Source: Legionella nautarum (lineage in GTDB: Bacteria; Pseudomonadota; Gammaproteobacteria; Legionellales; Legionellaceae). Taken from it: a stretch of DNA of 64,000 nt. The stretch lies in contig NZ_LNYO01000023.1 in NCBI RefSeq assembly GCF_001467895.1, positions 1 through 64,000 of the forward strand. The letters are read 5' to 3'. Shown in pieces: positions 1 through 64,000 of the stretch. Made by a program: the position numbers and the translations under genes. Each line of letters starts with the position of its first letter. The first letter of the stretch is position 1. The notes below the pieces were generated by a model. It was given only the letters and a program-made list of their open reading frames with translations, had not been told where the DNA came from and searched no databases.

Positions 1-84
1 GCTATGGATGAAGGATTGCGTTTTGCAATTCGCGAAGGTGGCCGTACCGTTGGTGCTGGCGTTGTAGCTAAGATCATTGAATAA
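1..84 (+). CDS. tuf: elongation factor Tu, 3' end (first tuf copy, partial)
   Basis: This is the last 27 codons plus stop of EF-Tu, the GTPase that brings aminoacyl-tRNA to the ribosome. The frame reads from [14 protein letters not shown] to VVAKIIE. The nucleotide sequence matches the end of the complete tuf at 15168-16358 for about 80 bases and diverges at the last codon (GAA here, GAG there) and beyond. That is the usual picture for two tuf copies kept alike by gene conversion. The 5' part lies outside the window. Being followed by tRNA-Trp and secE marks this as the tufB-type locus. Confidence 0.97.
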   Translation, partial: AMDEGLRFAIREGGRTVGAGVVAKIIE

Positions 85-93
85 ATGATCGGT

Positions 94-119
94 GGTGTGA
101 GGCTTGTAAGCTTCACACC
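94..119 (+). other. hairpin after tuf, before tRNA-Trp
   Basis: GGTGTGA at 94-100 pairs with TCACACC at 113-119, and the stem continues inward through a G-U pair to GCT/AGC around a 4-base loop. No U-tract follows (the next bases are taaatatgttt), so it is not a convincing intrinsic terminator. It may protect or separate the tuf message from the tRNA precursor; that role is inferred. Confidence 0.35.
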
Positions 120-130
120 TAAATATGTTT

Positions 131-206
131 AGGCCAGTAGCTCAATTGGCAGAGCGGCGGTCTCCAAAACCGCAGGTTGGGGGTTCGATTCCCTCCTGGC
201 CTGCCA
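131..206 (+). tRNA. tRNA-Trp (anticodon CCA)
   Basis: A 76-base cloverleaf. The acceptor stem AGGCCAG pairs with CTGGCCT, the anticodon stem GCGGT/ACCGC (157-161/169-173) encloses a loop with CCA at 164-166, and the T arm contains GGTTCGATTCC. The 3' CCA (204-206) is encoded. The anticodon CCA reads UGG (Trp). A tRNA-Trp between tuf and secE is a common gammaproteobacterial arrangement. Confidence 0.97.
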
Positions 207-220
207 ACTACTAGATAACT

Positions 221-592
221 ATGAAAAATTCAAATAATTCCAAAATTAACTTTAAAGATATTTCGCTGTGGATTGGTGTGCTGCTGATCACAGGTTTAGC
301 TTTTTTTGGGACTTACTATTATAATTTCTCAGGACCTGTAAAGGCTCTTATCTGGATTGGTTGGTTTGTATTAGTAGCAGCATTAGGATTTTTTACCACT
401 CAAGGAAAACAAGTCTTTGGGTTCGCAAAAGAAGCAAAAATTGAATTGCAAAAAGTGGTTTGGCCAACACGCCAAGAAACCATTCAAACCACATCAATAG
501 TTATGGCTATGGTTACAATTACTGGGTTTGTTCTCTGGGGAATCGATTCTGGTATGATGTGGATAATCGCTAAATTAACACGTTTAGGTTGA
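221..592 (+). CDS. secE: preprotein translocase subunit SecE
   Basis: 123 residues. SecE is the small clamp subunit of the SecYEG channel in the inner membrane. Three hydrophobic segments are visible (about 15-34, 42-59, 91-119), as in the three-helix SecE of enteric bacteria. The conserved amphipathic block [17 protein letters not shown] at 71-87 precedes the last helix. The gene lies 14 bases after tRNA-Trp and 7 bases before nusG, the canonical secE-nusG pair. The stop TGA and the nusG start are almost contiguous, so the two are probably translated from one mRNA. Confidence 0.97.
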
Positions 593-599
593 TAATACG

Positions 600-1145
600 G
601 TGGAAGAGCATAAAACTAAGCAATGGTACGTCGTTCACGCTTATTCTGGATATGAAAATTTTGTTATGCGTGAAATTAAATCCCGTGCAGAGCACCATCA
701 CTTAGAAGATAGAATTGGTGAGGTAGTAGTTCCATCTGAAGAAGTTGTAGAAATGCGCGCGGGGCAAAAACGGAAAAGTACTCGAAAATTTTTCCCGGGT
801 TATGTGCTAGTAAATATGGTTATGGATGATGATACTTGGCATATGATACGTGCGATTCCTCGAGTGTTAGGTTTCATTGGTGGTACTAGTCAAACTCCAA
901 CACCAATATCCGATAAAGAAGCTCAAGCAATATTACAACGAGTTGAAGATGGGGTAACCAAACCAAAACCGAAAATCCTCTTCGAGCCAGGTGAAGTTGT
1001 CCGAGTTAAAGATGGTCCATTTGTGGACTTCAATGGTGTTGTTGAAGAAGTCAACTATGAGAAGAGTAGGCTTAGAGTAGCAGTACTTATTTTTGGCCGC
1101 TCAACACCTGTTGAACTTGAATTCAGTCAAGTTGAAAAGACTTAA
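600..1145 (+). CDS. nusG: transcription termination/antitermination protein NusG
   Basis: 181 residues with a GTG start. The N-terminal NGN domain (about 1-115) carries the [11 protein letters not shown] and FPGYVLV signatures and contacts the RNA polymerase clamp. The C-terminal KOW domain (about 125-180) has the [12 protein letters not shown]...F.G.V motif that binds Rho or ribosomal protein S10. Length matches E. coli NusG (181). It is followed by the L11 operon, as in most proteobacteria. Confidence 0.98.
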
Positions 1146-1180
1146 TAGTTTATGTGTAACCGGGGAGCTCCAGTAGTCCC

Positions 1181-1205
1181 TGGATTTATCTATTTGATAA
1201 ATCCA
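1181..1205 (+). promoter_or_regulatory. hairpin in the rplK leader, candidate L1 operator region
   Basis: A perfect 10-bp stem, TGGATTTATC (1181-1190) and GATAAATCCA (1196-1205), with a 5-base loop. It lies 37 bases upstream of rplK and is preceded by CGGGGAGCTCCAG. In E. coli the L11-L1 mRNA leader is the site of L1 autoregulation. This hairpin is in the right place, but no match to the L1-binding structure could be confirmed. There is no U-run, so it is not a terminator. Confidence 0.35.
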
Positions 1206-1242
1206 ATGACAAAAAAGCGATATAACCCATAAGGAGTAAATT

Positions 1243-1677
1243 ATGGCTAAAAAAGTAGAAGCATATATAAAGCTACAAATTCCAGCTGGAAAAGCTAATC
1301 CAAGTCCACCTGTTGGGCCTGCATTGGGTCAGCGTGGTGTTAATATCATGGAATTCTGTAAAGCTTTTAATGCAGCGACACAAAATTTGGAACAAGGATT
1401 AGCTACACCAGTAGTTATTACTGTGTATTCTGATCGAAGTTTTACGTTTATTACTAAAACACCTCCAGCATCAGTTTTACTTAAGAAAGCTGCAGGCATT
1501 CAAAGTGGCAGTGGTACTCCCAATACGAAGAAAGTCGCTAAACTTACTCGTGCTCAACTTGAAGAAATCGCCAAAACTAAAGAACCTGATCTTACAGCAG
1601 GAAGTTTGGCGGCAGCAGTTCGCAGTATTGCAGGAACTGCAAGAAGTATGGGTATCGAGGTAGAAGATTTGGAATAA
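1243..1677 (+). CDS. rplK: 50S ribosomal protein L11
   Basis: 144 residues, the usual L11 length. It binds the 23S GTPase-associated region with L10(L12) and is needed for stringent-response sensing by RelA. The N-terminal [21 protein letters not shown] stretch at about 12-32 and the C-terminal RNA-binding domain ending [11 protein letters not shown] are typical. AAGGAG lies about 6 bases before the ATG. rplA starts 13 bases downstream. Confidence 0.98.
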
Positions 1678-1690
1678 GGGGAGGTGTATC

Positions 1691-2386
1691 ATGGCTAAGC
1701 TAAGTAAAAAGCAACAAAAAATTCGTGAGAAGGTTAAACCTAATCATTTATATAGCGCTACGGACGCTATAGCAATTTTGAAAGAATTTACTAGTTCAAA
1801 ATTCAGAGAAAGTGTTGACATCGCTGTTAACCTTGGAGTTGATCCACGTAAATCAGACCAAGTGGTACGTACTTCCACCAATTTGCCAAAAGGAACTGGT
1901 AAAACCGTAAGGGTTGCAGTTTTTGCTCAAGGTGATAATGCAACTAAAGCTAAGAATGCTGGTGCGGATATAGTCGGCTTCGAAGACCTAGCTGAACAAA
2001 TTAAAGCAGGGGAAATGAATTTTGACGTGGTGATTGCAACACCGGATGCTATGCGTATCGTTGGACAATTAGGTCAGATCTTAGGCCCACGTGGACTAAT
2101 GCCTAACCCTAAAGTTGGTACAGTAACAACTAATGTTGAAGCAGCAGTATCTGATGCTAAATCAGGTCAAGTTCGTTATAGAACTGATAAAAATGGTATT
2201 ATTCATTGTACTGTTGGTAAAGCAGATTTTGCTGCGGAAGATTTATTAGAAAATATTGCTGCTTTAATCGTTGATCTAAGAAAAGCAAAACCAGCATCAT
2301 CAAAAGGTGTATATTTCAAGAAAATATCGTTATCAACAACTATGGGGCCTGGATTACCTATTGATATTGCTTCAATACCCGTGTAA
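1691..2386 (+). CDS. rplA: 50S ribosomal protein L1
   Basis: 231 residues. L1 forms the mobile L1 stalk, helps release E-site tRNA, and in E. coli represses its own operon. The signature around [15 protein letters not shown] (about 136-150) is present. A GGGGAGG ribosome-binding site overlaps the end of the rplK region. It forms an rplKA pair before the L10 leader. Confidence 0.98.
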
Positions 2387-2409
2387 TATATATCGCCCTT
2401 TAAATCGCT

Positions 2410-2525
2410 TTCACGGCATAGACTTGGTTCGATGCCGTCGAAGACCGCAGGTGCTTTATGCTTAATACCCTGCGCAGACGGTGAACCGGCTCCGGGATCT
2501 CTCAGAGACGGCCACCATAACTGTC
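2410..2525 (+). promoter_or_regulatory. L10-type mRNA leader of rplJL
   Basis: This 178-base non-coding gap between rplA and rplJ holds a structured leader. CGGCAT (2414-2419) pairs with ATGCCG (2432-2437). As an alternative, CCGTC (2435-2439) pairs with GACGG (2477-2481) around an inner stem CGCAGG (2446-2451)/CCTGCG (2469-2474). The purine-rich internal loop GAAGAC...CAGACGG resembles the kink-turn site where L10(L12)4 binds its own mRNA. The overlapping pairings suggest a switch, but only base pairing was inspected; no covariance model was run. Confidence 0.7.
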
Positions 2526-2564
2526 AAATCTTTATAGATTTGAACAACTTAGGAGGTCAGTAAC

Positions 2565-3089
2565 GTGACGTTAACTTTAGCTGCAAAAAAAGCCGTTGTT
2601 GAAGAGGTAACAGCAGTTGCTTCTAAGGCTATTTCGGCAGTCGTTGCTGATTATCGTGGTTTAACTGTTAACCAAATGACTCAATTGAGAAGTGCTGCTC
2701 GTAAAGCTGGTGTTTATTTACGAGTTGTTCCTAACACATTGACTCGTAGAGCTTTTGAAGGCACTGATTTTGCCTGCTTGAGTGATAAGTTAGTAGGTCC
2801 TTTATTTATTGCGCTCTCTTTGGAAGCCCCCAGCGATGCCGCAAGAATGTTAAAAGACTTTACTAAGTCATTTGATAAGCTGGAAATCAAAGCGTTGTCT
2901 GTAAGTGGAAAGGCCTACGAAGCTGATCAACTTGAGGCAATTGCTAGCTTGCCAACACGTGATGAAGCATTAGCTAAGCTAATGTATGTGATGAAAGCGC
3001 CAGTTGAGAAATTTGTTCGTACTCTTGCAGAACCTCATGCCAAATTGGTAAGAACACTTGCTGCAATTAAGGACGCAAAAGAACAATAA
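2565..3089 (+). CDS. rplJ: 50S ribosomal protein L10
   Basis: 174 residues, GTG start after a strong AGGAGG site (2551-2556). It anchors L7/L12 dimers to the ribosome and autoregulates its operon through the leader just upstream. The N-terminal AVVADYRGLTVNQMTQLR block and the C-terminal helix that binds L12 (from about 145) are evident. rplL follows after 42 bases. Confidence 0.98.
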   Translation: MTLTLAAKKAVVEEVTAVASKAISAVVADYRGLTVNQMTQLRSAARKAGVYLRVVPNTLTRRAFEGTDFACLSDKLVGPLFIALSLEAPSDAARMLKDFTKSFDKLEIKALSVSGKAYEADQLEAIASLPTRDEALAKLMYVMKAPVEKFVRTLAEPHAKLVRTLAAIKDAKEQ

Positions 3090-3131
3090 ACCACATAATC
3101 TTTATTTTAATTTTTAATCTAGGAGCTAGAA

Positions 3132-3509
3132 ATGGCTGTATCTAAAAATGAGATCCTTGAGACAATTTCTAACATGACCGTTATGGAAGTGGTAGAACTT
3201 ATCGAAGCAATGGAAGAAAAATTCAATGTATCAGCTGCCGCTGCTGCTGTTGCTGTTGCTGCACCTGCTGCTGGTGGAGCTGCTGCTGCAGAAGAAAAAA
3301 CTGAATTTGACGTTGTAATGACAAGCTTTGGTGCCAACAAAGTTGGTGTTATTAAAGCAATTCGTGAAATTACTGGTTTAGGCTTAAAAGAAGCTAAAGA
3401 CTTAGTAGAAGGTGCTCCTGCTTCTGTGAAAGAAGGTGTATCTAAAGACGAGGCTGCTGACATCAAGAAGAAACTTGAAGAAGCAGGCGCTGCTGTCGAA
3501 GTTAAGTAA
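3132..3509 (+). CDS. rplL: 50S ribosomal protein L7/L12
   Basis: 125 residues. This acidic stalk protein recruits translation GTPases. The N-terminal dimerisation domain (1-33) is joined by an Ala/Gly-rich hinge (about 35-53) to the C-terminal factor-binding domain, with the conserved [15 protein letters not shown]. The Ala-rich hinge makes a spurious open frame on the opposite strand. Confidence 0.98.
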
Positions 3510-3532
3510 TACTGTTATTTGTATGTATAAAG

Positions 3533-3566
3533 ACCCAGCCATGGCTACATGGCTGGGTTTATGTGT
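3533..3566 (+). terminator. rplL-rpoB attenuator-like hairpin
   Basis: An 11-bp perfect stem ACCCAGCCATG (3533-3543)/CATGGCTGGGT (3548-3558) with loop GCTA, followed by TTTATGTGTTT. The position matches the partial terminator between rplL and rpoB in E. coli, which lowers rpoBC relative to ribosomal protein output. The U-tract is interrupted, consistent with partial read-through. Efficiency is inferred. Confidence 0.7.
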
Positions 3567-3600
3567 TTGATGTCATCAATAATTTTACAGAGGAATCACC

Positions 3601-6600
3601 ATGGCAATTGCAGAAGCTAAACCTCATCAATACTCGCATGCTGAGAAAAAACGATTTCGCAAAAGCTTTGGTAGGCAAGCAGATAAAATGGAAATTCCAA
3701 ATCTGCTTGAAATCCAGCTAAAATCATATCGAGATTTTTTACAAACAGATCCTAGAGGTAATGAACAGCAAAATACAGGTTTACATGCTGCGTTCTCATC
3801 TGTTTTCCCCATTGAAAGTTTTTCCGGTAACGCTAGACTCGAATATGTTAGCTATAAGCTAGGCGAACCAGCATTTGACGTCCGAGAGTGTAAATTACGC
3901 GGTTTAACATACTCTGCCCCTTTGCGCGTCAAAATTAGATTAGTTGTTTTTGATAAAGATGCTACTGGAGAACCTAAACCAATCAAAGATATCCGCGAAC
4001 AAGATGTTTTCATGGGAGAAATTCCTCTGATGACTGATGTAGGTACCTTTGTTGTTAATGGTACGGAGCGCGTAGTTGTATCCCAGTTACACCGTTCTCC
4101 GGGTGTTATATTCGAACATGATCGGGGTAAAACACATTCTTCCGGTAAGCTGTTGTATTCGGCACGTATTATTCCTTACCGTGGTTCATGGTTAGATTTT
4201 GAATTTGATCCTAAAGATTGCGTATTTGTACGTATCGATCGCAGACGTAAACTTCCTGTGAGTATCCTATTAAGATCTTTAGGCTATGAGACTGAAGATA
4301 TTCTTGCAGAATTTTTTGAATCGACAACTTGCCAATTAAGAAACGGTGAGTTTCATATTAATCTTGTTCCATCTCGTTTACGTGGTGAAATTGCTTCTTT
4401 TGACATTGTTGTTCCAGAAACAGGCGAATTAATCGTCGAACAAGGCCGTCGTATAACAGCTCGCCATATCAAGTTAATGGAAAAGAGCAATATGCAAGAT
4501 CTCGTGGTGCCACATGATTATTTAATAGGTAAAATTTTAGCAAAACATATTATCAATACTGAAACGGGTGAAGTGCTTGCTCAAGCTAATGATGAAGTAT
4601 CTGCAGAGTTGCTTGATCAGTTGGCTGCTAATGGCATCCTCAGTTTTGACATGATTTATACTAACGATTTAGATCATGGTTCTTATATTTCTGATACCTT
4701 AAAAATTGATCCTACAGCAAGCCAGCTCGAAGCTTTAGTTGAAATTTATCGGATGATGCGTCCTGGTGAACCGCCAACAAAAGAAGCCGCAGAAACTTTG
4801 TTTAAGAATCTTTTTTTTGCAGAAGACCGCTATGATTTATCTGCTGTCGGACGAATGAAATTTAATCGTCGAGTAGGCCGTAAAGAAGATACAGGTCCTG
4901 GTACATTGACTAAAGAAGATATTCTTGCCGTTATTAAAACACTTATCGATATCCGTAATGGTATCGGCATGGTTGATGATATCGATCACCTTGGTAACCG
5001 ACGTGTTCGATCAGTAGGAGAAATGGCAGAAAACCAATTCCGAGTTGGTTTAGTAAGAGTGGAACGAGCTGTGAAAGAGCGTTTAAGTCTTGTCGAGTCA
5101 GAAAATTTGATGCCTCAAGATTTAATTAACGCTAAACCAGTTTCTGCAGCTGTAAAAGAATTTTTCGGCTCTAGCCAGTTATCACAGTTTATGGATCAGG
5201 TTAATCCACTCTCTGGAGTAACTCACAAACGCCGTGTTTCAGCACTTGGCCCCGGTGGTTTAACTCGCGAACGCGCTGGTTTTGAAGTGCGTGACGTTCA
5301 TACTACCCACTACGGACGGGTTTGCCCAATTGAAACACCTGAAGGTCCAAACATCGGATTAATTAATTCCTTATCTGTTTATGCAAGAACAAACGATTAT
5401 GGGTTTATTGAAACACCTTGTCGTAAAGTGATCGATGGAAGAGTAACCGACGAGATTGAATATCTTTCAGCCATTGAAGAAGTTGATCAATATATTGCGC
5501 AATCAAGTGTTGCTGTTGACGGAAAAGGCAAAATCCTTGCAGATCTAGTACCTTGCCGACATCAAAATGAGTTTTCGCTCACAACGCCGGATAAAATTAA
5601 CTATATGGATGTGTCGCCAAAGCAAATCGTTTCGGTGGCAGCATCACTTATTCCATTCTTAGAGCATGATGATGCGAACCGTGCGTTAATGGGATCGAAC
5701 ATGCAGCGTCAGGCAGTGCCTACATTGCGTTCAGAAAAGCCCTTAGTAGGTACTGGAATGGAGCGCACTGTTGCTTCAGACTCAGCAGTTTCTGTTGTAG
5801 CAAAACGTGGAGGTATTATTGATTTAGTTGATGCTTCTCGTATCGTTGTACGTGTCAATGATGACGAAACGACTGCAGGAGAAACAGGGGTGGATATATA
5901 TAACCTCACTAAATATTTCCGCTCAAACCAAGATACTTGTATTAATCAAAGACCAATTGTTTCCACTGGAGATCACATTCAACGTGGTGATGTTCTTGCG
6001 GATGGACCATGTACAGATATGGGAGAGCTGGCATTAGGGCAAAACTTGTTGGTTGCCTTCATGCCTTGGAACGGTTACAACTTTGAGGATTCCATTCTTA
6101 TCTCAGAACGGATCGTACAAGAAGATAGATTTACTACAATTCATATTGAAGAATTAACTTGTATTGCTAGAGACACAAAATTAGGCACAGAAGAAATCAC
6201 TGCGGATATTCCTAATGTCGGTGAATCAGCTTTGGCTAACTTGGATGAATCTGGCGTAGTTTATATTGGAGCCGAAGTATCTGCTGGTGATATTTTAGTT
6301 GGAAAAGTAACACCGAAAGGTGAAACTCAGCTTACTCCAGAAGAGAAATTGCTTAGAGCAATTTTTGGTGAAAAGGCCTCTGATGTTAAAGATTCTTCAT
6401 TAAGAGTTCCGTCGGGAATGAATGGTACAGTTATCGATGTACAAGTATTTACCCGTGATGGCCTTGAAAAAGATGAGAGAGCTAAAAGTATTGAGGAAGA
6501 ACATCTTGCTCGAGTAAGAAAAGATTTAATTGATGAACGTCGTATCCGTGAAGAAGATATCTATCATCGAGTACATAATCTTTTATTAAATAAAGCTGCT

Positions 6601-7710
6601 ACTGGCGGCCCAAGCTCTATTAAACCAGGTACTAAAATATCGGATGCTTATCTAGAAAAAGTAGATAGAGAAAAATGGTTTGATATTCGTGTTGATGATG
6701 ACGTAGTAAGTCAACAATTAGAGCAATTATCAAAGCAATTAGAATTGCTTGGTAAAGAAATGGAGAAGCGCTTTAACGATAGTCGCAAGAAGATTATTCA
6801 AGGTGATGATTTAGCACCTGGCGTGTTAAAGATTGTTAAAGTGTATCTTGCTGTTAAACGTAGAATTCAGCCTGGTGATAAAATGGCTGGACGTCACGGT
6901 AATAAAGGGGTTATTTCGATAGTTGTTCCAGTAGAAGATATGCCACACATGGAAGATGGTACGGCAGTAGACATCGTGCTGAATCCATTGGGTGTACCTT
7001 CGCGAATGAATATCGGACAGGTACTTGAAACTCATCTAGGCTTAGCAGCAAAAGGCTTAGGCCACAGAATAGCCGATCTTTTAGACAGCAAGCGTGAAAT
7101 ATCCGAAGTGAAAGCATTCCTTAAGAAAGTTTATAATCATGACGGACAAGAGCGCGTGAAACTAGAGAGTTTAGATGATAATGAGCTTATGATTTTGGCT
7201 AACAATCTACGTGCTGGTGTACCTATGGCTACGCCTGTTTTTGATGGTGCAAGTGAAGCTGAGATTAAGTCGATGCTGGAGTTGGCAGGTATGCGACCAG
7301 ATGGGAAGACCATTCTGTATGATGGAAGAACTGGTAAGCAGTTTGATAATCCTGTAACTGTGGGGTACATGTATATGCTTAAACTGAATCACTTAGTTGA
7401 TGATAAGATGCATGCCCGTTCCACCGGTTCTTACAGTTTAGTAACTCAACAACCGCTTGGTGGTAAAGCGCAGTTCGGTGGTCAGCGCTTCGGAGAGATG
7501 GAAGTGTGGGCTCTAGAAGCTTATGGTGCAGCCTATACGTTGCAGGAAATGTTAACGGTTAAATCAGATGATGTCGGAGGAAGAACAAAGATATACAAAA
7601 ATATCGTTGATGGGGATCATCGTATGGATCCTGGTATGCCTGAATCTTTCAACGTATTGCTGAAAGAGATAAGAGCATTAGGTATTGATATCGAACTGGA
7701 TCACGATTAA
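3601..7710 (+). CDS. rpoB: DNA-directed RNA polymerase subunit beta
   Basis: 1369 residues, near the length of other gammaproteobacterial RpoB. It forms one pincer of RNA polymerase. The rifampicin pocket is visible: SQLSQFMDQ at about 525-533, and [14 protein letters not shown] from 541. Residues equivalent to E. coli D516, H526 and S531 (D532, H542, S547) are the sensitive type. The C-terminal [21 protein letters not shown] motif is intact. rpoC follows after 43 bases. Confidence 0.99.
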
Positions 7711-7753
7711 CGTTCAGCGATTAATTTCTGACTAATTTTTTGGAGGCATAGAC

Positions 7754-10700
7754 TTGGCTAATCTAAGCAACGACCCAATGAGAAAAGCGCCTATAATGAG
7801 TGATTTGCTGGGGATCCTCAAACAACAAGGTCAAAGTGAAGAATTTGATGCGATTAAAATCGCGCTCGCTTCACCTGATTTAATTCGTTCATGGTCTTAT
7901 GGTGAAGTTAAAAAACCTGAAACTATTAACTATCGTACATTTAAACCAGAGCGTGATGGTTTATTCTGTGCTAAGACTTTTGGTCCTATCAAGGATTACG
8001 AGTGTTTGTGCGGAAAATATAAACGACTCAAACATCGCGGTGTAATTTGTGAAAAATGCGGTGTTGAACTCGCATTAGCAAAGGTACGTCGTGAACGTAT
8101 GGGGCATATTGAGCTTGCAAGTCCTGTTGCTCATATTTGGTTTTTGAAATCCTTACCATCCCGTATCGGTTTACTACTCGATATGACTTTACGAGATATT
8201 GAGCGGGTGCTCTATTTCGAAGCTTTCGTAGTAGTTGATCCTGGCATGACTGAACTTGAGCGTGGACAACTGCTTAACGATGAAGTTTATCTAGACGCAA
8301 TGGAACAATATGGAGATGAATTTGATGCGCGCATGGGTGCGGAAGCAATCCGTGATTTACTACGTCAAATAGATCTTGAAGAGGAAATCAAATCTTTACG
8401 TGAAGAATTACCGACAACTAATTCTGAAACCAAGATCAAGAAAATCACTAAGCGATTAAAGCTGCTTGAAGCGTTCTATGAGTCAGGTAACAAACCGGAA
8501 TGGATGATTATGGATGTATTACCAGTTCTTCCACCGGATCTTCGCCCATTAGTACCACTTGATGGCGGACGATTTGCTACTTCAGACTTAAATGATCTTT
8601 ATCGCCGTGTAATCAATCGGAATAACCGACTGAAAAGATTGCTTGATCTCAATGCGCCTGACATTATTGTGCGTAATGAGAAGCGCATGTTACAAGAGTC
8701 TGTTGATGCCTTACTCGATAACGGTCGTCGTGGTCGTGCAATTACGGGAACCAATAAGCGTCCGCTTAAATCACTTGCTGACATGATCAAAGGTAAGCAA
8801 GGTCGTTTTCGCCAAAACCTACTAGGTAAGCGCGTGGACTATTCAGGTCGTTCAGTTATTGTGGTCGGACCGACTCTCCGTTTACATCAATGTGGCTTGC
8901 CTAAGAAAATGGCTTTAGAGCTATTTAAGCCTTTTATTTTCAGTAAACTTGAATTTAGAGGTCTTGCAACTACAATTAAAGCTGCTAAAAAGATGGTGGA
9001 ACGAGAAGAGCCTGTTGTTTGGGATATTCTTGATGATGTAATCCGTGAACATCCTATTCTACTTAACCGTGCTCCTACTCTTCATAGACTAGGTATCCAA
9101 GCGTTTGAACCAGTATTAATCGAAGGAAAGGCAATTCAGTTGCACCCCTTAGTTTGTACTGCTTACAATGCGGACTTCGACGGCGACCAAATGGCCGTAC
9201 ACGTTCCATTAACTTTAGAGGCGCAATTGGAAGCTCGCTCGCTGATGATGTCGACAAACAACATTTTGTCACCTGCAAGTGGGGAACCAATTATTGTGCC
9301 AAGCCAAGACGTAGTATTAGGTCTTTATTACCTAACACGAGAAAGAGTCAATGCACTTGGGGAAGGAAAAATATTTGCTAGCCCACAAGAGGCTCAAAAT
9401 TTTTATGAAGCAGGTTATGTTGATATTCATGCTAAAGTAAAAATTAGAATGCCAGTTGAAAATACCGATACTAACCGAGAATTTAAACTGGTTGAAACAA
9501 CGGTTGGACGAGCAATACTTTCTGATATTTTACCGAAAGGAATGCCCTTTGCGTTGATCAATAGGGCAATGACTAAAAAGGCGATCTCTAAGGTAGTTGA
9601 TACTTGTTATCGTAAATTCGGTTTAAAAGAAACAGTTATTTTCGCTGACCAGCTCATGTATACCGGATTCAAATATGCTACCCGCGCTGGAGCGTCAATT
9701 GGTATTGAAGATATGGAAATACCAGACGATAAGGCATCAATCATTGAGCAAGCTGATAATGAAGTACGCGAGATTGAATCACAATTCCGTTCAGGGTTAG
9801 TAACTAACGGTGAGCGTTACAATAAAGTTATTGATATCTGGTCTCGTACCAACGAGATGGTTGCAAAATCAATGATGAGCAAGATAGCAACTGAAGAAGT
9901 AGTAGGTCGAGATGGTAAAGTTTCTCGCCAAGAATCATTTAACCCTATCTTTATGATGGCGGATTCTGGTGCTCGGGGTTCTGCAGCACAGATTCGACAG
10001 CTCGCAGGAATGCGGGGATTGATGGCTGCTCCAGACGGCTCCATTATTGAAACACCGATTACTGCAAACTTCCGAGAGGGACTTAACGTATTCCAATACT
10101 TTATTTCTACTCACGGTGCTCGTAAAGGTCTTGCTGATACTGCATTAAAGACAGCAAACTCAGGTTATTTGACACGTCGACTTGTTGATGTTGCTCAAGA
10201 CGTGGTGATTACAGAAGATGATTGTGGTACTGAAAATGGTGTATTGATGCAACCTCTCATTGAGGGTGGAGACATCGTTGAGCCATTGCATGAACGCGTA
10301 CTTGGGCGTGTGGTTGCCACTGATGTATATATTCCAAACCAAGAAGAGCCCGTCGTGACGGCAGGTACTTTATTGGATGAAGAATGGGTTGAAAAACTAG
10401 AGAAATATGGTGTCGATCAAGTATTAGTTCGCTCGCCAATTACCTGTGAAACTCGCTTCGGACTTTGTGCTGCTTGTTACGGCCGTGATTTAGCCCGTGG
10501 ACATTTAGTCAATACTGGTGAGGCAGTTGGTATTATCGCTGCACAATCAATTGGCGAACCAGGTACACAGTTAACAATGCGTACCTTCCACATCGGTGGT
10601 GCGGCATCAAGAGCTACTGCTGCCAATAGCATCCAAATCAAAAATAAGGGTGTTATTCGCTTACATAACATCAAGACTGTAACTCATGAGAACAACAATC

Positions 10701-12001
10701 TAGTTGCAGTTTCTCGTTCAGGCGAAGTATCGATTGTTGATGATTTTGGCCGTGAGCGTGAGCGATACAAGCTGCCTTATGGTGCTGTATTGACCGTACA
10801 TGATAATCAAGCTGCGGAAGCAGGCCAGGTTATCGCAACATGGGATCCACATACACATCCCGTTATTTCAGAAGTAAGCGGTAAATTAAAATTTGTTGAC
10901 CTCATTGAAGGCTTAACAATGAATCGCCAAACGGATGAACTTACTGGATTAAGCAATATCGTTGTTACCGATGCTAAGCAGCGTAGTTCTGCAGGTAGAG
11001 ATATGCGCCCAATGGTTAAATTAGTCTCTGATGAAGGTGATGATATTTACTTGGCTGGAACAAACGTCCCTGCACAATACTATTTGCCTGTGGATGCAAT
11101 CATAAACTTTGAAGATGGTAGTGCAGTGGGTGTCGGTGACGTAATCGCTCGTATACCGCAGGAACGTTCTAAAACTCGTGATATTACCGGGGGTCTTCCA
11201 AGAGTTGCTGATTTATTTGAAGCGAGAAAACCAAAAGATGCTGCTGTTATGGCAGAAGTTTCAGGTTTGGTTAACTTTGGTAAAGAAACAAAAGGAAAGA
11301 GACGCTTAATCATTAGCGCTTCCGAGCATCAAGCACACGAAGAATTGATTCCAAAATGGCGTCATATTTCAGTCTTCGAAGGTGAGCATGTAGAACGGGG
11401 AGAAGTGATAGCTGATGGTCCGTTGAACCCGCATGACATTCTACGATTGCTTGGTGTTGGTGCACTAGCAAATTACATTGTGAACGAAGTACAGGACGTT
11501 TATCGATTACAGGGTGTGAAGATCAACGATAAGCACATCGAAACAATCGTACGTCAAATGCTCCGTAAACGTGTTATTACCTTTGCAGGTGATTCTAAGT
11601 TCCTCGTTGGAGAGCAAATCGAAGAAAGCGTGATGTTGCATGAAAATGACAAACTAATTGCGGAAGGTAAACAACCCGCAAACGGTACTCCTATTCTGCT
11701 TGGTATTACTAAAGCTTCGTTAGCTACTGAATCATTCATTTCTGCAGCATCGTTCCAGGAAACCACGCGTGTTCTTACGGAAGCGGCTGTAAGTGGCAAA
11801 ATCGATGAATTACGTGGCTTAAAAGAAAATGTGATGGTTGGTCGATTAATTCCAGCGGGAACAGGATACGCTTATCATCAAAGTAGAAAAGCAAAACGTG
11901 CTAAAACAAGTGGTACTGAGCAAAATGCGCATACGGTTACAGCAAGTGATGTGGAGCATGCATTAAGTGAAGCACTTAATGCAGATAACCATGATCATTG
12001 A
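7754..12001 (+). CDS. rpoC: DNA-directed RNA polymerase subunit beta'
   Basis: 1415 residues from a TTG start. The catalytic NADFDGDQM at 472-480 holds the Mg2+-binding Asp474, Asp476 and Asp478. The N-terminal zinc ribbon cysteines are C84, C86, C99 and C102. TTG at 7754 sits 7 bases after a near-perfect TGGAGG (7741-7746). The alternative ATG at 7796 aligns with the E. coli N-terminus (1401 residues) but lacks a clear ribosome-binding site, so about 14 extra N-terminal residues are likely. The start is the only uncertain point. Confidence 0.98.
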
Positions 12002-12016
12002 TTGGATTCTAAGCTT

Positions 12017-12045
12017 CAGCAAGTTTGAACTTGACAAACTTGCTG
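12017..12045 (+). repeat. inverted repeat overlapping the str promoter
   Basis: CAGCAAGTTT (12017-12026) and AAACTTGCTG (12036-12045) form a perfect 10-bp stem with a 9-base loop that includes the -35 box of the next promoter. No U-tract follows. It could end rpoBC transcripts weakly or act as an operator; which is unknown. Confidence 0.55.
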
Positions 12046-12059
12046 GACCTATATAGAAT
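12031..12059 (+). promoter_or_regulatory. str operon promoter
   Basis: TTGACA (12031-12036), a 17-base spacer, and TAGAAT (12054-12059), 5 of 6 to the -10 consensus. It lies about 57 bases upstream of rpsL, inside the rpoC-rpsL gap. This is one of the best sigma-70 promoters in the window and fits an independently transcribed rpsL-rpsG-fusA-tuf block. Confidence 0.8.
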
Positions 12060-12115
12060 CCGGCCTCCTTATGCATTCGAAAATAATACAAGTGAAAGTT
12101 CGGAGTTAAGAATAA

Positions 12116-12496
12116 ATGGCTACTATTAATCAGTTAGTAAGAAAGCCTCGTGTGGACGCCAAGAAAAAATCTAACGTCCCCGCATTGGAATCCTGCCCAC
12201 AAAGACGAGGTGTATGTACACGTGTGTACACAACAACCCCTAAAAAGCCTAACTCAGCTATGCGTAAGGTTGCCCGTGTGCGTCTAACAAATGGCTTCGA
12301 GGTATCATCATATATTGGTGGTGAAGGCCACAATCTGCAAGAGCACTCTGTAGTATTGATTCGTGGTGGTCGTGTTAAAGATTTACCTGGTGTGCGTTAT
12401 CACACAGTAAGAGGAAGTTTAGATACTTCTGGAGTGAATGATCGTAAACAAGGTCGTTCTAAGTATGGTACTAAAAAACCTAAAGACAAGAAATAA
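12116..12496 (+). CDS. rpsL: 30S ribosomal protein S12
   Basis: 126 residues. S12 lies at the decoding centre and sets accuracy. The conserved [17 protein letters not shown] block (the Lys43 region of E. coli) and the later [10 protein letters not shown] loop are intact, with lysines at the usual streptomycin-sensitivity positions. First gene of the str block, 20 bases before rpsG. Confidence 0.98.
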
Positions 12497-12507
12497 TCTG
12501 ATTGTAG

Positions 12508-13047
<540 letters not shown>

Positions 13048-13062
13048 AGAGCGAGGAACGTC

Positions 13063-15147
13063 GTGTCTACTCGATTAGAACTATACAGAAATATCGGCAT
13101 TGCCGCACACGTTGATGCAGGAAAAACGACAACAACTGAGCGTGTTTTGTTCTATACGGGTGTGTCACACAAAATTGGTGAAGTACACGACGGTGCTGCA
13201 ACAATGGATTGGATGGTTCAAGAGCAGGAACGCGGGATTACGATTACTTCAGCAGCGACAACCTGTTTTTGGCCAGGAATGGATAAAAACTTTGAGCTGC
13301 ATCGTATCAATATTATTGATACGCCAGGTCACGTTGACTTTATGATCGAAGTAGAGCGTTCACTACGTGTACTAGATGGTGCAATCGTAGTTTTTGACTC
13401 TGTATCAGGTGTTGAGCCACAGTCAGAAACTGTCTGGAGGCAATCTGATAAATATGGTGTCCCACGAATTGTGTTCGTTAATAAAATGGATCGGATGGGT
13501 GCCAATTTCTTACGGGTAGTAACTCAAATTAAACAACGACTAGGATCAAATCCAGTTGTTCTTCAACTACCAATAGGTGCAGAAGAAACGTTTAAAGGTG
13601 TTATTGATCTCATCAAGATGAAAGCAATTCATTGGGATGAGGAATCCAAAGGAATGTCGTTCACTTATTCAGATGTTCCTGTAGACATGAAAGCTCAATG
13701 TGAAGAATATAGAGCACATATTATCGAAGCTGCAGCAGAAGCCTCTGAAGATCTGATGGAAAAATATCTAGAAGGCGAAGAATTTACTGAAGAAGAGATT
13801 AAGAAAGCTCTTCGAAAACGTACAATTAATAATGAGATTGTACCGGTATTTTGTGGTTCTGCATTTAAAAACAAAGGGGTACAAGCAGTTCTAGATGGTG
13901 TGATAGAATACCTGCCATCTCCTCTTGATATTCCTGCGATTCGTGGTATTGATGAAGATGGTGAGGAAATTCATCGTAAAACATCTTATGATGAGCCTTT
14001 CTCTGCTTTAGCATTTAAGATCGCAACTGATCCCTTTGTTGGTACACTGACCTATTTCCGAGTTTACTCAGGTGTGTTGAAGAGTGGAGATACAGTATAC
14101 AACCCGGTTAAAGCAAAAAAAGAACGGATTGGTCGTTTACTGCAAATGCACGCCAATTCTCGAGAAGAGATTAAAGAAGTTAAAGCAGGTGATATCGCAG
14201 CGGCAGTTGGCTTAAAGACAGTCACTACTGGAGATACGCTTTGTGATGTTAATAAAATAGTAACACTAGAACGTATGGATTTCCCTGATCCTGTTATTGC
14301 AGTTGCAGTTGAGCCCAAGACTAAAGCAGATCAGGAAAAGATGGGAATAGCCTTAGGTAAACTAGCACAAGAGGATCCCTCATTCCGAGTTCATACTGAT
14401 GAAGAATCAGGTCAAACAATTATTGAAGGTATGGGTGAATTACACCTGGAAATTATTGTTGACCGAATGAAGCGCGAATTTAACGTTGAAGCTAATGTCG
14501 GTAAACCACAAGTTGCTTATCGTGAAACGCTAAAACAGGCTGTCGAACAAGAAGGTAAATTTGTTCGTCAATCTGGCGGACGTGGTCAATACGGTCACGT
14601 TTGGCTCAAAATCGAACCTCAACAACCGGGTAGTGGTTATGAGTTCGTGAATGCGATTGTAGGAGGTGTTATTCCCAAAGAATATATCCCTGCAGTTGAT
14701 AAAGGTGTACAAGAACAGATGCAAAATGGTGTTATCGCCGGTTATCCAGTAGTTGATGTCAAAGTGACGTTGTTTGATGGATCATTCCATGAGGTCGATT
14801 CCAGTGAAATGGCATTTAAGATAGCTGGTTCTCAATGCTTTAGGCAAGGTGCTCTAAAGGCAAAACCTGTATTGCTTGAACCAATTATGAGTGTTGAGGT
14901 TGTGACCCCAGAAGATTACATGGGTGATGTGATGGGTGATCTTAACCGTAGAAGAGGTTTGGTTCAGGGTATGGAAGATTCTCCTGCAGGTAAAATTGTG
15001 CGTGCAGAAGTTCCTCTTGCAGAAATGTTTGGCTATGCAACAGATCTTCGTTCAGCAACTCAAGGTCGTGCAACTTACTCTATGGAGTTTGCTAAATATG
15101 CAGAGGCACCAACAAACATCGCTGAAGCAATTATCAAGAAACAATAA
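13063..15147 (+). CDS. fusA: elongation factor G
   Basis: 694 residues, GTG start preceded by GAGGA. This translocation GTPase has P-loop AHVDAGKT (about 15-22), DTPGH (G3) and NKMD (G4) motifs, and the domain IV loop around [15 protein letters not shown]. It sits in the canonical rpsL-rpsG-fusA-tuf order, 20 bases before tuf. Confidence 0.99.
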
Positions 15148-15167
15148 ATGTTAAAGAGGTTATAGAA

Positions 15168-16358
15168 ATGGCGAAGGAAAAATTTGAGCGTAAGAAGCCA
15201 CATGTGAACGTGGGTACGATTGGTCATGTGGATCATGGTAAGACGACGTTAACGGCAGCGATTACAACGATAATGGCGAAGAAATTCGGTGGAACAGCAA
15301 AGGCCTACGATCAGATTGATGCTGCCCCTGAGGAAAGAGAGCGCGGAATTACGATATCTACGGCCCACGTTGAGTATGAATCAGCGAACCGCCACTATGC
15401 TCATGTGGATTGCCCAGGCCATGCGGACTATGTAAAGAATATGATTACAGGTGCAGCGCAGATGGATGGAGCGATTTTAGTAGTATCGGCAGCCGATGGT
15501 CCGATGCCACAAACAAGGGAGCACATTCTTTTATCACGCCAAGTTGGTGTGCCCTACATTGTTGTGTTTTTGAACAAGGCGGACATGGTAGATGATGCAG
15601 AGCTATTAGAGCTAGTAGAAATGGAAGTAAGAGATCTGCTGAGCAGCTATGACTTTCCTGGTGATGATATACCAATTGTTGTTGGTTCAGCGTTAAAAGC
15701 ATTGGAAGGCGAAGACAGTGATATCGGCGTAAAAGCGATAGAGAAGCTGGTAGAGACAATGGATTCCTACATTCCAGAACCAGTACGCAATATAGACAAG
15801 AGCTTCTTGTTACCGATCGAAGACGTATTCTCTATATCAGGGCGCGGAACAGTAGTAACAGGCCGTGTAGAAAGTGGAATAGTAAAAGTTGGAGAAGAAG
15901 TCGAGATAGTAGGAATACGGGATACACAGAAGACGACCTGCACAGGCGTTGAAATGTTCCGTAAATTGCTTGACGAAGGACGAGCTGGAGACAACGTAGG
16001 GGTATTATTACGTGGAACTAAGCGAGATGAAGTTGAGCGAGGACAAGTATTGGCTAAGCCTGGAACAATTAAGCCACATACTAAATTTGAAGCAGAAGTA
16101 TACGTCTTGTCAAAAGATGAAGGTGGCCGTCATACCCCATTCTTTAATGGTTATAGACCCCAGTTTTACTTCAGAACGACAGATGTAACTGGTTCATGTG
16201 ATTTACCAGAAGGCATAGAAATGGTAATGCCAGGTGATAACGTCAAGTTGATTGTTAACTTGCATTCACCTATTGCTATGGATGAAGGATTGCGTTTTGC
16301 AATTCGCGAAGGTGGCCGTACCGTTGGTGCTGGCGTTGTAGCTAAGATCATTGAGTAA
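15168..16358 (+). CDS. tuf: elongation factor Tu (second, complete copy)
   Basis: 396 residues. GTPase motifs GHVDHGKTT (about 19-27), DCPGHADY and NKADMVDD are present, and the kirromycin/EF-Ts-facing domains appear normal. The 3' end is nearly identical to the partial tuf at 1-84. It stops only 5 bases before rpsJ, so the str and S10 blocks are probably co-transcribed with no room for an S10 leader. Confidence 0.99.
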
Positions 16359-16363
16359 TAGAA

Positions 16364-16684
16364 ATGAGTAACAATCAAAATATTAAAATACGTCTTAAAT
16401 CGTTTGATCATCGTTTAATCGATTTATCAACTCGCGAGATTGTAGAGACAGCGAAACGTACAGGGGCTCAAATACGAGGTCCTATACCTTTGCCTATCCG
16501 AAAAGAGAAATTCACTGTGTTGATTTCCCCGCATGTTAATAAAGATGCGCGGGATCAATATGAATTACGTACCCATAAACGCCTAGTTGTTATAGTGCAC
16601 CCTACCGAAAAAACAGTAGATGCGCTAATGAAGCTTGATTTGGCCGCTGGGGTAGATGTGCAGATTAGCCTTGATGACGAATAG
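16364..16684 (+). CDS. rpsJ: 30S ribosomal protein S10
   Basis: 106 residues. It is a head protein of the 30S subunit and also NusE, the partner of NusB in antitermination. Contains the typical [10 protein letters not shown] and [16 protein letters not shown] segments. First gene of the S10 block, starting 5 bases after tuf, so the L4-responsive S10 leader of E. coli is absent here. Confidence 0.98.
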
Positions 16685-16720
16685 TCCCATTTAGGCAGGG
16701 TTATTAACGAGGTGTTAAAA

Positions 16721-17374
16721 ATGACGATTGGGTTATTAGGCCGAAAAATCGGTATGACACGCGTGTTTACAGAGGATGGAATTTCTATACCAGTATCTGT
16801 TGTAGAAGTTTTGCCTAATCGCGTGTCACAAATTAAAACTATTGATACAGATGGTTACGTTGCAGTGCAATTAACTGGCGGTAAAAAGAAATCGAGCCAT
16901 GTAAATAAGCCTTTAACTGGCCATTTTGCAAAAGCACAAATCGACGCTGGTGATATGCTTTGCGAATTTCGTGTAGATTCAGTTGACGAGTTCAGTACAG
17001 GGCAAGTTATCTCTATAAATGATATATTTAATGAAGGACAATTTGTTGATGTTGCTGCAAACTCTAAAGGTAAGGGATTTGCTGGTACTGTAAAGCGATA
17101 TAATTTTCGCACGCAAGACGCAACTCATGGTAATTCGAGATCACATCGAGTAGTTGGTTCTATCGGACAAAACCAAACTCCTGGCCGTGTATTTAAAGGT
17201 AAGAAAATGGCTGGCCATATGGGTAATGTTCGTTGCACTACCCAGACTCTTCAGCTAGTGCGCGTAGATAAAGAGCGAAATTTACTTTTAATTAAAGGTG
17301 CTATCCCAGGTCATCCTGGCGCAAGAGTTGAAGTAAGGCCCGCTGTTAAGAAAAGTCAAAGGGGCGAAGCATAA
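16721..17374 (+). CDS. rplC: 50S ribosomal protein L3
   Basis: 217 residues from the ATG at 16721. An in-frame GTG at 16712 overlaps the Shine-Dalgarno (ACGAGG) and is unlikely to be used. L3 reaches the peptidyl transferase centre; the conserved [20 protein letters not shown] loop with its methylatable Gln is present. The stop codon overlaps the rplD start. Confidence 0.97.
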
Positions 17375-17979
17375 TGGAACTTAAAACGATAGATACTAAC
17401 GCTAAGTTAAAAGTAAATGAAGAAATCTTCGGATATAACTATAACGAAGGTTTGGTTCATCAAGCTGTAGTTGCATTCATGAATAATTCCCGTAGTGGAA
17501 ACAGTGCGCAAAAAACACGTGCTGAAGTACGTGGTGGCGGAAGAAAACCTTGGCGTCAAAAAGGTACTGGTAGAGCTCGTGCAGGAACAATTCGTAGTCC
17601 GATTTGGCGTTCTGGTGGCGTAACTTTCGCATCAAAGAAAAGAGATTATAGCCAAAAACTTAATAAAAAAATGTACAAACGAGCATTGCGTAGTATAATC
17701 TCCGAGCTAAATCGTTCTGGTAACTTAATTGTTGTTAGTAATTTCCAATGTCAATCCCATAAGACAAAAGACTTTATCGCAAAAATGAAAGACCTGGATC
17801 TTCAAAACGCATTAATCGTTATGAACGAAGTTGGCGAACAAGAATATCTGGCTTCACGTAATTTAATCCAATTTGATATCTGCGATGTCAGTTGCTTAGA
17901 TCCAGTTAGTTTACTTCGCTTTGAAAAGGTGCTTATGACTGAAGAAGCCATTAAAAACTTAGAGGAGCAGTTACAATGA
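17374..17979 (+). CDS. rplD: 50S ribosomal protein L4
   Basis: 201 residues. L4 lines the exit tunnel with a basic extended loop (about 44-75, [23 protein letters not shown]). The ATG overlaps the rplC stop by one base (TAATGG), and the gene overlaps rplW by 4 bases, indicating translational coupling. Confidence 0.98.
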
Positions 17980-18272
17980 ATGCAGAACGTTTGTTAATGA
18001 TACTGCGTGAACCCCATACCTCTGAAAAAACAACAGTTATGGCTGATAAGTTCAAACAGTTTACCTTTAAGGTATTAAAAACGGCTACTAAACAAGAGAT
18101 TAAATTGGCTGTTGAACACATGTTTAATGTTAAAGTCAAAAACGTGTCAGTAATCAATGTCAAAGGGAAAACAAAACGTTTCAAACAAATGACTGGTAAA
18201 AGGTCTGATTGGAAAAAAGCTTTTGTTTCTTTACATGAGAATTATGACATCGACTTTACCGTGACTGAATAA
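17976..18272 (+). CDS. rplW: 50S ribosomal protein L23
   Basis: 98 residues. It sits at the tunnel exit and docks trigger factor and SRP. Typical L23 features are [11 protein letters not shown] near the N-terminus and [15 protein letters not shown]. Overlaps the rplD stop (ATGA). Confidence 0.97.
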
Positions 18273-18283
18273 GGCAGACTAAG

Positions 18284-19111
18284 ATGGCATTATTAAAATC
18301 TAAACCAACATCACCAGGAAAACGTGGTGAAATAAGAGTTGTGCACCACAATATTCACAAAGGGCGCCCATACGGACCGCTAGTTGAAAAGTTGAATAAG
18401 ACTGGTGGGAGAAATAATCAAGGAAGAATTACCGTTCGCCACATCGGTGGTGGTGTTCGAGCTAAATACCGCATAATTGATTTTAAAAGAAACAAGGACG
18501 GTATCGAAGCGAGAGTCGAGCGTTTGGAGTATGATCCAAATCGTTCTGCCTTAATTGCTTTAGTTGTTTACAAAGACGGCGAACGACGTTACATTATTGC
18601 ACCTTCTGGCTTAGAAGCCGGCAACACAATAGTAAGCGGTGAAGATTCACCGATTAGTGTTGGAAATTGCCTTCCATTGCGAAATATTCCAGTTGGTACA
18701 ACTATTCATTGCGTTGAAATGAAGCCGGGTAAAGGCGCTCAACTATTGAGAAGTGCGGGTTGCAGCGGTCAAATTGTAGCTAAAGAAGGCATGTATGCCA
18801 CTCTAAAATTGCGCTCAGGTGAGATGCGTAAAGTTTTAGCTACATGTAGAGCAGTCATTGGTGAAGTAAGCAATAGCGAGCATAGCCTACGAGCTCTTGG
18901 AAAAGCAGGTGCCAAACGTTGGAGAGGTATAAGACCTACAGTGCGTGGTGTTGCTATGAACCCAGTTGACCACCCACATGGTGGTGGTGAAGGGCGAACT
19001 TCGGGCGGACGTCACCCCGTATCTCCGTGGGGTGTACCGACAAAAGGGTACAAAACGAGAAGTAATAAACGTACAGATCGTTTTATCGTCAGAAGACGTA
19101 AGAAGAAATAA
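18284..19111 (+). CDS. rplB: 50S ribosomal protein L2
   Basis: 275 residues. A core 23S binding protein needed for peptidyl transferase assembly. The C-terminal [17 protein letters not shown] motif with the near-catalytic His is present, and the basic tail [17 protein letters not shown] is complete. Confidence 0.98.
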
Positions 19112-19131
19112 TTAGCTAAGAGGATATCAAA

Positions 19132-19410
19132 GTGGCACGTTCTATTAGAAAGGGTCCTTTTATCGATCATCACTTAATGAAAAAAATAGAAGTGGCGATT
19201 GAAACTAAGTCCAAAAAACCAATTAAAACCTGGTCCAGGCGTTCGACAATTGTTCCTGAGATGATCGATCTCACAATTGCGGTTCATAATGGCAAAGATC
19301 ATGTTCCAGTTTATATTACTGATAACATGGTTGGTCATAAACTAGGTGAGTTCGCCATGACTCGTACATTCAAAGGCCATTCTGGAGACAGAAAAGCCAA
19401 AGGTAAGTAA
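19132..19410 (+). CDS. rpsS: 30S ribosomal protein S19
   Basis: 92 residues, GTG start after AGAGGA. S19 forms the head of the 30S with S13. The [16 protein letters not shown] start and [15 protein letters not shown] block are characteristic. Confidence 0.97.
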
Positions 19411-19419
19411 GAGGCAATG

Positions 19420-19755
19420 ATGGAAGTTACAGCAAAATTAAAAAATGCACCACTTTCTGCTCAAAAGGGTAGATTGGTTGCCGATATGATTCGCAAGATG
19501 GATGTTTCAAGAGCTATTGATGTTCTGAAATTTACCCCTAAAAAGGGTGCTCAACTAATGTTAAAATTATTAGAATCTGCTATTGCTAATGCAGAAAATA
19601 ATAATGGCGCCGACATCGACGAATTAAAGGTAGGTGTGGTTCATGTGGATGAGGCAGCTACTTTGAAGCGAATTAGCCCTCGAGCTAAAGGTCGCGCAAA
19701 CCGCATATGCAAGCGTACCTGCCACATCACAATTAAAGTGTCTGACGAGGAATAG
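19420..19755 (+). CDS. rplV: 50S ribosomal protein L22
   Basis: 111 residues from the second of two tandem ATGs (19417, 19420). The GAGG at 19411-19414 is only 2 bases from the first but 5 from the second. L22 lines the exit tunnel near the macrolide site; the extended loop is intact ([18 protein letters not shown]). The stop lies 2 bases before rpsC. Confidence 0.96.
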
Positions 19756-19757
19756 CA

Positions 19758-20414
19758 ATGGGACAGAAAGTAAACCCAATAGGTATACGATTAGGTATAA
19801 CGCAAGATTGGAATTCTAAATGGTTTGCAAGTAAAAACTATGCGCAACTTCTGAACCAAGATATCAATCTTCGTAAAGCGCTAAAGAAAAAGCTTATGGC
19901 AGCTGCAGTATCTAAGATTAGGATAGAAAGACCAGCAAATAATGCTGTAGTTACAATCCATACTGCGCGTCCTGGTGTGATTATTGGTAAGAAGGGCGGT
20001 GGTATCGAAGCGCTAAGAGCTGAGATTGCAGAAAAACTTGGTGTACCTGTTCACTTAAATATAGAAGAAGTACGAAAACCAGAATTAGATTCTACCTTGG
20101 TCGCTGAAGGAATTGCACAGCAGTTAGAGCAACGTGTAATGTTTAGACGTGCCATGAAACGAGCAGTAACCTCAGCATTAAAAGCTGGTGCTAAAGGTAT
20201 TAAAATCTGTGTAAGTGGACGTTTAGGCGGTGCAGAAATTGCGCGTAGTGAATGGTACCGAGAAGGAAGAGTTCCTTTGCATACTTTCCGGGCGGATGTC
20301 GATTATGGCACTGCTGAGGCGAAAACTACTTATGGAATCATAGGTGTTAAAGTCTGGATCTTCAAAGGTGAAGTGCTTCCGCAGAAAAACCGTAATACAG
20401 AAAGCGGTAAGTGA
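19758..20414 (+). CDS. rpsC: 30S ribosomal protein S3
   Basis: 218 residues. S3 lies at the mRNA entry tunnel. The KH-type RNA-binding motif [15 protein letters not shown] (about 74-88) and the C-terminal [23 protein letters not shown] block are visible. Starts 2 bases after rplV. Confidence 0.98.
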
Positions 20415-20429
20415 GTGAGGAATTAAATC

Positions 20430-20843
20430 ATGTTACAGCCAAAACGAACGAAATATCGTAAGCAAATGAAGGGTAGAAACCGTGGTTTAGCTCACAAAGG
20501 TTCTTCAGTTAGCTTCGGTGAGTTTGGTCTTAAGGCGCTCGAAAGAGGCCGATTAACTGCCCGTCAAATTGAAGCAGCAAGAAGGGCAATGACAAGACAC
20601 ATTAAGCGTGGTGGTAAGATTTGGATTAGAGTGTTTCCCGATAAACCAATTACACAAAAACCTCTTGAAGTTCGACAAGGTAAAGGTAAGGGTAGCGTTG
20701 AATATTGGGTTGCTCAAATTCAACCGGGTAAAGTCTTGTTTGAAATGGAAGGTGTTAGTAAAGAATTAGCGATGGAAGCTTTTAATCTTGCTAAGGCGAA
20801 ACTACCTTTCAAAGTAATATTTGAAGAACGCAAGGTGATGTGA
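20430..20843 (+). CDS. rplP: 50S ribosomal protein L16
   Basis: 137 residues. It contacts the A-site tRNA elbow. [18 protein letters not shown] at the N-terminus and [10 protein letters not shown] are typical, including the Arg region hydroxylated in some bacteria. The stop TGA overlaps the rpmC ATG (TGATG). Confidence 0.98.
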
Positions 20844-21049
20844 TGAAAGAATTTGTTAAAGAGCTAAGAGGCTTTACTGATAAACAATTAAATGAAGAGC
20901 TGCTGACTCTACGTAAAAAGCAATTTAGCCTACGGATGAAAAAAGCAAGTGGTACTCTGGATAAGACTCACGAAGTCACTCAAGTCAGAAAGGCTATTGC
21001 TCAAATTAAAACGATTATGTCAGAGAAGGTAGGTAAGAGCGATGACTAA
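20843..21049 (+). CDS. rpmC: 50S ribosomal protein L29
   Basis: 68 residues, two-helix tunnel-exit protein. The ATG at 20843 is preferred over the in-frame GTG at 20840 because AAGG at 20832-20835 is then 7 bases away. Overlaps rplP at its start and rpsQ by 8 bases at its end. Confidence 0.95.
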
Positions 21050-21296
21050 TAGCAGCGAAACAAAAGGCAGGACACTAGTCGGAAAAATAGTCAGTGATAA
21101 AATGCAAAAAACTATTGTAGTCATGGTTGAGCGCACTGTTAGACATCCAAAGTACGGTAAAATCTTGAGACGTAGAACTAAGCTCCACGCTCACGATGAA
21201 AATCAAGTTGGAAAAATTGGGAATACAGTAAAAATACGAGAATCTCGACCACTCTCAAAAATGAAAAGTTGGGTACTAGTTGAAGTAATTTCCTGA
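21042..21296 (+). CDS. rpsQ: 30S ribosomal protein S17
   Basis: 84 residues, OB-fold primary 16S binder. [19 protein letters not shown] and [23 protein letters not shown] are standard. Last gene of the S10 block before the only sizeable gap (87 bases) in the S10-spc region. Confidence 0.97.
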
Positions 21297-21325
21297 TATT
21301 CATTTGTTTTACTTTTAAAAATCTG

Positions 21326-21354
21326 AGAGGGCTGATATAATCAGCAGCCTTTTT
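21326..21354 (+). promoter_or_regulatory. S10/spc boundary: overlapping -10 box and hairpin with U-tract
   Basis: TATAAT (21336-21341) lies inside GCTGAT-ata-ATCAGC (21331-21345). An alternative stem, AGAGGGCTG (21326-21334)/CAGCCTTTTT (21345-21354), ends in a T5 run. The site falls exactly where E. coli separates the S10 and spc operons. It could hold a weak terminator, the spc promoter, or both. No good -35 hexamer was found at 16-18 bases upstream. Confidence 0.45.
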
Positions 21355-21383
21355 CTGGTCGAATTTAGAGCTGGAGAATAGTA

Positions 21384-21749
21384 ATGATACAAATGCAGAC
21401 TGTGCTCGAGGTTGCAGACAACAGTGGAGCACGCAAAGTGATGTGTATCAAGGTGCTTGGCGGGTCACATAGACGTTACGCCCGCGTTGGTGATGTTATT
21501 AAAGTAAGCATTAAAGATGCGATACCACGCAGTAAGGTGAAAAAAGGCGCAGTAATGAAGGCGGTTGTTGTTAGAACTAGCCAAGGTGTGCGCCGTGATG
21601 ATGGATCACTCATTCGTTTTGATGGTAATGCTGCTGTGCTTTTAAATAACCAAAATGAGCCTATTGGTACACGTATATTTGGGCCAGTAACTCGTGAGCT
21701 AAGAGAGCGGTTTATGAAAATCATTTCTCTTGCAGCTGAAGTATTGTGA
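21384..21749 (+). CDS. rplN: 50S ribosomal protein L14
   Basis: 121 residues. It forms an intersubunit bridge with 16S helix 14. The motif [18 protein letters not shown] (about 10-27) is diagnostic. TGGAG precedes the ATG. First gene of the spc block. Confidence 0.98.
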
Positions 21750-21761
21750 GAAGGATTAGTT

Positions 21762-22088
21762 ATGAAGCGCATAAAATTAGGTGATACCGTTATTATTATC
21801 GCCGGTAAAAGCAAAGGCCATGTGGGTAAAATAACACGGGTTTTTGGTAGCAGTGTGATTGTTGAAGGTGCAAACCTTATCAAGAAACACGTGAAGCCTA
21901 ATCCACAGTTAGAGCAAAGAGGAGGGATTATCTCTCGCGAAGCTCCATTGGATGCTTCGAACGTTGCTATTTATAATCCTGTATCTAAAAAAGCAGATAA
22001 AGTCGGATTCAAATATCTTGAGAAAGACGGCAAAAAGCACAAAGTTAGATACTTTAAATCAAACAACGAAATGATTGACTCTGTCTAA
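21762..22088 (+). CDS. rplX: 50S ribosomal protein L24
   Basis: 108 residues, an early 23S assembly initiator. The KOW motif (GDTVIIIAGKSKGHVGKI) lies at about 7-24. AGAAGGA ribosome-binding site; closely coupled to rplN and rplE. Confidence 0.97.
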   Translation: MKRIKLGDTVIIIAGKSKGHVGKITRVFGSSVIVEGANLIKKHVKPNPQLEQRGGIISREAPLDASNVAIYNPVSKKADKVGFKYLEKDGKKHKVRYFKSNNEMIDSV

Positions 22089-22101
22089 TTAGGTGACTGA
22101 A

Positions 22102-22653
22102 ATGGCAAGACTTAAACAGTTTTATAAGAAAGAAGTAGTCGAAATGATGATGAAGAAGTTCGGCTACAAAAGTGTTATGGAAGTACCCAAGATTCTAAAA
22201 ATAACTTTGAATATGGGTGTTGGAGAAGCAGTTGGTGATAAGAAAGTCATGAATCATGCAGTGGAAGATATGACTTTAATATCTGGACAAAAGCCAGTAG
22301 TAACCAAAGCTAGAAAATCAATTGCAGGCTTTAAAATACGTGAGGGCTGGCCAATTGGGTGTAAAGTGACGCTAAGACGTGAACGCATGTATGAATTTTT
22401 AGATAGACTTATAACAATTACATTGCCGCGCGTACGTGATTTCCGTGGACTAAATCCTAAATCCTTTGATGGTACAGGAAACTATAGCATGGGTATTCAT
22501 GAACAACTCGTCTTCCCAGAAATTGATTTTGATAAAACTGATGGGATTCGTGGATTAGATATTTGTATCACTACCAGTGCTAAGACAAACGAAGAAGCGA
22601 AGGCCTTGTTAGAAGCATTCAACCTGCCTTTGAAAGACAGAGATAAACACTAA
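22102..22653 (+). CDS. rplE: 50S ribosomal protein L5
   Basis: 183 residues from the ATG at 22102. The in-frame GTG at 22093 lies within the AGGTG ribosome-binding site. L5 binds 5S rRNA and contacts the P-site tRNA. Typical segments are [17 protein letters not shown] and [18 protein letters not shown]. Confidence 0.97.
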
Positions 22654-22667
22654 GAAGGGTAATAATT

Positions 22668-22970
22668 GTGGCTAAAAAATCAATGCTCGCTCGCGAAAAT
22701 AAGCGCTCAAAACTAGTCGCGAAATACAGAGAGCGAAGAAACAAATTAAAAGTTTTAATTAAGTCGTCCACGGACTTTGAAGAAATTATGGAAGCACAAG
22801 CAAAGCTAGCAAAGCTTCCTATAAACTCAAATCCTGTACGAAACAGCACGCGTTGCCAACAATGTGGTAGACCGCATGCTGTATATCGCAAGTTTGGACT
22901 TTGCAGGATTTGTTTAAGACAGCAACTAATGACAGGTAATGTCACTGGTGGTCGTAAATCCAGCTGGTAA
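22668..22970 (+). CDS. rpsN: 30S ribosomal protein S14, long form with zinc-ribbon cysteines
   Basis: 100 residues, GTG start. The length is that of the long S14 type, which normally has lost its zinc site. Here C63-x2-C66 and C79-x2-C82 with the 12-residue spacing of the zinc-binding short form are intact. It therefore probably still binds zinc. S14 completes the 30S head. Confidence 0.97.
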
Positions 22971-22993
22971 ATTTTATTCTATGGAGAATAATT

Positions 22994-23389
22994 GTGAGTA
23001 TGCATGATCCTGTTGCTGACATGTTGACTAGAATTAGAAATGGTCAGCAGGCAAAACACCAGAGTGTGACCCTTAATTCATCTAAGCTAAAAGAAGAAAT
23101 AGCAAGGGTCTTAAAAGAAGAGGGTTATATATTAGATTATAATGTAGAGCCTTTAGAAAATAATCTTAAATCATTAACGATACGATTAAAGTATTACCAT
23201 GGCAAACCCGTGATTGATAAAATTTTGCGAATTAGCCGTCCTGGTTTAAGAGTATATAAATCGTCTAAAGAATTAACTCCAATCCCAGGCTTTGGAGTAG
23301 CTATATTATCTACCTCAAAAGGGGTAATGACGCACATAGCTGCAAAAAATAATGGCCTTGGCGGCGAAGTTCTTTGTGAAGTGGCCTAA
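22994..23389 (+). CDS. rpsH: 30S ribosomal protein S8
   Basis: 131 residues, GTG start (GAG-rich site about 8 bases upstream). S8 binds 16S helix 21 and in E. coli represses the spc operon by binding the rplE m[21 protein letters not shown] matches the family start. The C-terminal [28 protein letters not shown] is normal. Confidence 0.97.
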
Positions 23390-23406
23390 TACTTGAGAGG
23401 AATGAA

Positions 23407-23949
23407 ATGTCTAGAGTAGCAAAAGCCCCAATACTATTGCCAGCTAATGTTGAGCTGACTGTGGGCAAAGACACTTTAACAGTCAAAGGACCTAAAGGGT
23501 CTCTAGTTCAGCATTATAATAAGCATGTAGATGTTAGTAAGTGCAAAGAAGATAAGAATAAAGTTATTTTTAAACCAGCGTCTAATGATCCTAATGCTTG
23601 GGCACAAGCGGGTACTGTGCGTGCTTTAGTAAATAATATGGTTAAAGGGGTAACCAATGGTTTTGACCTTACCCTTGAATTAGTTGGTGTCGGTTATAGG
23701 GCTCAATCCAACAATAAAGCAGTGACCTTATCATTGGGTTATTCTCATCCTATTGAGTATAAACTGCCTGAAGGTGTGACTGTTGAGACACCAAACAATA
23801 CCACTATTATTATTCGCGGAATCGATAAACAGCTTTTGGGTCAAGTTGCTTCTGAAATTCGTGGTTTTAGGCCACCAGAGCCCTATAAAGGTAAAGGTGT
23901 TAAATACGCAGGCGAAGTAATTATTCGTAAAGAAGCCAAAAAGAAATAA
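23407..23949 (+). CDS. rplF: 50S ribosomal protein L6
   Basis: 180 residues. Two L6 repeats; it sits beside the sarcin-ricin loop. The signature RPPEPYKGKGVKYAGE near the C-terminus is present. GAGAGGAATGAA precedes the ATG. Confidence 0.98.
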   Translation: MSRVAKAPILLPANVELTVGKDTLTVKGPKGSLVQHYNKHVDVSKCKEDKNKVIFKPASNDPNAWAQAGTVRALVNNMVKGVTNGFDLTLELVGVGYRAQSNNKAVTLSLGYSHPIEYKLPEGVTVETPNNTTIIIRGIDKQLLGQVASEIRGFRPPEPYKGKGVKYAGEVIIRKEAKKK

Positions 23950-23959
23950 GGTGTAAATC

Positions 23960-24316
23960 ATGAATAAAGAGAAAGCACGAATAAGACGCGGATTAAAAAC
24001 AAAAGCGATCCTGCGTCATTCAACCAGACCAAGATTAGTAGTTCACAGAAGTGGCTCACATATCTACGCTCAGATTATCGTTCGCGGAGAAAAGGGTAGT
24101 ATTGTTGTTGTCGCATCGTCAACTCTTGATAAAGAGCTAAAATCTTCTCTTGCAAAGACAAAGGTTGAACAAGCTGAACAAGTTGGCAAATTACTCGGAG
24201 AGAGAGCGAAAGCCAAGAATATTATTGACGTCTCTTTTGATCGTGCAGGATACAGATACCATGGCCGCGTAAAAGCTTTAGCCAATGGGGCACGTGAAGC
24301 TGGGTTGAATTTTTAA
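23960..24316 (+). CDS. rplR: 50S ribosomal protein L18
   Basis: 118 residues, 5S rRNA binder. The basic N-terminus (KEKARIRRGLKTKA) and the C-terminal FDRAGYRYHGRVKALANGAREAGL motif are typical. Spacing to rpsE is 9 bases. Confidence 0.97.
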   Translation: MNKEKARIRRGLKTKAILRHSTRPRLVVHRSGSHIYAQIIVRGEKGSIVVVASSTLDKELKSSLAKTKVEQAEQVGKLLGERAKAKNIIDVSFDRAGYRYHGRVKALANGAREAGLNF

Positions 24317-24325
24317 GGAACGGTT

Positions 24326-24835
24326 ATGGCATTTGATGAATCTACAAAAACCGAAGGATATCAAGAAAAGCTCGTATCGGTTACTCGTACTGCTAAGGTA
24401 GTTAAAGGTGGTCGTGTTTTTGGTTTTGCGGTATTAGTCGTGATTGGTGATGGCAAAGGAAAAGTTGGTTACGGACGTGGTAAAGCACGTGAAGTTCCAA
24501 TCGCTATCCAGAAAGCGATGGAGCAAGCTAGAAAGAATATGACTTACATACCTTTGGCAGGCAAAACCATACATCATGAAATTACTTGGAACTATGGTGC
24601 TTCAAAGGTATTTATGAAACCAGCTAGTGAAGGTACAGGAATTATTGCAGGCGGAGCAATGCGTGCAGTATTAGAGGTTCTTGGTGTACAAAATATCCTA
24701 GCTAAAAGCATTGGATCTACCAATCCAAGTAATATTGTTCGTGCGACTATAGGCGCACTTACTAATATAGGAACACCTGATTATGTAGCTGCAAAACGCG
24801 GTAAATCAGTTGAAGAAATAATGGCGGGCGAATAA
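24326..24835 (+). CDS. rpsE: 30S ribosomal protein S5
   Basis: 169 residues. It lies on the mRNA entry side and affects fidelity. The dsRBD-like core carries [27 protein letters not shown] (about 28-54). Its last base is shared with the start of rpmD (TAATGAG). Confidence 0.98.
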
Positions 24836-25023
24836 TGAGTAAGAAACTTAAAATCACCTTAGTGAAAAGTACTATTGGTCGAAAGCCAAAACATATAGAA
24901 ATTGCAAAACAGCTGGGCTTAGGAAAGTTGAATTCAAGTGTAATCCATCAGGACATTCCTGCGATTCGCGGTTTAATCAATTCTATTTATTACATGATCC
25001 AAGTTGAGGAGTGTGCAAAATGA
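24835..25023 (+). CDS. rpmD: 50S ribosomal protein L30
   Basis: 62 residues. Recognised by [28 protein letters not shown]. It starts at the rpsE stop and overlaps rplO by 4 bases (ATGA), so all three genes are translationally coupled. Confidence 0.96.
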
Positions 25024-25454
25024 ATTTGAATACGATATCTCCCGATCCAGGTTCAAAGCCATGCAGAAGACGAGTTGGTAGAGGAATAGGTTCTGGTTTA
25101 GGTAAAACGTGTGGTAAAGGCCATAAAGGGCAAAAAGCTCGTGCAGGCGGATACCATAAAATTAACTTCGAAGGCGGTCAGATGCCAATCCAGCGTCGTT
25201 TGCCTAAGATGGGTTTTAAATCTCGTGTAGCTAAAATGATTGACCAAATTACATTAGGTGAATTAGCTGGATTAAAAGCTGAATCAGTTGATCTGGAAGT
25301 GTTAAAGGCAGCGGGTTTAGTGAATAAATCTATACGCGAAGTTAAAGTTATTCACTCTGGTGAAATAAACGTTCCAGTAAAGCTTAAAGGCTTACGTGTC
25401 ACTAAAGGTGCGCGAGCTGCAATTGAGCAAGCTGGTGGTAGCATTGAAGAGTGA
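25020..25454 (+). CDS. rplO: 50S ribosomal protein L15
   Basis: 144 residues from the ATG at 25020, which overlaps the rpmD stop. The upstream in-frame GTG at 25011 is rejected: GAGGAG at 25006-25011 fits the ATG. The glycine-rich [23 protein letters not shown] region is characteristic. Confidence 0.96.
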
Positions 25455-25456
25455 CT

Positions 25457-26785
25457 ATGAATAACCAGAGGCAACTATCTGGCCAATCTAAAAGTGGGTT
25501 GGCTGAGCTTAAATCCAGATTGTTTTTTGTTGCTATAGCAATATTAGTTTATCGCTTAGGCGCTCATATTCCTGTGCCAGGACTTGACCCTCAGAAGTTA
25601 GCTAATTTTTTTGGTGAACAACAAAACACAATTTTTGGATTGTTTAATATGTTTTCGGGAGGTGCATTATCACGTGTAACCGTGTTTGCCATTGGAATAA
25701 TGCCCTATATTTCTGCATCCATTATTATACAGTTGTTTTCTGTAGTATCGCCGAAACTTGAGCAGCTTAAAAAGGAAGGTGAGTCAGGCCGGAGAAAAAT
25801 AAATCAGTACACACGGTATTTGACTTTGCTTCTTGCCATATTCCAATCTTTAGGTATGGCTAGATGGTTAGCTGGTCAACAAATTGCAATGCATGCTGAT
25901 GTCTTTTTTTACTTCACGGCAGTTGTAACTTTAGTAACTGGAACAATGTTTCTGATGTGGCTAGGGGAGCAAATAACGGAGAAAGGTGTTGGAAATGGGA
26001 TATCCTTAATTATCTTCTCTGGAATTGTATCTAGCATGCCCGGTGCAATTGCATCGATTTTCCAACAGGTAAGAGAAGGCCAGATGCAAGCCTTGACTTT
26101 AATCTTAGTTGCAGCAATCGTAGTAATTGTTACTGGATTTGTTGTCTTTATGGAGAGAGCACAGCGACGTATAAGAGTTAATTACGCACAGCGGACTCAT
26201 GGAAGAAAGGTTTATGCAGCTCAAACAAGTCACTTGCCTTTAAAAATAAATATGTCTGGAGTAATACCACCAATTTTTGCTTCCAGCATTATACTTTTAC
26301 CAGCCACTCTTGCTCAGTTTTTCGGTAAAGGTAAAGGTATGGATTGGTTAGCTGATATTGGAATGGCTTTATCGCCTGGTCAACCTCTGTATTTAATCGT
26401 ATATGCAGCTGCTATTTTATTCTTTGCATTCTTTTACGCAGCGCTCGTATTTAATCCAAAGGATACTGCGGACAATTTGAAAAAGTCTGGTGCTTACATA
26501 CCTGGGATCCGTCCTGGCGAGCAAACGACCAGATATATCGATTCGGTTATGACGCGTTTGACTTTAGTTGGAGCAATCTATCTTGTATTAGTTTGCTTAC
26601 TACCACAAATTTTGATGTATACCTGGCATGTACCTTTTTATTTTGGCGGTACATCATTGTTAATCATTGTGGTTGTAATTATGGACTTTGTAGCTCAGGT
26701 TCAAGCCCATCTTATGACTCAGCAATATGATTCGTTGATGAAGAAAGCCAACTTTAAGGGAACTAAATTGCCTGGTCTTTTATGA
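25457..26785 (+). CDS. secY: preprotein translocase subunit SecY
   Basis: 442 residues from the ATG at 25457, just after the rplO stop. SecY is the inner-membrane protein channel with ten transmembrane helices. Visible signatures are [10 protein letters not shown] near TM1, the plug region [23 protein letters not shown], and the cytoplasmic loop [23 protein letters not shown]. It pairs with SecE at 221-592. Confidence 0.98.
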
Positions 26786-26803
26786 TTATTATCGGAGTTA
26801 TTA

Positions 26804-26917
26804 ATGAAAGTTAGAGCATCAGTAAAACGACTTTGTCGGAACTGCAAAATCATTAAACGGAATGGCGTTATCCGTGTTATATGTAAAGATGCACGACATA
26901 AGCAAAGGCAAGGTTAA
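26804..26917 (+). CDS. rpmJ: 50S ribosomal protein L36
   Basis: A 37-residue gene starting [15 protein letters not shown] and ending KQRQG-stop. The zinc ligands C11, C14, C27 and H32 are all present (the C+ form). TCGGAG lies 7 bases before the ATG. It sits between secY and rpsM, its normal place. It is easy to miss because of its length. Confidence 0.97.
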
Positions 26918-26939
26918 ATCCTGCTTGATTTTGGATCAT

Positions 26940-26995
26940 TATAATAGTATTCTTCTGTCCCTTTCTGACAGAACAAAAAACGTTCGGAGAAATTA
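26940..26995 (+). promoter_or_regulatory. alpha operon leader, candidate S4-binding site
   Basis: Before rpsM lie a TATAAT (26940-26945, no good -35), a stem TTCTGTC (26953-26959)/GACAGAA (26967-26973), and GTTCGGAGAAATTA leading into the ATG. The end resembles the E. coli alpha operon leader (GGTCGGAGAAAC...ATG), where S4 binds a pseudoknot to repress rpsM translation. The pseudoknot itself could not be verified by eye. Confidence 0.45.
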
Positions 26996-27349
26996 ATGGC
27001 TCGTATTGCAGGTGTTAACATACCAGATCACAAACACATCGTGATTGCATTAACGTCAATTTATGGAATTGGTAAAACAACTTCTATTAATTTATGTAAA
27101 ACAGTTGGGATTGAACCGTCAACTAAAGTATCCCAGTTATCTGAAGAACAACTGGAAGCTCTACGTACGGAAATTGCTAAGATGACTGTTGAAGGGGATC
27201 TACGACGTGTAGTAACAATGAATATAAAACGTCTCATGGATCTGGGTTGTTACCGCGGTCTTAGACATCGTCGAGGCTTACCTTTAAGAGGACAGCGTAC
27301 AAAAACAAATGCGCGTACTCGTAAAGGCCGACGTAAAGGCAGTAACTAA
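26996..27349 (+). CDS. rpsM: 30S ribosomal protein S13
   Basis: 117 residues. It forms bridges to the 50S from the 30S head. [26 protein letters not shown] start and the C-terminal [17 protein letters not shown] tail are typical. First gene of the alpha block. Confidence 0.98.
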
Positions 27350-27369
27350 TTTATATGTAGGAAAGAGAG

Positions 27370-27768
27370 ATGGCTATAACTAAGGCAAAGCAGCAAAAAG
27401 CAAGAAAAAAGGTAAAGCGTGTTGTATCGGATGGTATCGTGCACGTTCATGCCTCATTTAACAATACCATAGTGACTTTTACTGACCGTCAAGGCAATGC
27501 ATTATGTTGGGCAACGGCCGGAGGCTCCGGATTCCGTGGTTCCAGAAAAAGTACTCCCTATGCCGCGCAAATTGCGACTGAAAGAGCGTCAGTAGTGGCA
27601 AAAGAATATGGTATGAAATCTGTAGCTGTATTTGTACATGGCCCTGGTCCAGGTCGCGAATCAACTATTCGTGAATTGATATCGCAGGATTTTAAGATTG
27701 TAGAGATAACCGATGTGACTGGCATACCTCATAATGGTTGTAAGCCACCCAAAAAACGTCGTGTATAA
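27370..27768 (+). CDS. rpsK: 30S ribosomal protein S11
   Basis: 132 residues. It lies on the 30S platform near the mRNA exit. [22 protein letters not shown] and the end [18 protein letters not shown] are diagnostic. Confidence 0.98.
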
Positions 27769-27783
27769 GTTCAGGAGTAATTA

Positions 27784-28404
27784 ATGGCTAGATACCTTGG
27801 TCCAAAATGTAAATTATCACGTAGAGAAGGTACTGACCTATATCTAAAAAGTGGTGTACGTGATCATAAATCTAAATGTAAAGCTGAAAAGCAACCTGGT
27901 CAGCATGGTGATAAGAGACCACGTTTAAGCGATTATGGTGTGCAGTTACGTGAAAAGCAAAAAATTAGACGACTTTATGGCGTCTTAGAAAAGCAATTTA
28001 GTAACTATTATAAAAAAGCTGCTAGACAAAAAGGTTCAACTGGTGAGAACCTAATGGTATTGCTCGAAAGACGTTTAGATAATGTTGTTTATCGATTAGG
28101 TTTTGCAAGCACAAGAGCCGAAGCGAGACAGTTGGTTGCTCATAAAGCTATTTTAGTTAATGATGAAGTAGTTAATATTCCATCGTTTCTCGTTAACCCT
28201 GGTGATGTAATTTCTATTCGCCAAAAGGCAAAAGGCCAAGGAAGAGTTCAAGCCGCTGTAGCTCTTTCTGAGCAACGTGCTCCTTGTGACTGGTTAACTG
28301 TTGATTCAGGTGCGTTGAAGGGTACATTTACAACCGTACCAACGCTAAATGACTTATCATCTTTGTATAACGTTAATTTAGTCGTAGAACTTTACTCTAA
28401 GTAA
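27784..28404 (+). CDS. rpsD: 30S ribosomal protein S4
   Basis: 206 residues. It is a primary 16S binder and, in E. coli, the repressor of this operon. The N-terminal [19 protein letters not shown] and the S4 RNA-binding domain (about 95-155, [21 protein letters not shown]) are clear. Confidence 0.98.
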
Positions 28405-28422
28405 GCTCGGAGAAATAGCCGA

Positions 28423-29415
28423 ATGTATACTGAAATAAATGAAATGCTGACGCCGTCTGTACTCAAAGTACAGTCTGAGACGCCAAATCACTCGCGCATT
28501 GTTCTGGAACCTTTGGAGCGTGGTTACGGACATACCCTTGGAAATGCATTGAGACGAATCCTATTATCGTCAATGCCTGGTTGTGCTATTACAGAAGTAT
28601 CTATCGATGGTGTATTGCATGAGTACAGCACAATTGAAGGTGTACAGGAGGATGTGGTTGATATTCTCTTAAACCTGAAGCAAGTAGCCATTAAGATTAC
28701 TGCAGGACAAGAAGCCATATTAACGTTGAGTAAAGAAGGACCTTGTCAAGTAACTGCCGGCGATATTCAATTGACGCATGGTCAAGAGATTATCAACCCG
28801 GAGCTAGTCATTGCGACACTGAATGAAAACGGAAAGCTAAACATGACCTTGAAAGTCGAAAAAGGAGTAGGCTTCCATTCAACAGATTCATTTGTTCGGT
28901 CATTTGACGACGAACTGCAACATAAATCTGTTGGTAAATTAAAAATCGATAATACTTTCTCACCTGTGAAGAAAGTAGCTTATTTCGTGGATAGTGCCCG
29001 TGTTGAAAACCGTACTGACTTAGATAAGCTTACTATTGATTTACAAACGAATGGGACTTTGGATCCAGAAGAAGCTATCCGTATATCAGCATCGATTCTT
29101 CAGCGTCAACTTCATGCTTTTGTTGATATGAAGTTTGAAGAATCTCGTACTGATAATAAAGAAAGAAATGATTTTGATCCAGTCTTGCTAAGACCAGTTG
29201 ATGATTTAGAACTCACTGTTCGCTCAGCAAACTGCTTAAAAGCTGAGAACATCTATTATATTGGTGACTTGGTACAAAAATCAGAAAATGAATTATTAAA
29301 GACACCCAATTTAGGTAAGAAATCCCTGACTGAGATTAAAGATGTATTAGCATCACGCTCATTATCATTGGGAATGAAGCTAGAGAATTGGCCGCCAGCT
29401 AACCTTGGCGAGTAA
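28423..29415 (+). CDS. rpoA: DNA-directed RNA polymerase subunit alpha
   Basis: 330 residues. The N-terminal domain (1-230) dimerises and assembles beta/beta'; [22 protein letters not shown] is conserved. The C-terminal domain (from about 245) contacts activators and UP elements, ending with [16 protein letters not shown]. rplQ follows after 17 bases. Confidence 0.99.
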
Positions 29416-29432
29416 TATTAGGAGTTTTAGTC

Positions 29433-29819
29433 ATGCGTCATCGTAATACTGGCCGTAAATTAAGCCGGACAAGTAGCCATCGAAAAGCGATGTTTTCTAA
29501 TATGTGTACTTCGCTTATCGAGCACGAGTTAATTAAAACAACTCTGCCTAAAGCAAAAGAATTACGTCGTTATATAGAGCCGTTAATCACTGTTAGTAAA
29601 TCAGATTCTTTGGCTTCACGTCGTTATGTTTTCGACAGACTGCGTTCTAAGTCAGCTGTAGGAAAATTATTTACTACTCTTGGCCCTCGTTATGTTGAGC
29701 GTCCAGGTGGATATGTAAGAGTTTTAAAATGCGGTTATCGTGCTGGTGATAATGCGCCTATGGCAATTGTTGAGCTGGTTGATAGACCAGTTGCTGATGA
29801 CAGTTCATCAGAAGAATAA
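29433..29819 (+). CDS. rplQ: 50S ribosomal protein L17
   Basis: 128 residues. [21 protein letters not shown] is the family start. Last gene of the superoperon, directly followed by an intrinsic terminator. Confidence 0.98.
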
Positions 29820-29830
29820 AATATCATTAG

Positions 29831-29852
29831 ACCCGCTTCGGCGGGTTTTTTA
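29831..29852 (+). terminator. intrinsic terminator of the ribosomal superoperon
   Basis: ACCCGC (29831-29836), TTCG tetraloop, GCGGGT (29841-29846), then TTTTT-AT. This is a classic GC stem with UUCG loop and U-tract, 11 bases after the rplQ stop. It marks a clean transcription end. Confidence 0.92.
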
Positions 29853-29888
29853 TTTAGTGCTTGAGCCCTAATTATCAATTCGTTGCGA

Positions 29889-30587
29889 ATGTTTAAATTA
29901 CCAGTTTTATCTCGTCTTAGAATTACATTAATACTTATTTTTTTATTTCTTTGTTCTGTTGCCTTTAGCTATTCATCGATTGAGTTTTTTCTTTCTAATA
30001 ACAAGGACGTGATTCAGCTCGACGAAGCCTATTCTAGGCTAATGAACGTATCTCAAGAAAAATTGTATGAGCTAGTTATAGAGATTTTGCAAAACAATCA
30101 TATTGAACAGGGTACCTTTAATAATGCGCTTGGGATGTACCAAATGACGGCTAGCGATATTGTTTCTGCAGACAATAGTGCGCGTTATATCAGTTCTTCA
30201 CGACAATCACTCAGTAGAAAAGAGATTTTCAGCTTGTCTAGAGAGTTAGTCACTAAATTAGATCAGGAAAGCATTGCTGTATTTGTTCCAAATAATGAAT
30301 TTCCTATTAATGATACCATCCTAAAATTTATAAATATTCAACCAACGATTAAGGAAGCACTTAATTTAATTCAGCAACAATTACCAGAGCACTACAGCCA
30401 TGCTTTTTCTATGTATCTTTCTAAGCAATGTGGAGATTTTGATACGATAAAAGTTGCGGCTATTGAATGGCTTGGACAGCGAGTAAATGCTGATTTAATT
30501 CGACATGCTTTTCCTCATGAAATTATTCATTCGCTCCATGGTGAAGCATATTTGATTTATAAAGATGGCTCTAAAAAGAGTTTATAG
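29889..30587 (+). CDS. exported protein of unknown function
   Basis: 232 residues from ATG 29889. An in-frame TTG at 29883 is possible; neither has a visible ribosome-binding site. Residues 10-28 (LRITLILIFLFLCSVAFSY) form a signal peptide or anchor. The rest is a mixed helical domain without a motif I recognise; FPNDT-like and HAFPHEIIHSLHGEAYLIYKDG segments stand out near the C-terminus. It follows the superoperon terminator immediately, so its own promoter must lie within or overlap that terminator. Confidence 0.7.
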   Translation: MFKLPVLSRLRITLILIFLFLCSVAFSYSSIEFFLSNNKDVIQLDEAYSRLMNVSQEKLYELVIEILQNNHIEQGTFNNALGMYQMTASDIVSADNSARYISSSRQSLSRKEIFSLSRELVTKLDQESIAVFVPNNEFPINDTILKFINIQPTIKEALNLIQQQLPEHYSHAFSMYLSKQCGDFDTIKVAAIEWLGQRVNADLIRHAFPHEIIHSLHGEAYLIYKDGSKKSL

Positions 30588-30596
30588 TTCGGATTT

Positions 30597-31913
30597 TTAA
30601 TCCCCATGGGTTAGCCAATAAATGAGTAAAGCGGCTCGCTGGGTTTGTGGAGTGAGTGACTGAAGATCTAAGGTTTCTTCTTCGGAATGAGCCCCTGAGC
30701 CTACCGGACCTAAACCAGCTAAGGAAGCAGATACTAGGGCTGCAATATATGAAATATCACCTGCGCCTCTGCTTCCTGGATCCAGTGCGCTTATGTTGCC
30801 ATATCCTAGTTTGTAGCTAGCTTGGCTATATTTCTCTAAGAGTTCAGCATTAGCAGCAGTGGGCGGCATAGCTGGAATGCCATCTTCGAAGCTGATTGAC
30901 GCGGTTGTTCCAGGTAGATGTGAGCCAACAATTGTAGATATTTCTTTCTCTGCATTAATTTTTTGTTCTGAGCTAAGAAAACGGAAATCTCCTTTGGCTA
31001 TGGTTGATTTTGCTATCACGTTCCCTTTTCCTCGTGCCGTGCCTTGAGAGTTATTTTTGTCATAGTTTAGAGTGGTTCCACCTAAAACTAGCGCAGGGTT
31101 AAAGGATAGATATTGTTGTCTAGAAATCTCGATTCGGATGCTATCTAATATTCTAGCTAATTCATAAATGGCACCAAAGCCTGCCTTTTTCTGAAAAATT
31201 GCTGATGAATGTGCTTCATTACCTTCTGTAATTATCATCCAGTTGGCAATACCACGGCGCGCAATTGTCGCTTTATCAATCGTTGTCGCCCATTCGAAAT
31301 CCAAAGCGATATCACTATTTTTAGCAGCCTCAATCAAGGGCTTACGTGAAATGGATGTTGGTTTCCCTGAGTCCTCTTCGTCCCCGGTTAAAACAACGGT
31401 AATCTGGGCATCCGTGAGTGCGTTTGCAGCATCCAAGGCTTTTAAAGCATAGAGAATAACTAGATCGCCCCCTTTGTCATCAATCACTCCTGGCCCAGTT
31501 GCGAAATTGCCCTTTTGCTTGAAATGCTGAAACGAGCTAACTAAAGGGAAAACAGTGTCGAGGTGACCTATTAAAAGTAAGCGTTTGCCTTTGCTGCCAG
31601 GATGTTCAGCAATTAAAGTTCCCGCTCTTTGTAGGCTAGGTGGTGGCTCGACCCAATGCACTTTAAAGCCAAGTTTTTCAAAATGAGGGCGTAAAAGCTC
31701 TCCTACATGATGAACACCTGCAAGATTGGTTGTGCCGCTATTGATATTGACTAACTTTTCTAATAAGGCAAGCTGTTCTTGTTGTTTGTAATTAAGGTAG
31801 TGGGTAATCTGATTTTCTATGGACGGATTGTTTGCTGGTGCTAGTGGAGTGAATAGGAGTAATGAAAGAAAAAAAATGCGGCTTAACTTTGAATTAAATA
31901 GAGTTAGTTTCAT
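30597..31913 (-). CDS. exported M20-family metallopeptidase (carboxypeptidase G2-like)
   Basis: 438 residues. A signal peptide spans about 1-27 (...FFLSLLLFTPLAPA), so it acts in the periplasm or outside. Metal and catalytic residues of the M20 family are visible: H117-L-D119 in GHLDTVF, D145/D146 in GVIDDKGG, and E179-E180 in TGDEEDSG. A later GAHSEEET supplies the last His. Members cleave C-terminal glutamate or small acyl-amino acids; the substrate here is unknown. AGGA lies 8 bases before the ATG. Confidence 0.88.
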   Translation of the reverse strand: MKLTLFNSKLSRIFFLSLLLFTPLAPANNPSIENQITHYLNYKQQEQLALLEKLVNINSGTTNLAGVHHVGELLRPHFEKLGFKVHWVEPPPSLQRAGTLIAEHPGSKGKRLLLIGHLDTVFPLVSSFQHFKQKGNFATGPGVIDDKGGDLVILYALKALDAANALTDAQITVVLTGDEEDSGKPTSISRKPLIEAAKNSDIALDFEWATTIDKATIARRGIANWMIITEGNEAHSSAIFQKKAGFGAIYELARILDSIRIEISRQQYLSFNPALVLGGTTLNYDKNNSQGTARGKGNVIAKSTIAKGDFRFLSSEQKINAEKEISTIVGSHLPGTTASISFEDGIPAMPPTAANAELLEKYSQASYKLGYGNISALDPGSRGAGDISYIAALVSASLAGLGPVGSGAHSEEETLDLQSLTPQTQRAALLIYWLTHGD

Positions 31914-31938
31914 TGACTATTCCTATGCACTAAATGAG

Positions 31939-32748
31939 CTAGGCTCGAGGGTCTTTTAAAAAGGGTAATAGGCGACAATAAGTTTTAAAGCCCATTTTTT
32001 CGCTTATTCCTTTTGCCATACCTGGTGTCATTAATTGCGACACAGCATAACGGCAGTTCAAAGATGTTGCTTCTTTTATTGCGTATTGAGCAAGGGCGCT
32101 GCAAAGGCCGTGTTTTTGAAATTTAGCTAAGGTAGCTCCATTGTATAAGCCAACTACCGAACCATCAATATAGCTTGTTAAGGTTGCAACCGGTTCGCCA
32201 GCATAAAAACCGAGATAATGTTTAAATTTTCCCTGTGGTCCGTAAGAGTTGTACATGGCTTGTAAATCAGATTTAACCGATGCGGACATTTGAAAAACTT
32301 CACAGAGGATATTTAAAAATAACTTAAACTCTTTATCGTTATTAACGATACCTATTTCGATTCGATCGCCTAAGGCGTCAAATTTTATCTCATTTAGACG
32401 GGCAGCTATTCCTAAAAAATCACCAAGAAATTGGAAGCCCTTAGCATCTAAATCTGCTTTAACTTTTGCCGGGACTTCTGATTGTTCTGTCCACCACCAG
32501 ATAAAAGGGGTATTTTGCGTTGCAAAAAAATGAGTCGTTTTTTCTAAATTATCAATTAATACGGATTCATCACTTCCCTGATTGTTGAATATGCCATTAA
32601 AAAAGGGAAACTCACAACCGGTAAAATAGCATTGAGAGCCGTTGAGATCTTCCATGCCTGACTCGTTATGGAGAGAATTTTCTGTCGCGATACTCATTAC
32701 TTTTATCAAATTATTAACAATGCTGGCACTAATAAATTCTGCTGACAT
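31939..32748 (-). CDS. GNAT-family N-acetyltransferase
   Basis: 269 residues. The C-terminal half is a GNAT domain. The acetyl-CoA pyrophosphate loop appears as AKFQKHGLCSALAQYA (about 217-232), preceded by the strand YLGFYAGEPVATLTSYIDGSVVGLYNGAT. The N-terminal half (1-115) lacks a recognisable motif and may set substrate choice. It lies downstream of ssb on the same strand but is separated by a terminator. The acceptor is unknown. Confidence 0.8.
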   Translation of the reverse strand: MSAEFISASIVNNLIKVMSIATENSLHNESGMEDLNGSQCYFTGCEFPFFNGIFNNQGSDESVLIDNLEKTTHFFATQNTPFIWWWTEQSEVPAKVKADLDAKGFQFLGDFLGIAARLNEIKFDALGDRIEIGIVNNDKEFKLFLNILCEVFQMSASVKSDLQAMYNSYGPQGKFKHYLGFYAGEPVATLTSYIDGSVVGLYNGATLAKFQKHGLCSALAQYAIKEATSLNCRYAVSQLMTPGMAKGISEKMGFKTYCRLLPFLKDPRA

Positions 32749-32792
32749 ATCTAAGTTCCTTTAAAGTTATTAGATTTTTCCTCAAATAACGC

Positions 32793-32820
32793 AAAAAGCC
32801 CAATTTATTTGGGCTTTTAA
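32793..32820 (-). terminator. intrinsic terminator after ssb
   Basis: AAAAGCCCAA (32794-32803) and TTGGGCTTTT (32809-32818) form a 10-bp stem with a 5-base loop. Read on the - strand it ends in a T5 run. It lies about 20 bases after the ssb stop and separates ssb from the acetyltransferase gene. Confidence 0.85.
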
Positions 32821-32837
32821 TAGGTATCTAGATGTTT

Positions 32838-33302
32838 TTAGAAAGGAATATCATCATCCAACTCGTCAAACGCATCTTGCGCTGTTTGAGCTGCTTGTGG
32901 TTTTCGGGCAGTTTGCTGCTGTGCTTGAGGTGGCGATGGCATTTCGTCGTAATTAGCTGAGCCTCCTTTGCTATCAAGCATTTGAATATCGGCAGCTACA
33001 ATTTCAGTTGTATAACGATCTTGCCCTTGCTGATCCTGCCATTTACGGGTGCGTAAGCTGCCCTCAACATAGAGTTTAGAACCCTTGCGAATATATTCAC
33101 CTGCAATTTCACCGAGGCGGTTAAAGCAGACAACTCGGTGCCATTCTGTGCGCTCTTGTTTCTCACCAGTTTGTTTATCCTTCCAGGTTTCACTGGTTGC
33201 TATGGATAAAGTGGTCACTGCATTACCGTTAGGCATATATCTTACGTCGGGGTCTACACCGACATTCCCTACTAAGATAACCTTATTAATTCCACGAGCC
33301 AT
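32838..33302 (-). CDS. ssb: single-stranded DNA-binding protein
   Basis: 154 residues. The N-terminal OB fold (about 1-110, [20 protein letters not shown] start, [16 protein letters not shown]) is followed by a Gln/Pro/Ala-rich linker and the acidic tip DELDDDIPF, which recruits replication and repair proteins. GGAG is 8 bases before the ATG. A TATAAT lies about 30 bases upstream on the same strand. Confidence 0.97.
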
Positions 33303-33448
33303 TTTTTATTCTCCTGCGTGCGAAAGTTAGAGCTGAATTATATACTCAAGATACTGCAAAACGCTATGCGAGTATAAGCAATCTAACTTTAATTTCGTAG
33401 AGGGCATTGTTGCATAATTGAATGTTGGCCTTTGGCTAACCACTTCAT

Positions 33449-34813
33449 TTACAGGGCATTAAAGTCGAGCAAAAATTTTTCAGCGCTTCCAGATTGATAG
33501 CTTGCTTTATCGACTCTCACATAAATAACCCGTTCTTCTTTGGCAATAAGAACCTCTTTGATCCCAGGCAATTTTTTCAATTGCCTCTCTAAATCGGTTT
33601 CATTTTTTACCGTGGAAGGATAACTTAAAATAACCGTTGAAAGATAAGCTTCGGGTTTCATGAAAAAGCTAAGGCTCAGCCACAATAAGCTGATTGCCGC
33701 ATTGCAAAAGAAGATACCAAGATTCCCCGCAAATTGATACAGCAACCCCGCTGCTAACCCACCAACAAAAATGCCTAGAAATTGGCTGCTGGAATAGACA
33801 CCCATTGCGGTGCCTTTTGAAGTAGGTCCTGCTTGTTTTGACACGAGAGAAGGTAGTAGTGCCTCGAGAATATTAAAAGCAGCAAAATAAAGAAACATTA
33901 AAGCACATAAACTTAGCCAATGTTGACCCGTTAGTGCAAGGAAAAATTGGGCAACCAAGATGATAAACACGGATAGCAAAAAGACAAATTTCATCTGACG
34001 CTTTTTTTCTGCTAAAAGGATAAAGGGCACCATAAGCAAAAAAGCGAAAATCATCAAAGGAAGATAAAAATGCCATTGTTCAGCTAAATGACCGTCTTTG
34101 ATTTGCTGCTGTAGAAGAAACGGTATGGCATAAAAGGTAGCCGTCAAAATGAAATGTTGAAAGAAAATGCCAGCATTTAAACGCTGCAGATGTTTGTTGC
34201 GAATGACTGTTTTGAAAAGAGAAGAATCGGCTTCACTATCGATATGGAAACGCTCTTTCGTCGGTGTTGGAATAACTGTATGAAGTAATAATAAACCTAA
34301 TAAGGCTAATACGGCGGTCAAATAAAAAATACCAGCTAAGCCATAATGATGAGTAAGTGCCGGGCTAAGCACCATGGCCAGGCTAAATGAAAGACCAATC
34401 GTCATGCCGATTACTGCCATTGCTTTAGTTCGTTGCTCGTCTGGCGTGAGATCTGCAAGTAAGGCAATTAATACACTGCCAATAGCCCCCGTTCCTTGTA
34501 AAGTTCTCGCGAGAATCATGGTATAGATAGAATGACTTAGCGCACCAAGGATGCTGCCACCAATAAAAAATAATAATCCGATAGTCAGTATCGGTTTTCT
34601 ACCAAAACGATCCGATAACATGCCGAAAGGCATTTGCAAAATTCCTTGGCTTAATCCATAACTACCTAAAGCCAAACCGATAAGCGCAGGGGTGGCGCCC
34701 TGAAGCTGAGTTGCAAATACAGTAAATACAGGGATTAGCATAAATAATCCCAACATGCGGAACGAAAAGATGGCAGCAATCGGAAAGACGCTGTTTAACC
34801 AGGAATGCTTCAT
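33449..34813 (-). CDS. YajR-like MFS transporter with C-terminal soluble domain
   Basis: 454 residues, the same length as E. coli YajR. Twelve hydrophobic segments span about 5-380. MFS motif A GMLSDRFGRKP is at 64-74. After the last helix a ferredoxin-like domain of about 65 residues (LPGIKEVLIAKEERVIYVRVD) matches the YAM domain that distinguishes YajR. It is probably a proton-driven exporter in the inner membrane; its substrate is unknown. No convincing ribosome-binding site. Confidence 0.85.
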   Translation of the reverse strand: MKHSWLNSVFPIAAIFSFRMLGLFMLIPVFTVFATQLQGATPALIGLALGSYGLSQGILQMPFGMLSDRFGRKPILTIGLLFFIGGSILGALSHSIYTMILARTLQGTGAIGSVLIALLADLTPDEQRTKAMAVIGMTIGLSFSLAMVLSPALTHHYGLAGIFYLTAVLALLGLLLLHTVIPTPTKERFHIDSEADSSLFKTVIRNKHLQRLNAGIFFQHFILTATFYAIPFLLQQQIKDGHLAEQWHFYLPLMIFAFLLMVPFILLAEKKRQMKFVFLLSVFIILVAQFFLALTGQHWLSLCALMFLYFAAFNILEALLPSLVSKQAGPTSKGTAMGVYSSSQFLGIFVGGLAAGLLYQFAGNLGIFFCNAAISLLWLSLSFFMKPEAYLSTVILSYPSTVKNETDLERQLKKLPGIKEVLIAKEERVIYVRVDKASYQSGSAEKFLLDFNAL

Positions 34814-35188
34814 TAATCACGTATCTTTTTATAGGGTGTGCAAATGGTACAAACTTAGATGCTATGAGACAAGGGCAAGTACTCAACTAATCTAAAATCT
34901 CGCCATTTAAGAATCATGAGTGTAGACACTCAGGATTCCTAAATTGAAAGAGCATTAGCCCTTGTAACCAACAATATCCGCAAGTTGCTCGGTATACTGG
35001 AAAAGAAAGGCGCTGCCAGCAGGCATGTTTCAATTAAATAAGCCTGCTAAATTAGGATAGGGCGGCCAATTAGGCGCACAATGCCCTGTATCATCAAAGT
35101 TATAAAAACAAAAATAATAGCAGTTTTAAATTTTTAAACGAGCCAGTTGTAGTGAAGTTCGTTCGACTGGGTGACTTGATTTGAGTTA
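34814..35188. other. intergenic region without a recognised gene
   Basis: The gap between the YajR-like gene (leaving on -) and the FabL-like gene (leaving on +). It holds one near-perfect 38-base palindrome (listed separately) and the promoter of the downstream gene. No credible ORF was found. Confidence 0.6.
34906..34943. repeat. 38-base near-perfect inverted repeat
   Basis: Two 18-base arms, TTTAAGAATCATGAGTGT and ACACTCAGGATTCCTAAA, separated by AG, with two mismatches. No U-tract follows on either strand. It lies about 95 bases upstream of the YajR-like gene. It could be a solitary small palindromic repeat or an operator; it is not a terminator for either neighbour. Confidence 0.75.
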
Positions 35189-35217
35189 TTGACAAGGTAG
35201 GTGTTTCACTGTAGTTT
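35189..35217 (+). promoter_or_regulatory. promoter of the FabL-like gene
   Basis: A perfect TTGACA (35189-35194), a 17-base spacer, then TAGTTT (35212-35217). It lies 30 bases upstream of the start codon, which has AAAGGGGAT as ribosome-binding region. Confidence 0.65.
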
Positions 35218-35247
35218 CAGGCAATTTTAGTTAAAGGGGATAGGCAG

Positions 35248-36003
35248 ATGTCCTTACAGTTTGCTAATAAGGTTGCTCTGATTACCGGTGGGGCACGTGG
35301 CATTGGAAAGGCAACAGCGCTTAAATTTGCGCGCAACGGAGCTGATATAGTTATTGTTTATTACAACAGTTCTGATGAAGCCCAAATTCTGGTTGAAGAA
35401 ATAAAAGGATTAGGCCGAAAAGCTGTAGCTATCCAAGCTAATGTTGCGGATCATCAGTCCGTCAAAGAAATGTTTAGCGTCTTTCGCGAGCATTTTTCTC
35501 AGCTCGATTTTCTCATTAGCAACGCGGCGAGCGGGGTGTTAAAACCGGCTTTAAAAATGTCGACCAAGCATTGGCGTTGGTGCATGGAAACCAATGCGCT
35601 TGCTTTGAATCATTTAGTGTCAGAAGCTATCTCGCTCATGAGTCGACGCGGACGAGTGATTGCTTTATCTAGTCTAGGTGCGCATCGAGCGATTCCAAAT
35701 TACAGTTTCATTGGTGCTTCAAAAGCAGCCCTTGAAGCGTTGGTTCGTTCATTGAGTCTTGAATTAGCAGAATATGAGATTACTGTGAATACAGTGTCTG
35801 CTGGAGTTGTTGATACGGATGCCTTAAAACATTTCCCTAACCGCGAACAACTTCTTGATGAGTATCAAGCGCATTCTCTTTCAGCTCGTCCTTTAACCAC
35901 CGAAGATGTTGCTGATGCGGTTTATTTATTGTGTTTACCCGAAGCACAGATGATTAATGCCCATACTTTGTTTGTTGATGCAGGTTATAGTCAAGTAGGT
36001 TAG
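35248..36003 (+). CDS. fabL: enoyl-ACP reductase, FabL (EnrIII) type
   Basis: 251 residues, SDR fold. NAD(P) loop TGGARGIG at 13-20. The catalytic pair is Y152 and K159 in NYSFIGASKAALEAL, i.e. the Y-x6-K spacing of enoyl reductases rather than Y-x3-K of FabG. The segments NAASGVLKP (92-100) and DTDALKHFPNRE match what is remembered of Bacillus subtilis FabL closely. It would reduce trans-2-enoyl-ACP in fatty acid elongation. It is a single-gene unit with its own promoter, about 6 kb from the fatty-acid cluster at 41682. Confidence 0.82.
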   Translation: MSLQFANKVALITGGARGIGKATALKFARNGADIVIVYYNSSDEAQILVEEIKGLGRKAVAIQANVADHQSVKEMFSVFREHFSQLDFLISNAASGVLKPALKMSTKHWRWCMETNALALNHLVSEAISLMSRRGRVIALSSLGAHRAIPNYSFIGASKAALEALVRSLSLELAEYEITVNTVSAGVVDTDALKHFPNREQLLDEYQAHSLSARPLTTEDVADAVYLLCLPEAQMINAHTLFVDAGYSQVG

Positions 36004-36092
36004 TAGGTTGTTCCCACTTCCACTAAATTAAGGAATTGCTTCATATCTCTCTACGACCTGTGGCTTGCAACCTAGTCTAGCCCTATTCCGAT

Positions 36093-36267
36093 GTTCCGCG
36101 GATTGTGCGGCGTTGTTGCGTGGTTGAACTTTCTCCCTACGTCCCGCGACTTGTTCGCGGGATCCAGAGATCTCAGTATGAAAGAAGATCACTTGGATAC
36201 CGCGGACAAGTCGCGGTAGGTAGGGGCGAGAGTAGGGTTTGCAACAACGCCGGACAAGCCGCGTGAC
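36093..36267. repeat. nested palindromic element (MITE/REP-like)
   Basis: Outer arms at 36093-36119 and 36241-36267 are 27-base inverted repeats with about four mismatches (GGCGTTGTTGC / GCAACAACGCC). Inside are two GC-rich hairpins, CCGCGACTTGTTCGCGG (about 36144-36160) and CCGCGGACAAGTCGCGG (about 36200-36216), which are inverted copies of each other and each self-complementary. It lies between the 3' ends of fabL and hutG. GC content is clearly above that of its surroundings. Confidence 0.8.
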
Positions 36268-36289
36268 GTCGACGAAAGAGTTTATGCTT

Positions 36290-37093
36290 TTAACTTAACA
36301 GCAGTGTGGGTTGTACTGTCTCTGTAATTAATAAAGAAAGCAATTCAGAAAGCATTAATTGGCATTTCTTTGCTTTATTTAGGTCATAAGCAAACGGAAA
36401 AGACTCCTCCATGTAATTCATCTGGGCAAATTCTAATTGAATGGCGTCGACTTTTTCAGCCGGATTACCGTAATGCCGTGTAATAAATCCGCCTTTAAAA
36501 CGTCCGTTGAGTACAGTTGAATAATTAGTATTTCTGCAATAATTCACGAGTTTATCCGCAAGCACCTGGCGCGCCGATTGGCCGTCCGCGGTACCTAAAT
36601 TAATGCTAGGCAATACACCGTCAAAAAGTGCAGGAACTTGTGAACGAATGGAGTGGGCGTCAAAGACTGTCACTCGATGATTAGATTTTAATTCTGCAAT
36701 CAGGGCTTGTAGTTTACTGTGATAGGGTTGCCAATAGGTTTTAATACGTGCTTGTATTTCCTCCTCATCGGGTTCCTGGGCTTGTTGATAAACTGGTGAA
36801 CCATCAAATAAAATCGTTGGGCATAAAGTGGTGGTAAATTTTCCAGGGTAGAGCGATTTTCCATCGGGGGAGCGATTAAGATCAATCACATAACGAGAGT
36901 GAGTCGCAACCAACATATGAATACCCATTTTGTGGGCAAAGGCATACAGTTGTTCAAGATGCCAATCGGTATCGGGAAGTAATTTGGCGGGTTGGGTAAA
37001 GCGTTGCAATAAGTGATCTGGAACATAAGTGCCGGCATGCGGGATGCTCAAAATAACAGGCACAGTGCCGGGTAAATAGTTAAATAATTCCAT
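36290..37093 (-). CDS. hutG: N-formylglutamate deformylase (amidohydrolase)
   Basis: 267 residues. It hydrolyses N-formyl-L-glutamate to glutamate and formate, the last step of the five-step histidine pathway. IPHAGTYVPD (18-27), DTDWHLEQLY and VIDLNRSPDG are family signatures, with DAHSIRS later. It begins 5 bases after the hutF stop, with GAGG inside the end of hutF. No hutU, hutH or hutI lies nearby. Confidence 0.9.
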   Translation of the reverse strand: MELFNYLPGTVPVILSIPHAGTYVPDHLLQRFTQPAKLLPDTDWHLEQLYAFAHKMGIHMLVATHSRYVIDLNRSPDGKSLYPGKFTTTLCPTILFDGSPVYQQAQEPDEEEIQARIKTYWQPYHSKLQALIAELKSNHRVTVFDAHSIRSQVPALFDGVLPSINLGTADGQSARQVLADKLVNYCRNTNYSTVLNGRFKGGFITRHYGNPAEKVDAIQLEFAQMNYMEESFPFAYDLNKAKKCQLMLSELLSLLITETVQPTLLLS

Positions 37094-37098
37094 TGATC

Positions 37099-38484
37099 TT
37101 ACCTCGAGCCCAAAAGTTTTTTAATTGTATTTGCATAACTGTTTAGCAGCTTCTCTTCTGCAACGTGTTTGAAGTCTTTAACAACCTGTTGCCCCCCTGC
37201 AATAACATGGCGAATTGGATTAACGTTTCCTGAAAAAATAAGGCTGTCTAAAATCAAAGAGTTTGTCCGTGATAACAAAGCAGGCATGTGCTCATCGAGG
37301 ACAATGAAATCGGCGCGTTTACCCATTTCAATACTTCCCGCAGAGCGCCCCAGTGCTTGTGTGCCACCCCGAAGCGCCATTTGGTATAAGGTTGTACCGA
37401 CGGAGGGTTCTGCCGCTGTTTTGACAAGAGTTCGTTCACGACGAAGCAAACGCTGACCATATTCAAGGAGGCGCAGTTCTTCAATCATGCTCACCGAAAT
37501 ATTGCTGTCGCTACCAATACCCCAACGACCTCCTGCATCAAGATAATCAGGGAGATTAAATAAACCATCGCCGAGATTGGCTTCAGTCGTTGGGCAAAGA
37601 CCGGCAATTGCACCGCTGGAGGCAAGGCGTTGTGTTTCAATTTCTGTCATATGAGTCGCATGAACAAGGCACCAAGATTGATCAATATCCATATTATTGA
37701 GCAACCACTCCACTGGGCGTTGAGCGCTCCATCGAAGGCAATCATTGACTTCTTTGATTTGTTCTGCAATGTGAATATGAATTGGGCTTTGAGGCGCTAA
37801 GCTTTTCATGCCCTCGGTAGCTTGTCGCAACATTTCCGGGCTAATGGCTCGCAGTGAATGATGCGCTAAGCCAATTGTGACTTGAGGATCACGAGCATAG
37901 CGGGTCAACAGTGAAGAAATAAGGTCTAAAATTTGGCTTTCATCATTAATGAATCGCTTTTGATTGGCAGCGGCAGGCTGCCCACCAAATCCGCTGTAAT
38001 GATAAAGTGTAGGGAGATGGCTAATGGCAATGCCCGTTTCTTTAGCTGCGGCGATAATGTGCTGTGAGGTCAAGCTAGGATCTTGATAAGGTTGGCCATT
38101 AGGCTGATGGTGGACATAATGAAATTCACCAACGGTGGTGTATCCGGCTTTCAGCATTTCCACGTACACTTGGGAGGCGATAATTTGCAAATCCTCTGGC
38201 GTCAGTTTTGCAAGAAATTGGTACATGAGCTCCCGCCAAGTCCAAAAGCTACCTTTCTCACCTATTGCTTGTTCAGCTAGACCGGCCATGGCGCGTTGAA
38301 AAGCATGAGAATGTAAATTTAACATGCCAGGTAATACAATCCCCTTGAGGAGGGTCGCTGTGCTGGATAAGGATTGATTCGGGCTAATATTGCTGATATT
38401 TCCAGTCTTATCAACTGTAATAAGAACATTCTCAGCCCAGCCCTGAGGCAAAAATGCGCTGCTAGCAAAATATTGCTGATCCAA
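37099..38484 (-). CDS. hutF: N-formimidoyl-L-glutamate deiminase
   Basis: 461 residues, TTG start with AAGGA about 10 bases upstream. It converts formimidoylglutamate to formylglutamate and ammonia. It is an amidohydrolase barrel with zinc ligands in NLHSHAFQR (H58, H60), a later His in LAHHSLRA and HIHIAEQ, and Asp in GIGSDSNIS. Together with hutG downstream it gives the deiminase/deformylase branch used by Pseudomonas-type hut systems. Confidence 0.92.
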   Translation of the reverse strand: MDQQYFASSAFLPQGWAENVLITVDKTGNISNISPNQSLSSTATLLKGIVLPGMLNLHSHAFQRAMAGLAEQAIGEKGSFWTWRELMYQFLAKLTPEDLQIIASQVYVEMLKAGYTTVGEFHYVHHQPNGQPYQDPSLTSQHIIAAAKETGIAISHLPTLYHYSGFGGQPAAANQKRFINDESQILDLISSLLTRYARDPQVTIGLAHHSLRAISPEMLRQATEGMKSLAPQSPIHIHIAEQIKEVNDCLRWSAQRPVEWLLNNMDIDQSWCLVHATHMTEIETQRLASSGAIAGLCPTTEANLGDGLFNLPDYLDAGGRWGIGSDSNISVSMIEELRLLEYGQRLLRRERTLVKTAAEPSVGTTLYQMALRGGTQALGRSAGSIEMGKRADFIVLDEHMPALLSRTNSLILDSLIFSGNVNPIRHVIAGGQQVVKDFKHVAEEKLLNSYANTIKKLLGSR

Positions 38485-38550
38485 AAAAACGATTCCTTAC
38501 GAGAGCTAAAGTTTGTTTATCATAAACCCAGAATTAAGGATTCTCTACTC

Positions 38551-38991
38551 CTAACTTTCACCAACTTTTTTGAATTCCTTTTCCCCAAAAATAGCAGATT
38601 GATGAGTGTAATATTTAAATTCAAGCAAATTATTGCTGGGATCTTTCAGAAAAAAAGATTGATGCTCAATTTTAGAATTAGGAAAACGTGTTTTTAATGG
38701 AATTTCAAAGTGAAGCTGTTTATTTTTCAATTCTTGTACAAAGGTTTCAAACTCAGTTTTATCCAAGAAAATTAAACCAAAATGACGTGGATAAATTCCT
38801 TCTTGCGGGGGCAAGGGGCTAGCAATTTTATGAGCAACAATTTGATGCTTACCTAATTGGAGAATCAAAGCATGTTCTGACTCGCGACCTAAAATACAGC
38901 CGAGCTGCCCGACATAAAAATGTTTCGCCAAAGCAAAATCATGGATAGGAAAGGCTAAATGAAAAAGTGTTTGCATAATTTTTGAGGCCAT
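38551..38991 (-). CDS. VOC-family (glyoxalase/dioxygenase superfamily) protein
   Basis: 146 residues. A single VOC module: FHLAFPIHDFALAKHFYVGQLG (about 11-32) then SFFLKDPSNNLLEFKYY (about 111-127). This resembles predicted small dioxygenase-like proteins of the extradiol family. The start could also be the internal ATG at 38976 (MQTLFHLAF). Function unknown. Confidence 0.8.
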   Translation of the reverse strand: MASKIMQTLFHLAFPIHDFALAKHFYVGQLGCILGRESEHALILQLGKHQIVAHKIASPLPPQEGIYPRHFGLIFLDKTEFETFVQELKNKQLHFEIPLKTRFPNSKIEHQSFFLKDPSNNLLEFKYYTHQSAIFGEKEFKKVGES

Positions 38992-39049
38992 AAGAAGAGA
39001 TAGATTTTAAATTCTCCCATTTTTAGAGAAAAGGGGAAAGAGCTAGTTA

Positions 39050-40132
39050 TTACAATGGTTGCTTTTGTTGCAAGGTGCTCAAAAAATCAGTCGCAGCAGC
39101 CAAGTCAGGACCGGGATAAAGTACTGAGGGCCATTTAAAAAGCATAATTGCTAATATATTGCGATGTTCTGCTAAATTTAAATCATGGCTTCCCGATTTA
39201 TTGGGAATGATTTGTTGCTTAGAATTAAATTTATCTTTTAAAAACTGCTTAATTTTATTGAGTGATGAAGAATAATTGGTATGTTCGATCAAACAAAAAC
39301 TTAAGCCTACTTCAGCAATGACATCAGCTTTGGTTCTAGCTAAAATTTCATCGATATGTTGCTCGAAATATTGATAGATCCAAGCAAATTGCGCATAAGC
39401 TAGTTTTTTTTGGTAATAATTACTGGCTGCGATGATAATGTGTGTCATACCATAAATTTTATCTTCAAACATTTTGTCAGTGAGCATGCTGTCTTTGTGA
39501 TTTGCGAACACAGTCTGAAAACGGTCTATGTATTGTTTTCTAAGATCGATTAAATCTAATCGATGGAGTAAATAAACAAAATTAGCGACCTGGGCTGCGG
39601 ATATTTTTATCACTAAAGGGTTTAAAAGAAACGCAGCTAAAGAGTGAAGATTTTTCTTAATATGCGCCAAAGCTGTTTGGGTATTAGGGAACAACGCTGA
39701 ATTTAAGGTGTTGAACTGTTGTGCATGATCCAAGATGAGTAGTATTTTAAGCGTGTTGCTAATCTCGGGGAGCTGGGCAAGTAATGCTTTTCGTTTTTTA
39801 GCTCTGGAATTGTTTTCGGAATCCAGGGGTAAGCTAATCGTTTTATTAAAATTTATCGATGAAAATCGGGTCGCTTTTTCGAGTAACTGCTGTAATTGTA
39901 TGCTTTCAACAAATTGAAAGGAAATAATGGGATACAAATAGTCTTTTCTTCCCGTGATTCGATATAAACGAACAGCATAATGGGATTGAATAATCGGTTT
40001 CAACTTAAAAAGGTTATTATCAAAATTTTTTTGTACTTTATCGGCGATATCAATACTTGAAGCCGCTAATGATTGACTAAGCAAACAGATGAGTAAACCC
40101 AATACAAATTTAGAAATCTTTAAACCAATCAT
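39050..40132 (-). CDS. exported protein, possibly DUF3541 family
   Basis: 360 residues. A signal peptide is at about 5-24 (ISKFVLGLLICLLSQSLAA). The mature part is all-helical with no metal or nucleotide motif. EHRNILAIMLFKWP near the C-terminus and KMFEDKIYGMTHIIIAASNYYQ recall DUF3541, from memory only. Probably periplasmic. Monocistronic. Confidence 0.65.
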   Translation of the reverse strand: MIGLKISKFVLGLLICLLSQSLAASSIDIADKVQKNFDNNLFKLKPIIQSHYAVRLYRITGRKDYLYPIISFQFVESIQLQQLLEKATRFSSINFNKTISLPLDSENNSRAKKRKALLAQLPEISNTLKILLILDHAQQFNTLNSALFPNTQTALAHIKKNLHSLAAFLLNPLVIKISAAQVANFVYLLHRLDLIDLRKQYIDRFQTVFANHKDSMLTDKMFEDKIYGMTHIIIAASNYYQKKLAYAQFAWIYQYFEQHIDEILARTKADVIAEVGLSFCLIEHTNYSSSLNKIKQFLKDKFNSKQQIIPNKSGSHDLNLAEHRNILAIMLFKWPSVLYPGPDLAAATDFLSTLQQKQPL

Positions 40133-40399
40133 AGGCTCATATTGGCCATCACTGGTTGACCAAGGTCAATCTTATAAATCAAAGTGTTTGGTGGAGAATT
40201 AGAGAAATGAATAATAAAAAAGTATTTCATCGGAAGTATTTCGTAATAAAAATGGCGGAACTTTAGCATCTGCTTCACGAGATAACAACTAAAAAATAAG
40301 AATAAAAAGCAGTCAGAAAGATTCCCATGTGGCCATTAGTTTTTGTGGGAATGATGAGATTAGGAGCAGTTGGTAGGGACAGATAAGAGGCGGGTTCAT
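40133..40399. other. divergent intergenic region with small operator-like palindrome
   Basis: This lies between the DUF3541-like gene (-) and dinB (+). TTGACC-AA-GGTCAA at 40156-40169 is a 6-bp-armed palindrome 24 bases upstream of the - strand gene. No gene was found. No LexA-type CTGT-N8-ACAG box is visible. Confidence 0.4.
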
Positions 40400-40428
40400 T
40401 TAGCAGGTTATGCAAAAACTGATATAAT
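40400..40428 (+). promoter_or_regulatory. dinB promoter
   Basis: TTAGCA (40400-40405), 17-base spacer, TATAAT (40423-40428), with an extended -10 TG at 40420-40421. It is 55 bases upstream of the dinB ATG. Confidence 0.6.
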
Positions 40429-40482
40429 TGAGGTTTTATTGCATGGATTATATGTCGGGCCTTGGTCCAACAAATCGAGCAT

Positions 40483-41544
40483 ATGACTAAAGTACGCAAA
40501 ATTATCCATATTGATATGGATTGTTTTTATGCCGCGATAGAAATTCGAGATAATCCCTCTTTGGCCGATAAACCTGTCGCTGTTGGTGGTAACTTCGATA
40601 AGCGCGGCGTTCTTTGTACTTGTAATTATATTGCACGCCAATATGGGATCCATTCAGCAATGCCAACAATGATTGCCCAGCGGCTTTGTCCTGATCTTGT
40701 GGTATTACCTGTAAATATGTCCAAATATCGTCAGGTTTCCCAAATCATTAATTCGATTTTTAAGGAATTTACTGAGCTCGTCGAACCTTTGTCCTTAGAT
40801 GAGGCTTTTCTCGATGTAACGGATTGTTCCCAACATCAAGGCAGTGCAACTTGGATAGCTGAAGCGATTCGTTCTAATATTTGGCAATCCGAAAAATTAA
40901 CTGCTTCTGCCGGTGTCGCACCTAACAAATTTTTGGCAAAAATTGCGAGTGCCTGGAAAAAACCAAATGGCTTATTTGTCATTCGACCCGAGCAAGTGAC
41001 TGCCTTTGTTAACCAGTTGCCTGTCGTTAAACTTTTTGGGGTTGGCAAAGTAACTGCTAGAAAGTTGCATAATATGAACCTTATAAACTGCGCTGATTTA
41101 CAAGAAATTCCTTTACATTTTTTGGTGCAACATTTTGGCAAATTGGGTCAACATCTATACAATCAATGCCGCGGAATTGACGAACGTCCTGTGCAGCCAA
41201 ATAAGGTGCGCAAATCCTTAAGTGTTGAAACTACTTTGACAGAAAATATTTGTGATGCAGCTCAAGCTTTAGAGATTATTGACGAATTGTACAAGAAGCT
41301 GCTAAGACGAATTAATGACTCCGCTCCCGATTTTTTGATAAAAAATCAGTACGTCAAAATTAAATTTGCTGACTTCCAACTAACAACTGGGGAGGCAAAA
41401 ACTACTCAAGTTGATCTAATGTTATTTCATGATTTATTTAACAAAAACCATAAAGAGCAGAAGGCAATACGCCTACTTGGTTTAGGGGTTCATTTTCAAA
41501 CAAATGAAAAAAATGACCAGTTCGTTCAGCAACCATTATTCTAG
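40483..41544 (+). CDS. dinB: DNA polymerase IV (Y-family translesion polymerase)
   Basis: 353 residues from ATG 40483; the frame is open upstream to a TTG at 40462. The motif IIHIDMDCFYAAIE (8-21) holds the first catalytic Asp, and SLDEAFLDVT the Asp-Glu pair. The little-finger domain follows about 230. It ends NDQFVQQPLF, a beta-clamp-binding type tail. It acts in bypass of DNA lesions. Its regulation seems not LexA-based, as no box was seen. Confidence 0.95.
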   Translation: MTKVRKIIHIDMDCFYAAIEIRDNPSLADKPVAVGGNFDKRGVLCTCNYIARQYGIHSAMPTMIAQRLCPDLVVLPVNMSKYRQVSQIINSIFKEFTELVEPLSLDEAFLDVTDCSQHQGSATWIAEAIRSNIWQSEKLTASAGVAPNKFLAKIASAWKKPNGLFVIRPEQVTAFVNQLPVVKLFGVGKVTARKLHNMNLINCADLQEIPLHFLVQHFGKLGQHLYNQCRGIDERPVQPNKVRKSLSVETTLTENICDAAQALEIIDELYKKLLRRINDSAPDFLIKNQYVKIKFADFQLTTGEAKTTQVDLMLFHDLFNKNHKEQKAIRLLGLGVHFQTNEKNDQFVQQPLF

Positions 41545-41681
41545 TTTTTAGCCACTAAAAAATCTAAATTTTACTTTCCGGAAAAAGACTGATTTTCTTT
41601 TGCAAGTTGGCGTAGCTGCCTATCAAAACTTTATGATATACTCTGAAGTTTTGTGAACTAGGTGAGCTTTGAGGATAAAAC

Positions 41682-42092
41682 ATGAATGTAGAGACCGTTT
41701 ACCCGAAAGTAAGGGAAATTATCGCTGATGTGTTGGTTATTGACGAAGAAGAAGTGTCTTTGAACAGCCGTTTAATAGGCGATTTGGGTGCCGAGTCCAT
41801 TGATTTCCTTGATTTGGTTTTTCAATTAGAGAAAGAATTTAGTATTAAAATTCCCCGTGGCCAATTAGAGAAAAATGCACGAGGCGACTTAGCAGAGGAC
41901 GAGTTTGAAAAGGGCGGCGTACTAACTGTTAAAGGTATGCAAGCACTTAAAAATTATTTGAATGAAGTTCCTGCAGAGTATTTTAAGGCGAATTTGAAGG
42001 TGAATGAGATTCCGATGTTATTCACAGTAGAAACTTTTTGTAAGCTGGTCGTCATGGCAGCCAGTGAACAAGCTTGTGAAACTGTTTCCTAA
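41682..42092 (+). CDS. acyl carrier protein with C-terminal extension (AcpXL-like)
   Basis: 136 residues. The phosphopantetheine site is S39 in GDLGAESIDFLDLVF. The ACP core covers about 1-95 and includes a charged insert (EKNARGDLAEDEFEKGG, 63-79). Residues 96-136 are an extra tail (EVPAEYF...ETFCKLV) not in ordinary ACPs. GAGGA precedes the ATG. The last base overlaps the next ATG (TAATG). First gene of the five-gene operon. It probably carries the growing very long acyl chain; this is inferred from context. Confidence 0.88.
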   Translation: MNVETVYPKVREIIADVLVIDEEEVSLNSRLIGDLGAESIDFLDLVFQLEKEFSIKIPRGQLEKNARGDLAEDEFEKGGVLTVKGMQALKNYLNEVPAEYFKANLKVNEIPMLFTVETFCKLVVMAASEQACETVS

Positions 42093-42991
42093 TGCGATTC
42101 TTATTTGTCGATCGAATTCTGCAGTTATCACCTGGTGAATTGGTGCGGGGGATAAAGCATATCACACCTGATGATGCTTACCTTTATCCTGATGGGCAAG
42201 GAAGGCTTTGCTTCATTCCCTCTTTAATTGGAGAAACTTTAGGGCAATTAGCTGCGTGGTCTGTCATGTTTAGCAATGACTTCACGCTAAGGCCGGTTGC
42301 CGGCGTGGCTGCTAGCGCACGGGTACATAGACCTGTCTATGTAGGTGAAACCTTGCTATTGGAATCGGTTATCGAGTCACTTGACAATAAAGCGGTACAA
42401 TATCGTAGTGTTGCTTATGTCGCTGATGAGGTTGTATTTAACCTTGATGGGGCTTTAGGCCCTTTATTACCTATGGCTGATTTTATTGACGAGCAAGTGG
42501 TTCGCCGCCAGTTTGCCGAAATAAATCGCCCCGGTGATTGGCCGCAGCATTCTGACTCTGTACCACTGCTACCTAACTCGGAGTTGGCTTCAATCGCTTT
42601 GGCAAGGCCTAGTATATCGATGACCTTCGATCGAATTATTGATTCTAAACCAGGGGTTAGCCTCACTGCTGAAAAATATGTGACTCGAGCGGCGCCTTAT
42701 TTCCCCGATCATTTTCCCAACAAACCTGTTTTACCGATGACTGTTTTATTGGAGTGCAAGCAAAATTTAGCACGTGAATTTGTTACGCGCGGGTCTTTTG
42801 AGCAAAATTATCAGGTCTCTGAGTTACGTCGAATCAAAATGAATGACTTTGTTCATCCCGGTGACGTGCTTAGAACTCATCTTAAAGTCAAAGAACAAAA
42901 TTCACAGCAATTAATCTTAAATTACCGTAGTGAAGTAGACGGCAGACGAGTGTGTGTTTTAGATGTTGTGATGATGGCAAAAGGTAATTAA
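42092..42991 (+). CDS. double-hotdog 3-hydroxyacyl-ACP dehydratase (FabA/FabZ-like)
   Basis: 299 residues. The first half has the helix IGETLGQLAAW with E48 but no His motif. The second half has PYFPDHFPNKPVLPMTVLLE, where H207 and E221 match the FabZ HFPxxP...E signature. It is therefore a tandem hotdog with one complete His/Glu site. It would dehydrate 3-hydroxyacyl-ACP in the elongation cycle. Translationally coupled to the ACP gene and 4 bases from the ketosynthase. Confidence 0.85.
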   Translation: MRFLFVDRILQLSPGELVRGIKHITPDDAYLYPDGQGRLCFIPSLIGETLGQLAAWSVMFSNDFTLRPVAGVAASARVHRPVYVGETLLLESVIESLDNKAVQYRSVAYVADEVVFNLDGALGPLLPMADFIDEQVVRRQFAEINRPGDWPQHSDSVPLLPNSELASIALARPSISMTFDRIIDSKPGVSLTAEKYVTRAAPYFPDHFPNKPVLPMTVLLECKQNLAREFVTRGSFEQNYQVSELRRIKMNDFVHPGDVLRTHLKVKEQNSQQLILNYRSEVDGRRVCVLDVVMMAKGN

Positions 42992-42995
42992 AACT

Positions 42996-44297
42996 ATGAA
43001 AAACAGACGAGTCGCAATTACGGGCTTAGGCGTCGTATCGCCTTTAGGTAATGACGTACAGTCTACTTGGCGCAATTTATTAGCAGGTCAGTCTGGAATT
43101 GCGAAGATAAGGCACTTCGATGCCAGCGGTTTCCCAGCGAATATCGCTGCTGAAGTGAAACAATTTCAACCGCATCCCGAGGCTGTTACTGGAAAACATA
43201 ATCGCTTTTCAATGCAGTTTACTCGCTACGCCTTGGATGCAGCGTATCAAGCTTTTTTAGATGCTGGAATAAAACCCACCCAGCAAGATGCTTCGCGTTG
43301 GGGGGTGGTAACTGGTAGTGGCATGATGACAGCCGAGTTTTCCTATTTGAAACGATTTCAAGAAGCTTGTGCCAATGGAGGTACACCTGATTGGAAGCTG
43401 CTGCAGGAGCGTACACGAGAATTTTATAGCTTAGTTGATTTTGGCAGGACAACCTCCAATTCGGGTCTGTCTTTACTGATCCAGCAATTTGGTATCGAAG
43501 GTTATGCCTCTTCGGTTCACACTGCCTGTGCCTCAGGTGGCCAGGCTTTAGGTTTAGCTATGCAGGTTATTCGCCGTGGCGAAGCCGATTTCATGTTAGC
43601 CGGTGGTTTTGATTCGATGATTAATCCTTTGGGACTATCGAGTTTTTGCCTGCTTGGTGCTTTATCAACTTATAATGCTACTCCAGAAACAGCAAGCCGA
43701 CCTTTTGATGGCACACGCAATGGTTTTGTATTAGGTGAAGGCGCTGCTTTTTTAATTTTGGAAGAGTGGTCTAAAGCAAAAGCCCGCGGCGCTAGAATTT
43801 ATGCTGAGTTGGCAGGGGAAGGTAATTCACTTAGTTCCTACCGTATTACTGATTCACACCCCAATGGCGATGGTGCTATTCAAGCCATCGAACGTGCTCT
43901 ACAAGATGCTGGGGTAAAAGCAAGCGACGTCGACTATATTAATGCGCATGGTACCTCAACCAAGATGAATGATTTGAGTGAAACCAATGCGGTTAAAGCG
44001 GTATTTACTGACAAAGCAAAACGATTACCGATTAGCTCAACGAAGAGTCAAACAGGACATCTTATCGCAGCGGCAGGCGCTTTAGAGGCTGTGTTGTCAG
44101 TCCTGTCGATTCATCATGCCCAAATTCCTAAAACTGCCAATTTGACTACGCCTGATCCAGATTGTGATTTGGATTATGTGGTAGATGGTCCGCGCGAAAA
44201 ATCCTTAGGCGTGGTCTTATCCAATTCCTTCGGTTTTGGTGGCTCAAATAGCTGTTTGCTGTTTAAACATCCTGAATTTGAAGGAGTGGTTCGATGA
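42996..44297 (+). CDS. beta-ketoacyl-ACP synthase, FabF-like (active)
   Basis: 433 residues. The thiolase-fold condensing enzyme has a complete Cys-His-His triad: C178 in HTACASGG, H318 in NAHGTST, H355 in TGHLIAAAGA, plus K350. It would add malonyl units to acyl-ACP. It overlaps the following ketosynthase homologue by 4 bases (ATGA). It is not the primary fabF by context, since no acpP or fabG is beside it. Confidence 0.93.
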   Translation: MKNRRVAITGLGVVSPLGNDVQSTWRNLLAGQSGIAKIRHFDASGFPANIAAEVKQFQPHPEAVTGKHNRFSMQFTRYALDAAYQAFLDAGIKPTQQDASRWGVVTGSGMMTAEFSYLKRFQEACANGGTPDWKLLQERTREFYSLVDFGRTTSNSGLSLLIQQFGIEGYASSVHTACASGGQALGLAMQVIRRGEADFMLAGGFDSMINPLGLSSFCLLGALSTYNATPETASRPFDGTRNGFVLGEGAAFLILEEWSKAKARGARIYAELAGEGNSLSSYRITDSHPNGDGAIQAIERALQDAGVKASDVDYINAHGTSTKMNDLSETNAVKAVFTDKAKRLPISSTKSQTGHLIAAAGALEAVLSVLSIHHAQIPKTANLTTPDPDCDLDYVVDGPREKSLGVVLSNSFGFGGSNSCLLFKHPEFEGVVR

Positions 44298-45568
44298 GTA
44301 ACTCCAATCGTGTTTTTATTACCGGCTTAAGTGCTCTAACTCCTTGTGGTGAAACCGCTGAACAAACTTGGCAGTCAATACTAGCGAAACAAAGCGGCCT
44401 TGCTGAGCTTGGTCAATGGGATTTATCTTCCTGGCCACATCGCTTAGGCGGCGAGCTTAAAAATTTTCAGCCAGGGAAAATGTTGCCTGATCGCAAGCTA
44501 CTGAAGGTTATTTCTCGTCAGGATGTGTTGGGAATTAATGCAGCAGTGCAGGCGGTACAGCATAGTGAGCTGCTTAATTACCGCGAAACCTTAGAAAATG
44601 CCGATTTTTTCAATGAACAAACAGCAGTTTATGTTGGATCGCCGGGGAATAAATATTTCCAGCAAGAAGATTTTTTACCGCTTTTAGCTAAAACTGGCGA
44701 TAACATGCAAAATTTTGCCAGCCAATTATTTACGGAAGTTCACCCAATGTGGTTGCTACGTATTTTACCGAATAATGTCTTGGCTTATACCGGGATAAGT
44801 TACGGTTTTAAAGGACCAAACCATAATATTACTAACCATGCAGTGGGTGGTATGCAGGCTATTATTGAAGCCTATCAAGCGCTTAAACAGGGGCAAGCCC
44901 AGCGTGCGGTTGTGGTAGCCTATGATGTTATTGAACCGCAAGCGCTATTCTATTATGAAAAAATAGGCGTGCTCAGTACACGTCATTTAAAGCCCTTTGA
45001 TGTGGACCATGATGGGACTCTTTTGTCGGATGGGGCAGCAGCTTTAATCTTGGAAACTGAAGAAAGTGCAAAGGCTCGTTCCGCAACTTGCTACGGTGAA
45101 ATTAGAGCTGGTTTGGCGGCAACTGAGGCTTCTGGTTTGTTTTCCATCGAAGCAGAAGGTAGTCATTTGGCTAGTTTATTATCGCGAACACTTGAAGGGC
45201 ATGCTATTGATGCTGCTGAAGTCGGTATGATTGTCGCTCATGGTAATGGTAATAACAAATCAGATGACAGTGAAGCACAGGCAATTCATAGCGTTTTTGA
45301 TGGTAAGCAGGTGCCAGTTACAGCCTTTAAATGGTCTTATGGCCATACGATTACAGCTTCTGGAATTTTAGATGCAGTCATGGCAACCTGTGCAATTCGC
45401 GATAACTGTATTCCTGGTATTGCAAATTTTGCTCAACCAGCACCTCTCTGTGAAAGTTTAAATCTTAGTGCTGAACACAGAGCATTGGGGGCAAATAAAA
45501 CAGCGATGATTATCAATCGCGGGTTTGCCAGTATGAATGCTTGTTTAGTGATCAAAGCTTGTGAGTGA
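44294..45568 (+). CDS. ketosynthase homologue without catalytic Cys (chain-length-factor-like)
   Basis: 424 residues, same fold as the preceding gene. At the nucleophile position the sequence is NITNHAVGG (H182 in place of Cys). H316 in VAHGNGN, H351 in SYGHTITA and K346 are kept. Such an enzyme cannot condense by the normal mechanism. Pairs of active and Cys-less ketosynthases are typical of chain-length-setting heterodimers in type II systems. It overlaps the acyltransferase by 8 bases. Confidence 0.9.
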   Translation: MSNSNRVFITGLSALTPCGETAEQTWQSILAKQSGLAELGQWDLSSWPHRLGGELKNFQPGKMLPDRKLLKVISRQDVLGINAAVQAVQHSELLNYRETLENADFFNEQTAVYVGSPGNKYFQQEDFLPLLAKTGDNMQNFASQLFTEVHPMWLLRILPNNVLAYTGISYGFKGPNHNITNHAVGGMQAIIEAYQALKQGQAQRAVVVAYDVIEPQALFYYEKIGVLSTRHLKPFDVDHDGTLLSDGAAALILETEESAKARSATCYGEIRAGLAATEASGLFSIEAEGSHLASLLSRTLEGHAIDAAEVGMIVAHGNGNNKSDDSEAQAIHSVFDGKQVPVTAFKWSYGHTITASGILDAVMATCAIRDNCIPGIANFAQPAPLCESLNLSAEHRALGANKTAMIINRGFASMNACLVIKACE

Positions 45569-46412
45569 GTTAGCCAATAAAATAGCAAAGCTACGTATTT
45601 CCTTGGCAGGTCGGTTTTTATATCGCTATCTGCCTTATCGACTTGCGGTGGTTAAAGCCAACATTGAGCAAGTGTTTGGTGAGCAACTGACTGAAACAGA
45701 AAAGCTGCAACTCACCAAAGCCTTTTACTCCCATTTAGCGACCTCGATAAAAGAAGCGATTCAACTGCGATTCATGAGTGAAAAGAAGCTATGTGAGCAA
45801 GTTGAAGTACGGGGCTATGAGCGTTTGCTGGAAATTGTTGCTGAAAAACGCGGTGTACTTATACTTACTGGCCATTTTGGTAATTGGGAATTCGCCCCGA
45901 TAGGTGGAATTTTAAATTTCAAAGAATTTCAAGGACAGTTTCACTTTATTCGCCGCACGCTAGGTTCTAAATTAATCGAAAAAATTTTATTCAAACGCTA
46001 TTACCAAGCTGGTCTTAACGTTATTCCTAAAAAAAATTCACTACAACAAGTTTGTGATGCACTCGAGCAAAATCATGCAGTGGTTTTTGTTTTGGATCAG
46101 CATGCTTCGCTAGTGAATCGAGATGGCGTTGCGGCTGAGTTTTTTGGTAAAAAAGCAGGTACTTATCGTAGCTTAGCAAGTTTCGCACGTCATACTGGCG
46201 TACCCGTTGTCCCGGCGGCAGGTTATCGTTTAGCGAATGGGAAGCATGTACTTGAGTTTTATGAACCTATTCTTTGGCAAGAATATGACAGTGTTCAAGA
46301 ATCAATTTATCGCAATACGCTTAGTTATAATCAAGCATTAGAGCGAATTATTTTGGCTCGCCCGGAACAATGGATGTGGTTACACAAGCGATGGAAATTA
46401 AAGGAAAAATGA
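45561..46412 (+). CDS. lipid A acyltransferase, LpxL/HtrB family (LpxXL-like)
   Basis: 283 residues, GTG start inside the preceding gene. The HX4E catalytic motif is H105-FGNW-E110 in TGHFGNWEF. Later conserved blocks are DQHAS and FFGKKAGTYRSLASFA. The family transfers acyl chains from ACP to lipid A precursors at the inner membrane; the N-terminus lacks a strong transmembrane helix. As the last gene of the fatty-acid operon it probably transfers the product of its neighbours. It ends 4 bases before the convergent large gene. Confidence 0.9.
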   Translation: MSELANKIAKLRISLAGRFLYRYLPYRLAVVKANIEQVFGEQLTETEKLQLTKAFYSHLATSIKEAIQLRFMSEKKLCEQVEVRGYERLLEIVAEKRGVLILTGHFGNWEFAPIGGILNFKEFQGQFHFIRRTLGSKLIEKILFKRYYQAGLNVIPKKNSLQQVCDALEQNHAVVFVLDQHASLVNRDGVAAEFFGKKAGTYRSLASFARHTGVPVVPAAGYRLANGKHVLEFYEPILWQEYDSVQESIYRNTLSYNQALERIILARPEQWMWLHKRWKLKEK

Positions 46413-46416
46413 CTCT

Positions 46417-49400
46417 TTAGTGGCCTAAGGATGGAGCGCTTGCCTGGAGCTGCTCTCCATTTGCTTTAACTTTGAATACTCCAAAGCTCCCTAATGGTTG
46501 GCTAACATTCTTTTCTTCTTTTAATTCTTTCAACTTGAGCTGCAAATAATTAACAAGCTCCTTTTGTTGGGTAGTTTGGGCTCTCTCAAGCGCTATTCTA
46601 ATAAATTTAGGGTTGGGTTTGTTTTCTGGTAGTTCATACAAAAAAGCAAGAATATCGGTACGCTGATGATTAACTGCAAGCAATATTGAATCATTAATGC
46701 ATTCTTTGCCTACAGGAGAAAGCGCTTTGCAAATCGAGATAACAAAATCGAAATGACCTTTTTTAATTGCTTCAGCTAACGCTTTTGCCAGTGCCCTGGG
46801 TCTCGGTCTGTTAGTAGCTAGCTTACAAAATAAGTCAACAGCTTGTGGTTTATTGGATTGTATTGCCCAAACTAATAACGAATCGATGGCCTGTTGTAAT
46901 GCCTTGGAGGGAGAAGACTGCTCACAAATAAGTTTAGTAATAACTAAATGCTCTGCTCTTGTGGCTGCTTGTAAACTAAGCACAATAGCCCTTTTTTTGG
47001 TGTTTGGCGGAGTCATTTTAAGTAGAGCGATTAGAGTCGTTACATGACCCTGTGTTGCTGCTTCGATTAAAGATTTTTCTAGGAGTGATTTATCTACCAC
47101 TGCACCCGGTAGGCTACTCAAGCAGCTTAGCATAGAATTAAGACCCAAGGATGCTGCTGCCTTGAACCCTTGGGCAAAGACAAACTGTTTGGGTCTTAGC
47201 TTCGTTAAGTTCGCAAGACAGATCACAGTATCAATATCGTTATTAATAATGGCCTGTTTAAAGGCATTATTAATGTGGACCTCATGGGGCGCGATGGCTT
47301 TGGGTAAGTCATCGCAAAGATAAGTTGCTATAGAGAAATGTTTATACTTAAGTGCTACATGAAAAAGTTTTTCACTCATACTTTTGCTGGGTTTATAGCT
47401 AGGCGAAGCATAAATTTGTTTGACGATGGATAAATGATTATTAATGGTTGCTACTTCAATTCCTTGCGGATAAGCTGCAGTAATTGAAACATAAGTTTTT
47501 CTATCGCAAATTTGTTTTACTAGAGCTATTTCTCCTGCTTGTGCTGCTAAAATAAGTATCTTGCTCAGCGTTTCACGTGAGATTTTTTTAGGTACAATTT
47601 GGCAGAGGGACGAAGCCGTGGCCCAATGTCCAGAGCGTGCTGCGGCCAGTACCGCAGCATTCAAGCAGGGTTTTTTTACTCTATTTTGAGTATTAATCAA
47701 GCGAAGAAGCCCCTCATTTCCTTGCGCGGCCGCTTTAATAAAAATAGAGGTTTCGCCATACTCTTTAGTCATCCAATCCAAACAGGAAATAGGGTTGCCT
47801 TCTAATTTTGCAATGATCTGCTTTCGGATTGGCTCGTCATCGATAGCAGTTAGTACTTCAATCAGCGTTCTTTCATGGAGACTTTTCCCTTCTTCGCTAG
47901 TTGGATCTGGTAAGGATAAGGCATCGACAAAGCGATCAATATTAAAATTGGAGCCAAGTTTTCTATGGGAAGCGCAAGCGATTTGAGCCAATAAAAAGTA
48001 CTTATTACGCGGCTCAGCATGGGGTTGAGGATCAAGACGATAGATCACTGCTAATTTTCGATTGATTTCAAGCCAAACATCTTCTATTGAATTGTATCGA
48101 GAACTATCTAATTCATCATTGGTATTTTCCTCAATAGAGCTAGCGAGCTGTACATGTAAAAAATTGCATCGACTTTTAAGCTGATGAGACCAGGCTGGGT
48201 AGTATTTTAGCTGACGTACTAGCCTATCATCATCAAGTAGCTGAGGTTGATGATAAAAATTATCAACCAGCGCCTCAAAAACAATACTCGCTGAGGGGTG
48301 CTCAAAACTTACCAACCGTTTGAGCAATATAGATAATTGCATGATGGTATCAAGATTGGTAGCAGCAGCCATTTGTTCAATATAAGCTTTTACATCTTGA
48401 ATTTGAATTTGTTGGATAAGAGCGGGTTTGTAGGCTAATAAATAAAGAATTGCCCCGTCGTGATTTGCTGCTAATTGACCTGCTGTCGAATCATTAATGA
48501 GAGAGGCTAATACCTCAGATAATTCAGTTTTAGCCTGACGGCCGACATAGTTAATTAATGCAGGTAATTGGCTAGTTATTACACTAGGCTTGTTTAAATA
48601 GTTATATAATGAATCGAACCATGCTAAATTTTTTGTGTGCACGAACCAGATAAGAGCTGCGGGAAGAAACGAATGGCTGAACAATTCTGCAAGTGCGGTA
48701 AAATTATCAGCAGTTGGAGAAAATGCCCAGACAACAGGCTGTGCTTCAACTTGACGTAAACCCTCCCCTCGAGAACCATCCAGAGCAAATTTTAGAAAAC
48801 CACGCTCTCCGCAACTGACTGTTTTCGCCTCTGCAACCAGTGCTTGAGCTTCAGGAAACATTTTCAAAATATCGTATAAATGATTAATTTCGGACTCAGG
48901 TAAGTCTAAATAGGAGAGGTTATAACGCATGAAATCATGGAGCAGGTGAGTTGCTATAATTTTTCTCACTGGAACACGGCATTGGATTAACCAAAGAATA
49001 AAAGCAGCATAGGCCTCAGTATTATCAATAAATTCTTCTTTGATTAAATTGCCAAGCCCTAAAGGATTTTCTTGATGTTTCAATGCATGGTTTAGTTCGG
49101 CCAATCGTTGTCGAACAATAGGGAGGGTTTTATCTAATTTAGTTATTCGAGCGACAAGCAGATTGACTTCATTATGATTAGCGAAGTCTGCTGTGTTTTG
49201 ATTGTAAAAATCGATTGCAGCCTCTTTATCTTTATTAATTAACTGTTTAAATAAGAAAAGAATTTTTTCTTTAAATTTAGGAGGTTGATTTTCTTGAGGC
49301 ATTGCTAATAAATAGCCTAAAGTAGAGAAAACAAGATCGGAGTCGTTGCCTTTCATGTAATCCATTGAAAAACCGATAAAACTCAATAATTGATGACTTC

Positions 49401-49593
49401 GCTCAAGCTTTTCTTGGTCTGTAAATGTTGAAGACTCAAGCTTCGCTAGCCGTGCTTGAGCAATTAGCTGGCGATTTATTTTTTTGATTTGGGTTTGTTC
49501 TTTTGCGAGTTCAGAGTTTGTAATTGGGTGAGTAGGGAAAGGAGTATCGATTTCGTCACTATTAATCCATTGCAGAATGAGACTAATTATCAT
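46417..49593 (-). CDS. large ankyrin-like repeat protein, candidate secreted effector
   Basis: 1058 residues, no signal peptide or transmembrane segment. From about 610 to 1030 there are some 13 degenerate units of about 30-37 residues of the type A-x2-AA-x2-GH-x3-V-x2-LC-x3-P, resembling divergent ankyrin repeats. The N-terminal 600 residues are helical with no motif recognised. The C-terminus has a charged stretch (LKLKELKEEKN) then a polar tail, similar to the E-rich tails of Dot/Icm substrates. Monocistronic. Effector status is inferred. Confidence 0.75.
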   Translation of the reverse strand: MIISLILQWINSDEIDTPFPTHPITNSELAKEQTQIKKINRQLIAQARLAKLESSTFTDQEKLERSHQLLSFIGFSMDYMKGNDSDLVFSTLGYLLAMPQENQPPKFKEKILFLFKQLINKDKEAAIDFYNQNTADFANHNEVNLLVARITKLDKTLPIVRQRLAELNHALKHQENPLGLGNLIKEEFIDNTEAYAAFILWLIQCRVPVRKIIATHLLHDFMRYNLSYLDLPESEINHLYDILKMFPEAQALVAEAKTVSCGERGFLKFALDGSRGEGLRQVEAQPVVWAFSPTADNFTALAELFSHSFLPAALIWFVHTKNLAWFDSLYNYLNKPSVITSQLPALINYVGRQAKTELSEVLASLINDSTAGQLAANHDGAILYLLAYKPALIQQIQIQDVKAYIEQMAAATNLDTIMQLSILLKRLVSFEHPSASIVFEALVDNFYHQPQLLDDDRLVRQLKYYPAWSHQLKSRCNFLHVQLASSIEENTNDELDSSRYNSIEDVWLEINRKLAVIYRLDPQPHAEPRNKYFLLAQIACASHRKLGSNFNIDRFVDALSLPDPTSEEGKSLHERTLIEVLTAIDDEPIRKQIIAKLEGNPISCLDWMTKEYGETSIFIKAAAQGNEGLLRLINTQNRVKKPCLNAAVLAAARSGHWATASSLCQIVPKKISRETLSKILILAAQAGEIALVKQICDRKTYVSITAAYPQGIEVATINNHLSIVKQIYASPSYKPSKSMSEKLFHVALKYKHFSIATYLCDDLPKAIAPHEVHINNAFKQAIINNDIDTVICLANLTKLRPKQFVFAQGFKAAASLGLNSMLSCLSSLPGAVVDKSLLEKSLIEAATQGHVTTLIALLKMTPPNTKKRAIVLSLQAATRAEHLVITKLICEQSSPSKALQQAIDSLLVWAIQSNKPQAVDLFCKLATNRPRPRALAKALAEAIKKGHFDFVISICKALSPVGKECINDSILLAVNHQRTDILAFLYELPENKPNPKFIRIALERAQTTQQKELVNYLQLKLKELKEEKNVSQPLGSFGVFKVKANGEQLQASAPSLGH

Positions 49594-49931
49594 ATCTACC
49601 TACTCATTTTTATTGAGATAATCAATATTATAAAGTCGTATTAATAAAAAACCATCAATTTTTTGCGCTGAAGGTTATTTTTTTGGGTCACAAGCTCAAT
49701 TGGTGGTCTATAATTAAAAAGGCATTTCGTTAGACAAAAAAATTGGCTGTACTGACAGCAATAAAAAATTTAATTTTTTCAATAACAAAGCATAGGAATG
49801 GCGCTTAATTATGCAAAGCTATAACTAGGAGGTGGAATTGATTATGCATTTTTTTGCTAATATTTATTTAGGTAGGCTAAAAACACTTAAAAGAGGTCTG
49901 CTAATTTATTGTTAATTTTTTAGGATATTAT
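49594..49931. other. AT-rich divergent intergenic region
   Basis: Very AT-rich gap between the large repeat protein gene (-) and a small gene (+). An extended -10 candidate TGCTAATAT lies at about 49852-49860, but no good -35 accompanies it. No ORF, tRNA or strong repeat was seen. Confidence 0.4.
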
Positions 49932-50300
49932 ATGCCAACACAATATAGAGGTAGATTTTTTTCAGAGGCCAACTATTCTTCAATGGCAAAATCAATAGCC
50001 AATAATAAAGCACTCATTCATGAATTAATCGAGCAAATAGAACTCTTCAAAGTTTCTTTCGTAGAGCAATTAAAACAAGCTTCACCTAAAGAATCTAAAG
50101 AATTGGAAGCTGCAATTCAGAGAAGTGATTCGCGTTTGAAAACTTTGAAGAATTTGGAATCAAATCGTCCTGTAACTGCAAAGGAACAAAAATTATTAGT
50201 AGATTATATAAAAACAATGCACATATCGGGGGCGAAAGTTTTTGCAGATTTACATAAAGATAAAGATCTACATGAAGAACCGAGTCCAGTACTCAAATGA
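49932..50300 (+). CDS. small coiled-coil protein of unknown function
   Basis: 122 residues. AGGA lies 6 bases before the ATG. Charged helical heptads run from about 18 to 95 (LIHELIEQIELFKVSF..., ELEAAIQRSDSRLKTLKNLES). The tail is polar (KDKDLHEEPSPVLK). No signal peptide. It has no operon partner. I do not recognise the family. Confidence 0.6.
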   Translation: MPTQYRGRFFSEANYSSMAKSIANNKALIHELIEQIELFKVSFVEQLKQASPKESKELEAAIQRSDSRLKTLKNLESNRPVTAKEQKLLVDYIKTMHISGAKVFADLHKDKDLHEEPSPVLK

Positions 50301-50328
50301 TTATTTAAGCTCTATTTGACAGCAAATG

Positions 50329-51069
50329 TCATTTAGCAAAAAATTGGAAGTAGTAATTATATAATTTTACATAAGTTCCATCGGATTCATATTTTTTCAA
50401 TAATTGATTTATTTGTTCAATTTTATCCGCGTTTTTAAAAGTGGTTGCAATGCCAATTCCTTCCCCTAATTCCAGAGGCGGATTAATGGATCTAATAAGC
50501 CAGGAATATTGATGATCTAAATGTAGCGCAGTGTAATAGTTTATAAACGCAGCATCTACGTCACCATTTTTTACTGCGAGGGTTAAATCAGGGGCTAAAT
50601 CATAAGAGATAACTTTAATCGGCATAGAAAAATTTTTAAGATAATCATCGAATATTGACCCTTTTACAGTCCCTACTCGCTTATTTTTTAAATCGGATAT
50701 TACTTTGATGGGCGATTGAGGGAGCACAATAAACCCCCCTTTGCTGGGTAGATAGGGATCAGAAAATAAATAAAGTAATCTTCTTTCAGGCGTAATAATA
50801 ATGCCGCCTATTATAAAATCGACTTGATTCTGATTAAGGGCTTCGAAGAGCAGCTTGTTTCTTATTGGTATAAACTGGCATTGCCAATTTAAATCGGCAC
50901 AAATCGTATTCATTAATTCGACATCAAAACCTTCAACCGTATAGTGCTGCACATCGACAACAAATGGCGGGGCAAATATTGGAGCCCCAATTCTTACGAT
51001 GTCGGCATAGAGGGAAAAGCAAAACAAGCAGGACAGCAAAATGATTAGGCGGGTATACCTCATCTTCAT
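50329..51069 (-). CDS. periplasmic solute-binding protein, family 3 (amino-acid type)
   Basis: 246 residues from the ATG at 51069 (AAGAG just upstream); the frame is open to a TTG at 51126, which looks less likely. Signal peptide about 3-20 (RYTRLIILLSCLFCFSLYA). The SBP_bac_3 features are VEGFDVELMNTICADLNWQCQF, FIIGGIIITPERR, KRVGTVKGSIFDDYL and GDVDAAFINYYTA. No permease or ATPase gene is adjacent, so it may be an orphan binding protein. Confidence 0.85.
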   Translation of the reverse strand: MKMRYTRLIILLSCLFCFSLYADIVRIGAPIFAPPFVVDVQHYTVEGFDVELMNTICADLNWQCQFIPIRNKLLFEALNQNQVDFIIGGIIITPERRLLYLFSDPYLPSKGGFIVLPQSPIKVISDLKNKRVGTVKGSIFDDYLKNFSMPIKVISYDLAPDLTLAVKNGDVDAAFINYYTALHLDHQYSWLIRSINPPLELGEGIGIATTFKNADKIEQINQLLKKYESDGTYVKLYNYYFQFFAK

Positions 51070-51260
51070 CTTACTCTTTTTTTTATTTAAATATCCTAAG
51101 TATAGATCGGAATGCTTTTTTTCCAAGGCTAGTTGGGGGGCGGGGCAGTTCCCGGCCTAAATTAGAGCTAGGAGCTACAGTTTTATTTAGTAAACCCGGC
51201 CTCTGAAGCCGAGCTTAGATATTCCACAATTCTCATCTCAATAAAGTCATGCGAGAGCGC

Positions 51261-52715
51261 TCATTTTCGCCAAAAAGACGGGGAAAAAAGAATAAGCAGA
51301 GAAAATATTTCTAAGCGCCCAGCTAACATGGCAAAAATCAAAACCCATTTGCTGGGTTGGTTGAGCTGAGCGAAGGATTCATGAATACCACCAATGCCCT
51401 GACCGGAATTAGACAAGGCCGCGGTAATGGCTGAACAGGAAGTGACAAAATCATTACCTAAAGCAATAAAAAGTAAAACTAAGCCAACAAAAAGAGCGAT
51501 AAATACGGAAAGAAAGCCCCACATGGATTGTAAAATGGGTTCAGGTAGGCTGTGTTTACCAAATTTGATTGGGATAATGGCATGGGGATGAAGAAGGCGG
51601 ACAATCTCGCGTTTACTTTGTTTATAAATTAATAGGGCGCGAATTACTTTTACGCCACCACTGGTTGAACCGGCGCAGCCTCCAATTAAAGCTAAGAGCA
51701 TAATGAGAAAAGGAATGTAGGTCGGCCAATTATTGAAGGGTGCGGAAACAAAGCCGGTAGTTGTTGCCATAGAAATCACATCAAATAAGGATTTGATGAG
51801 AGCATGGTGGTTGGCATTAAAAAAACCATAGAAGACAAGACTGATCGTCACGAGCAAACTGGCGCTCAGCAAGAAAAAGATATAATTGCGGAATTCTTCG
51901 TCTTGCCAATAATGAAGGATGCTTCGTTTTTTGAAGGCAATAAAATGGAGGGCGAAATTAGTGCCGCCCAGCAACATAAAAAAACAGGCAATTAATTCAA
52001 TCACCTCGCTATTATAATAAGCAAAACTGTTATCGTGCAGTGAAAATCCACCCGTAGAAACAGTGGCGAAGCTTTCACCCAAGGCGTCAAACCAATTCAT
52101 TCCCGCTGCCCAATAACAGAACATACAGGCTAATGTTAGCAGTAAATAAATAAACCACATTGCTTTGGCGGTTTGAGCAATTCTTGGTGTAAGTTTGGAG
52201 TCTTTCATCGGGCCTGGGGTTTCGGCGCGATAAAGTTGCATTCCTCCTACCCCCAACATTGGTAATATCGCAACGGCTAAAACGACAATACCCATCCCGC
52301 CCAGAAATTGCAGCTGCTGTCGGTAAAATAAAACAGACTGGGGCAAGCCTTGAAGGTGTTTAATAATACTGGCACCGGTTGTGGTAAAGCCGGATACCGA
52401 TTCAAAAAAAGCATCGGTCATACCATGATTTTGATGATGAAGTGCAAAGATAAAAGGTAAGGAGGCAAAAAAACAGAGCACGAACCAAAATAAAACGACG
52501 ATAAGGAAACCATCGCGAATTTTAAGCTCTTGATGTTGAGTACGACAGCTTAGCCATAACACACAGCCTGTCCCGAAGGTGCAGATAAAGGCGATGACAA
52601 AGGGTAACCAAAAATTGTCGTGAAAGATAAAATTGATTACCAATGGGGTCAGCATGCTTAGGCTAAACATCATTAAAAGCAAGCCTAAAAAGCGAAGAAT
52701 GGTTTTAATTTGCAT
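51261..52715 (-). CDS. trkH: Trk potassium uptake protein TrkH
   Basis: 484 residues, about ten transmembrane segments. Four pore-loop filter motifs are visible (SGFTTTGASI, VSTGGFSL, MATTTGFVSA, SNSGQGIGG), as expected for the K+ channel-like subunit. It lies 29 bases downstream of trkA, giving a TrkAH uptake system. Confidence 0.95.
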   Translation of the reverse strand: MQIKTILRFLGLLLMMFSLSMLTPLVINFIFHDNFWLPFVIAFICTFGTGCVLWLSCRTQHQELKIRDGFLIVVLFWFVLCFFASLPFIFALHHQNHGMTDAFFESVSGFTTTGASIIKHLQGLPQSVLFYRQQLQFLGGMGIVVLAVAILPMLGVGGMQLYRAETPGPMKDSKLTPRIAQTAKAMWFIYLLLTLACMFCYWAAGMNWFDALGESFATVSTGGFSLHDNSFAYYNSEVIELIACFFMLLGGTNFALHFIAFKKRSILHYWQDEEFRNYIFFLLSASLLVTISLVFYGFFNANHHALIKSLFDVISMATTTGFVSAPFNNWPTYIPFLIMLLALIGGCAGSTSGGVKVIRALLIYKQSKREIVRLLHPHAIIPIKFGKHSLPEPILQSMWGFLSVFIALFVGLVLLFIALGNDFVTSCSAITAALSNSGQGIGGIHESFAQLNQPSKWVLIFAMLAGRLEIFSLLILFSPSFWRK

Positions 52716-52744
52716 TCATTTCTTTCTCTCTAATAAGAGAGCTC

Positions 52745-54121
52745 CTAGGACATAAAAGTCAAACTCACTTGAAACAGCGATTCTACTTGGCGTACATAAC
52801 GTTTTTTCAACAGTAATAGAATAACATGATCGCCGGATGCAAGAACTAGATCGGGATGGGGCATGAGCACTTTCTCACCCCGTGTTAGTGCCGCAATAGA
52901 ACAACTTGGCGGTAACTCAATTTGTGATAGCTTGCGCCCTACTACCTGCGAAGTCAATTCGTCGCCATGTGTTATCAGTTCAATGGCTTCTGCTTCATTA
53001 TCTTGCAGTCGATAAATCTTAACCATATTCCCCCGCCGTAATTTAGCGAGAATGCTGCCAATAGTAATCAACTGTGGCGAAATCGCATGATCGATGGGAC
53101 TATCCTCAATTAATTCCACATAAGCATTGCGATTAATCAACGCAATAACAAAGCGTGCACCTAAGCGTTTGGCTTGCAAACTTGACATGATGTTGGCTTC
53201 ATCGTCATTGGTCACTGCACAAAAAACGTCGGTAAATTCAATATTTTCATTGATTAAAAGATCCCGATCCGCGATATCACCTTGTAAAACAGTTCCTTTA
53301 TGTAAATGAGAGGCAAGATCGCTGGCACGCATTAAATCGCGATCGATGATTTTAATTCGATACTGACTTTCCAGGGCTTGAGCTAGTTTTGAGCCAATAT
53401 TACCCCCTCCGGCAATCATAATTCGATTATTAGGGTGCGTATAACAACCTAGGGCCGTTAATACTTGTTGAATCGCTGCGGATGACGCGGCGAAGAGGAC
53501 CTCATCGCCTTTTATAATTTCGCAATTGTCTTGCGGTTCTAGCGCAATTTTGTCACGAAAAATGGCTACGATCCGCGCTTCGATAGGATGTAAATGTTGA
53601 TAGAGCTGTTGAATCGTTTTCCCTATCATTAGGCAATTTGGCGAAGGTTTAATGGTCATTAATAAAACCTGTCCTTCGGCAAATTCAAGAACTTGAGTCG
53701 CTCCCGGGTAGTTAATCAAATTCTCAATGTGTTGAGTGACTAGTTTCTCAGGGCTAATACAGACATCAACAGGGACATGATCATTACGAAACAACTGTGG
53801 ATAATCATAGTAATATTGAGTGCGGATACGGGCTATTTTAGTAGGGGTACGAAATAAACTATAGGCAATCTGACAACCCATCATATTAATTTCATCACTA
53901 TTGGTCACCGCAATGAGCATATCGGCTTGTTCTATGCCTGCTTCGATTAAAACATTAGGATGGGCGCCAGAACCCTGTACTGTTTGGATATCCAAACGAT
54001 GCTGCAATTCACGAAGACGTTCTTCGTTTAAATCCACTAAAGTGATGTCATTATCTTCGCGTGCTAAGTTACGTGCGAGTGTGCCGCCCACTTGGCCTGC
54101 ACCTAAAATCACTATTCGCAT
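52745..54121 (-). CDS. trkA: Trk potassium uptake regulator TrkA
   Basis: 458 residues. Two tandem RCK units, each with a Rossmann loop: GAGQVGGTLA (7-16) and GGGNIGSKLAQAL (about 238-250). It binds NAD(H) and gates TrkH on the cytoplasmic face. The start overlaps the end of dapF by 10 bases, so dapF-trkA-trkH are coupled. Confidence 0.95.
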   Translation of the reverse strand: MRIVILGAGQVGGTLARNLAREDNDITLVDLNEERLRELQHRLDIQTVQGSGAHPNVLIEAGIEQADMLIAVTNSDEINMMGCQIAYSLFRTPTKIARIRTQYYYDYPQLFRNDHVPVDVCISPEKLVTQHIENLINYPGATQVLEFAEGQVLLMTIKPSPNCLMIGKTIQQLYQHLHPIEARIVAIFRDKIALEPQDNCEIIKGDEVLFAASSAAIQQVLTALGCYTHPNNRIMIAGGGNIGSKLAQALESQYRIKIIDRDLMRASDLASHLHKGTVLQGDIADRDLLINENIEFTDVFCAVTNDDEANIMSSLQAKRLGARFVIALINRNAYVELIEDSPIDHAISPQLITIGSILAKLRRGNMVKIYRLQDNEAEAIELITHGDELTSQVVGRKLSQIELPPSCSIAALTRGEKVLMPHPDLVLASGDHVILLLLKKRYVRQVESLFQVSLTFMS

Positions 54122-54948
54122 GACATTAATACTCCCTCATAAACGAAAGTAGCTGGTCCTGTTAAATAGATAGGGCCTTTAGTATCGGGCCAATTCACGA
54201 TGAGGTCGCCGCCTGGTAAATTGATGTGAATTTGCTCATCTAAATGATGACATAAGCGACCTATTGCAGCAGCAGCAACGGCGCCGCTGCCACATGCCTG
54301 CGTTTCTCCACAACCTCGCTCATAAACGCGTAAGCGGATGTGGTTGGAGTCGATAATTTGCATAAAGCCGGCATTGGTTTGTTCTGGAAAAAACGGATGT
54401 TCGCTAATTTGCTTTCCTAGCGTTGCTAAATCGGCTGTTGCCAGCTCATCAGTCACCACGACTGCATGAGGATTTCCTACGTTGATCGCATGTACTTTGC
54501 AACTTGAACCATCCTTTAGAGGCAATTGGTAAAGAACGGCTTGGTGATTCGCTAATAAAGGAATGTCCTCTGGTTTCAGTTTGGGCTGTCCAAAATCGAC
54601 GGTGACTGTTTTGTCCTCATTGAGTATAAGTTGCATTTTTGTGGTAGAGGTTGCGATTGAAATTGTTTTTTTATTAGTCAGACCATAATGTTGAGCAAAA
54701 CGTGCAAGGCAACGTGCTCCATTCCCACATTGGCCTACTTCATGGCCATCGGCATTAAAAATGCGATAAAAAAAATCAATTCCAGGTTCTTGACTGGCTT
54801 CGATGAGTAAACATTGATCAAAGCCTACACCGGTATCACGTCGAGAAAGTGCGCGGATTTGAGCCGCAGATAAATTGATCGACTGGTGGAGTGCATCAAT
54901 CACCATAAAATCATTTCCCAGCCCATGCATTTTCGTAAATCGTATCAT
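54112..54948 (-). CDS. dapF: diaminopimelate epimerase
   Basis: 278 residues. It interconverts LL- and meso-diaminopimelate for lysine and peptidoglycan. The two catalytic cysteines are C74 in GQCGNGARC and the one in RGCGETQACGSGA (about 218-226). HGLGNDFMVID starts the fold. lptM lies just upstream, a common pair. Confidence 0.97.
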   Translation of the reverse strand: MIRFTKMHGLGNDFMVIDALHQSINLSAAQIRALSRRDTGVGFDQCLLIEASQEPGIDFFYRIFNADGHEVGQCGNGARCLARFAQHYGLTNKKTISIATSTTKMQLILNEDKTVTVDFGQPKLKPEDIPLLANHQAVLYQLPLKDGSSCKVHAINVGNPHAVVVTDELATADLATLGKQISEHPFFPEQTNAGFMQIIDSNHIRLRVYERGCGETQACGSGAVAAAAIGRLCHHLDEQIHINLPGGDLIVNWPDTKGPIYLTGPATFVYEGVLMSCE

Positions 54949-54950
54949 TT

Positions 54951-55085
54951 TTATCTCACAGCTTTAGGTAGATTACTTTGATGTGATTTCTTGTTTTCGG
55001 GTAGGTAAAGAGGCCCTTTTTGGCCGCAAGCGCATAAAAAACCTACAGCCATACAACTAATTAGTATAAGAGGAAACAAACGCAT
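54951..55085 (-). CDS. lptM: small LptM (YifL)-type lipoprotein
   Basis: 44 residues. Signal segment MRLFPLILISCMAVGF, lipobox L17-C18-A19-C20, then the family signature CGQKGPLYLPE. It stops 2 bases before the dapF ATG. In E. coli the corresponding lipoprotein helps mature the LptD outer-membrane translocon and also sits beside dapF. It is short enough to be missed by length-filtered callers. Confidence 0.88.
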   Translation of the reverse strand: MRLFPLILISCMAVGFLCACGQKGPLYLPENKKSHQSNLPKAVR

Positions 55086-55138
55086 GATGATTCATCAGAC
55101 TTTAAATTGTCCAGTATAATGAAACTCCCAATAAACTG

Positions 55139-56674
55139 CTATGAGGATAACCTCGAAATACCCAAATCATCTTCAGGAGTTTGGTTAGTTTTCTCTATGA
55201 CCTGGGGAGAAGGTAGTGGTTGATAGAACGATGAGCTGCTAATCTTCCGTCTGGGACTAGATGATAGGAAAGGGTTTACTGGTTGTTGTTCATTGTTTTC
55301 CGCCCTTTTGACTAATACTTCTTCTTCTACTTTTCTAAACACTGAAAATGATTTTTGCATTGAGCTAGTAAAGCGTCTAAAAGAGTCTGGTTTAATCTCT
55401 ATGGTTTCTTTCAAACGAACATCCGGGTGGTGAGGAGAAATCCAATTCAAGTTAAAATAGAGTAGATCGGGAATATCACCTTTATTCTCTGGGGCATAAT
55501 AAGGAGTAACTTCTAAACGTATTTCACCCACTCGCTCTGCTCTATCTTTGTTTAATATTTTGTCAGCGATAAAATGCTCAACTGTATCCAAAATATTGTA
55601 GTTTGCAGCAGCAGATGTCGGTACAAGATTTTCTTTACTATGTATTCCGCCTAAAAAATAAGCAATCAGATGGGACCAATGACATTGGCGACCACTGACT
55701 ACAAGGCGCTCATCGCCATAGCCTTCTACTTTAAATATTTCAACAGAAGCCGCTCCTGTTAATTGCCGCTGACTGACTGGTCTTTTAACGCCTCTGCGGT
55801 TTTCTATGCTTTCAGCGGTTATAGTAAAATTAATCGGACCAGGTCGGTTATATACATAACCAGGGAATTTGCGCCGCAAGGTTTTAGCGCTAGCTGTCAT
55901 GCGTTTGATGCGCTTGAAAGGGGGTTCGGGAGTTACTTTATCGTAGAGCGTACCTAGCTCTTTATCCATAACGGGGCGTATTTGTTGTGTTTCTCCAGGA
56001 CTCCAAAACACTTTGGGGTTTTCGCTGACTACGTGTCGAGGCGGTGAATGCAGAATGCGAACCCCTGTTTTTTTTAAAGGGGAGTGCAATTCCTTTGCTC
56101 CAGCGAACATCAGTCGATTTTCGCCAGGCATATGCCGTCGATACAATTTCAAGGTCCGTTCTTCTTTATCAGAGCTGAAAACAGGTTTTGCCGCTCTATT
56201 TTTTGAGGTTTGCGTAAGATCATTGATTAATTGGCTAATATCAATGTGTTTTACTTCGCTTAAAACAATAAGCAGTGTTTTTCGGGTAAGTCGCTGCGAT
56301 TTTCGCTCTTCCACGAGTGTTTGCATTTTACGCCATTCTTCGTTAGAGAGCTCAAGTACTTTTAAGCTAGGTATAACGCTAAGCGCTCGGTGCTTAAATA
56401 AGGCTATTTCTTCAAGTATAATTTTTTGTTGGTTGACTGCTTGCAATAAATGTATAACCGTTTGCTGTGCCTCTCCCGACATATTTTGTGCGTAAAGCTT
56501 AGCAAATCGCAAAACAGAGCGTTTTGCTAGTTCTTTTATTAGATAAGTTCGAGTGATACTGTCAGATATGCGGTAAAAGGCAACAATTCGGTGGAAACTG
56601 GTTTCATCAAGCTGAAATCCTGCAGGTTTATTATCGATTGCTAGGAATAAAGAACGAATTTGTGCCAAGAACAT
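55139..56674 (-). CDS. protein with non-specific endonuclease-like motif, candidate effector
   Basis: 511 residues, no signal peptide. Residues 1-200 are helical and unrecognised. At 331-360 the sequence CHWSHLIAYFLGGIHSKENLVPTS.A.N.N resembles the His-Me-finger core of DNA/RNA non-specific nucleases and bacterial toxins (H335 as general base, N349/N358/N360 near the metal, E366). The C-terminal 70 residues are Ser/Pro/Gln-rich (SSSFYQPLPSPQ). It stands alone with no immunity-like partner visible. The nuclease role is inferred from the motif only. Confidence 0.7.
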   Translation of the reverse strand: MFLAQIRSLFLAIDNKPAGFQLDETSFHRIVAFYRISDSITRTYLIKELAKRSVLRFAKLYAQNMSGEAQQTVIHLLQAVNQQKIILEEIALFKHRALSVIPSLKVLELSNEEWRKMQTLVEERKSQRLTRKTLLIVLSEVKHIDISQLINDLTQTSKNRAAKPVFSSDKEERTLKLYRRHMPGENRLMFAGAKELHSPLKKTGVRILHSPPRHVVSENPKVFWSPGETQQIRPVMDKELGTLYDKVTPEPPFKRIKRMTASAKTLRRKFPGYVYNRPGPINFTITAESIENRRGVKRPVSQRQLTGAASVEIFKVEGYGDERLVVSGRQCHWSHLIAYFLGGIHSKENLVPTSAAANYNILDTVEHFIADKILNKDRAERVGEIRLEVTPYYAPENKGDIPDLLYFNLNWISPHHPDVRLKETIEIKPDSFRRFTSSMQKSFSVFRKVEEEVLVKRAENNEQQPVNPFLSSSPRRKISSSSFYQPLPSPQVIEKTNQTPEDDLGISRLSS

Positions 56675-56805
56675 AAAAAAATACCAAAATGGATAAAAAA
56701 CTCTTAATTATAGCACAGTCTGTCAACAGATAGTTAGGTATTGTCGTTAACCTTGCTATAATCGAACTCATTGGTGATAATTTGAGTTTTTTGCCGGAGA
56801 TATGG

Positions 56806-57459
56806 TTGAACGTTTACATTAAAAAACCAGAACAGCAAGCGGATGCATGCGTCATTTGGATGCATGGTTTGGGGGCCGATGCTTCTGATATGGCGAGCCT
56901 TGCCGAACAACTAATAGTCGATAATGTGGCATTACGTCATGTTTTCCTAGACGCCCCTATACGCCCTATTACTCTTAATAATGGCCTATCAATGCGTGCA
57001 TGGTACGACATTAGTGGCATGAAATTAACGGATAGAGAGGATAGAGAAGGAATTTTGCAGTCTGAAGAGTTCATTCGCCAAGTAATAGATAGCCAAATCG
57101 CAGAGGGTTTTACGACAAAGCAAATTTTTCTAGCGGGATTTTCACAAGGTGGCGCAATGGCTTTATACACCGCTTTACATATGGCAAACCCACTCGCGGG
57201 CGTCATTGCTTTATCGGCCTATTTACCTTTGGCTCAGCAATGCAAAACTGATTTACCTAAAGAAACGCCCATTTTTGTTGCGGGTGGCCAATATGACCCG
57301 ATTGTTTTACCTGTTTGGACAAAACAATCTGCTGAATGGTTAACTGCGGCGGGTTATCCGGTATCCGCTCATAATTATTTGATGGAGCATTCTGTTTGTG
57401 CGGAAGAGATTAATGATCTTTCCAGTTGGCTTAGAGCTCAGCTAAAAGGAGCGCGTTAA
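56806..57459 (+). CDS. carboxylesterase/phospholipase-type alpha/beta hydrolase
   Basis: 217 residues from TTG 56806, chosen because CCGGAGA (56795-56800) is 6 bases upstream; an earlier in-frame TTG at 56782 lacks such a site. Nucleophile S113 in GFSQGGAM, oxyanion region WMHGLGADASD, Asp in GGQYDPIV, and His in YLMEHSVC. This is the group of predicted carboxylesterases near E. coli YpfH. Its last base overlaps the ratA start. Confidence 0.88.
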   Translation: MNVYIKKPEQQADACVIWMHGLGADASDMASLAEQLIVDNVALRHVFLDAPIRPITLNNGLSMRAWYDISGMKLTDREDREGILQSEEFIRQVIDSQIAEGFTTKQIFLAGFSQGGAMALYTALHMANPLAGVIALSAYLPLAQQCKTDLPKETPIFVAGGQYDPIVLPVWTKQSAEWLTAAGYPVSAHNYLMEHSVCAEEINDLSSWLRAQLKGAR

Positions 57460-57893
57460 TGACTGTGGTTAAAAAATCAAGAGTAGTTCCTTTTAGTTGT
57501 GAGCAAATGTATGGTTTAGTCAACGAGGTCGAGCATTATGCAGAGTTTTTACCCTATTGTTCTGAAAGTGTAGTGCATCATCGTGATGAAGATGAAGTTC
57601 AAGCGACTTTAGTAATTGCTGCAGCGGGTATGAGTAAATCATTTACCACCCGCAACCGCTTGCAAACCAATAAAATGATAGAAATTCGATTAGTGGATGG
57701 CCCTTTTAGCCATCTCGAAGGGTTTTGGCGTTTTGATGAAGAGCCTGAAGGATGCAAAGTCTCTTTTGATTTGGAGTTTGAGTTTGCTGGTCGGATGTTT
57801 TCTCTTCTTTTAGGTCCTGTTTTTGAGCAGGTCACCGATAAGATGGTCGATGCATTTTGTGATCGTGCCGAGGTTATCTATGGTAAAGGTTGA
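57459..57893 (+). CDS. ratA: RatA/Coq10-type START-domain protein
   Basis: 144 residues. Start KKSRVVPFSCEQMYGLVNEVEHYAEFLPYC is the RatA/Coq10 signature. The family binds polyketide lipids such as ubiquinone; E. coli RatA was reported to block 70S formation. It overlaps rnfH by 14 bases, the usual ratA-rnfH pairing. smpB, often next door, is not in this window. Confidence 0.9.
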   Translation: MTVVKKSRVVPFSCEQMYGLVNEVEHYAEFLPYCSESVVHHRDEDEVQATLVIAAAGMSKSFTTRNRLQTNKMIEIRLVDGPFSHLEGFWRFDEEPEGCKVSFDLEFEFAGRMFSLLLGPVFEQVTDKMVDAFCDRAEVIYGKG

Positions 57894-58164
57894 GCTCGTT
57901 TATATCGCTGCCAATCAATCAGTACTACAGTTGTTTCTTAGTTTAGAGACAGGGGCAACTGTTGCTGATGCTCTGAACCAATCAGGAATTTTAAAAACAA
58001 ATCCAGAGCTAAGCGGGCTGGCCGTTGGTATTTTTTCTAAACCAGTGTCCCAGGATACCATACTTCGGTCAGGCGATCGGATTGAGTTGTATCGGCCACT
58101 TATCTTAGATCCGAAAGAGAAAAGACGTCAGCGAGCTAAATCCAAAGCCAAGCCAAAACACTAA
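57880..58164 (+). CDS. rnfH: RnfH family protein (RatB)
   Basis: 94 residues from the ATG at 57880. The frame opens further upstream inside ratA, but homologues start at VKVELVYI. It is a beta-grasp, ubiquitin-like fold with GDRIELYRPLILDPKEKRRQRA at the C-terminus. Its role in the cell is unclear. Confidence 0.88.
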   Translation: MVKVELVYIAANQSVLQLFLSLETGATVADALNQSGILKTNPELSGLAVGIFSKPVSQDTILRSGDRIELYRPLILDPKEKRRQRAKSKAKPKH

Positions 58165-58262
58165 AACGGTCGTCATTGCGAATGAAAGCAAGTTACTCAA
58201 GTCGATGTTTCATTCTGTTCTAGCTTTAAGGACAATCCATCAAGAAAAGGTTGCACGATAAA

Positions 58263-59666
58263 ATGATCAATTATACAGCAACTTATACTGACAAGTATCA
58301 GTTGACCATGGCTCAAGTTTATTTCCTGAAAAAACAAAACAATCATCTTGCAATTTTTGATTATTTTTTTCGAAAACTACCTTTTGCGGGTGGCTATGCC
58401 CTCTTTGCAGGATTAGAGGATCTATTGAAAATTTTGGAGAATTATTGTTTTAGTAAGGAAGATATCGCCTATCTGCATTCACAAGGATTTCATCCTGACT
58501 TTCTGAACTATCTGGAGAGTTTTCAATTTAGAGGCAGAGTTTATGCGGTCAAGGAGGGTGATTTAATATTCCCTACCTGTCCAGTGCTAACTGTCGAAGC
58601 CAATATCATAGAGGCTCAGCTCATCGAAACTATCCTATTGAATGTATTAAATTTCCAAACGTTGATAGCAACTAAAGCCAGTCGGATACGTCAAGTAGCT
58701 GGTCCAAGCGAGTTAGTCGATTTTGGTTTGCGTAGAGCTCAAGGACCTGCTGGTTATTATGCCAGTCGCGCGGCAATCATTGGTGGTTTTGATAGTACTA
58801 GCAATGTTTCTGCGGGCCGTGATTATCAAATTCCAATATCCGGCACCATGGCTCATGCTTTTGTGCAAAGTTATGAAGATGAATTATTGGCTTTTCGCGA
58901 TTTTGCTGAATGTTGGCCGGATCATTGTGTGTTATTGGTAGACACCTACGATAGCTTGTATTCCGGTATACCCAATGCGATTAAAATTGCTCAAGAAATG
59001 GCTGCACGCGGCAAACAATTAAAAGCTATTCGTTTGGATAGCGGGGATCTAGCTTATTTATCTAAAAAAGCCCGGCAGATGTTAGATGCTGCCGGATTAA
59101 ACGAGGTCAAAATCATTGTCTCTAATCAACTCAACGAAGATGTGGTGAAGAGTTTGCTTGACCAAGGGGCGCCGATTGATATTTTTGGAGTAGGGACTAA
59201 TCTTGTCATCGGTGCGCCTGATGCCGCGCTTGATGGTGTGTATAAATTGGTTGCTGCGAATAATAAGCCCTGTATTAAATTGTCCGAAACGCTATCGAAA
59301 ATAACCCTGCCATCTAAAAAACAAACTTATCGCGTTTTAGACGCGGAGGGCCGATTTTGGGGGGCTGATGTGATTGCGCTTGCCGATGAAGATGCAATTG
59401 AAATGATGCATCATCCTTTTGAAGAATCAAAATCGCTTTCTTTAAAAAATTATAAGAAAGAACCGCTATTACATAAGGTGATGGAAGAGGGTAAACGCTT
59501 AGCAGCAGTGAAAACACTTGATGAAATCGCCGAGTATAGCCAACAGCGTCTTGCTCACTTAGCTATCGAATACAAACGGTTGATTAATCCACATGGGTAT
59601 AAGGTCGGTTTAAGCTCTAAACTGAAAACGCTGCGCGATTCAATGATCAAAAAAATGAAGGGTTAA
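58263..59666 (+). CDS. pncB: nicotinate phosphoribosyltransferase
   Basis: 467 residues from ATG 58263 (AAGG 12 bases upstream; the in-frame TTG at 58251 touches the AAGG). It makes nicotinate mononucleotide from nicotinate, PRPP and ATP. Features are YTDKYQLTMAQVYF, ISGTMAHAFV with the phosphorylatable His near residue 197, and RLDSGDLAYL. It is followed 6 bases later by pncA, so nicotinamide is converted to NAD via nicotinate. Confidence 0.93.
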   Translation: MINYTATYTDKYQLTMAQVYFLKKQNNHLAIFDYFFRKLPFAGGYALFAGLEDLLKILENYCFSKEDIAYLHSQGFHPDFLNYLESFQFRGRVYAVKEGDLIFPTCPVLTVEANIIEAQLIETILLNVLNFQTLIATKASRIRQVAGPSELVDFGLRRAQGPAGYYASRAAIIGGFDSTSNVSAGRDYQIPISGTMAHAFVQSYEDELLAFRDFAECWPDHCVLLVDTYDSLYSGIPNAIKIAQEMAARGKQLKAIRLDSGDLAYLSKKARQMLDAAGLNEVKIIVSNQLNEDVVKSLLDQGAPIDIFGVGTNLVIGAPDAALDGVYKLVAANNKPCIKLSETLSKITLPSKKQTYRVLDAEGRFWGADVIALADEDAIEMMHHPFEESKSLSLKNYKKEPLLHKVMEEGKRLAAVKTLDEIAEYSQQRLAHLAIEYKRLINPHGYKVGLSSKLKTLRDSMIKKMKG

Positions 59667-59672
59667 AATGCA

Positions 59673-60275
59673 ATGAAAACCTTAATCATCATCGATGTTC
59701 AAAATGATTTTATGCCAGGGGGTCGCTTAGAAGTGGCTCACGCTGATTTAATTATTCCCGTTATTAATAAGGTGCAGCCCCAGTTTGATTTAATTGTTGC
59801 TACTCAAGATTGGCATCCGGCTGAACATAAAAGTTTTGCTTCCAATCAGGTCGGTAAGAAGCCTTTTGAAAAAATTAAACTTAATGGAATAGAACAAACA
59901 CTCTGGCCGGATCACTGTGTTCAAGGAACAATGGGCGCTGATTTTCACCCGCAACTCGAAATGCGGCCTATCGAAACTATTTTTCGCAAAGGAATGCAGC
60001 CGGAAAATGACAGTTATAGCGGGTTTTATGACAATAACCATAAAAGCACAGGCTTAGCTGGTTTTCTTCGAGAAAAAGGGGCTCAGGAACTCTATTTTTG
60101 TGGTTTATGCGCAGATATTTGTGTTTATTACAGCATTAAAGATGCAATAGCAGAAGGTTTTAAAAGTTGGCTCATTGAAGATGCAACTAGGGCGCTAGAC
60201 CACGAGAATTTTCAGAGAATTAAAGAGGAATTATTGCAGTCCGGGGTCAACAGTTTGAGAAGCACTGAGTTATAG
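59673..60275 (+). CDS. pncA: nicotinamidase
   Basis: 200 residues, isochorismatase-like fold. It hydrolyses nicotinamide to nicotinate, feeding the pncB product next to it. D8 in IIDVQNDFMPGG, the metal-binding DWHP (near 46-49) and HCVQG, and the catalytic Cys in CGLCADICV (about 141-149) are visible. Confidence 0.93.
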   Translation: MKTLIIIDVQNDFMPGGRLEVAHADLIIPVINKVQPQFDLIVATQDWHPAEHKSFASNQVGKKPFEKIKLNGIEQTLWPDHCVQGTMGADFHPQLEMRPIETIFRKGMQPENDSYSGFYDNNHKSTGLAGFLREKGAQELYFCGLCADICVYYSIKDAIAEGFKSWLIEDATRALDHENFQRIKEELLQSGVNSLRSTEL

Positions 60276-60350
60276 ATCTTTAGACTAATTGAGCTAGAAG
60301 CTGAACCTAGCACTAAGCAGCCAGGTTCACTGAACACCGCTAATGGCGGA

Positions 60351-60665
60351 TTAAGGCTTATGTTCAATACGCGCCAAGCTATTATGTGAAAAATATAAAC
60401 TCAAATTATGTACTAGCAATGAGCCATTTCCTTTACGCAAAGTATAGGCATAATCCCAACGATTATTGTTAAAGGTAGGGCTTAGTAGACTAGTACCCAT
60501 TAAAATCGCAACATCATTTTTGCTCATCCCTAATCTTAGGCGCTCAATCTTGGATTGCGGTAATAAGTTACCCTGCTCCACCACTCGGCGTGAAAAGTCA
60601 TAAGATGCACAATGAGTAAGCGTTAATGCTAACGCAATAGAAGTAAAAATTGTTACAACACGCAT
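60351..60665 (-). CDS. bamE: outer membrane assembly lipoprotein BamE (SmpA)
   Basis: 104 residues from the ATG at 60665 (AGG 7 bases upstream). Lipobox LTHC at about 16-19 after a signal segment, then LLPQSKIERLRLGMSKNDVAILMGT, the SmpA/OmlA core. Part of the Bam complex that inserts outer-membrane proteins. It is divergent from fur, as in many gammaproteobacteria. Confidence 0.92.
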   Translation of the reverse strand: MRVVTIFTSIALALTLTHCASYDFSRRVVEQGNLLPQSKIERLRLGMSKNDVAILMGTSLLSPTFNNNRWDYAYTLRKGNGSLLVHNLSLYFSHNSLARIEHKP

Positions 60666-60772
60666 TTTTTTGCCTGCTATGAAAAATTTCGCCATAATAA
60701 CACGTCATCCATAGAAAGACACCTCCCCAGGGGCAGCCCATTGGTGTTGAATCTAGCTAGATAGGAGCACAG

Positions 60773-61189
60773 GTGGAAGAAAGTCAACAGTTGAAAGAGG
60801 CCGGGTTAAAAATTACCATGCCGCGAGTAAAGGTACTGCAAATTTTAGAGCAATCTCCCGATCACCATTTAAGTGCAGAAGGCGTTTATAAAGCCTTGCT
60901 CGATATGGGTGAAGATGTAGGCTTAGCTACCGTATATCGTGTTCTAACTCAATTCGAAGCAGCAGGTTTGGTTTCTCGTCATAATTTCGAAGGCGGGTTT
61001 TCCGTATTTGAATTGAGCCAGGGTGAACATCATGATCACCTCGTTTGTGTCAAATGCGGTCGGGTCGAAGAGTTCGTTGATAAGATTATTGAAGAACGAC
61101 AAAAAATGATCGCTGAGCAAGCAAAATTCAAAATGACAGATCACGCATTGAATATTTATGGATTATGTCCTTCCTGCCAAAGAACATAA
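60773..61189 (+). CDS. fur: ferric uptake regulator Fur
   Basis: 138 residues, GTG start with AGGAG 5 bases upstream. The winged-helix half (1-82) has LKITMPRVKVLQIL and VGLATVYRVLTQF. Metal sites include HHDH (86-89), C92-C95 and C132-C135. It represses iron-acquisition genes when Fe(II) is bound. Shares an intergenic region of about 107 bases with bamE. Confidence 0.97.
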   Translation: MEESQQLKEAGLKITMPRVKVLQILEQSPDHHLSAEGVYKALLDMGEDVGLATVYRVLTQFEAAGLVSRHNFEGGFSVFELSQGEHHDHLVCVKCGRVEEFVDKIIEERQKMIAEQAKFKMTDHALNIYGLCPSCQRT

Positions 61190-61246
61190 ATTCTTTATAA
61201 GTATGAGTTATAATTAATCCTATAACGACTAGCAAGGACCTAGCCC

Positions 61247-62761
61247 ATGTACGATGATTTACGCAGCCCTTATCAAGCGGGGAAATTGCCTGCGGTGCAA
61301 CTAGGCGGTATTTTAATCAATGAAAAATTGCTTGATAAAGCCCCAGTCAATTTAGTACTAAAATCATTCAATCGTCATGGCTTAATTGCCGGGGCAACCG
61401 GTAGTGGTAAAACAAAAACCATGCAGGTACTGAGCGAGCAACTTTCTTTGCTCGGTGTTCCTAGCCTGGTTATGGATATCAAAGGTGATGTCTCAGGGCT
61501 AGCAGAAGCAGGAGCTGCCGATCCTTCTTTAGAAGAACGTGCCAAATCTCTCGGGATAGCCTATGTTCCACGCGCTTTCCCTGTCGAATTACTGAGTTTG
61601 AATGGCTCAATTCAAGAGGGTGTTCCTTTACGCTCAACCATAACGGATTTTGGCCCTGTTCTTTTTTCGCGCATGCTAGATATTAATGAAACACAATCGG
61701 GCGTCATTACTATTCTTTTTGAATATGCCAAAACAAATAATCTACCTTTAATTGATTTAGCCGATCTCAAAAGTCTGCTAAAGTTTGCCCAAACTGATGC
61801 TGGTAACGCCAAAATTGAAGCTGATTTTGGTGCCGTTTCTTCTGCTTCTGTGGGGACAATTGTCCGCAAGCTCATCGAGCTTGAATCTCAAGGGGGAGAC
61901 CAATTTTTCGGTGAACCTGCTTTCAATGTCATGGATTTAGTCAGAACGAATGCCCAGGGGCTTGGAATTATCTCTATTTTACGTTTATTGGATATGCAAG
62001 ATAAGCCCAAATTATTTTCGACCTTTATGCTTAAATTATTAACCGATGTTTATCGGCAAATGCCTGAATTGGGCGATCCACCTAAGCCTAAATTAGTCTT
62101 ATTTATCGATGAGGCCCATTTAATATTTAGTAATGCGAGTAAAGCACTCTTAAGTTTATTGGATACGATGGTCAAATTAATTCGTTCAAAAGGGGTGAGT
62201 TTAATTTTTTGCACGCAAACGCCGAACGATATTCCAGATTCCGTTTTAAGCCAATTGGGATTAAAAATTCAGCATGCACTACGGGCTTTTACAGCGAAAG
62301 ACAGAAAAGCAATGAAGCTGGTTGCACAAAATTTCCCCACAACAAAATATTATAATACTGAGGAACTTTTGACTTCCCTGGGTATTGGTGAAGCTCTAGT
62401 CAGTGGTTTGGATGCAGAGGGCCAACCGACACCTTTAGTCGAATGTCGCGTGCGAGCCCCTGAATCACGTATGGGCGTGTTGAGTCCACAAGAAATCATA
62501 GCGGTGGTCGCAGGCTCAATGTTGATGTCGCATTATGGTAAACGCATGAAAACTACATCACTTGAGGAAATATTAGCAGCACAACGGGCTGAAACGGCTG
62601 AAAAGATGCCAGATACGCCTAAGAAACGAGGCGCTCAGGAAGATAGCATTGTCGAAAAAATTTCTAAAAATACCTTGTTCAGACAAGTAGTGCGACAGGT
62701 AATGCGTGATTTAATGAGATCATTGCTAGTTATACTGGGAATAAAAAAATCTAAAAAATAA
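61247..62761 (+). CDS. HerA-like ATPase, DUF853 (YjgR-type)
   Basis: 504 residues. Walker A GATGSGKT (49-56) and Walker B LVLFIDEAH (about 284-292). The arginine/sensor block FCTQTPNDIPDSVLSQLG matches the DUF853 helicase-like family of E. coli YjgR. The C-terminal 70 residues are basic and low-complexity. The physiological role is unknown. AAGGA is 8 bases before the ATG. Confidence 0.88.
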   Translation: MYDDLRSPYQAGKLPAVQLGGILINEKLLDKAPVNLVLKSFNRHGLIAGATGSGKTKTMQVLSEQLSLLGVPSLVMDIKGDVSGLAEAGAADPSLEERAKSLGIAYVPRAFPVELLSLNGSIQEGVPLRSTITDFGPVLFSRMLDINETQSGVITILFEYAKTNNLPLIDLADLKSLLKFAQTDAGNAKIEADFGAVSSASVGTIVRKLIELESQGGDQFFGEPAFNVMDLVRTNAQGLGIISILRLLDMQDKPKLFSTFMLKLLTDVYRQMPELGDPPKPKLVLFIDEAHLIFSNASKALLSLLDTMVKLIRSKGVSLIFCTQTPNDIPDSVLSQLGLKIQHALRAFTAKDRKAMKLVAQNFPTTKYYNTEELLTSLGIGEALVSGLDAEGQPTPLVECRVRAPESRMGVLSPQEIIAVVAGSMLMSHYGKRMKTTSLEEILAAQRAETAEKMPDTPKKRGAQEDSIVEKISKNTLFRQVVRQVMRDLMRSLLVILGIKKSKK

Positions 62762-62771
62762 ACTGCTCAAG

Positions 62772-63554
62772 TTACAACCCTAGGCTCAGTGAACGCATAG
62801 AAACTGAGCCAAATTGGATTCCTTCAAACTCAAAACTTAATGCATCATCGCCATCGGAAGCGCCCAACACATAGAGCAAAGGCAGATAATGCTCAAGGGT
62901 GGGAGCACTTAGTCGCCCCACTTCAGTATAAAGTAAATCTTCCTGCAAAGGGCCATAATCGCGTTGCATAATGCAGCGTTTTACTTGCTCATCAAATTCA
63001 GTCGCCCAGGGATAGGGTTGAGCATATTGATTATCCCAAAGCAGCATTTTGTCATTATGGACAATGTTGCCACTGCCTATAATAAGTACCCCCTCTTTGC
63101 GTAGCTCCTTGAGTTTTACGCCCAGCTCAAAATGGAAATCGCTCGGCTTTGCCATATTAATACTAAGTTGGACGATGGGTATATTAGCCTCGGGATACAT
63201 AGGGATGCAGACGATCCAAACGCCCTGATCAAAGCCCCAATGCTCCTCAAGTTGTATAGAGTGTTCAGAAATGGTTGCTTTGATTTTTTCAGCCAACTCC
63301 GGTGCGCCAGGAGCAGGATAATTCACTGTAAATAATTCAGTTGGCCCCTTATGAAAATCATGGAGGGTTGTTGGATAAGGACTATGGCTTAGCCAGGTTT
63401 GTGCAGTCAGCCAATGAGCAGAAATACAAAGAATGGCTGTGGGCTTCGGGATTTTTTTGGCTAATTTTCCGAGCGTACGAGTGAAAGAGTTATTTTCAAT
63501 CGCGTTCGTTGGACTACCATGTCCAATAAATACAACCGGCATTTTAGAGTTCAT
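62772..63554 (-). CDS. DODA-type extradiol dioxygenase (YgiD-like)
   Basis: 260 residues from the ATG at 63554 (GGGG 4-5 bases upstream); a TTG at 63566 is less likely. Family signatures are VVFIGHGSPTNA, ISAHWLTAQT, IVHNDKMLLW and PTLEHYLPLLYVLGA. Zinc-dependent 4,5-DOPA dioxygenases share this fold; the natural substrate is uncertain. Confidence 0.88.
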   Translation of the reverse strand: MNSKMPVVFIGHGSPTNAIENNSFTRTLGKLAKKIPKPTAILCISAHWLTAQTWLSHSPYPTTLHDFHKGPTELFTVNYPAPGAPELAEKIKATISEHSIQLEEHWGFDQGVWIVCIPMYPEANIPIVQLSINMAKPSDFHFELGVKLKELRKEGVLIIGSGNIVHNDKMLLWDNQYAQPYPWATEFDEQVKRCIMQRDYGPLQEDLLYTEVGRLSAPTLEHYLPLLYVLGASDGDDALSFEFEGIQFGSVSMRSLSLGL

Positions 63555-63566
63555 AAAACCCCGCAA

Positions 63567-63734
63567 TTTGCTGTTTCATAAGCTATAGCCATTATTTTGG
63601 AAATAATCAAAATAATGCGGTAGCGCCTATTCTGTTTTAATTTAAGTAAAGCCCTTTCTTTGTTGATTTAATTCAGATTATCCAGTAGGATTCCGTCAGC
63701 CCTGGAAAGGCTATAAAAACTACGGAGTTTTATC
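63567..63734. other. intergenic region with candidate promoter
   Basis: AT-rich gap upstream of the two small frames. TTGATT (63663-63668), 17-base spacer and TAGGAT (63686-63691) form a moderate sigma-70 candidate on the + strand. The stretch GCCCTGGAAAGGCT (about 63699-63712) can form a short stem. Confidence 0.4.
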
Positions 63735-63824
63735 ATGAAGAATAAAAGCAAGCAAACTAATGGAAACATCGCAATCAATTTCAAAACACTCAATATCCTC
63801 TATTCGTTCCCTTTTTTTGAATAA
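63735..63824 (+). CDS. short ORF, 29 residues, unknown
   Basis: An ATG with a good GGAG 7 bases upstream (63724-63727) opens a 29-residue frame, MKNKSKQTNGNIAIN...SFPFFE. It could be a leader peptide for the downstream gene, a small protein, or chance. No family recognised. Confidence 0.35.
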   Translation: MKNKSKQTNGNIAINFKTLNILYSFPFFE

Positions 63825-63862
63825 TTTTGTTGGTCATAGCAAGTCAATAATAGGAAAGAATC

Positions 63863-64000
63863 ATGAGATATTTTACAAAATCGCCATTATCTAGTGTTAG
63901 CACAATTAAAACGCATTTTATTCGCTTAAAACCAATTCCTATTGAACTTTTCATACCAAAGGCCAAGGCTAATAAGAGATTCGCTCAGATAGAATCTGAT
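63863..64000 (+). CDS. 5' end of an unidentified gene, cut by the window
   Basis: ATG at 63863 with TAGGAAAG 6 bases upstream opens a frame that stays open for 46 codons to the window end. It starts MRYFTKSPLSSVSTIKTHFIRL and contains KAKANKRFAQIESD. No signal peptide. The family cannot be judged from this fragment. Confidence 0.5.
   Translation, partial: MRYFTKSPLSSVSTIKTHFIRLKPIPIELFIPKAKANKRFAQIESD

What the first reader, a model, noticed from the sequence alone, without database searches (positions are those of the whole stretch)
41682..46412. Compact ACP-dehydratase-KS-KS-acyltransferase operon, probably for very long chain lipid A acyl groups
Five genes overlap or nearly touch (1-8 base overlaps, one gap of 4). 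Order and content match the rhizobial acpXL-fabZXL-fabF2XL-fabF1XL-lpxXL cluster, which makes and attaches the C28 acyl chain of lipid A. Legionella lipid A is known to carry C27-C28 oxo and dioic acids. Seen: gene families, motifs and coupling. Inferred: that this operon makes those chains. No ketoreductase is in the operon, so reduction must be supplied from elsewhere.
Basis: partly seen in the sequence, partly recalled or inferred. Interest (0 to 1): 0.8.

Follow-up and report, generated by a model that had tools for sequence, protein, structure and literature searches.

The report
Legionella lipid A long-chain fatty-acid factory
A group of neighbouring genes, kept together in the Legionella relatives examined and also seen in bacteria of other phyla, looks like a small dedicated fatty-acid factory that makes very long chains and hands them to the outer-membrane lipid, although the product has not been measured.

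Summary
The five-gene operon is real (41682-46412, +): carrier protein, dehydratase, two ketosynthases, LpxL-type lipid A acyltransferase. It is not the rhizobial XL cluster: the four proteins for which a rhizobial model was found fall far below cut-off, the active and defective ketosynthases come in opposite order, the dehydratase is a double hot-dog, and the carrier has an insert of about 38 residues.

Two things change the picture. First, a sixth part lies in the same window: a FabL-type enoyl-ACP reductase at 35248-36003. In most relatives with sequence held it is upstream of the carrier gene; here other genes intervene. Second, the cassette occurs in assemblies labelled Acidobacteria, Methylomirabilota and Verrucomicrobia, where a ketoreductase joins it. 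Enoyl reduction argues for a saturated chain and against aryl polyenes.

In 17 of 22 same-genus genomes this is the only LpxL-type acyltransferase found; no LpxJ-type match was found in any of the 22. Best reading: a dedicated fatty-acid synthase module feeding very long chains to lipid A, probably the known C27-C30 oxo and dioic acids of Legionella. Chain length and product are inferred. The second ketosynthase lacks its cysteine in 76 of 80 loci but keeps both histidines in all 80; its role is open.

The parts
35248..36003 (+). FabL-type enoyl-ACP reductase (251 aa), separated here from the operon by 5.7 kb of other genes
   Evidence: NF005975 FabL 381.6 bits, cut-off 328; Tyr-x6-Lys stretch read from the sequence; above cut-off in 22 of 22 same-genus genomes and in 1 of 14 control genomes; upstream of the ACP gene in 58 of 69 named loci with at least 1200 bases upstream
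41682..42092 (+). Dedicated acyl carrier protein, 136 aa, Ser39; core resembles AcpXL, plus an insert of about 38 residues
   Evidence: PF00550; alignment with cassette ACPs and AcpXL; 81-98% identical in 19 fetched same-genus loci
42092..42991 (+). Double hot-dog 3-hydroxyacyl-ACP dehydratase, 299 aa; His207 and Glu221 in the C-terminal half, Glu48 without a conserved matching His in the N-terminal half
   Evidence: PF07977 on the C-half; AlphaFold mean pLDDT 84.9; Foldseek double hot-dog matches, though with whole-length rmsd of about 9-15 A; His207, Glu221 and Glu48 invariant in 20 sequences
42996..44297 (+). KS1, beta-ketoacyl-ACP synthase with Cys178, His318, His355
   Evidence: PF00109/PF02801; above the cut-off of the FabF subfamily model NF005589, 453.6 against 387; active-site columns; tree
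44294..45568 (+). KS2, ketosynthase-like protein with Ala183 in place of the active-site Cys; His316 and His351 kept
   Evidence: Ala183 invariant in 21 sequences; FabF models well below cut-off
45561..46412 (+). LpxL-type lipid A late acyltransferase, HFGNWE at residue 105; the only PF03279 match in this genome
   Evidence: PF03279 142.2 bits, cut-off 22.3; 1 match in the whole genome at E 0.001; motif; passes no NCBIfam cut-off, best PRK08419 168.2 against 248

Best explanation
The genes encode a dedicated type II fatty-acid synthase module coupled to a lipid A acyltransferase. The special ACP carries the growing chain. KS1 condenses, with KS2 as its partner. The cell's general ketoreductase reduces the keto group (in other phyla the cluster has a FabG-type gene of its own). 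The double hot-dog dehydratase and the FabL-type enoyl reductase complete each round, giving a saturated very long chain. The LpxL-type acyltransferase moves it from the special ACP onto lipid A as a secondary acyl chain. In Legionella the chain is most likely the C27-C30 (omega-1)-oxo, hydroxy and dioic acids known from its lipid A. Shown: gene content, order, conservation, missing Cys in KS2, presence and placing of the enoyl reductase, one LpxL-type gene in most same-genus genomes. Inferred: chain length, product, transfer step, KS1-KS2 pairing, and where the terminal oxygen comes from.
For: Five genes in one order in 64 of 64 named loci with room, of 80 held; KS2 in 136 of 140 Legionellaceae genomes searched. 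FabL-type reductase above cut-off in 22 of 22 same-genus genomes and upstream of the ACP gene in 58 of 69 loci with at least 1200 bases upstream; FabG-type gene there too in 9 of 69, all outside Legionella. An AcpS-like domain is fused to the acyltransferase in 2 of 3 such proteins scanned with Pfam (L170, L173 yes; L164 not at E 1e-5). One PF03279 gene in the window genome and in 17 of 22 same-genus genomes; LpxJ family PF04028 in 0 of 22. [quoted passage not shown] In Agrobacterium, fabF2XL mutants have no very long chain in lipid A (passages of PMC11901934), and FabF2XL lacks the Cys in 12 of 12 rhizobial loci aligned, so a Cys-less KS may be needed for this job; the mutants are insertions and could affect the next gene.
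Against: No product was measured, and chain length cannot be read from sequence. KS1 also passes a general FabF subfamily model. Since this is the only LpxL-type enzyme found in most of these genomes, it may also or mainly attach ordinary chains from the general ACP. Nothing in the cluster explains the (omega-1)-oxo or dioic end. No lipid A data were at hand for the cassettes of other phyla, which come from metagenome-assembled records. Presence is near-universal in Legionellaceae, so presence and product cannot be correlated. 11 of 69 loci lack the enoyl reductase in the stretch held. Four of 80 KS2 proteins keep the Cys.
Confidence: 0.72

Rival explanations
1. It is a true rhizobial-type acpXL-lpxXL cluster, inherited or transferred, making its chain in the same way.
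For: Same gene classes; ACP core shares the DFLD and IKIP stretches with AcpXL. In the tree KS1 is next to FabF1XL (92/86) and KS2 next to FabF2XL (93/89), both short of the starred level. A deep common origin is therefore possible.
Against: ACP 49.9 bits against AcpXL cut-off 83; KS1 336.6 against 629; KS2 46.8 against 320; acyltransferase 104.4 against 273. KS order reversed. Dehydratase ORFs of 152-168 aa in 7 of the 8 rhizobial loci where one matched, against 299 aa here. KS1 is 44-46% identical to FabF-like proteins of two Legionella genomes and 39-41% to FabF1XL of five rhizobial-type genomes; KS1 grouping with FabF is not rejected (p-AU 0.205).
Confidence: 0.12
2. The module makes an aryl polyene, polyketide or other pigment-like polyene.
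For: A KS pair with ACP, dehydratase and an LpxL-like acyltransferase also occurs in aryl-polyene clusters (recalled). KS2 matches chain-length factors on Streptomyces and Kitasatospora plasmids at about 28-29%.
Against: A FabL-type enoyl reductase with Tyr-x6-Lys goes with the cassette, which a polyene would not need. The best plasmid match is annotated FabF, at 29%. No AMP ligase or thioesterase among the window neighbours scanned, though an MFS transporter gene lies at 33449-34813 on the other strand; few neighbours in other phyla were scanned.
Confidence: 0.05
3. The acyltransferase is simply the ordinary lipid A late acyltransferase and the other genes make a chain for another lipid; co-location is convenience.
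For: It is the only PF03279 enzyme found in 17 of 22 genomes, so it must serve ordinary secondary acylation too unless an unknown enzyme does.
Against: Acyltransferase and synthase genes stay together in 64 of 64 loci with room, nine of which come from the 13 records titled outside the Legionella group. In L170 and L173 the acyltransferase is fused to an AcpS-like domain, which ties it to a carrier protein.
Confidence: 0.11

Closest known systems
Rhizobial acpXL-fabZXL-fabF2XL-fabF1XL-(adh)-lpxXL cluster
   Same: Dedicated ACP, dehydratase, one active and one Cys-less ketosynthase, LpxL-type acyltransferase; very long lipid A chains reported in both groups of bacteria
   Different: KS order reversed; KS2 keeps both His while FabF2XL has Glu for Cys and no first His in 12 of 12; double hot-dog dehydratase; ACP insert; FabL-type reductase nearby, no alcohol dehydrogenase seen; the four proteins with a rhizobial model miss its cut-off
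Type II polyketide KS/chain-length-factor pairs
   Same: An active KS next to a KS homologue lacking the Cys
   Different: The cassette goes with an enoyl reductase and a lipid A acyltransferase; no polyketide tailoring genes among the window neighbours scanned; KS2 keeps both His
Aryl polyene clusters (recalled, not compared by sequence)
   Same: ACP, dehydratase, KS pair, LpxL-like acyltransferase
   Different: Enoyl reductase goes with this cassette
Legionella pneumophila lpg0359-lpg0362
   Same: Listed as ACP (lpg0359) and as FabB (lpg0361, lpg0362) in PMC13200437 (passages); probably the same genes, by order and kind
   Different: The passages treat them as general fatty acid synthesis and leave open which ACP does what; identity not checked by sequence here

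Membership tests
Rhizobial XL cluster | ACP passes the AcpXL model NF005079 | tested here: not met
   49.9 bits, cut-off 83; a rhizobial AcpXL scores 190.7; 34 of 398 genomes have a match at E 1e-18, the window genome not
Rhizobial XL cluster | Active KS passes the FabF1XL model NF005076 | tested here: not met
   336.6 bits, cut-off 629; rhizobial member 759.8
Rhizobial XL cluster | Degenerate KS passes the FabF2XL model NF005084 | tested here: not met
   KS2 46.8 bits, cut-off 320; rhizobial member 606.8
Rhizobial XL cluster | Acyltransferase passes the LpxXL model NF005120 | tested here: not met
   104.4 bits, cut-off 273; rhizobial member 485.8
Rhizobial XL cluster | Degenerate KS gene precedes the active KS gene | tested here: not met
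   Degenerate first in the 12 of 13 rhizobial loci where both were found; active first in the window and in 64 of 64 cassette loci
Rhizobial XL cluster | ACP, dehydratase, two KS and LpxL-type acyltransferase in one cluster | tested here: met
Rhizobial XL cluster | Product is a C26-C30 lipid A chain | not testable with these tools
   Needs chemistry; Legionella lipid A data from passages of PMC7867332
Aryl polyene synthase | No enoyl reduction (conjugated product; recalled) | tested here: not met
   A FabL-type reductase goes with the cassette
KS/chain-length-factor pair | Second KS lacks the active-site Cys | tested here: met
   Ala183 in the window; over 80 named loci Ala 66, Gly 6, Ser 2, Thr 1, Val 1, Cys 4
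KS/chain-length-factor pair | KS and partner form a heterodimer | not tested
   Single-chain KS2 model was poor, mean pLDDT 58.9; no prediction of a complex was made
Lipid A late acyltransferase (PF03279) | Domain and H-x4-D/E motif | tested here: met
   142.2 bits, cut-off 22.3; HFGNWE at residue 105
FabL-type enoyl-ACP reductase | Passes model NF005975 and has Tyr-x6-Lys | tested here: met
   381.6 bits, cut-off 328; sequence; meaning of the motif recalled

The most novel reading that the evidence does not exclude
KS2 is not an inert partner but a starter-making enzyme. Having lost the condensing Cys (76 of 80 loci) but kept both histidines (80 of 80), it would decarboxylate malonyl on the dedicated ACP and help form an acetoacetyl start that escapes the first reduction. 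Twelve further rounds would give 27-oxo-octacosanoic acid directly, and thirteen the C30 homologue, so the odd ketone next to the chain end would come from the starter unit and not from a late oxidation; the C27 dioic acid would be its one-carbon-shorter oxidation product.
Probability: 0.15. Interest if true: 0.82.

Novelty: new variant of a known kind. Interest (0 to 1): 0.62.

Why it matters
[quoted passage not shown] This work gives a six-gene candidate set, including an enoyl reductase that the operon alone does not show, and environmental relatives in which it can be tested. It also shows a fatty-acid module with a lipid A acyltransferase in records of four phyla, built differently from the rhizobial one, so very long lipid A chains may be more common than known, and it points to a Cys-less ketosynthase as a shared design element of two distant systems.

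Tried and rejected
Rhizobial orthology by family models: rejected. LpxJ as the missing second acyltransferase: PF04028 in 0 of 22 same-genus genomes. Aryl polyene: set aside because of the enoyl reductase; no aryl-polyene reference was compared. The ACP-like hit L165 (G761) lies beside a methylase, an aminotransferase and transketolase genes, not in the cassette. The KS2 AlphaFold model was too poor to use, so no fold search was made with it. The first KS tree held rows translated on the wrong strand: nine came out short and were dropped and at least three wrong ones stayed in; it was replaced (58 rows: 12 KS1, 9 KS2, 9 of 12 FabF1XL, 5 of 12 FabF2XL, 23 others, rooted by my choice on FabF2XL). 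The acyltransferase tree has only two E. coli outgroup rows, long branches meet in it, seven of the eight extra Legionella copies with a locus were used (L027, with stops inside, was left out), and my one-clade test there set those copies apart from the cassette enzymes by mistake, so its p value of 0.0177 is not used. A pattern count of the KS2 active site found the motif in only 60 of 80 loci and was replaced by an alignment. Whether the statement in PMC5613085 that a five-gene cluster occurs in all bacteria with such lipid A (citing Ardissone 2011, not read) was meant to include Legionella could not be settled.
Full report
Observation. Pfam gives PP-binding, FabA-like, two ketoacyl synthases and Lip_A_acyltrans. 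The window lies in a 3.65 Mb genome of 27 contigs, 99.98% complete. The nearest relative among the fetched loci has 87-98% identical cassette proteins (L043) and lies on a contig whose length (91,426) equals that of the Legionella drozanskii record L236.

Conservation. In 19 of 20 fetched same-genus loci all five genes were found in the same order; the other (L041) is cut by its contig end. A KS2 profile found a match at E 1e-45 or better in 136 of 140 Legionellaceae genomes; the four misses are G436, G452, G459 and G484, and G436 and G459 are 0.5 Mb genomes of one genus. The order search (112 genomes, 108 hits) listed only family members, so it adds nothing independent. In 398 genomes of the phylum only the window genome passed 1e-60, although in the rows shown only four candidates per genome were scored.

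Relatives outside Legionella. A profile of the ACP hit 8 of 274 genomes of the class at E 1e-12: three Legionellaceae and five others. Four of the five carry the cassette as far as their contigs reach (one of them, L161, has the contig length of a record titled Legionellales, L176); in the fifth the ACP stands in another context. A scan of named genomes with a KS2 alignment confirmed 105 loci and kept the best 80. By record title, 13 of the 80 are: Gammaproteobacteria RIFOXYD12 (1), Methylomirabilota or NC10 (4), Verrucomicrobia (4, two of them titled Akkermansia), Acidobacteria (3; L185 and L194 placed there) and one uncultured bacterium. Four more (L198, L203, L208, L243) are titled only Gammaproteobacteria or Proteobacteria; the rest bear Legionella-type names. 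All 13 are titled as metagenome-assembled records, so wrong binning is possible record by record. Ten of the 13 show all five genes; L169, L175 and L177 are cut by contig ends. Of the 80, 64 have room for five genes and 64 of 64 have them in the same order; nine of these belong to the 13.

The missing reductases. In several of these relatives two short-chain reductases lie directly upstream of the ACP gene. One passes the curated model of enoyl-ACP reductase FabL (4 of 4 scanned: L163, L173, L174, L185). The other scores best with FabG models and passes the FabG subfamily model NF009466, though not the FabG equivalogs (4 of 4 scanned: L163, L168, L173, L174). Searching the Legionella genus for the FabL model gave a match above cut-off in 22 of 22 genomes; of 14 control genomes 13 gave some match and 1 passed the cut-off. 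In the window genome the match lies in the window itself, 35248-36003, with 381.6 bits against a cut-off of 328. It carries Tyr-x6-Lys, the pattern of enoyl reductases, where FabG has Tyr-x3-Lys (sequence; meaning recalled). From the coordinates it is on the same strand and contig upstream of the ACP gene in 20 of 22 genomes, at 0.1 to 18.8 kb; in the other two (G015, G021) it is on another contig. Among named loci with the ACP gene and at least 1200 bases upstream, 58 of 69 have it and 9 of 69 also have the FabG-type gene, all 9 outside Legionella. In the window a formylglutamate amidohydrolase, a HutF-like amidohydrolase, a glyoxalase-family protein, a DUF3541 protein and DNA polymerase IV lie between.

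Active sites. KS1 has Cys178, His318 and His355; KS2 has Ala183, His316 and His351. Ala183 is invariant in 21 sequences. Over 80 named loci the residue is Ala 66, Gly 6, Ser 2, Thr 1, Val 1 and Cys 4, while both histidines are kept in 80 of 80. The four with Cys are L170, L171, L174 and L175, all titled Verrucomicrobia or Akkermansia, so Cys loss is not universal; this tells against a fixed inert role for KS2. KS1 has Cys in 77 of 80; of the rest, two are gaps and one (L195) is a contig-cut locus where KS2 was picked up instead. KS1 passes a general FabF subfamily cut-off (453.6 against 387) but not the FabF equivalog (462.4 against 493.75).

Rhizobial comparison. The AcpXL model hits 34 of 398 genomes of the phylum. 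In 13 loci fetched from them, the Cys-less FabF2XL stands before the active FabF1XL in the 12 where both were found. FabF2XL has Glu in place of Cys in 12 of 12, Gly or Ala in place of the first His in 12 of 12, and the second His in 11 of 12; FabF1XL has Cys in 12 of 12. KS1 matches FabF1XL at 35-39% in 13 of 13; the dehydratase matches in 8 of 13 at 24-28%; the acyltransferase in 12 of 13 at 20-29%. The window proteins miss the four rhizobial curated cut-offs that were found. In the tree (58 rows) KS1, KS2, FabF1XL and FabF2XL are each one group with strong support. KS1 next to FabF1XL has 92/86 and KS2 next to FabF2XL 93/89, both short of the starred level; KS1 with FabF is not rejected, p-AU 0.205. 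The ACPs share a core (DFLD, IKIP) with AcpXL but carry about 38 more residues. A deep common origin is possible; orthology gene by gene is not supported.

Dehydratase and acyltransferase. The dehydratase model (pLDDT 84.9) has two hot-dog units. The top Foldseek hits are mostly double hot-dog thioesterases and dehydratases at whole-length rmsd of about 9-15 A, and FabZ matches one half at about 3-4 A, so the fold of the halves is firmer than their arrangement. The window genome holds one PF03279 gene. Among 22 same-genus genomes 17 hold one and 5 hold more, and none gave an LpxJ family match. In the acyltransferase tree the seven extra Legionella copies used group with the Legionella cassette enzyme (98/98) inside the cassette group, with long branches in play. 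So either this enzyme sets more than one secondary chain or an unknown enzyme helps.

Literature. PMC7867332 (passages): L. [quoted passage not shown] PMC11901934 (passages): the Agrobacterium cluster, and fabF2XL and adhlA2XL insertion mutants with no very long chain in lipid A. PMC5613085 (passages): says, citing others, that a five-gene cluster occurs in all bacteria with such lipid A, and names Legionella among bacteria with such chains, so the general idea may already be in print. PMC13200437 (passages): lists lpg0359 as one of three putative ACPs whose roles remain to be determined and names lpg0361 and lpg0362 under FabB. The ten paper searches listed no paper that I could see assigning these Legionella genes to the lipid A chain; apart from passages of the four papers above I saw listings only, and most subscription papers are not held.

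Mechanism. Taken together, the parts make a nearly complete elongation cycle with a dedicated carrier and a dedicated exit to lipid A. That is my best reading at 0.72. The exact Legionella chains are a further inference. The starter hypothesis for the odd ketone is bold and untested; it rests on kept histidines, lost cysteine and carbon counting.

Noticed in passing
L173:7276-8520, L170:7293-8552: AcpS-like phosphopantetheinyl transferase domain (PF01648) in front of the LpxL-type acyltransferase in one reading frame; L172 begins alike (not scanned), and L164 looked alike by eye but gave no such match at E 1e-5.
   Followed up: partly
window 46417-49593 (-): 1058-residue ankyrin-repeat protein (PF12796), convergent with the acyltransferase gene and ending 5 bases beyond it; effector-like look, not tested.
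   Followed up: no
L024, L029 (G008); L025, L030 (G004); L023, L028 (G007): Some Legionella genomes carry a neighbouring pair of extra LpxL-type acyltransferases that group with the cassette enzyme, as if arisen by duplication.
   Followed up: partly
L170, L171, L174, L175: KS2 of these Verrucomicrobia- or Akkermansia-titled loci has Cys at the active-site position, unlike the other 76 of 80 loci.
   Followed up: partly
G436 and G459 (0.5 Mb genomes of one Legionellaceae genus): No KS2 match: a natural lineage apparently without this gene, useful as a contrast for lipid A chemistry.
   Followed up: no
L165:2639-3040: A carrier protein with the same kind of long insert stands in another gene context (aminotransferase, transketolase halves, fatty acid hydroxylase-like gene), hinting at a second use of this carrier type.
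   Followed up: partly
G447:C18:142223-143494 and G447:C22:109400-110671: One Legionellaceae genome holds two full-length KS2 copies.
   Followed up: no
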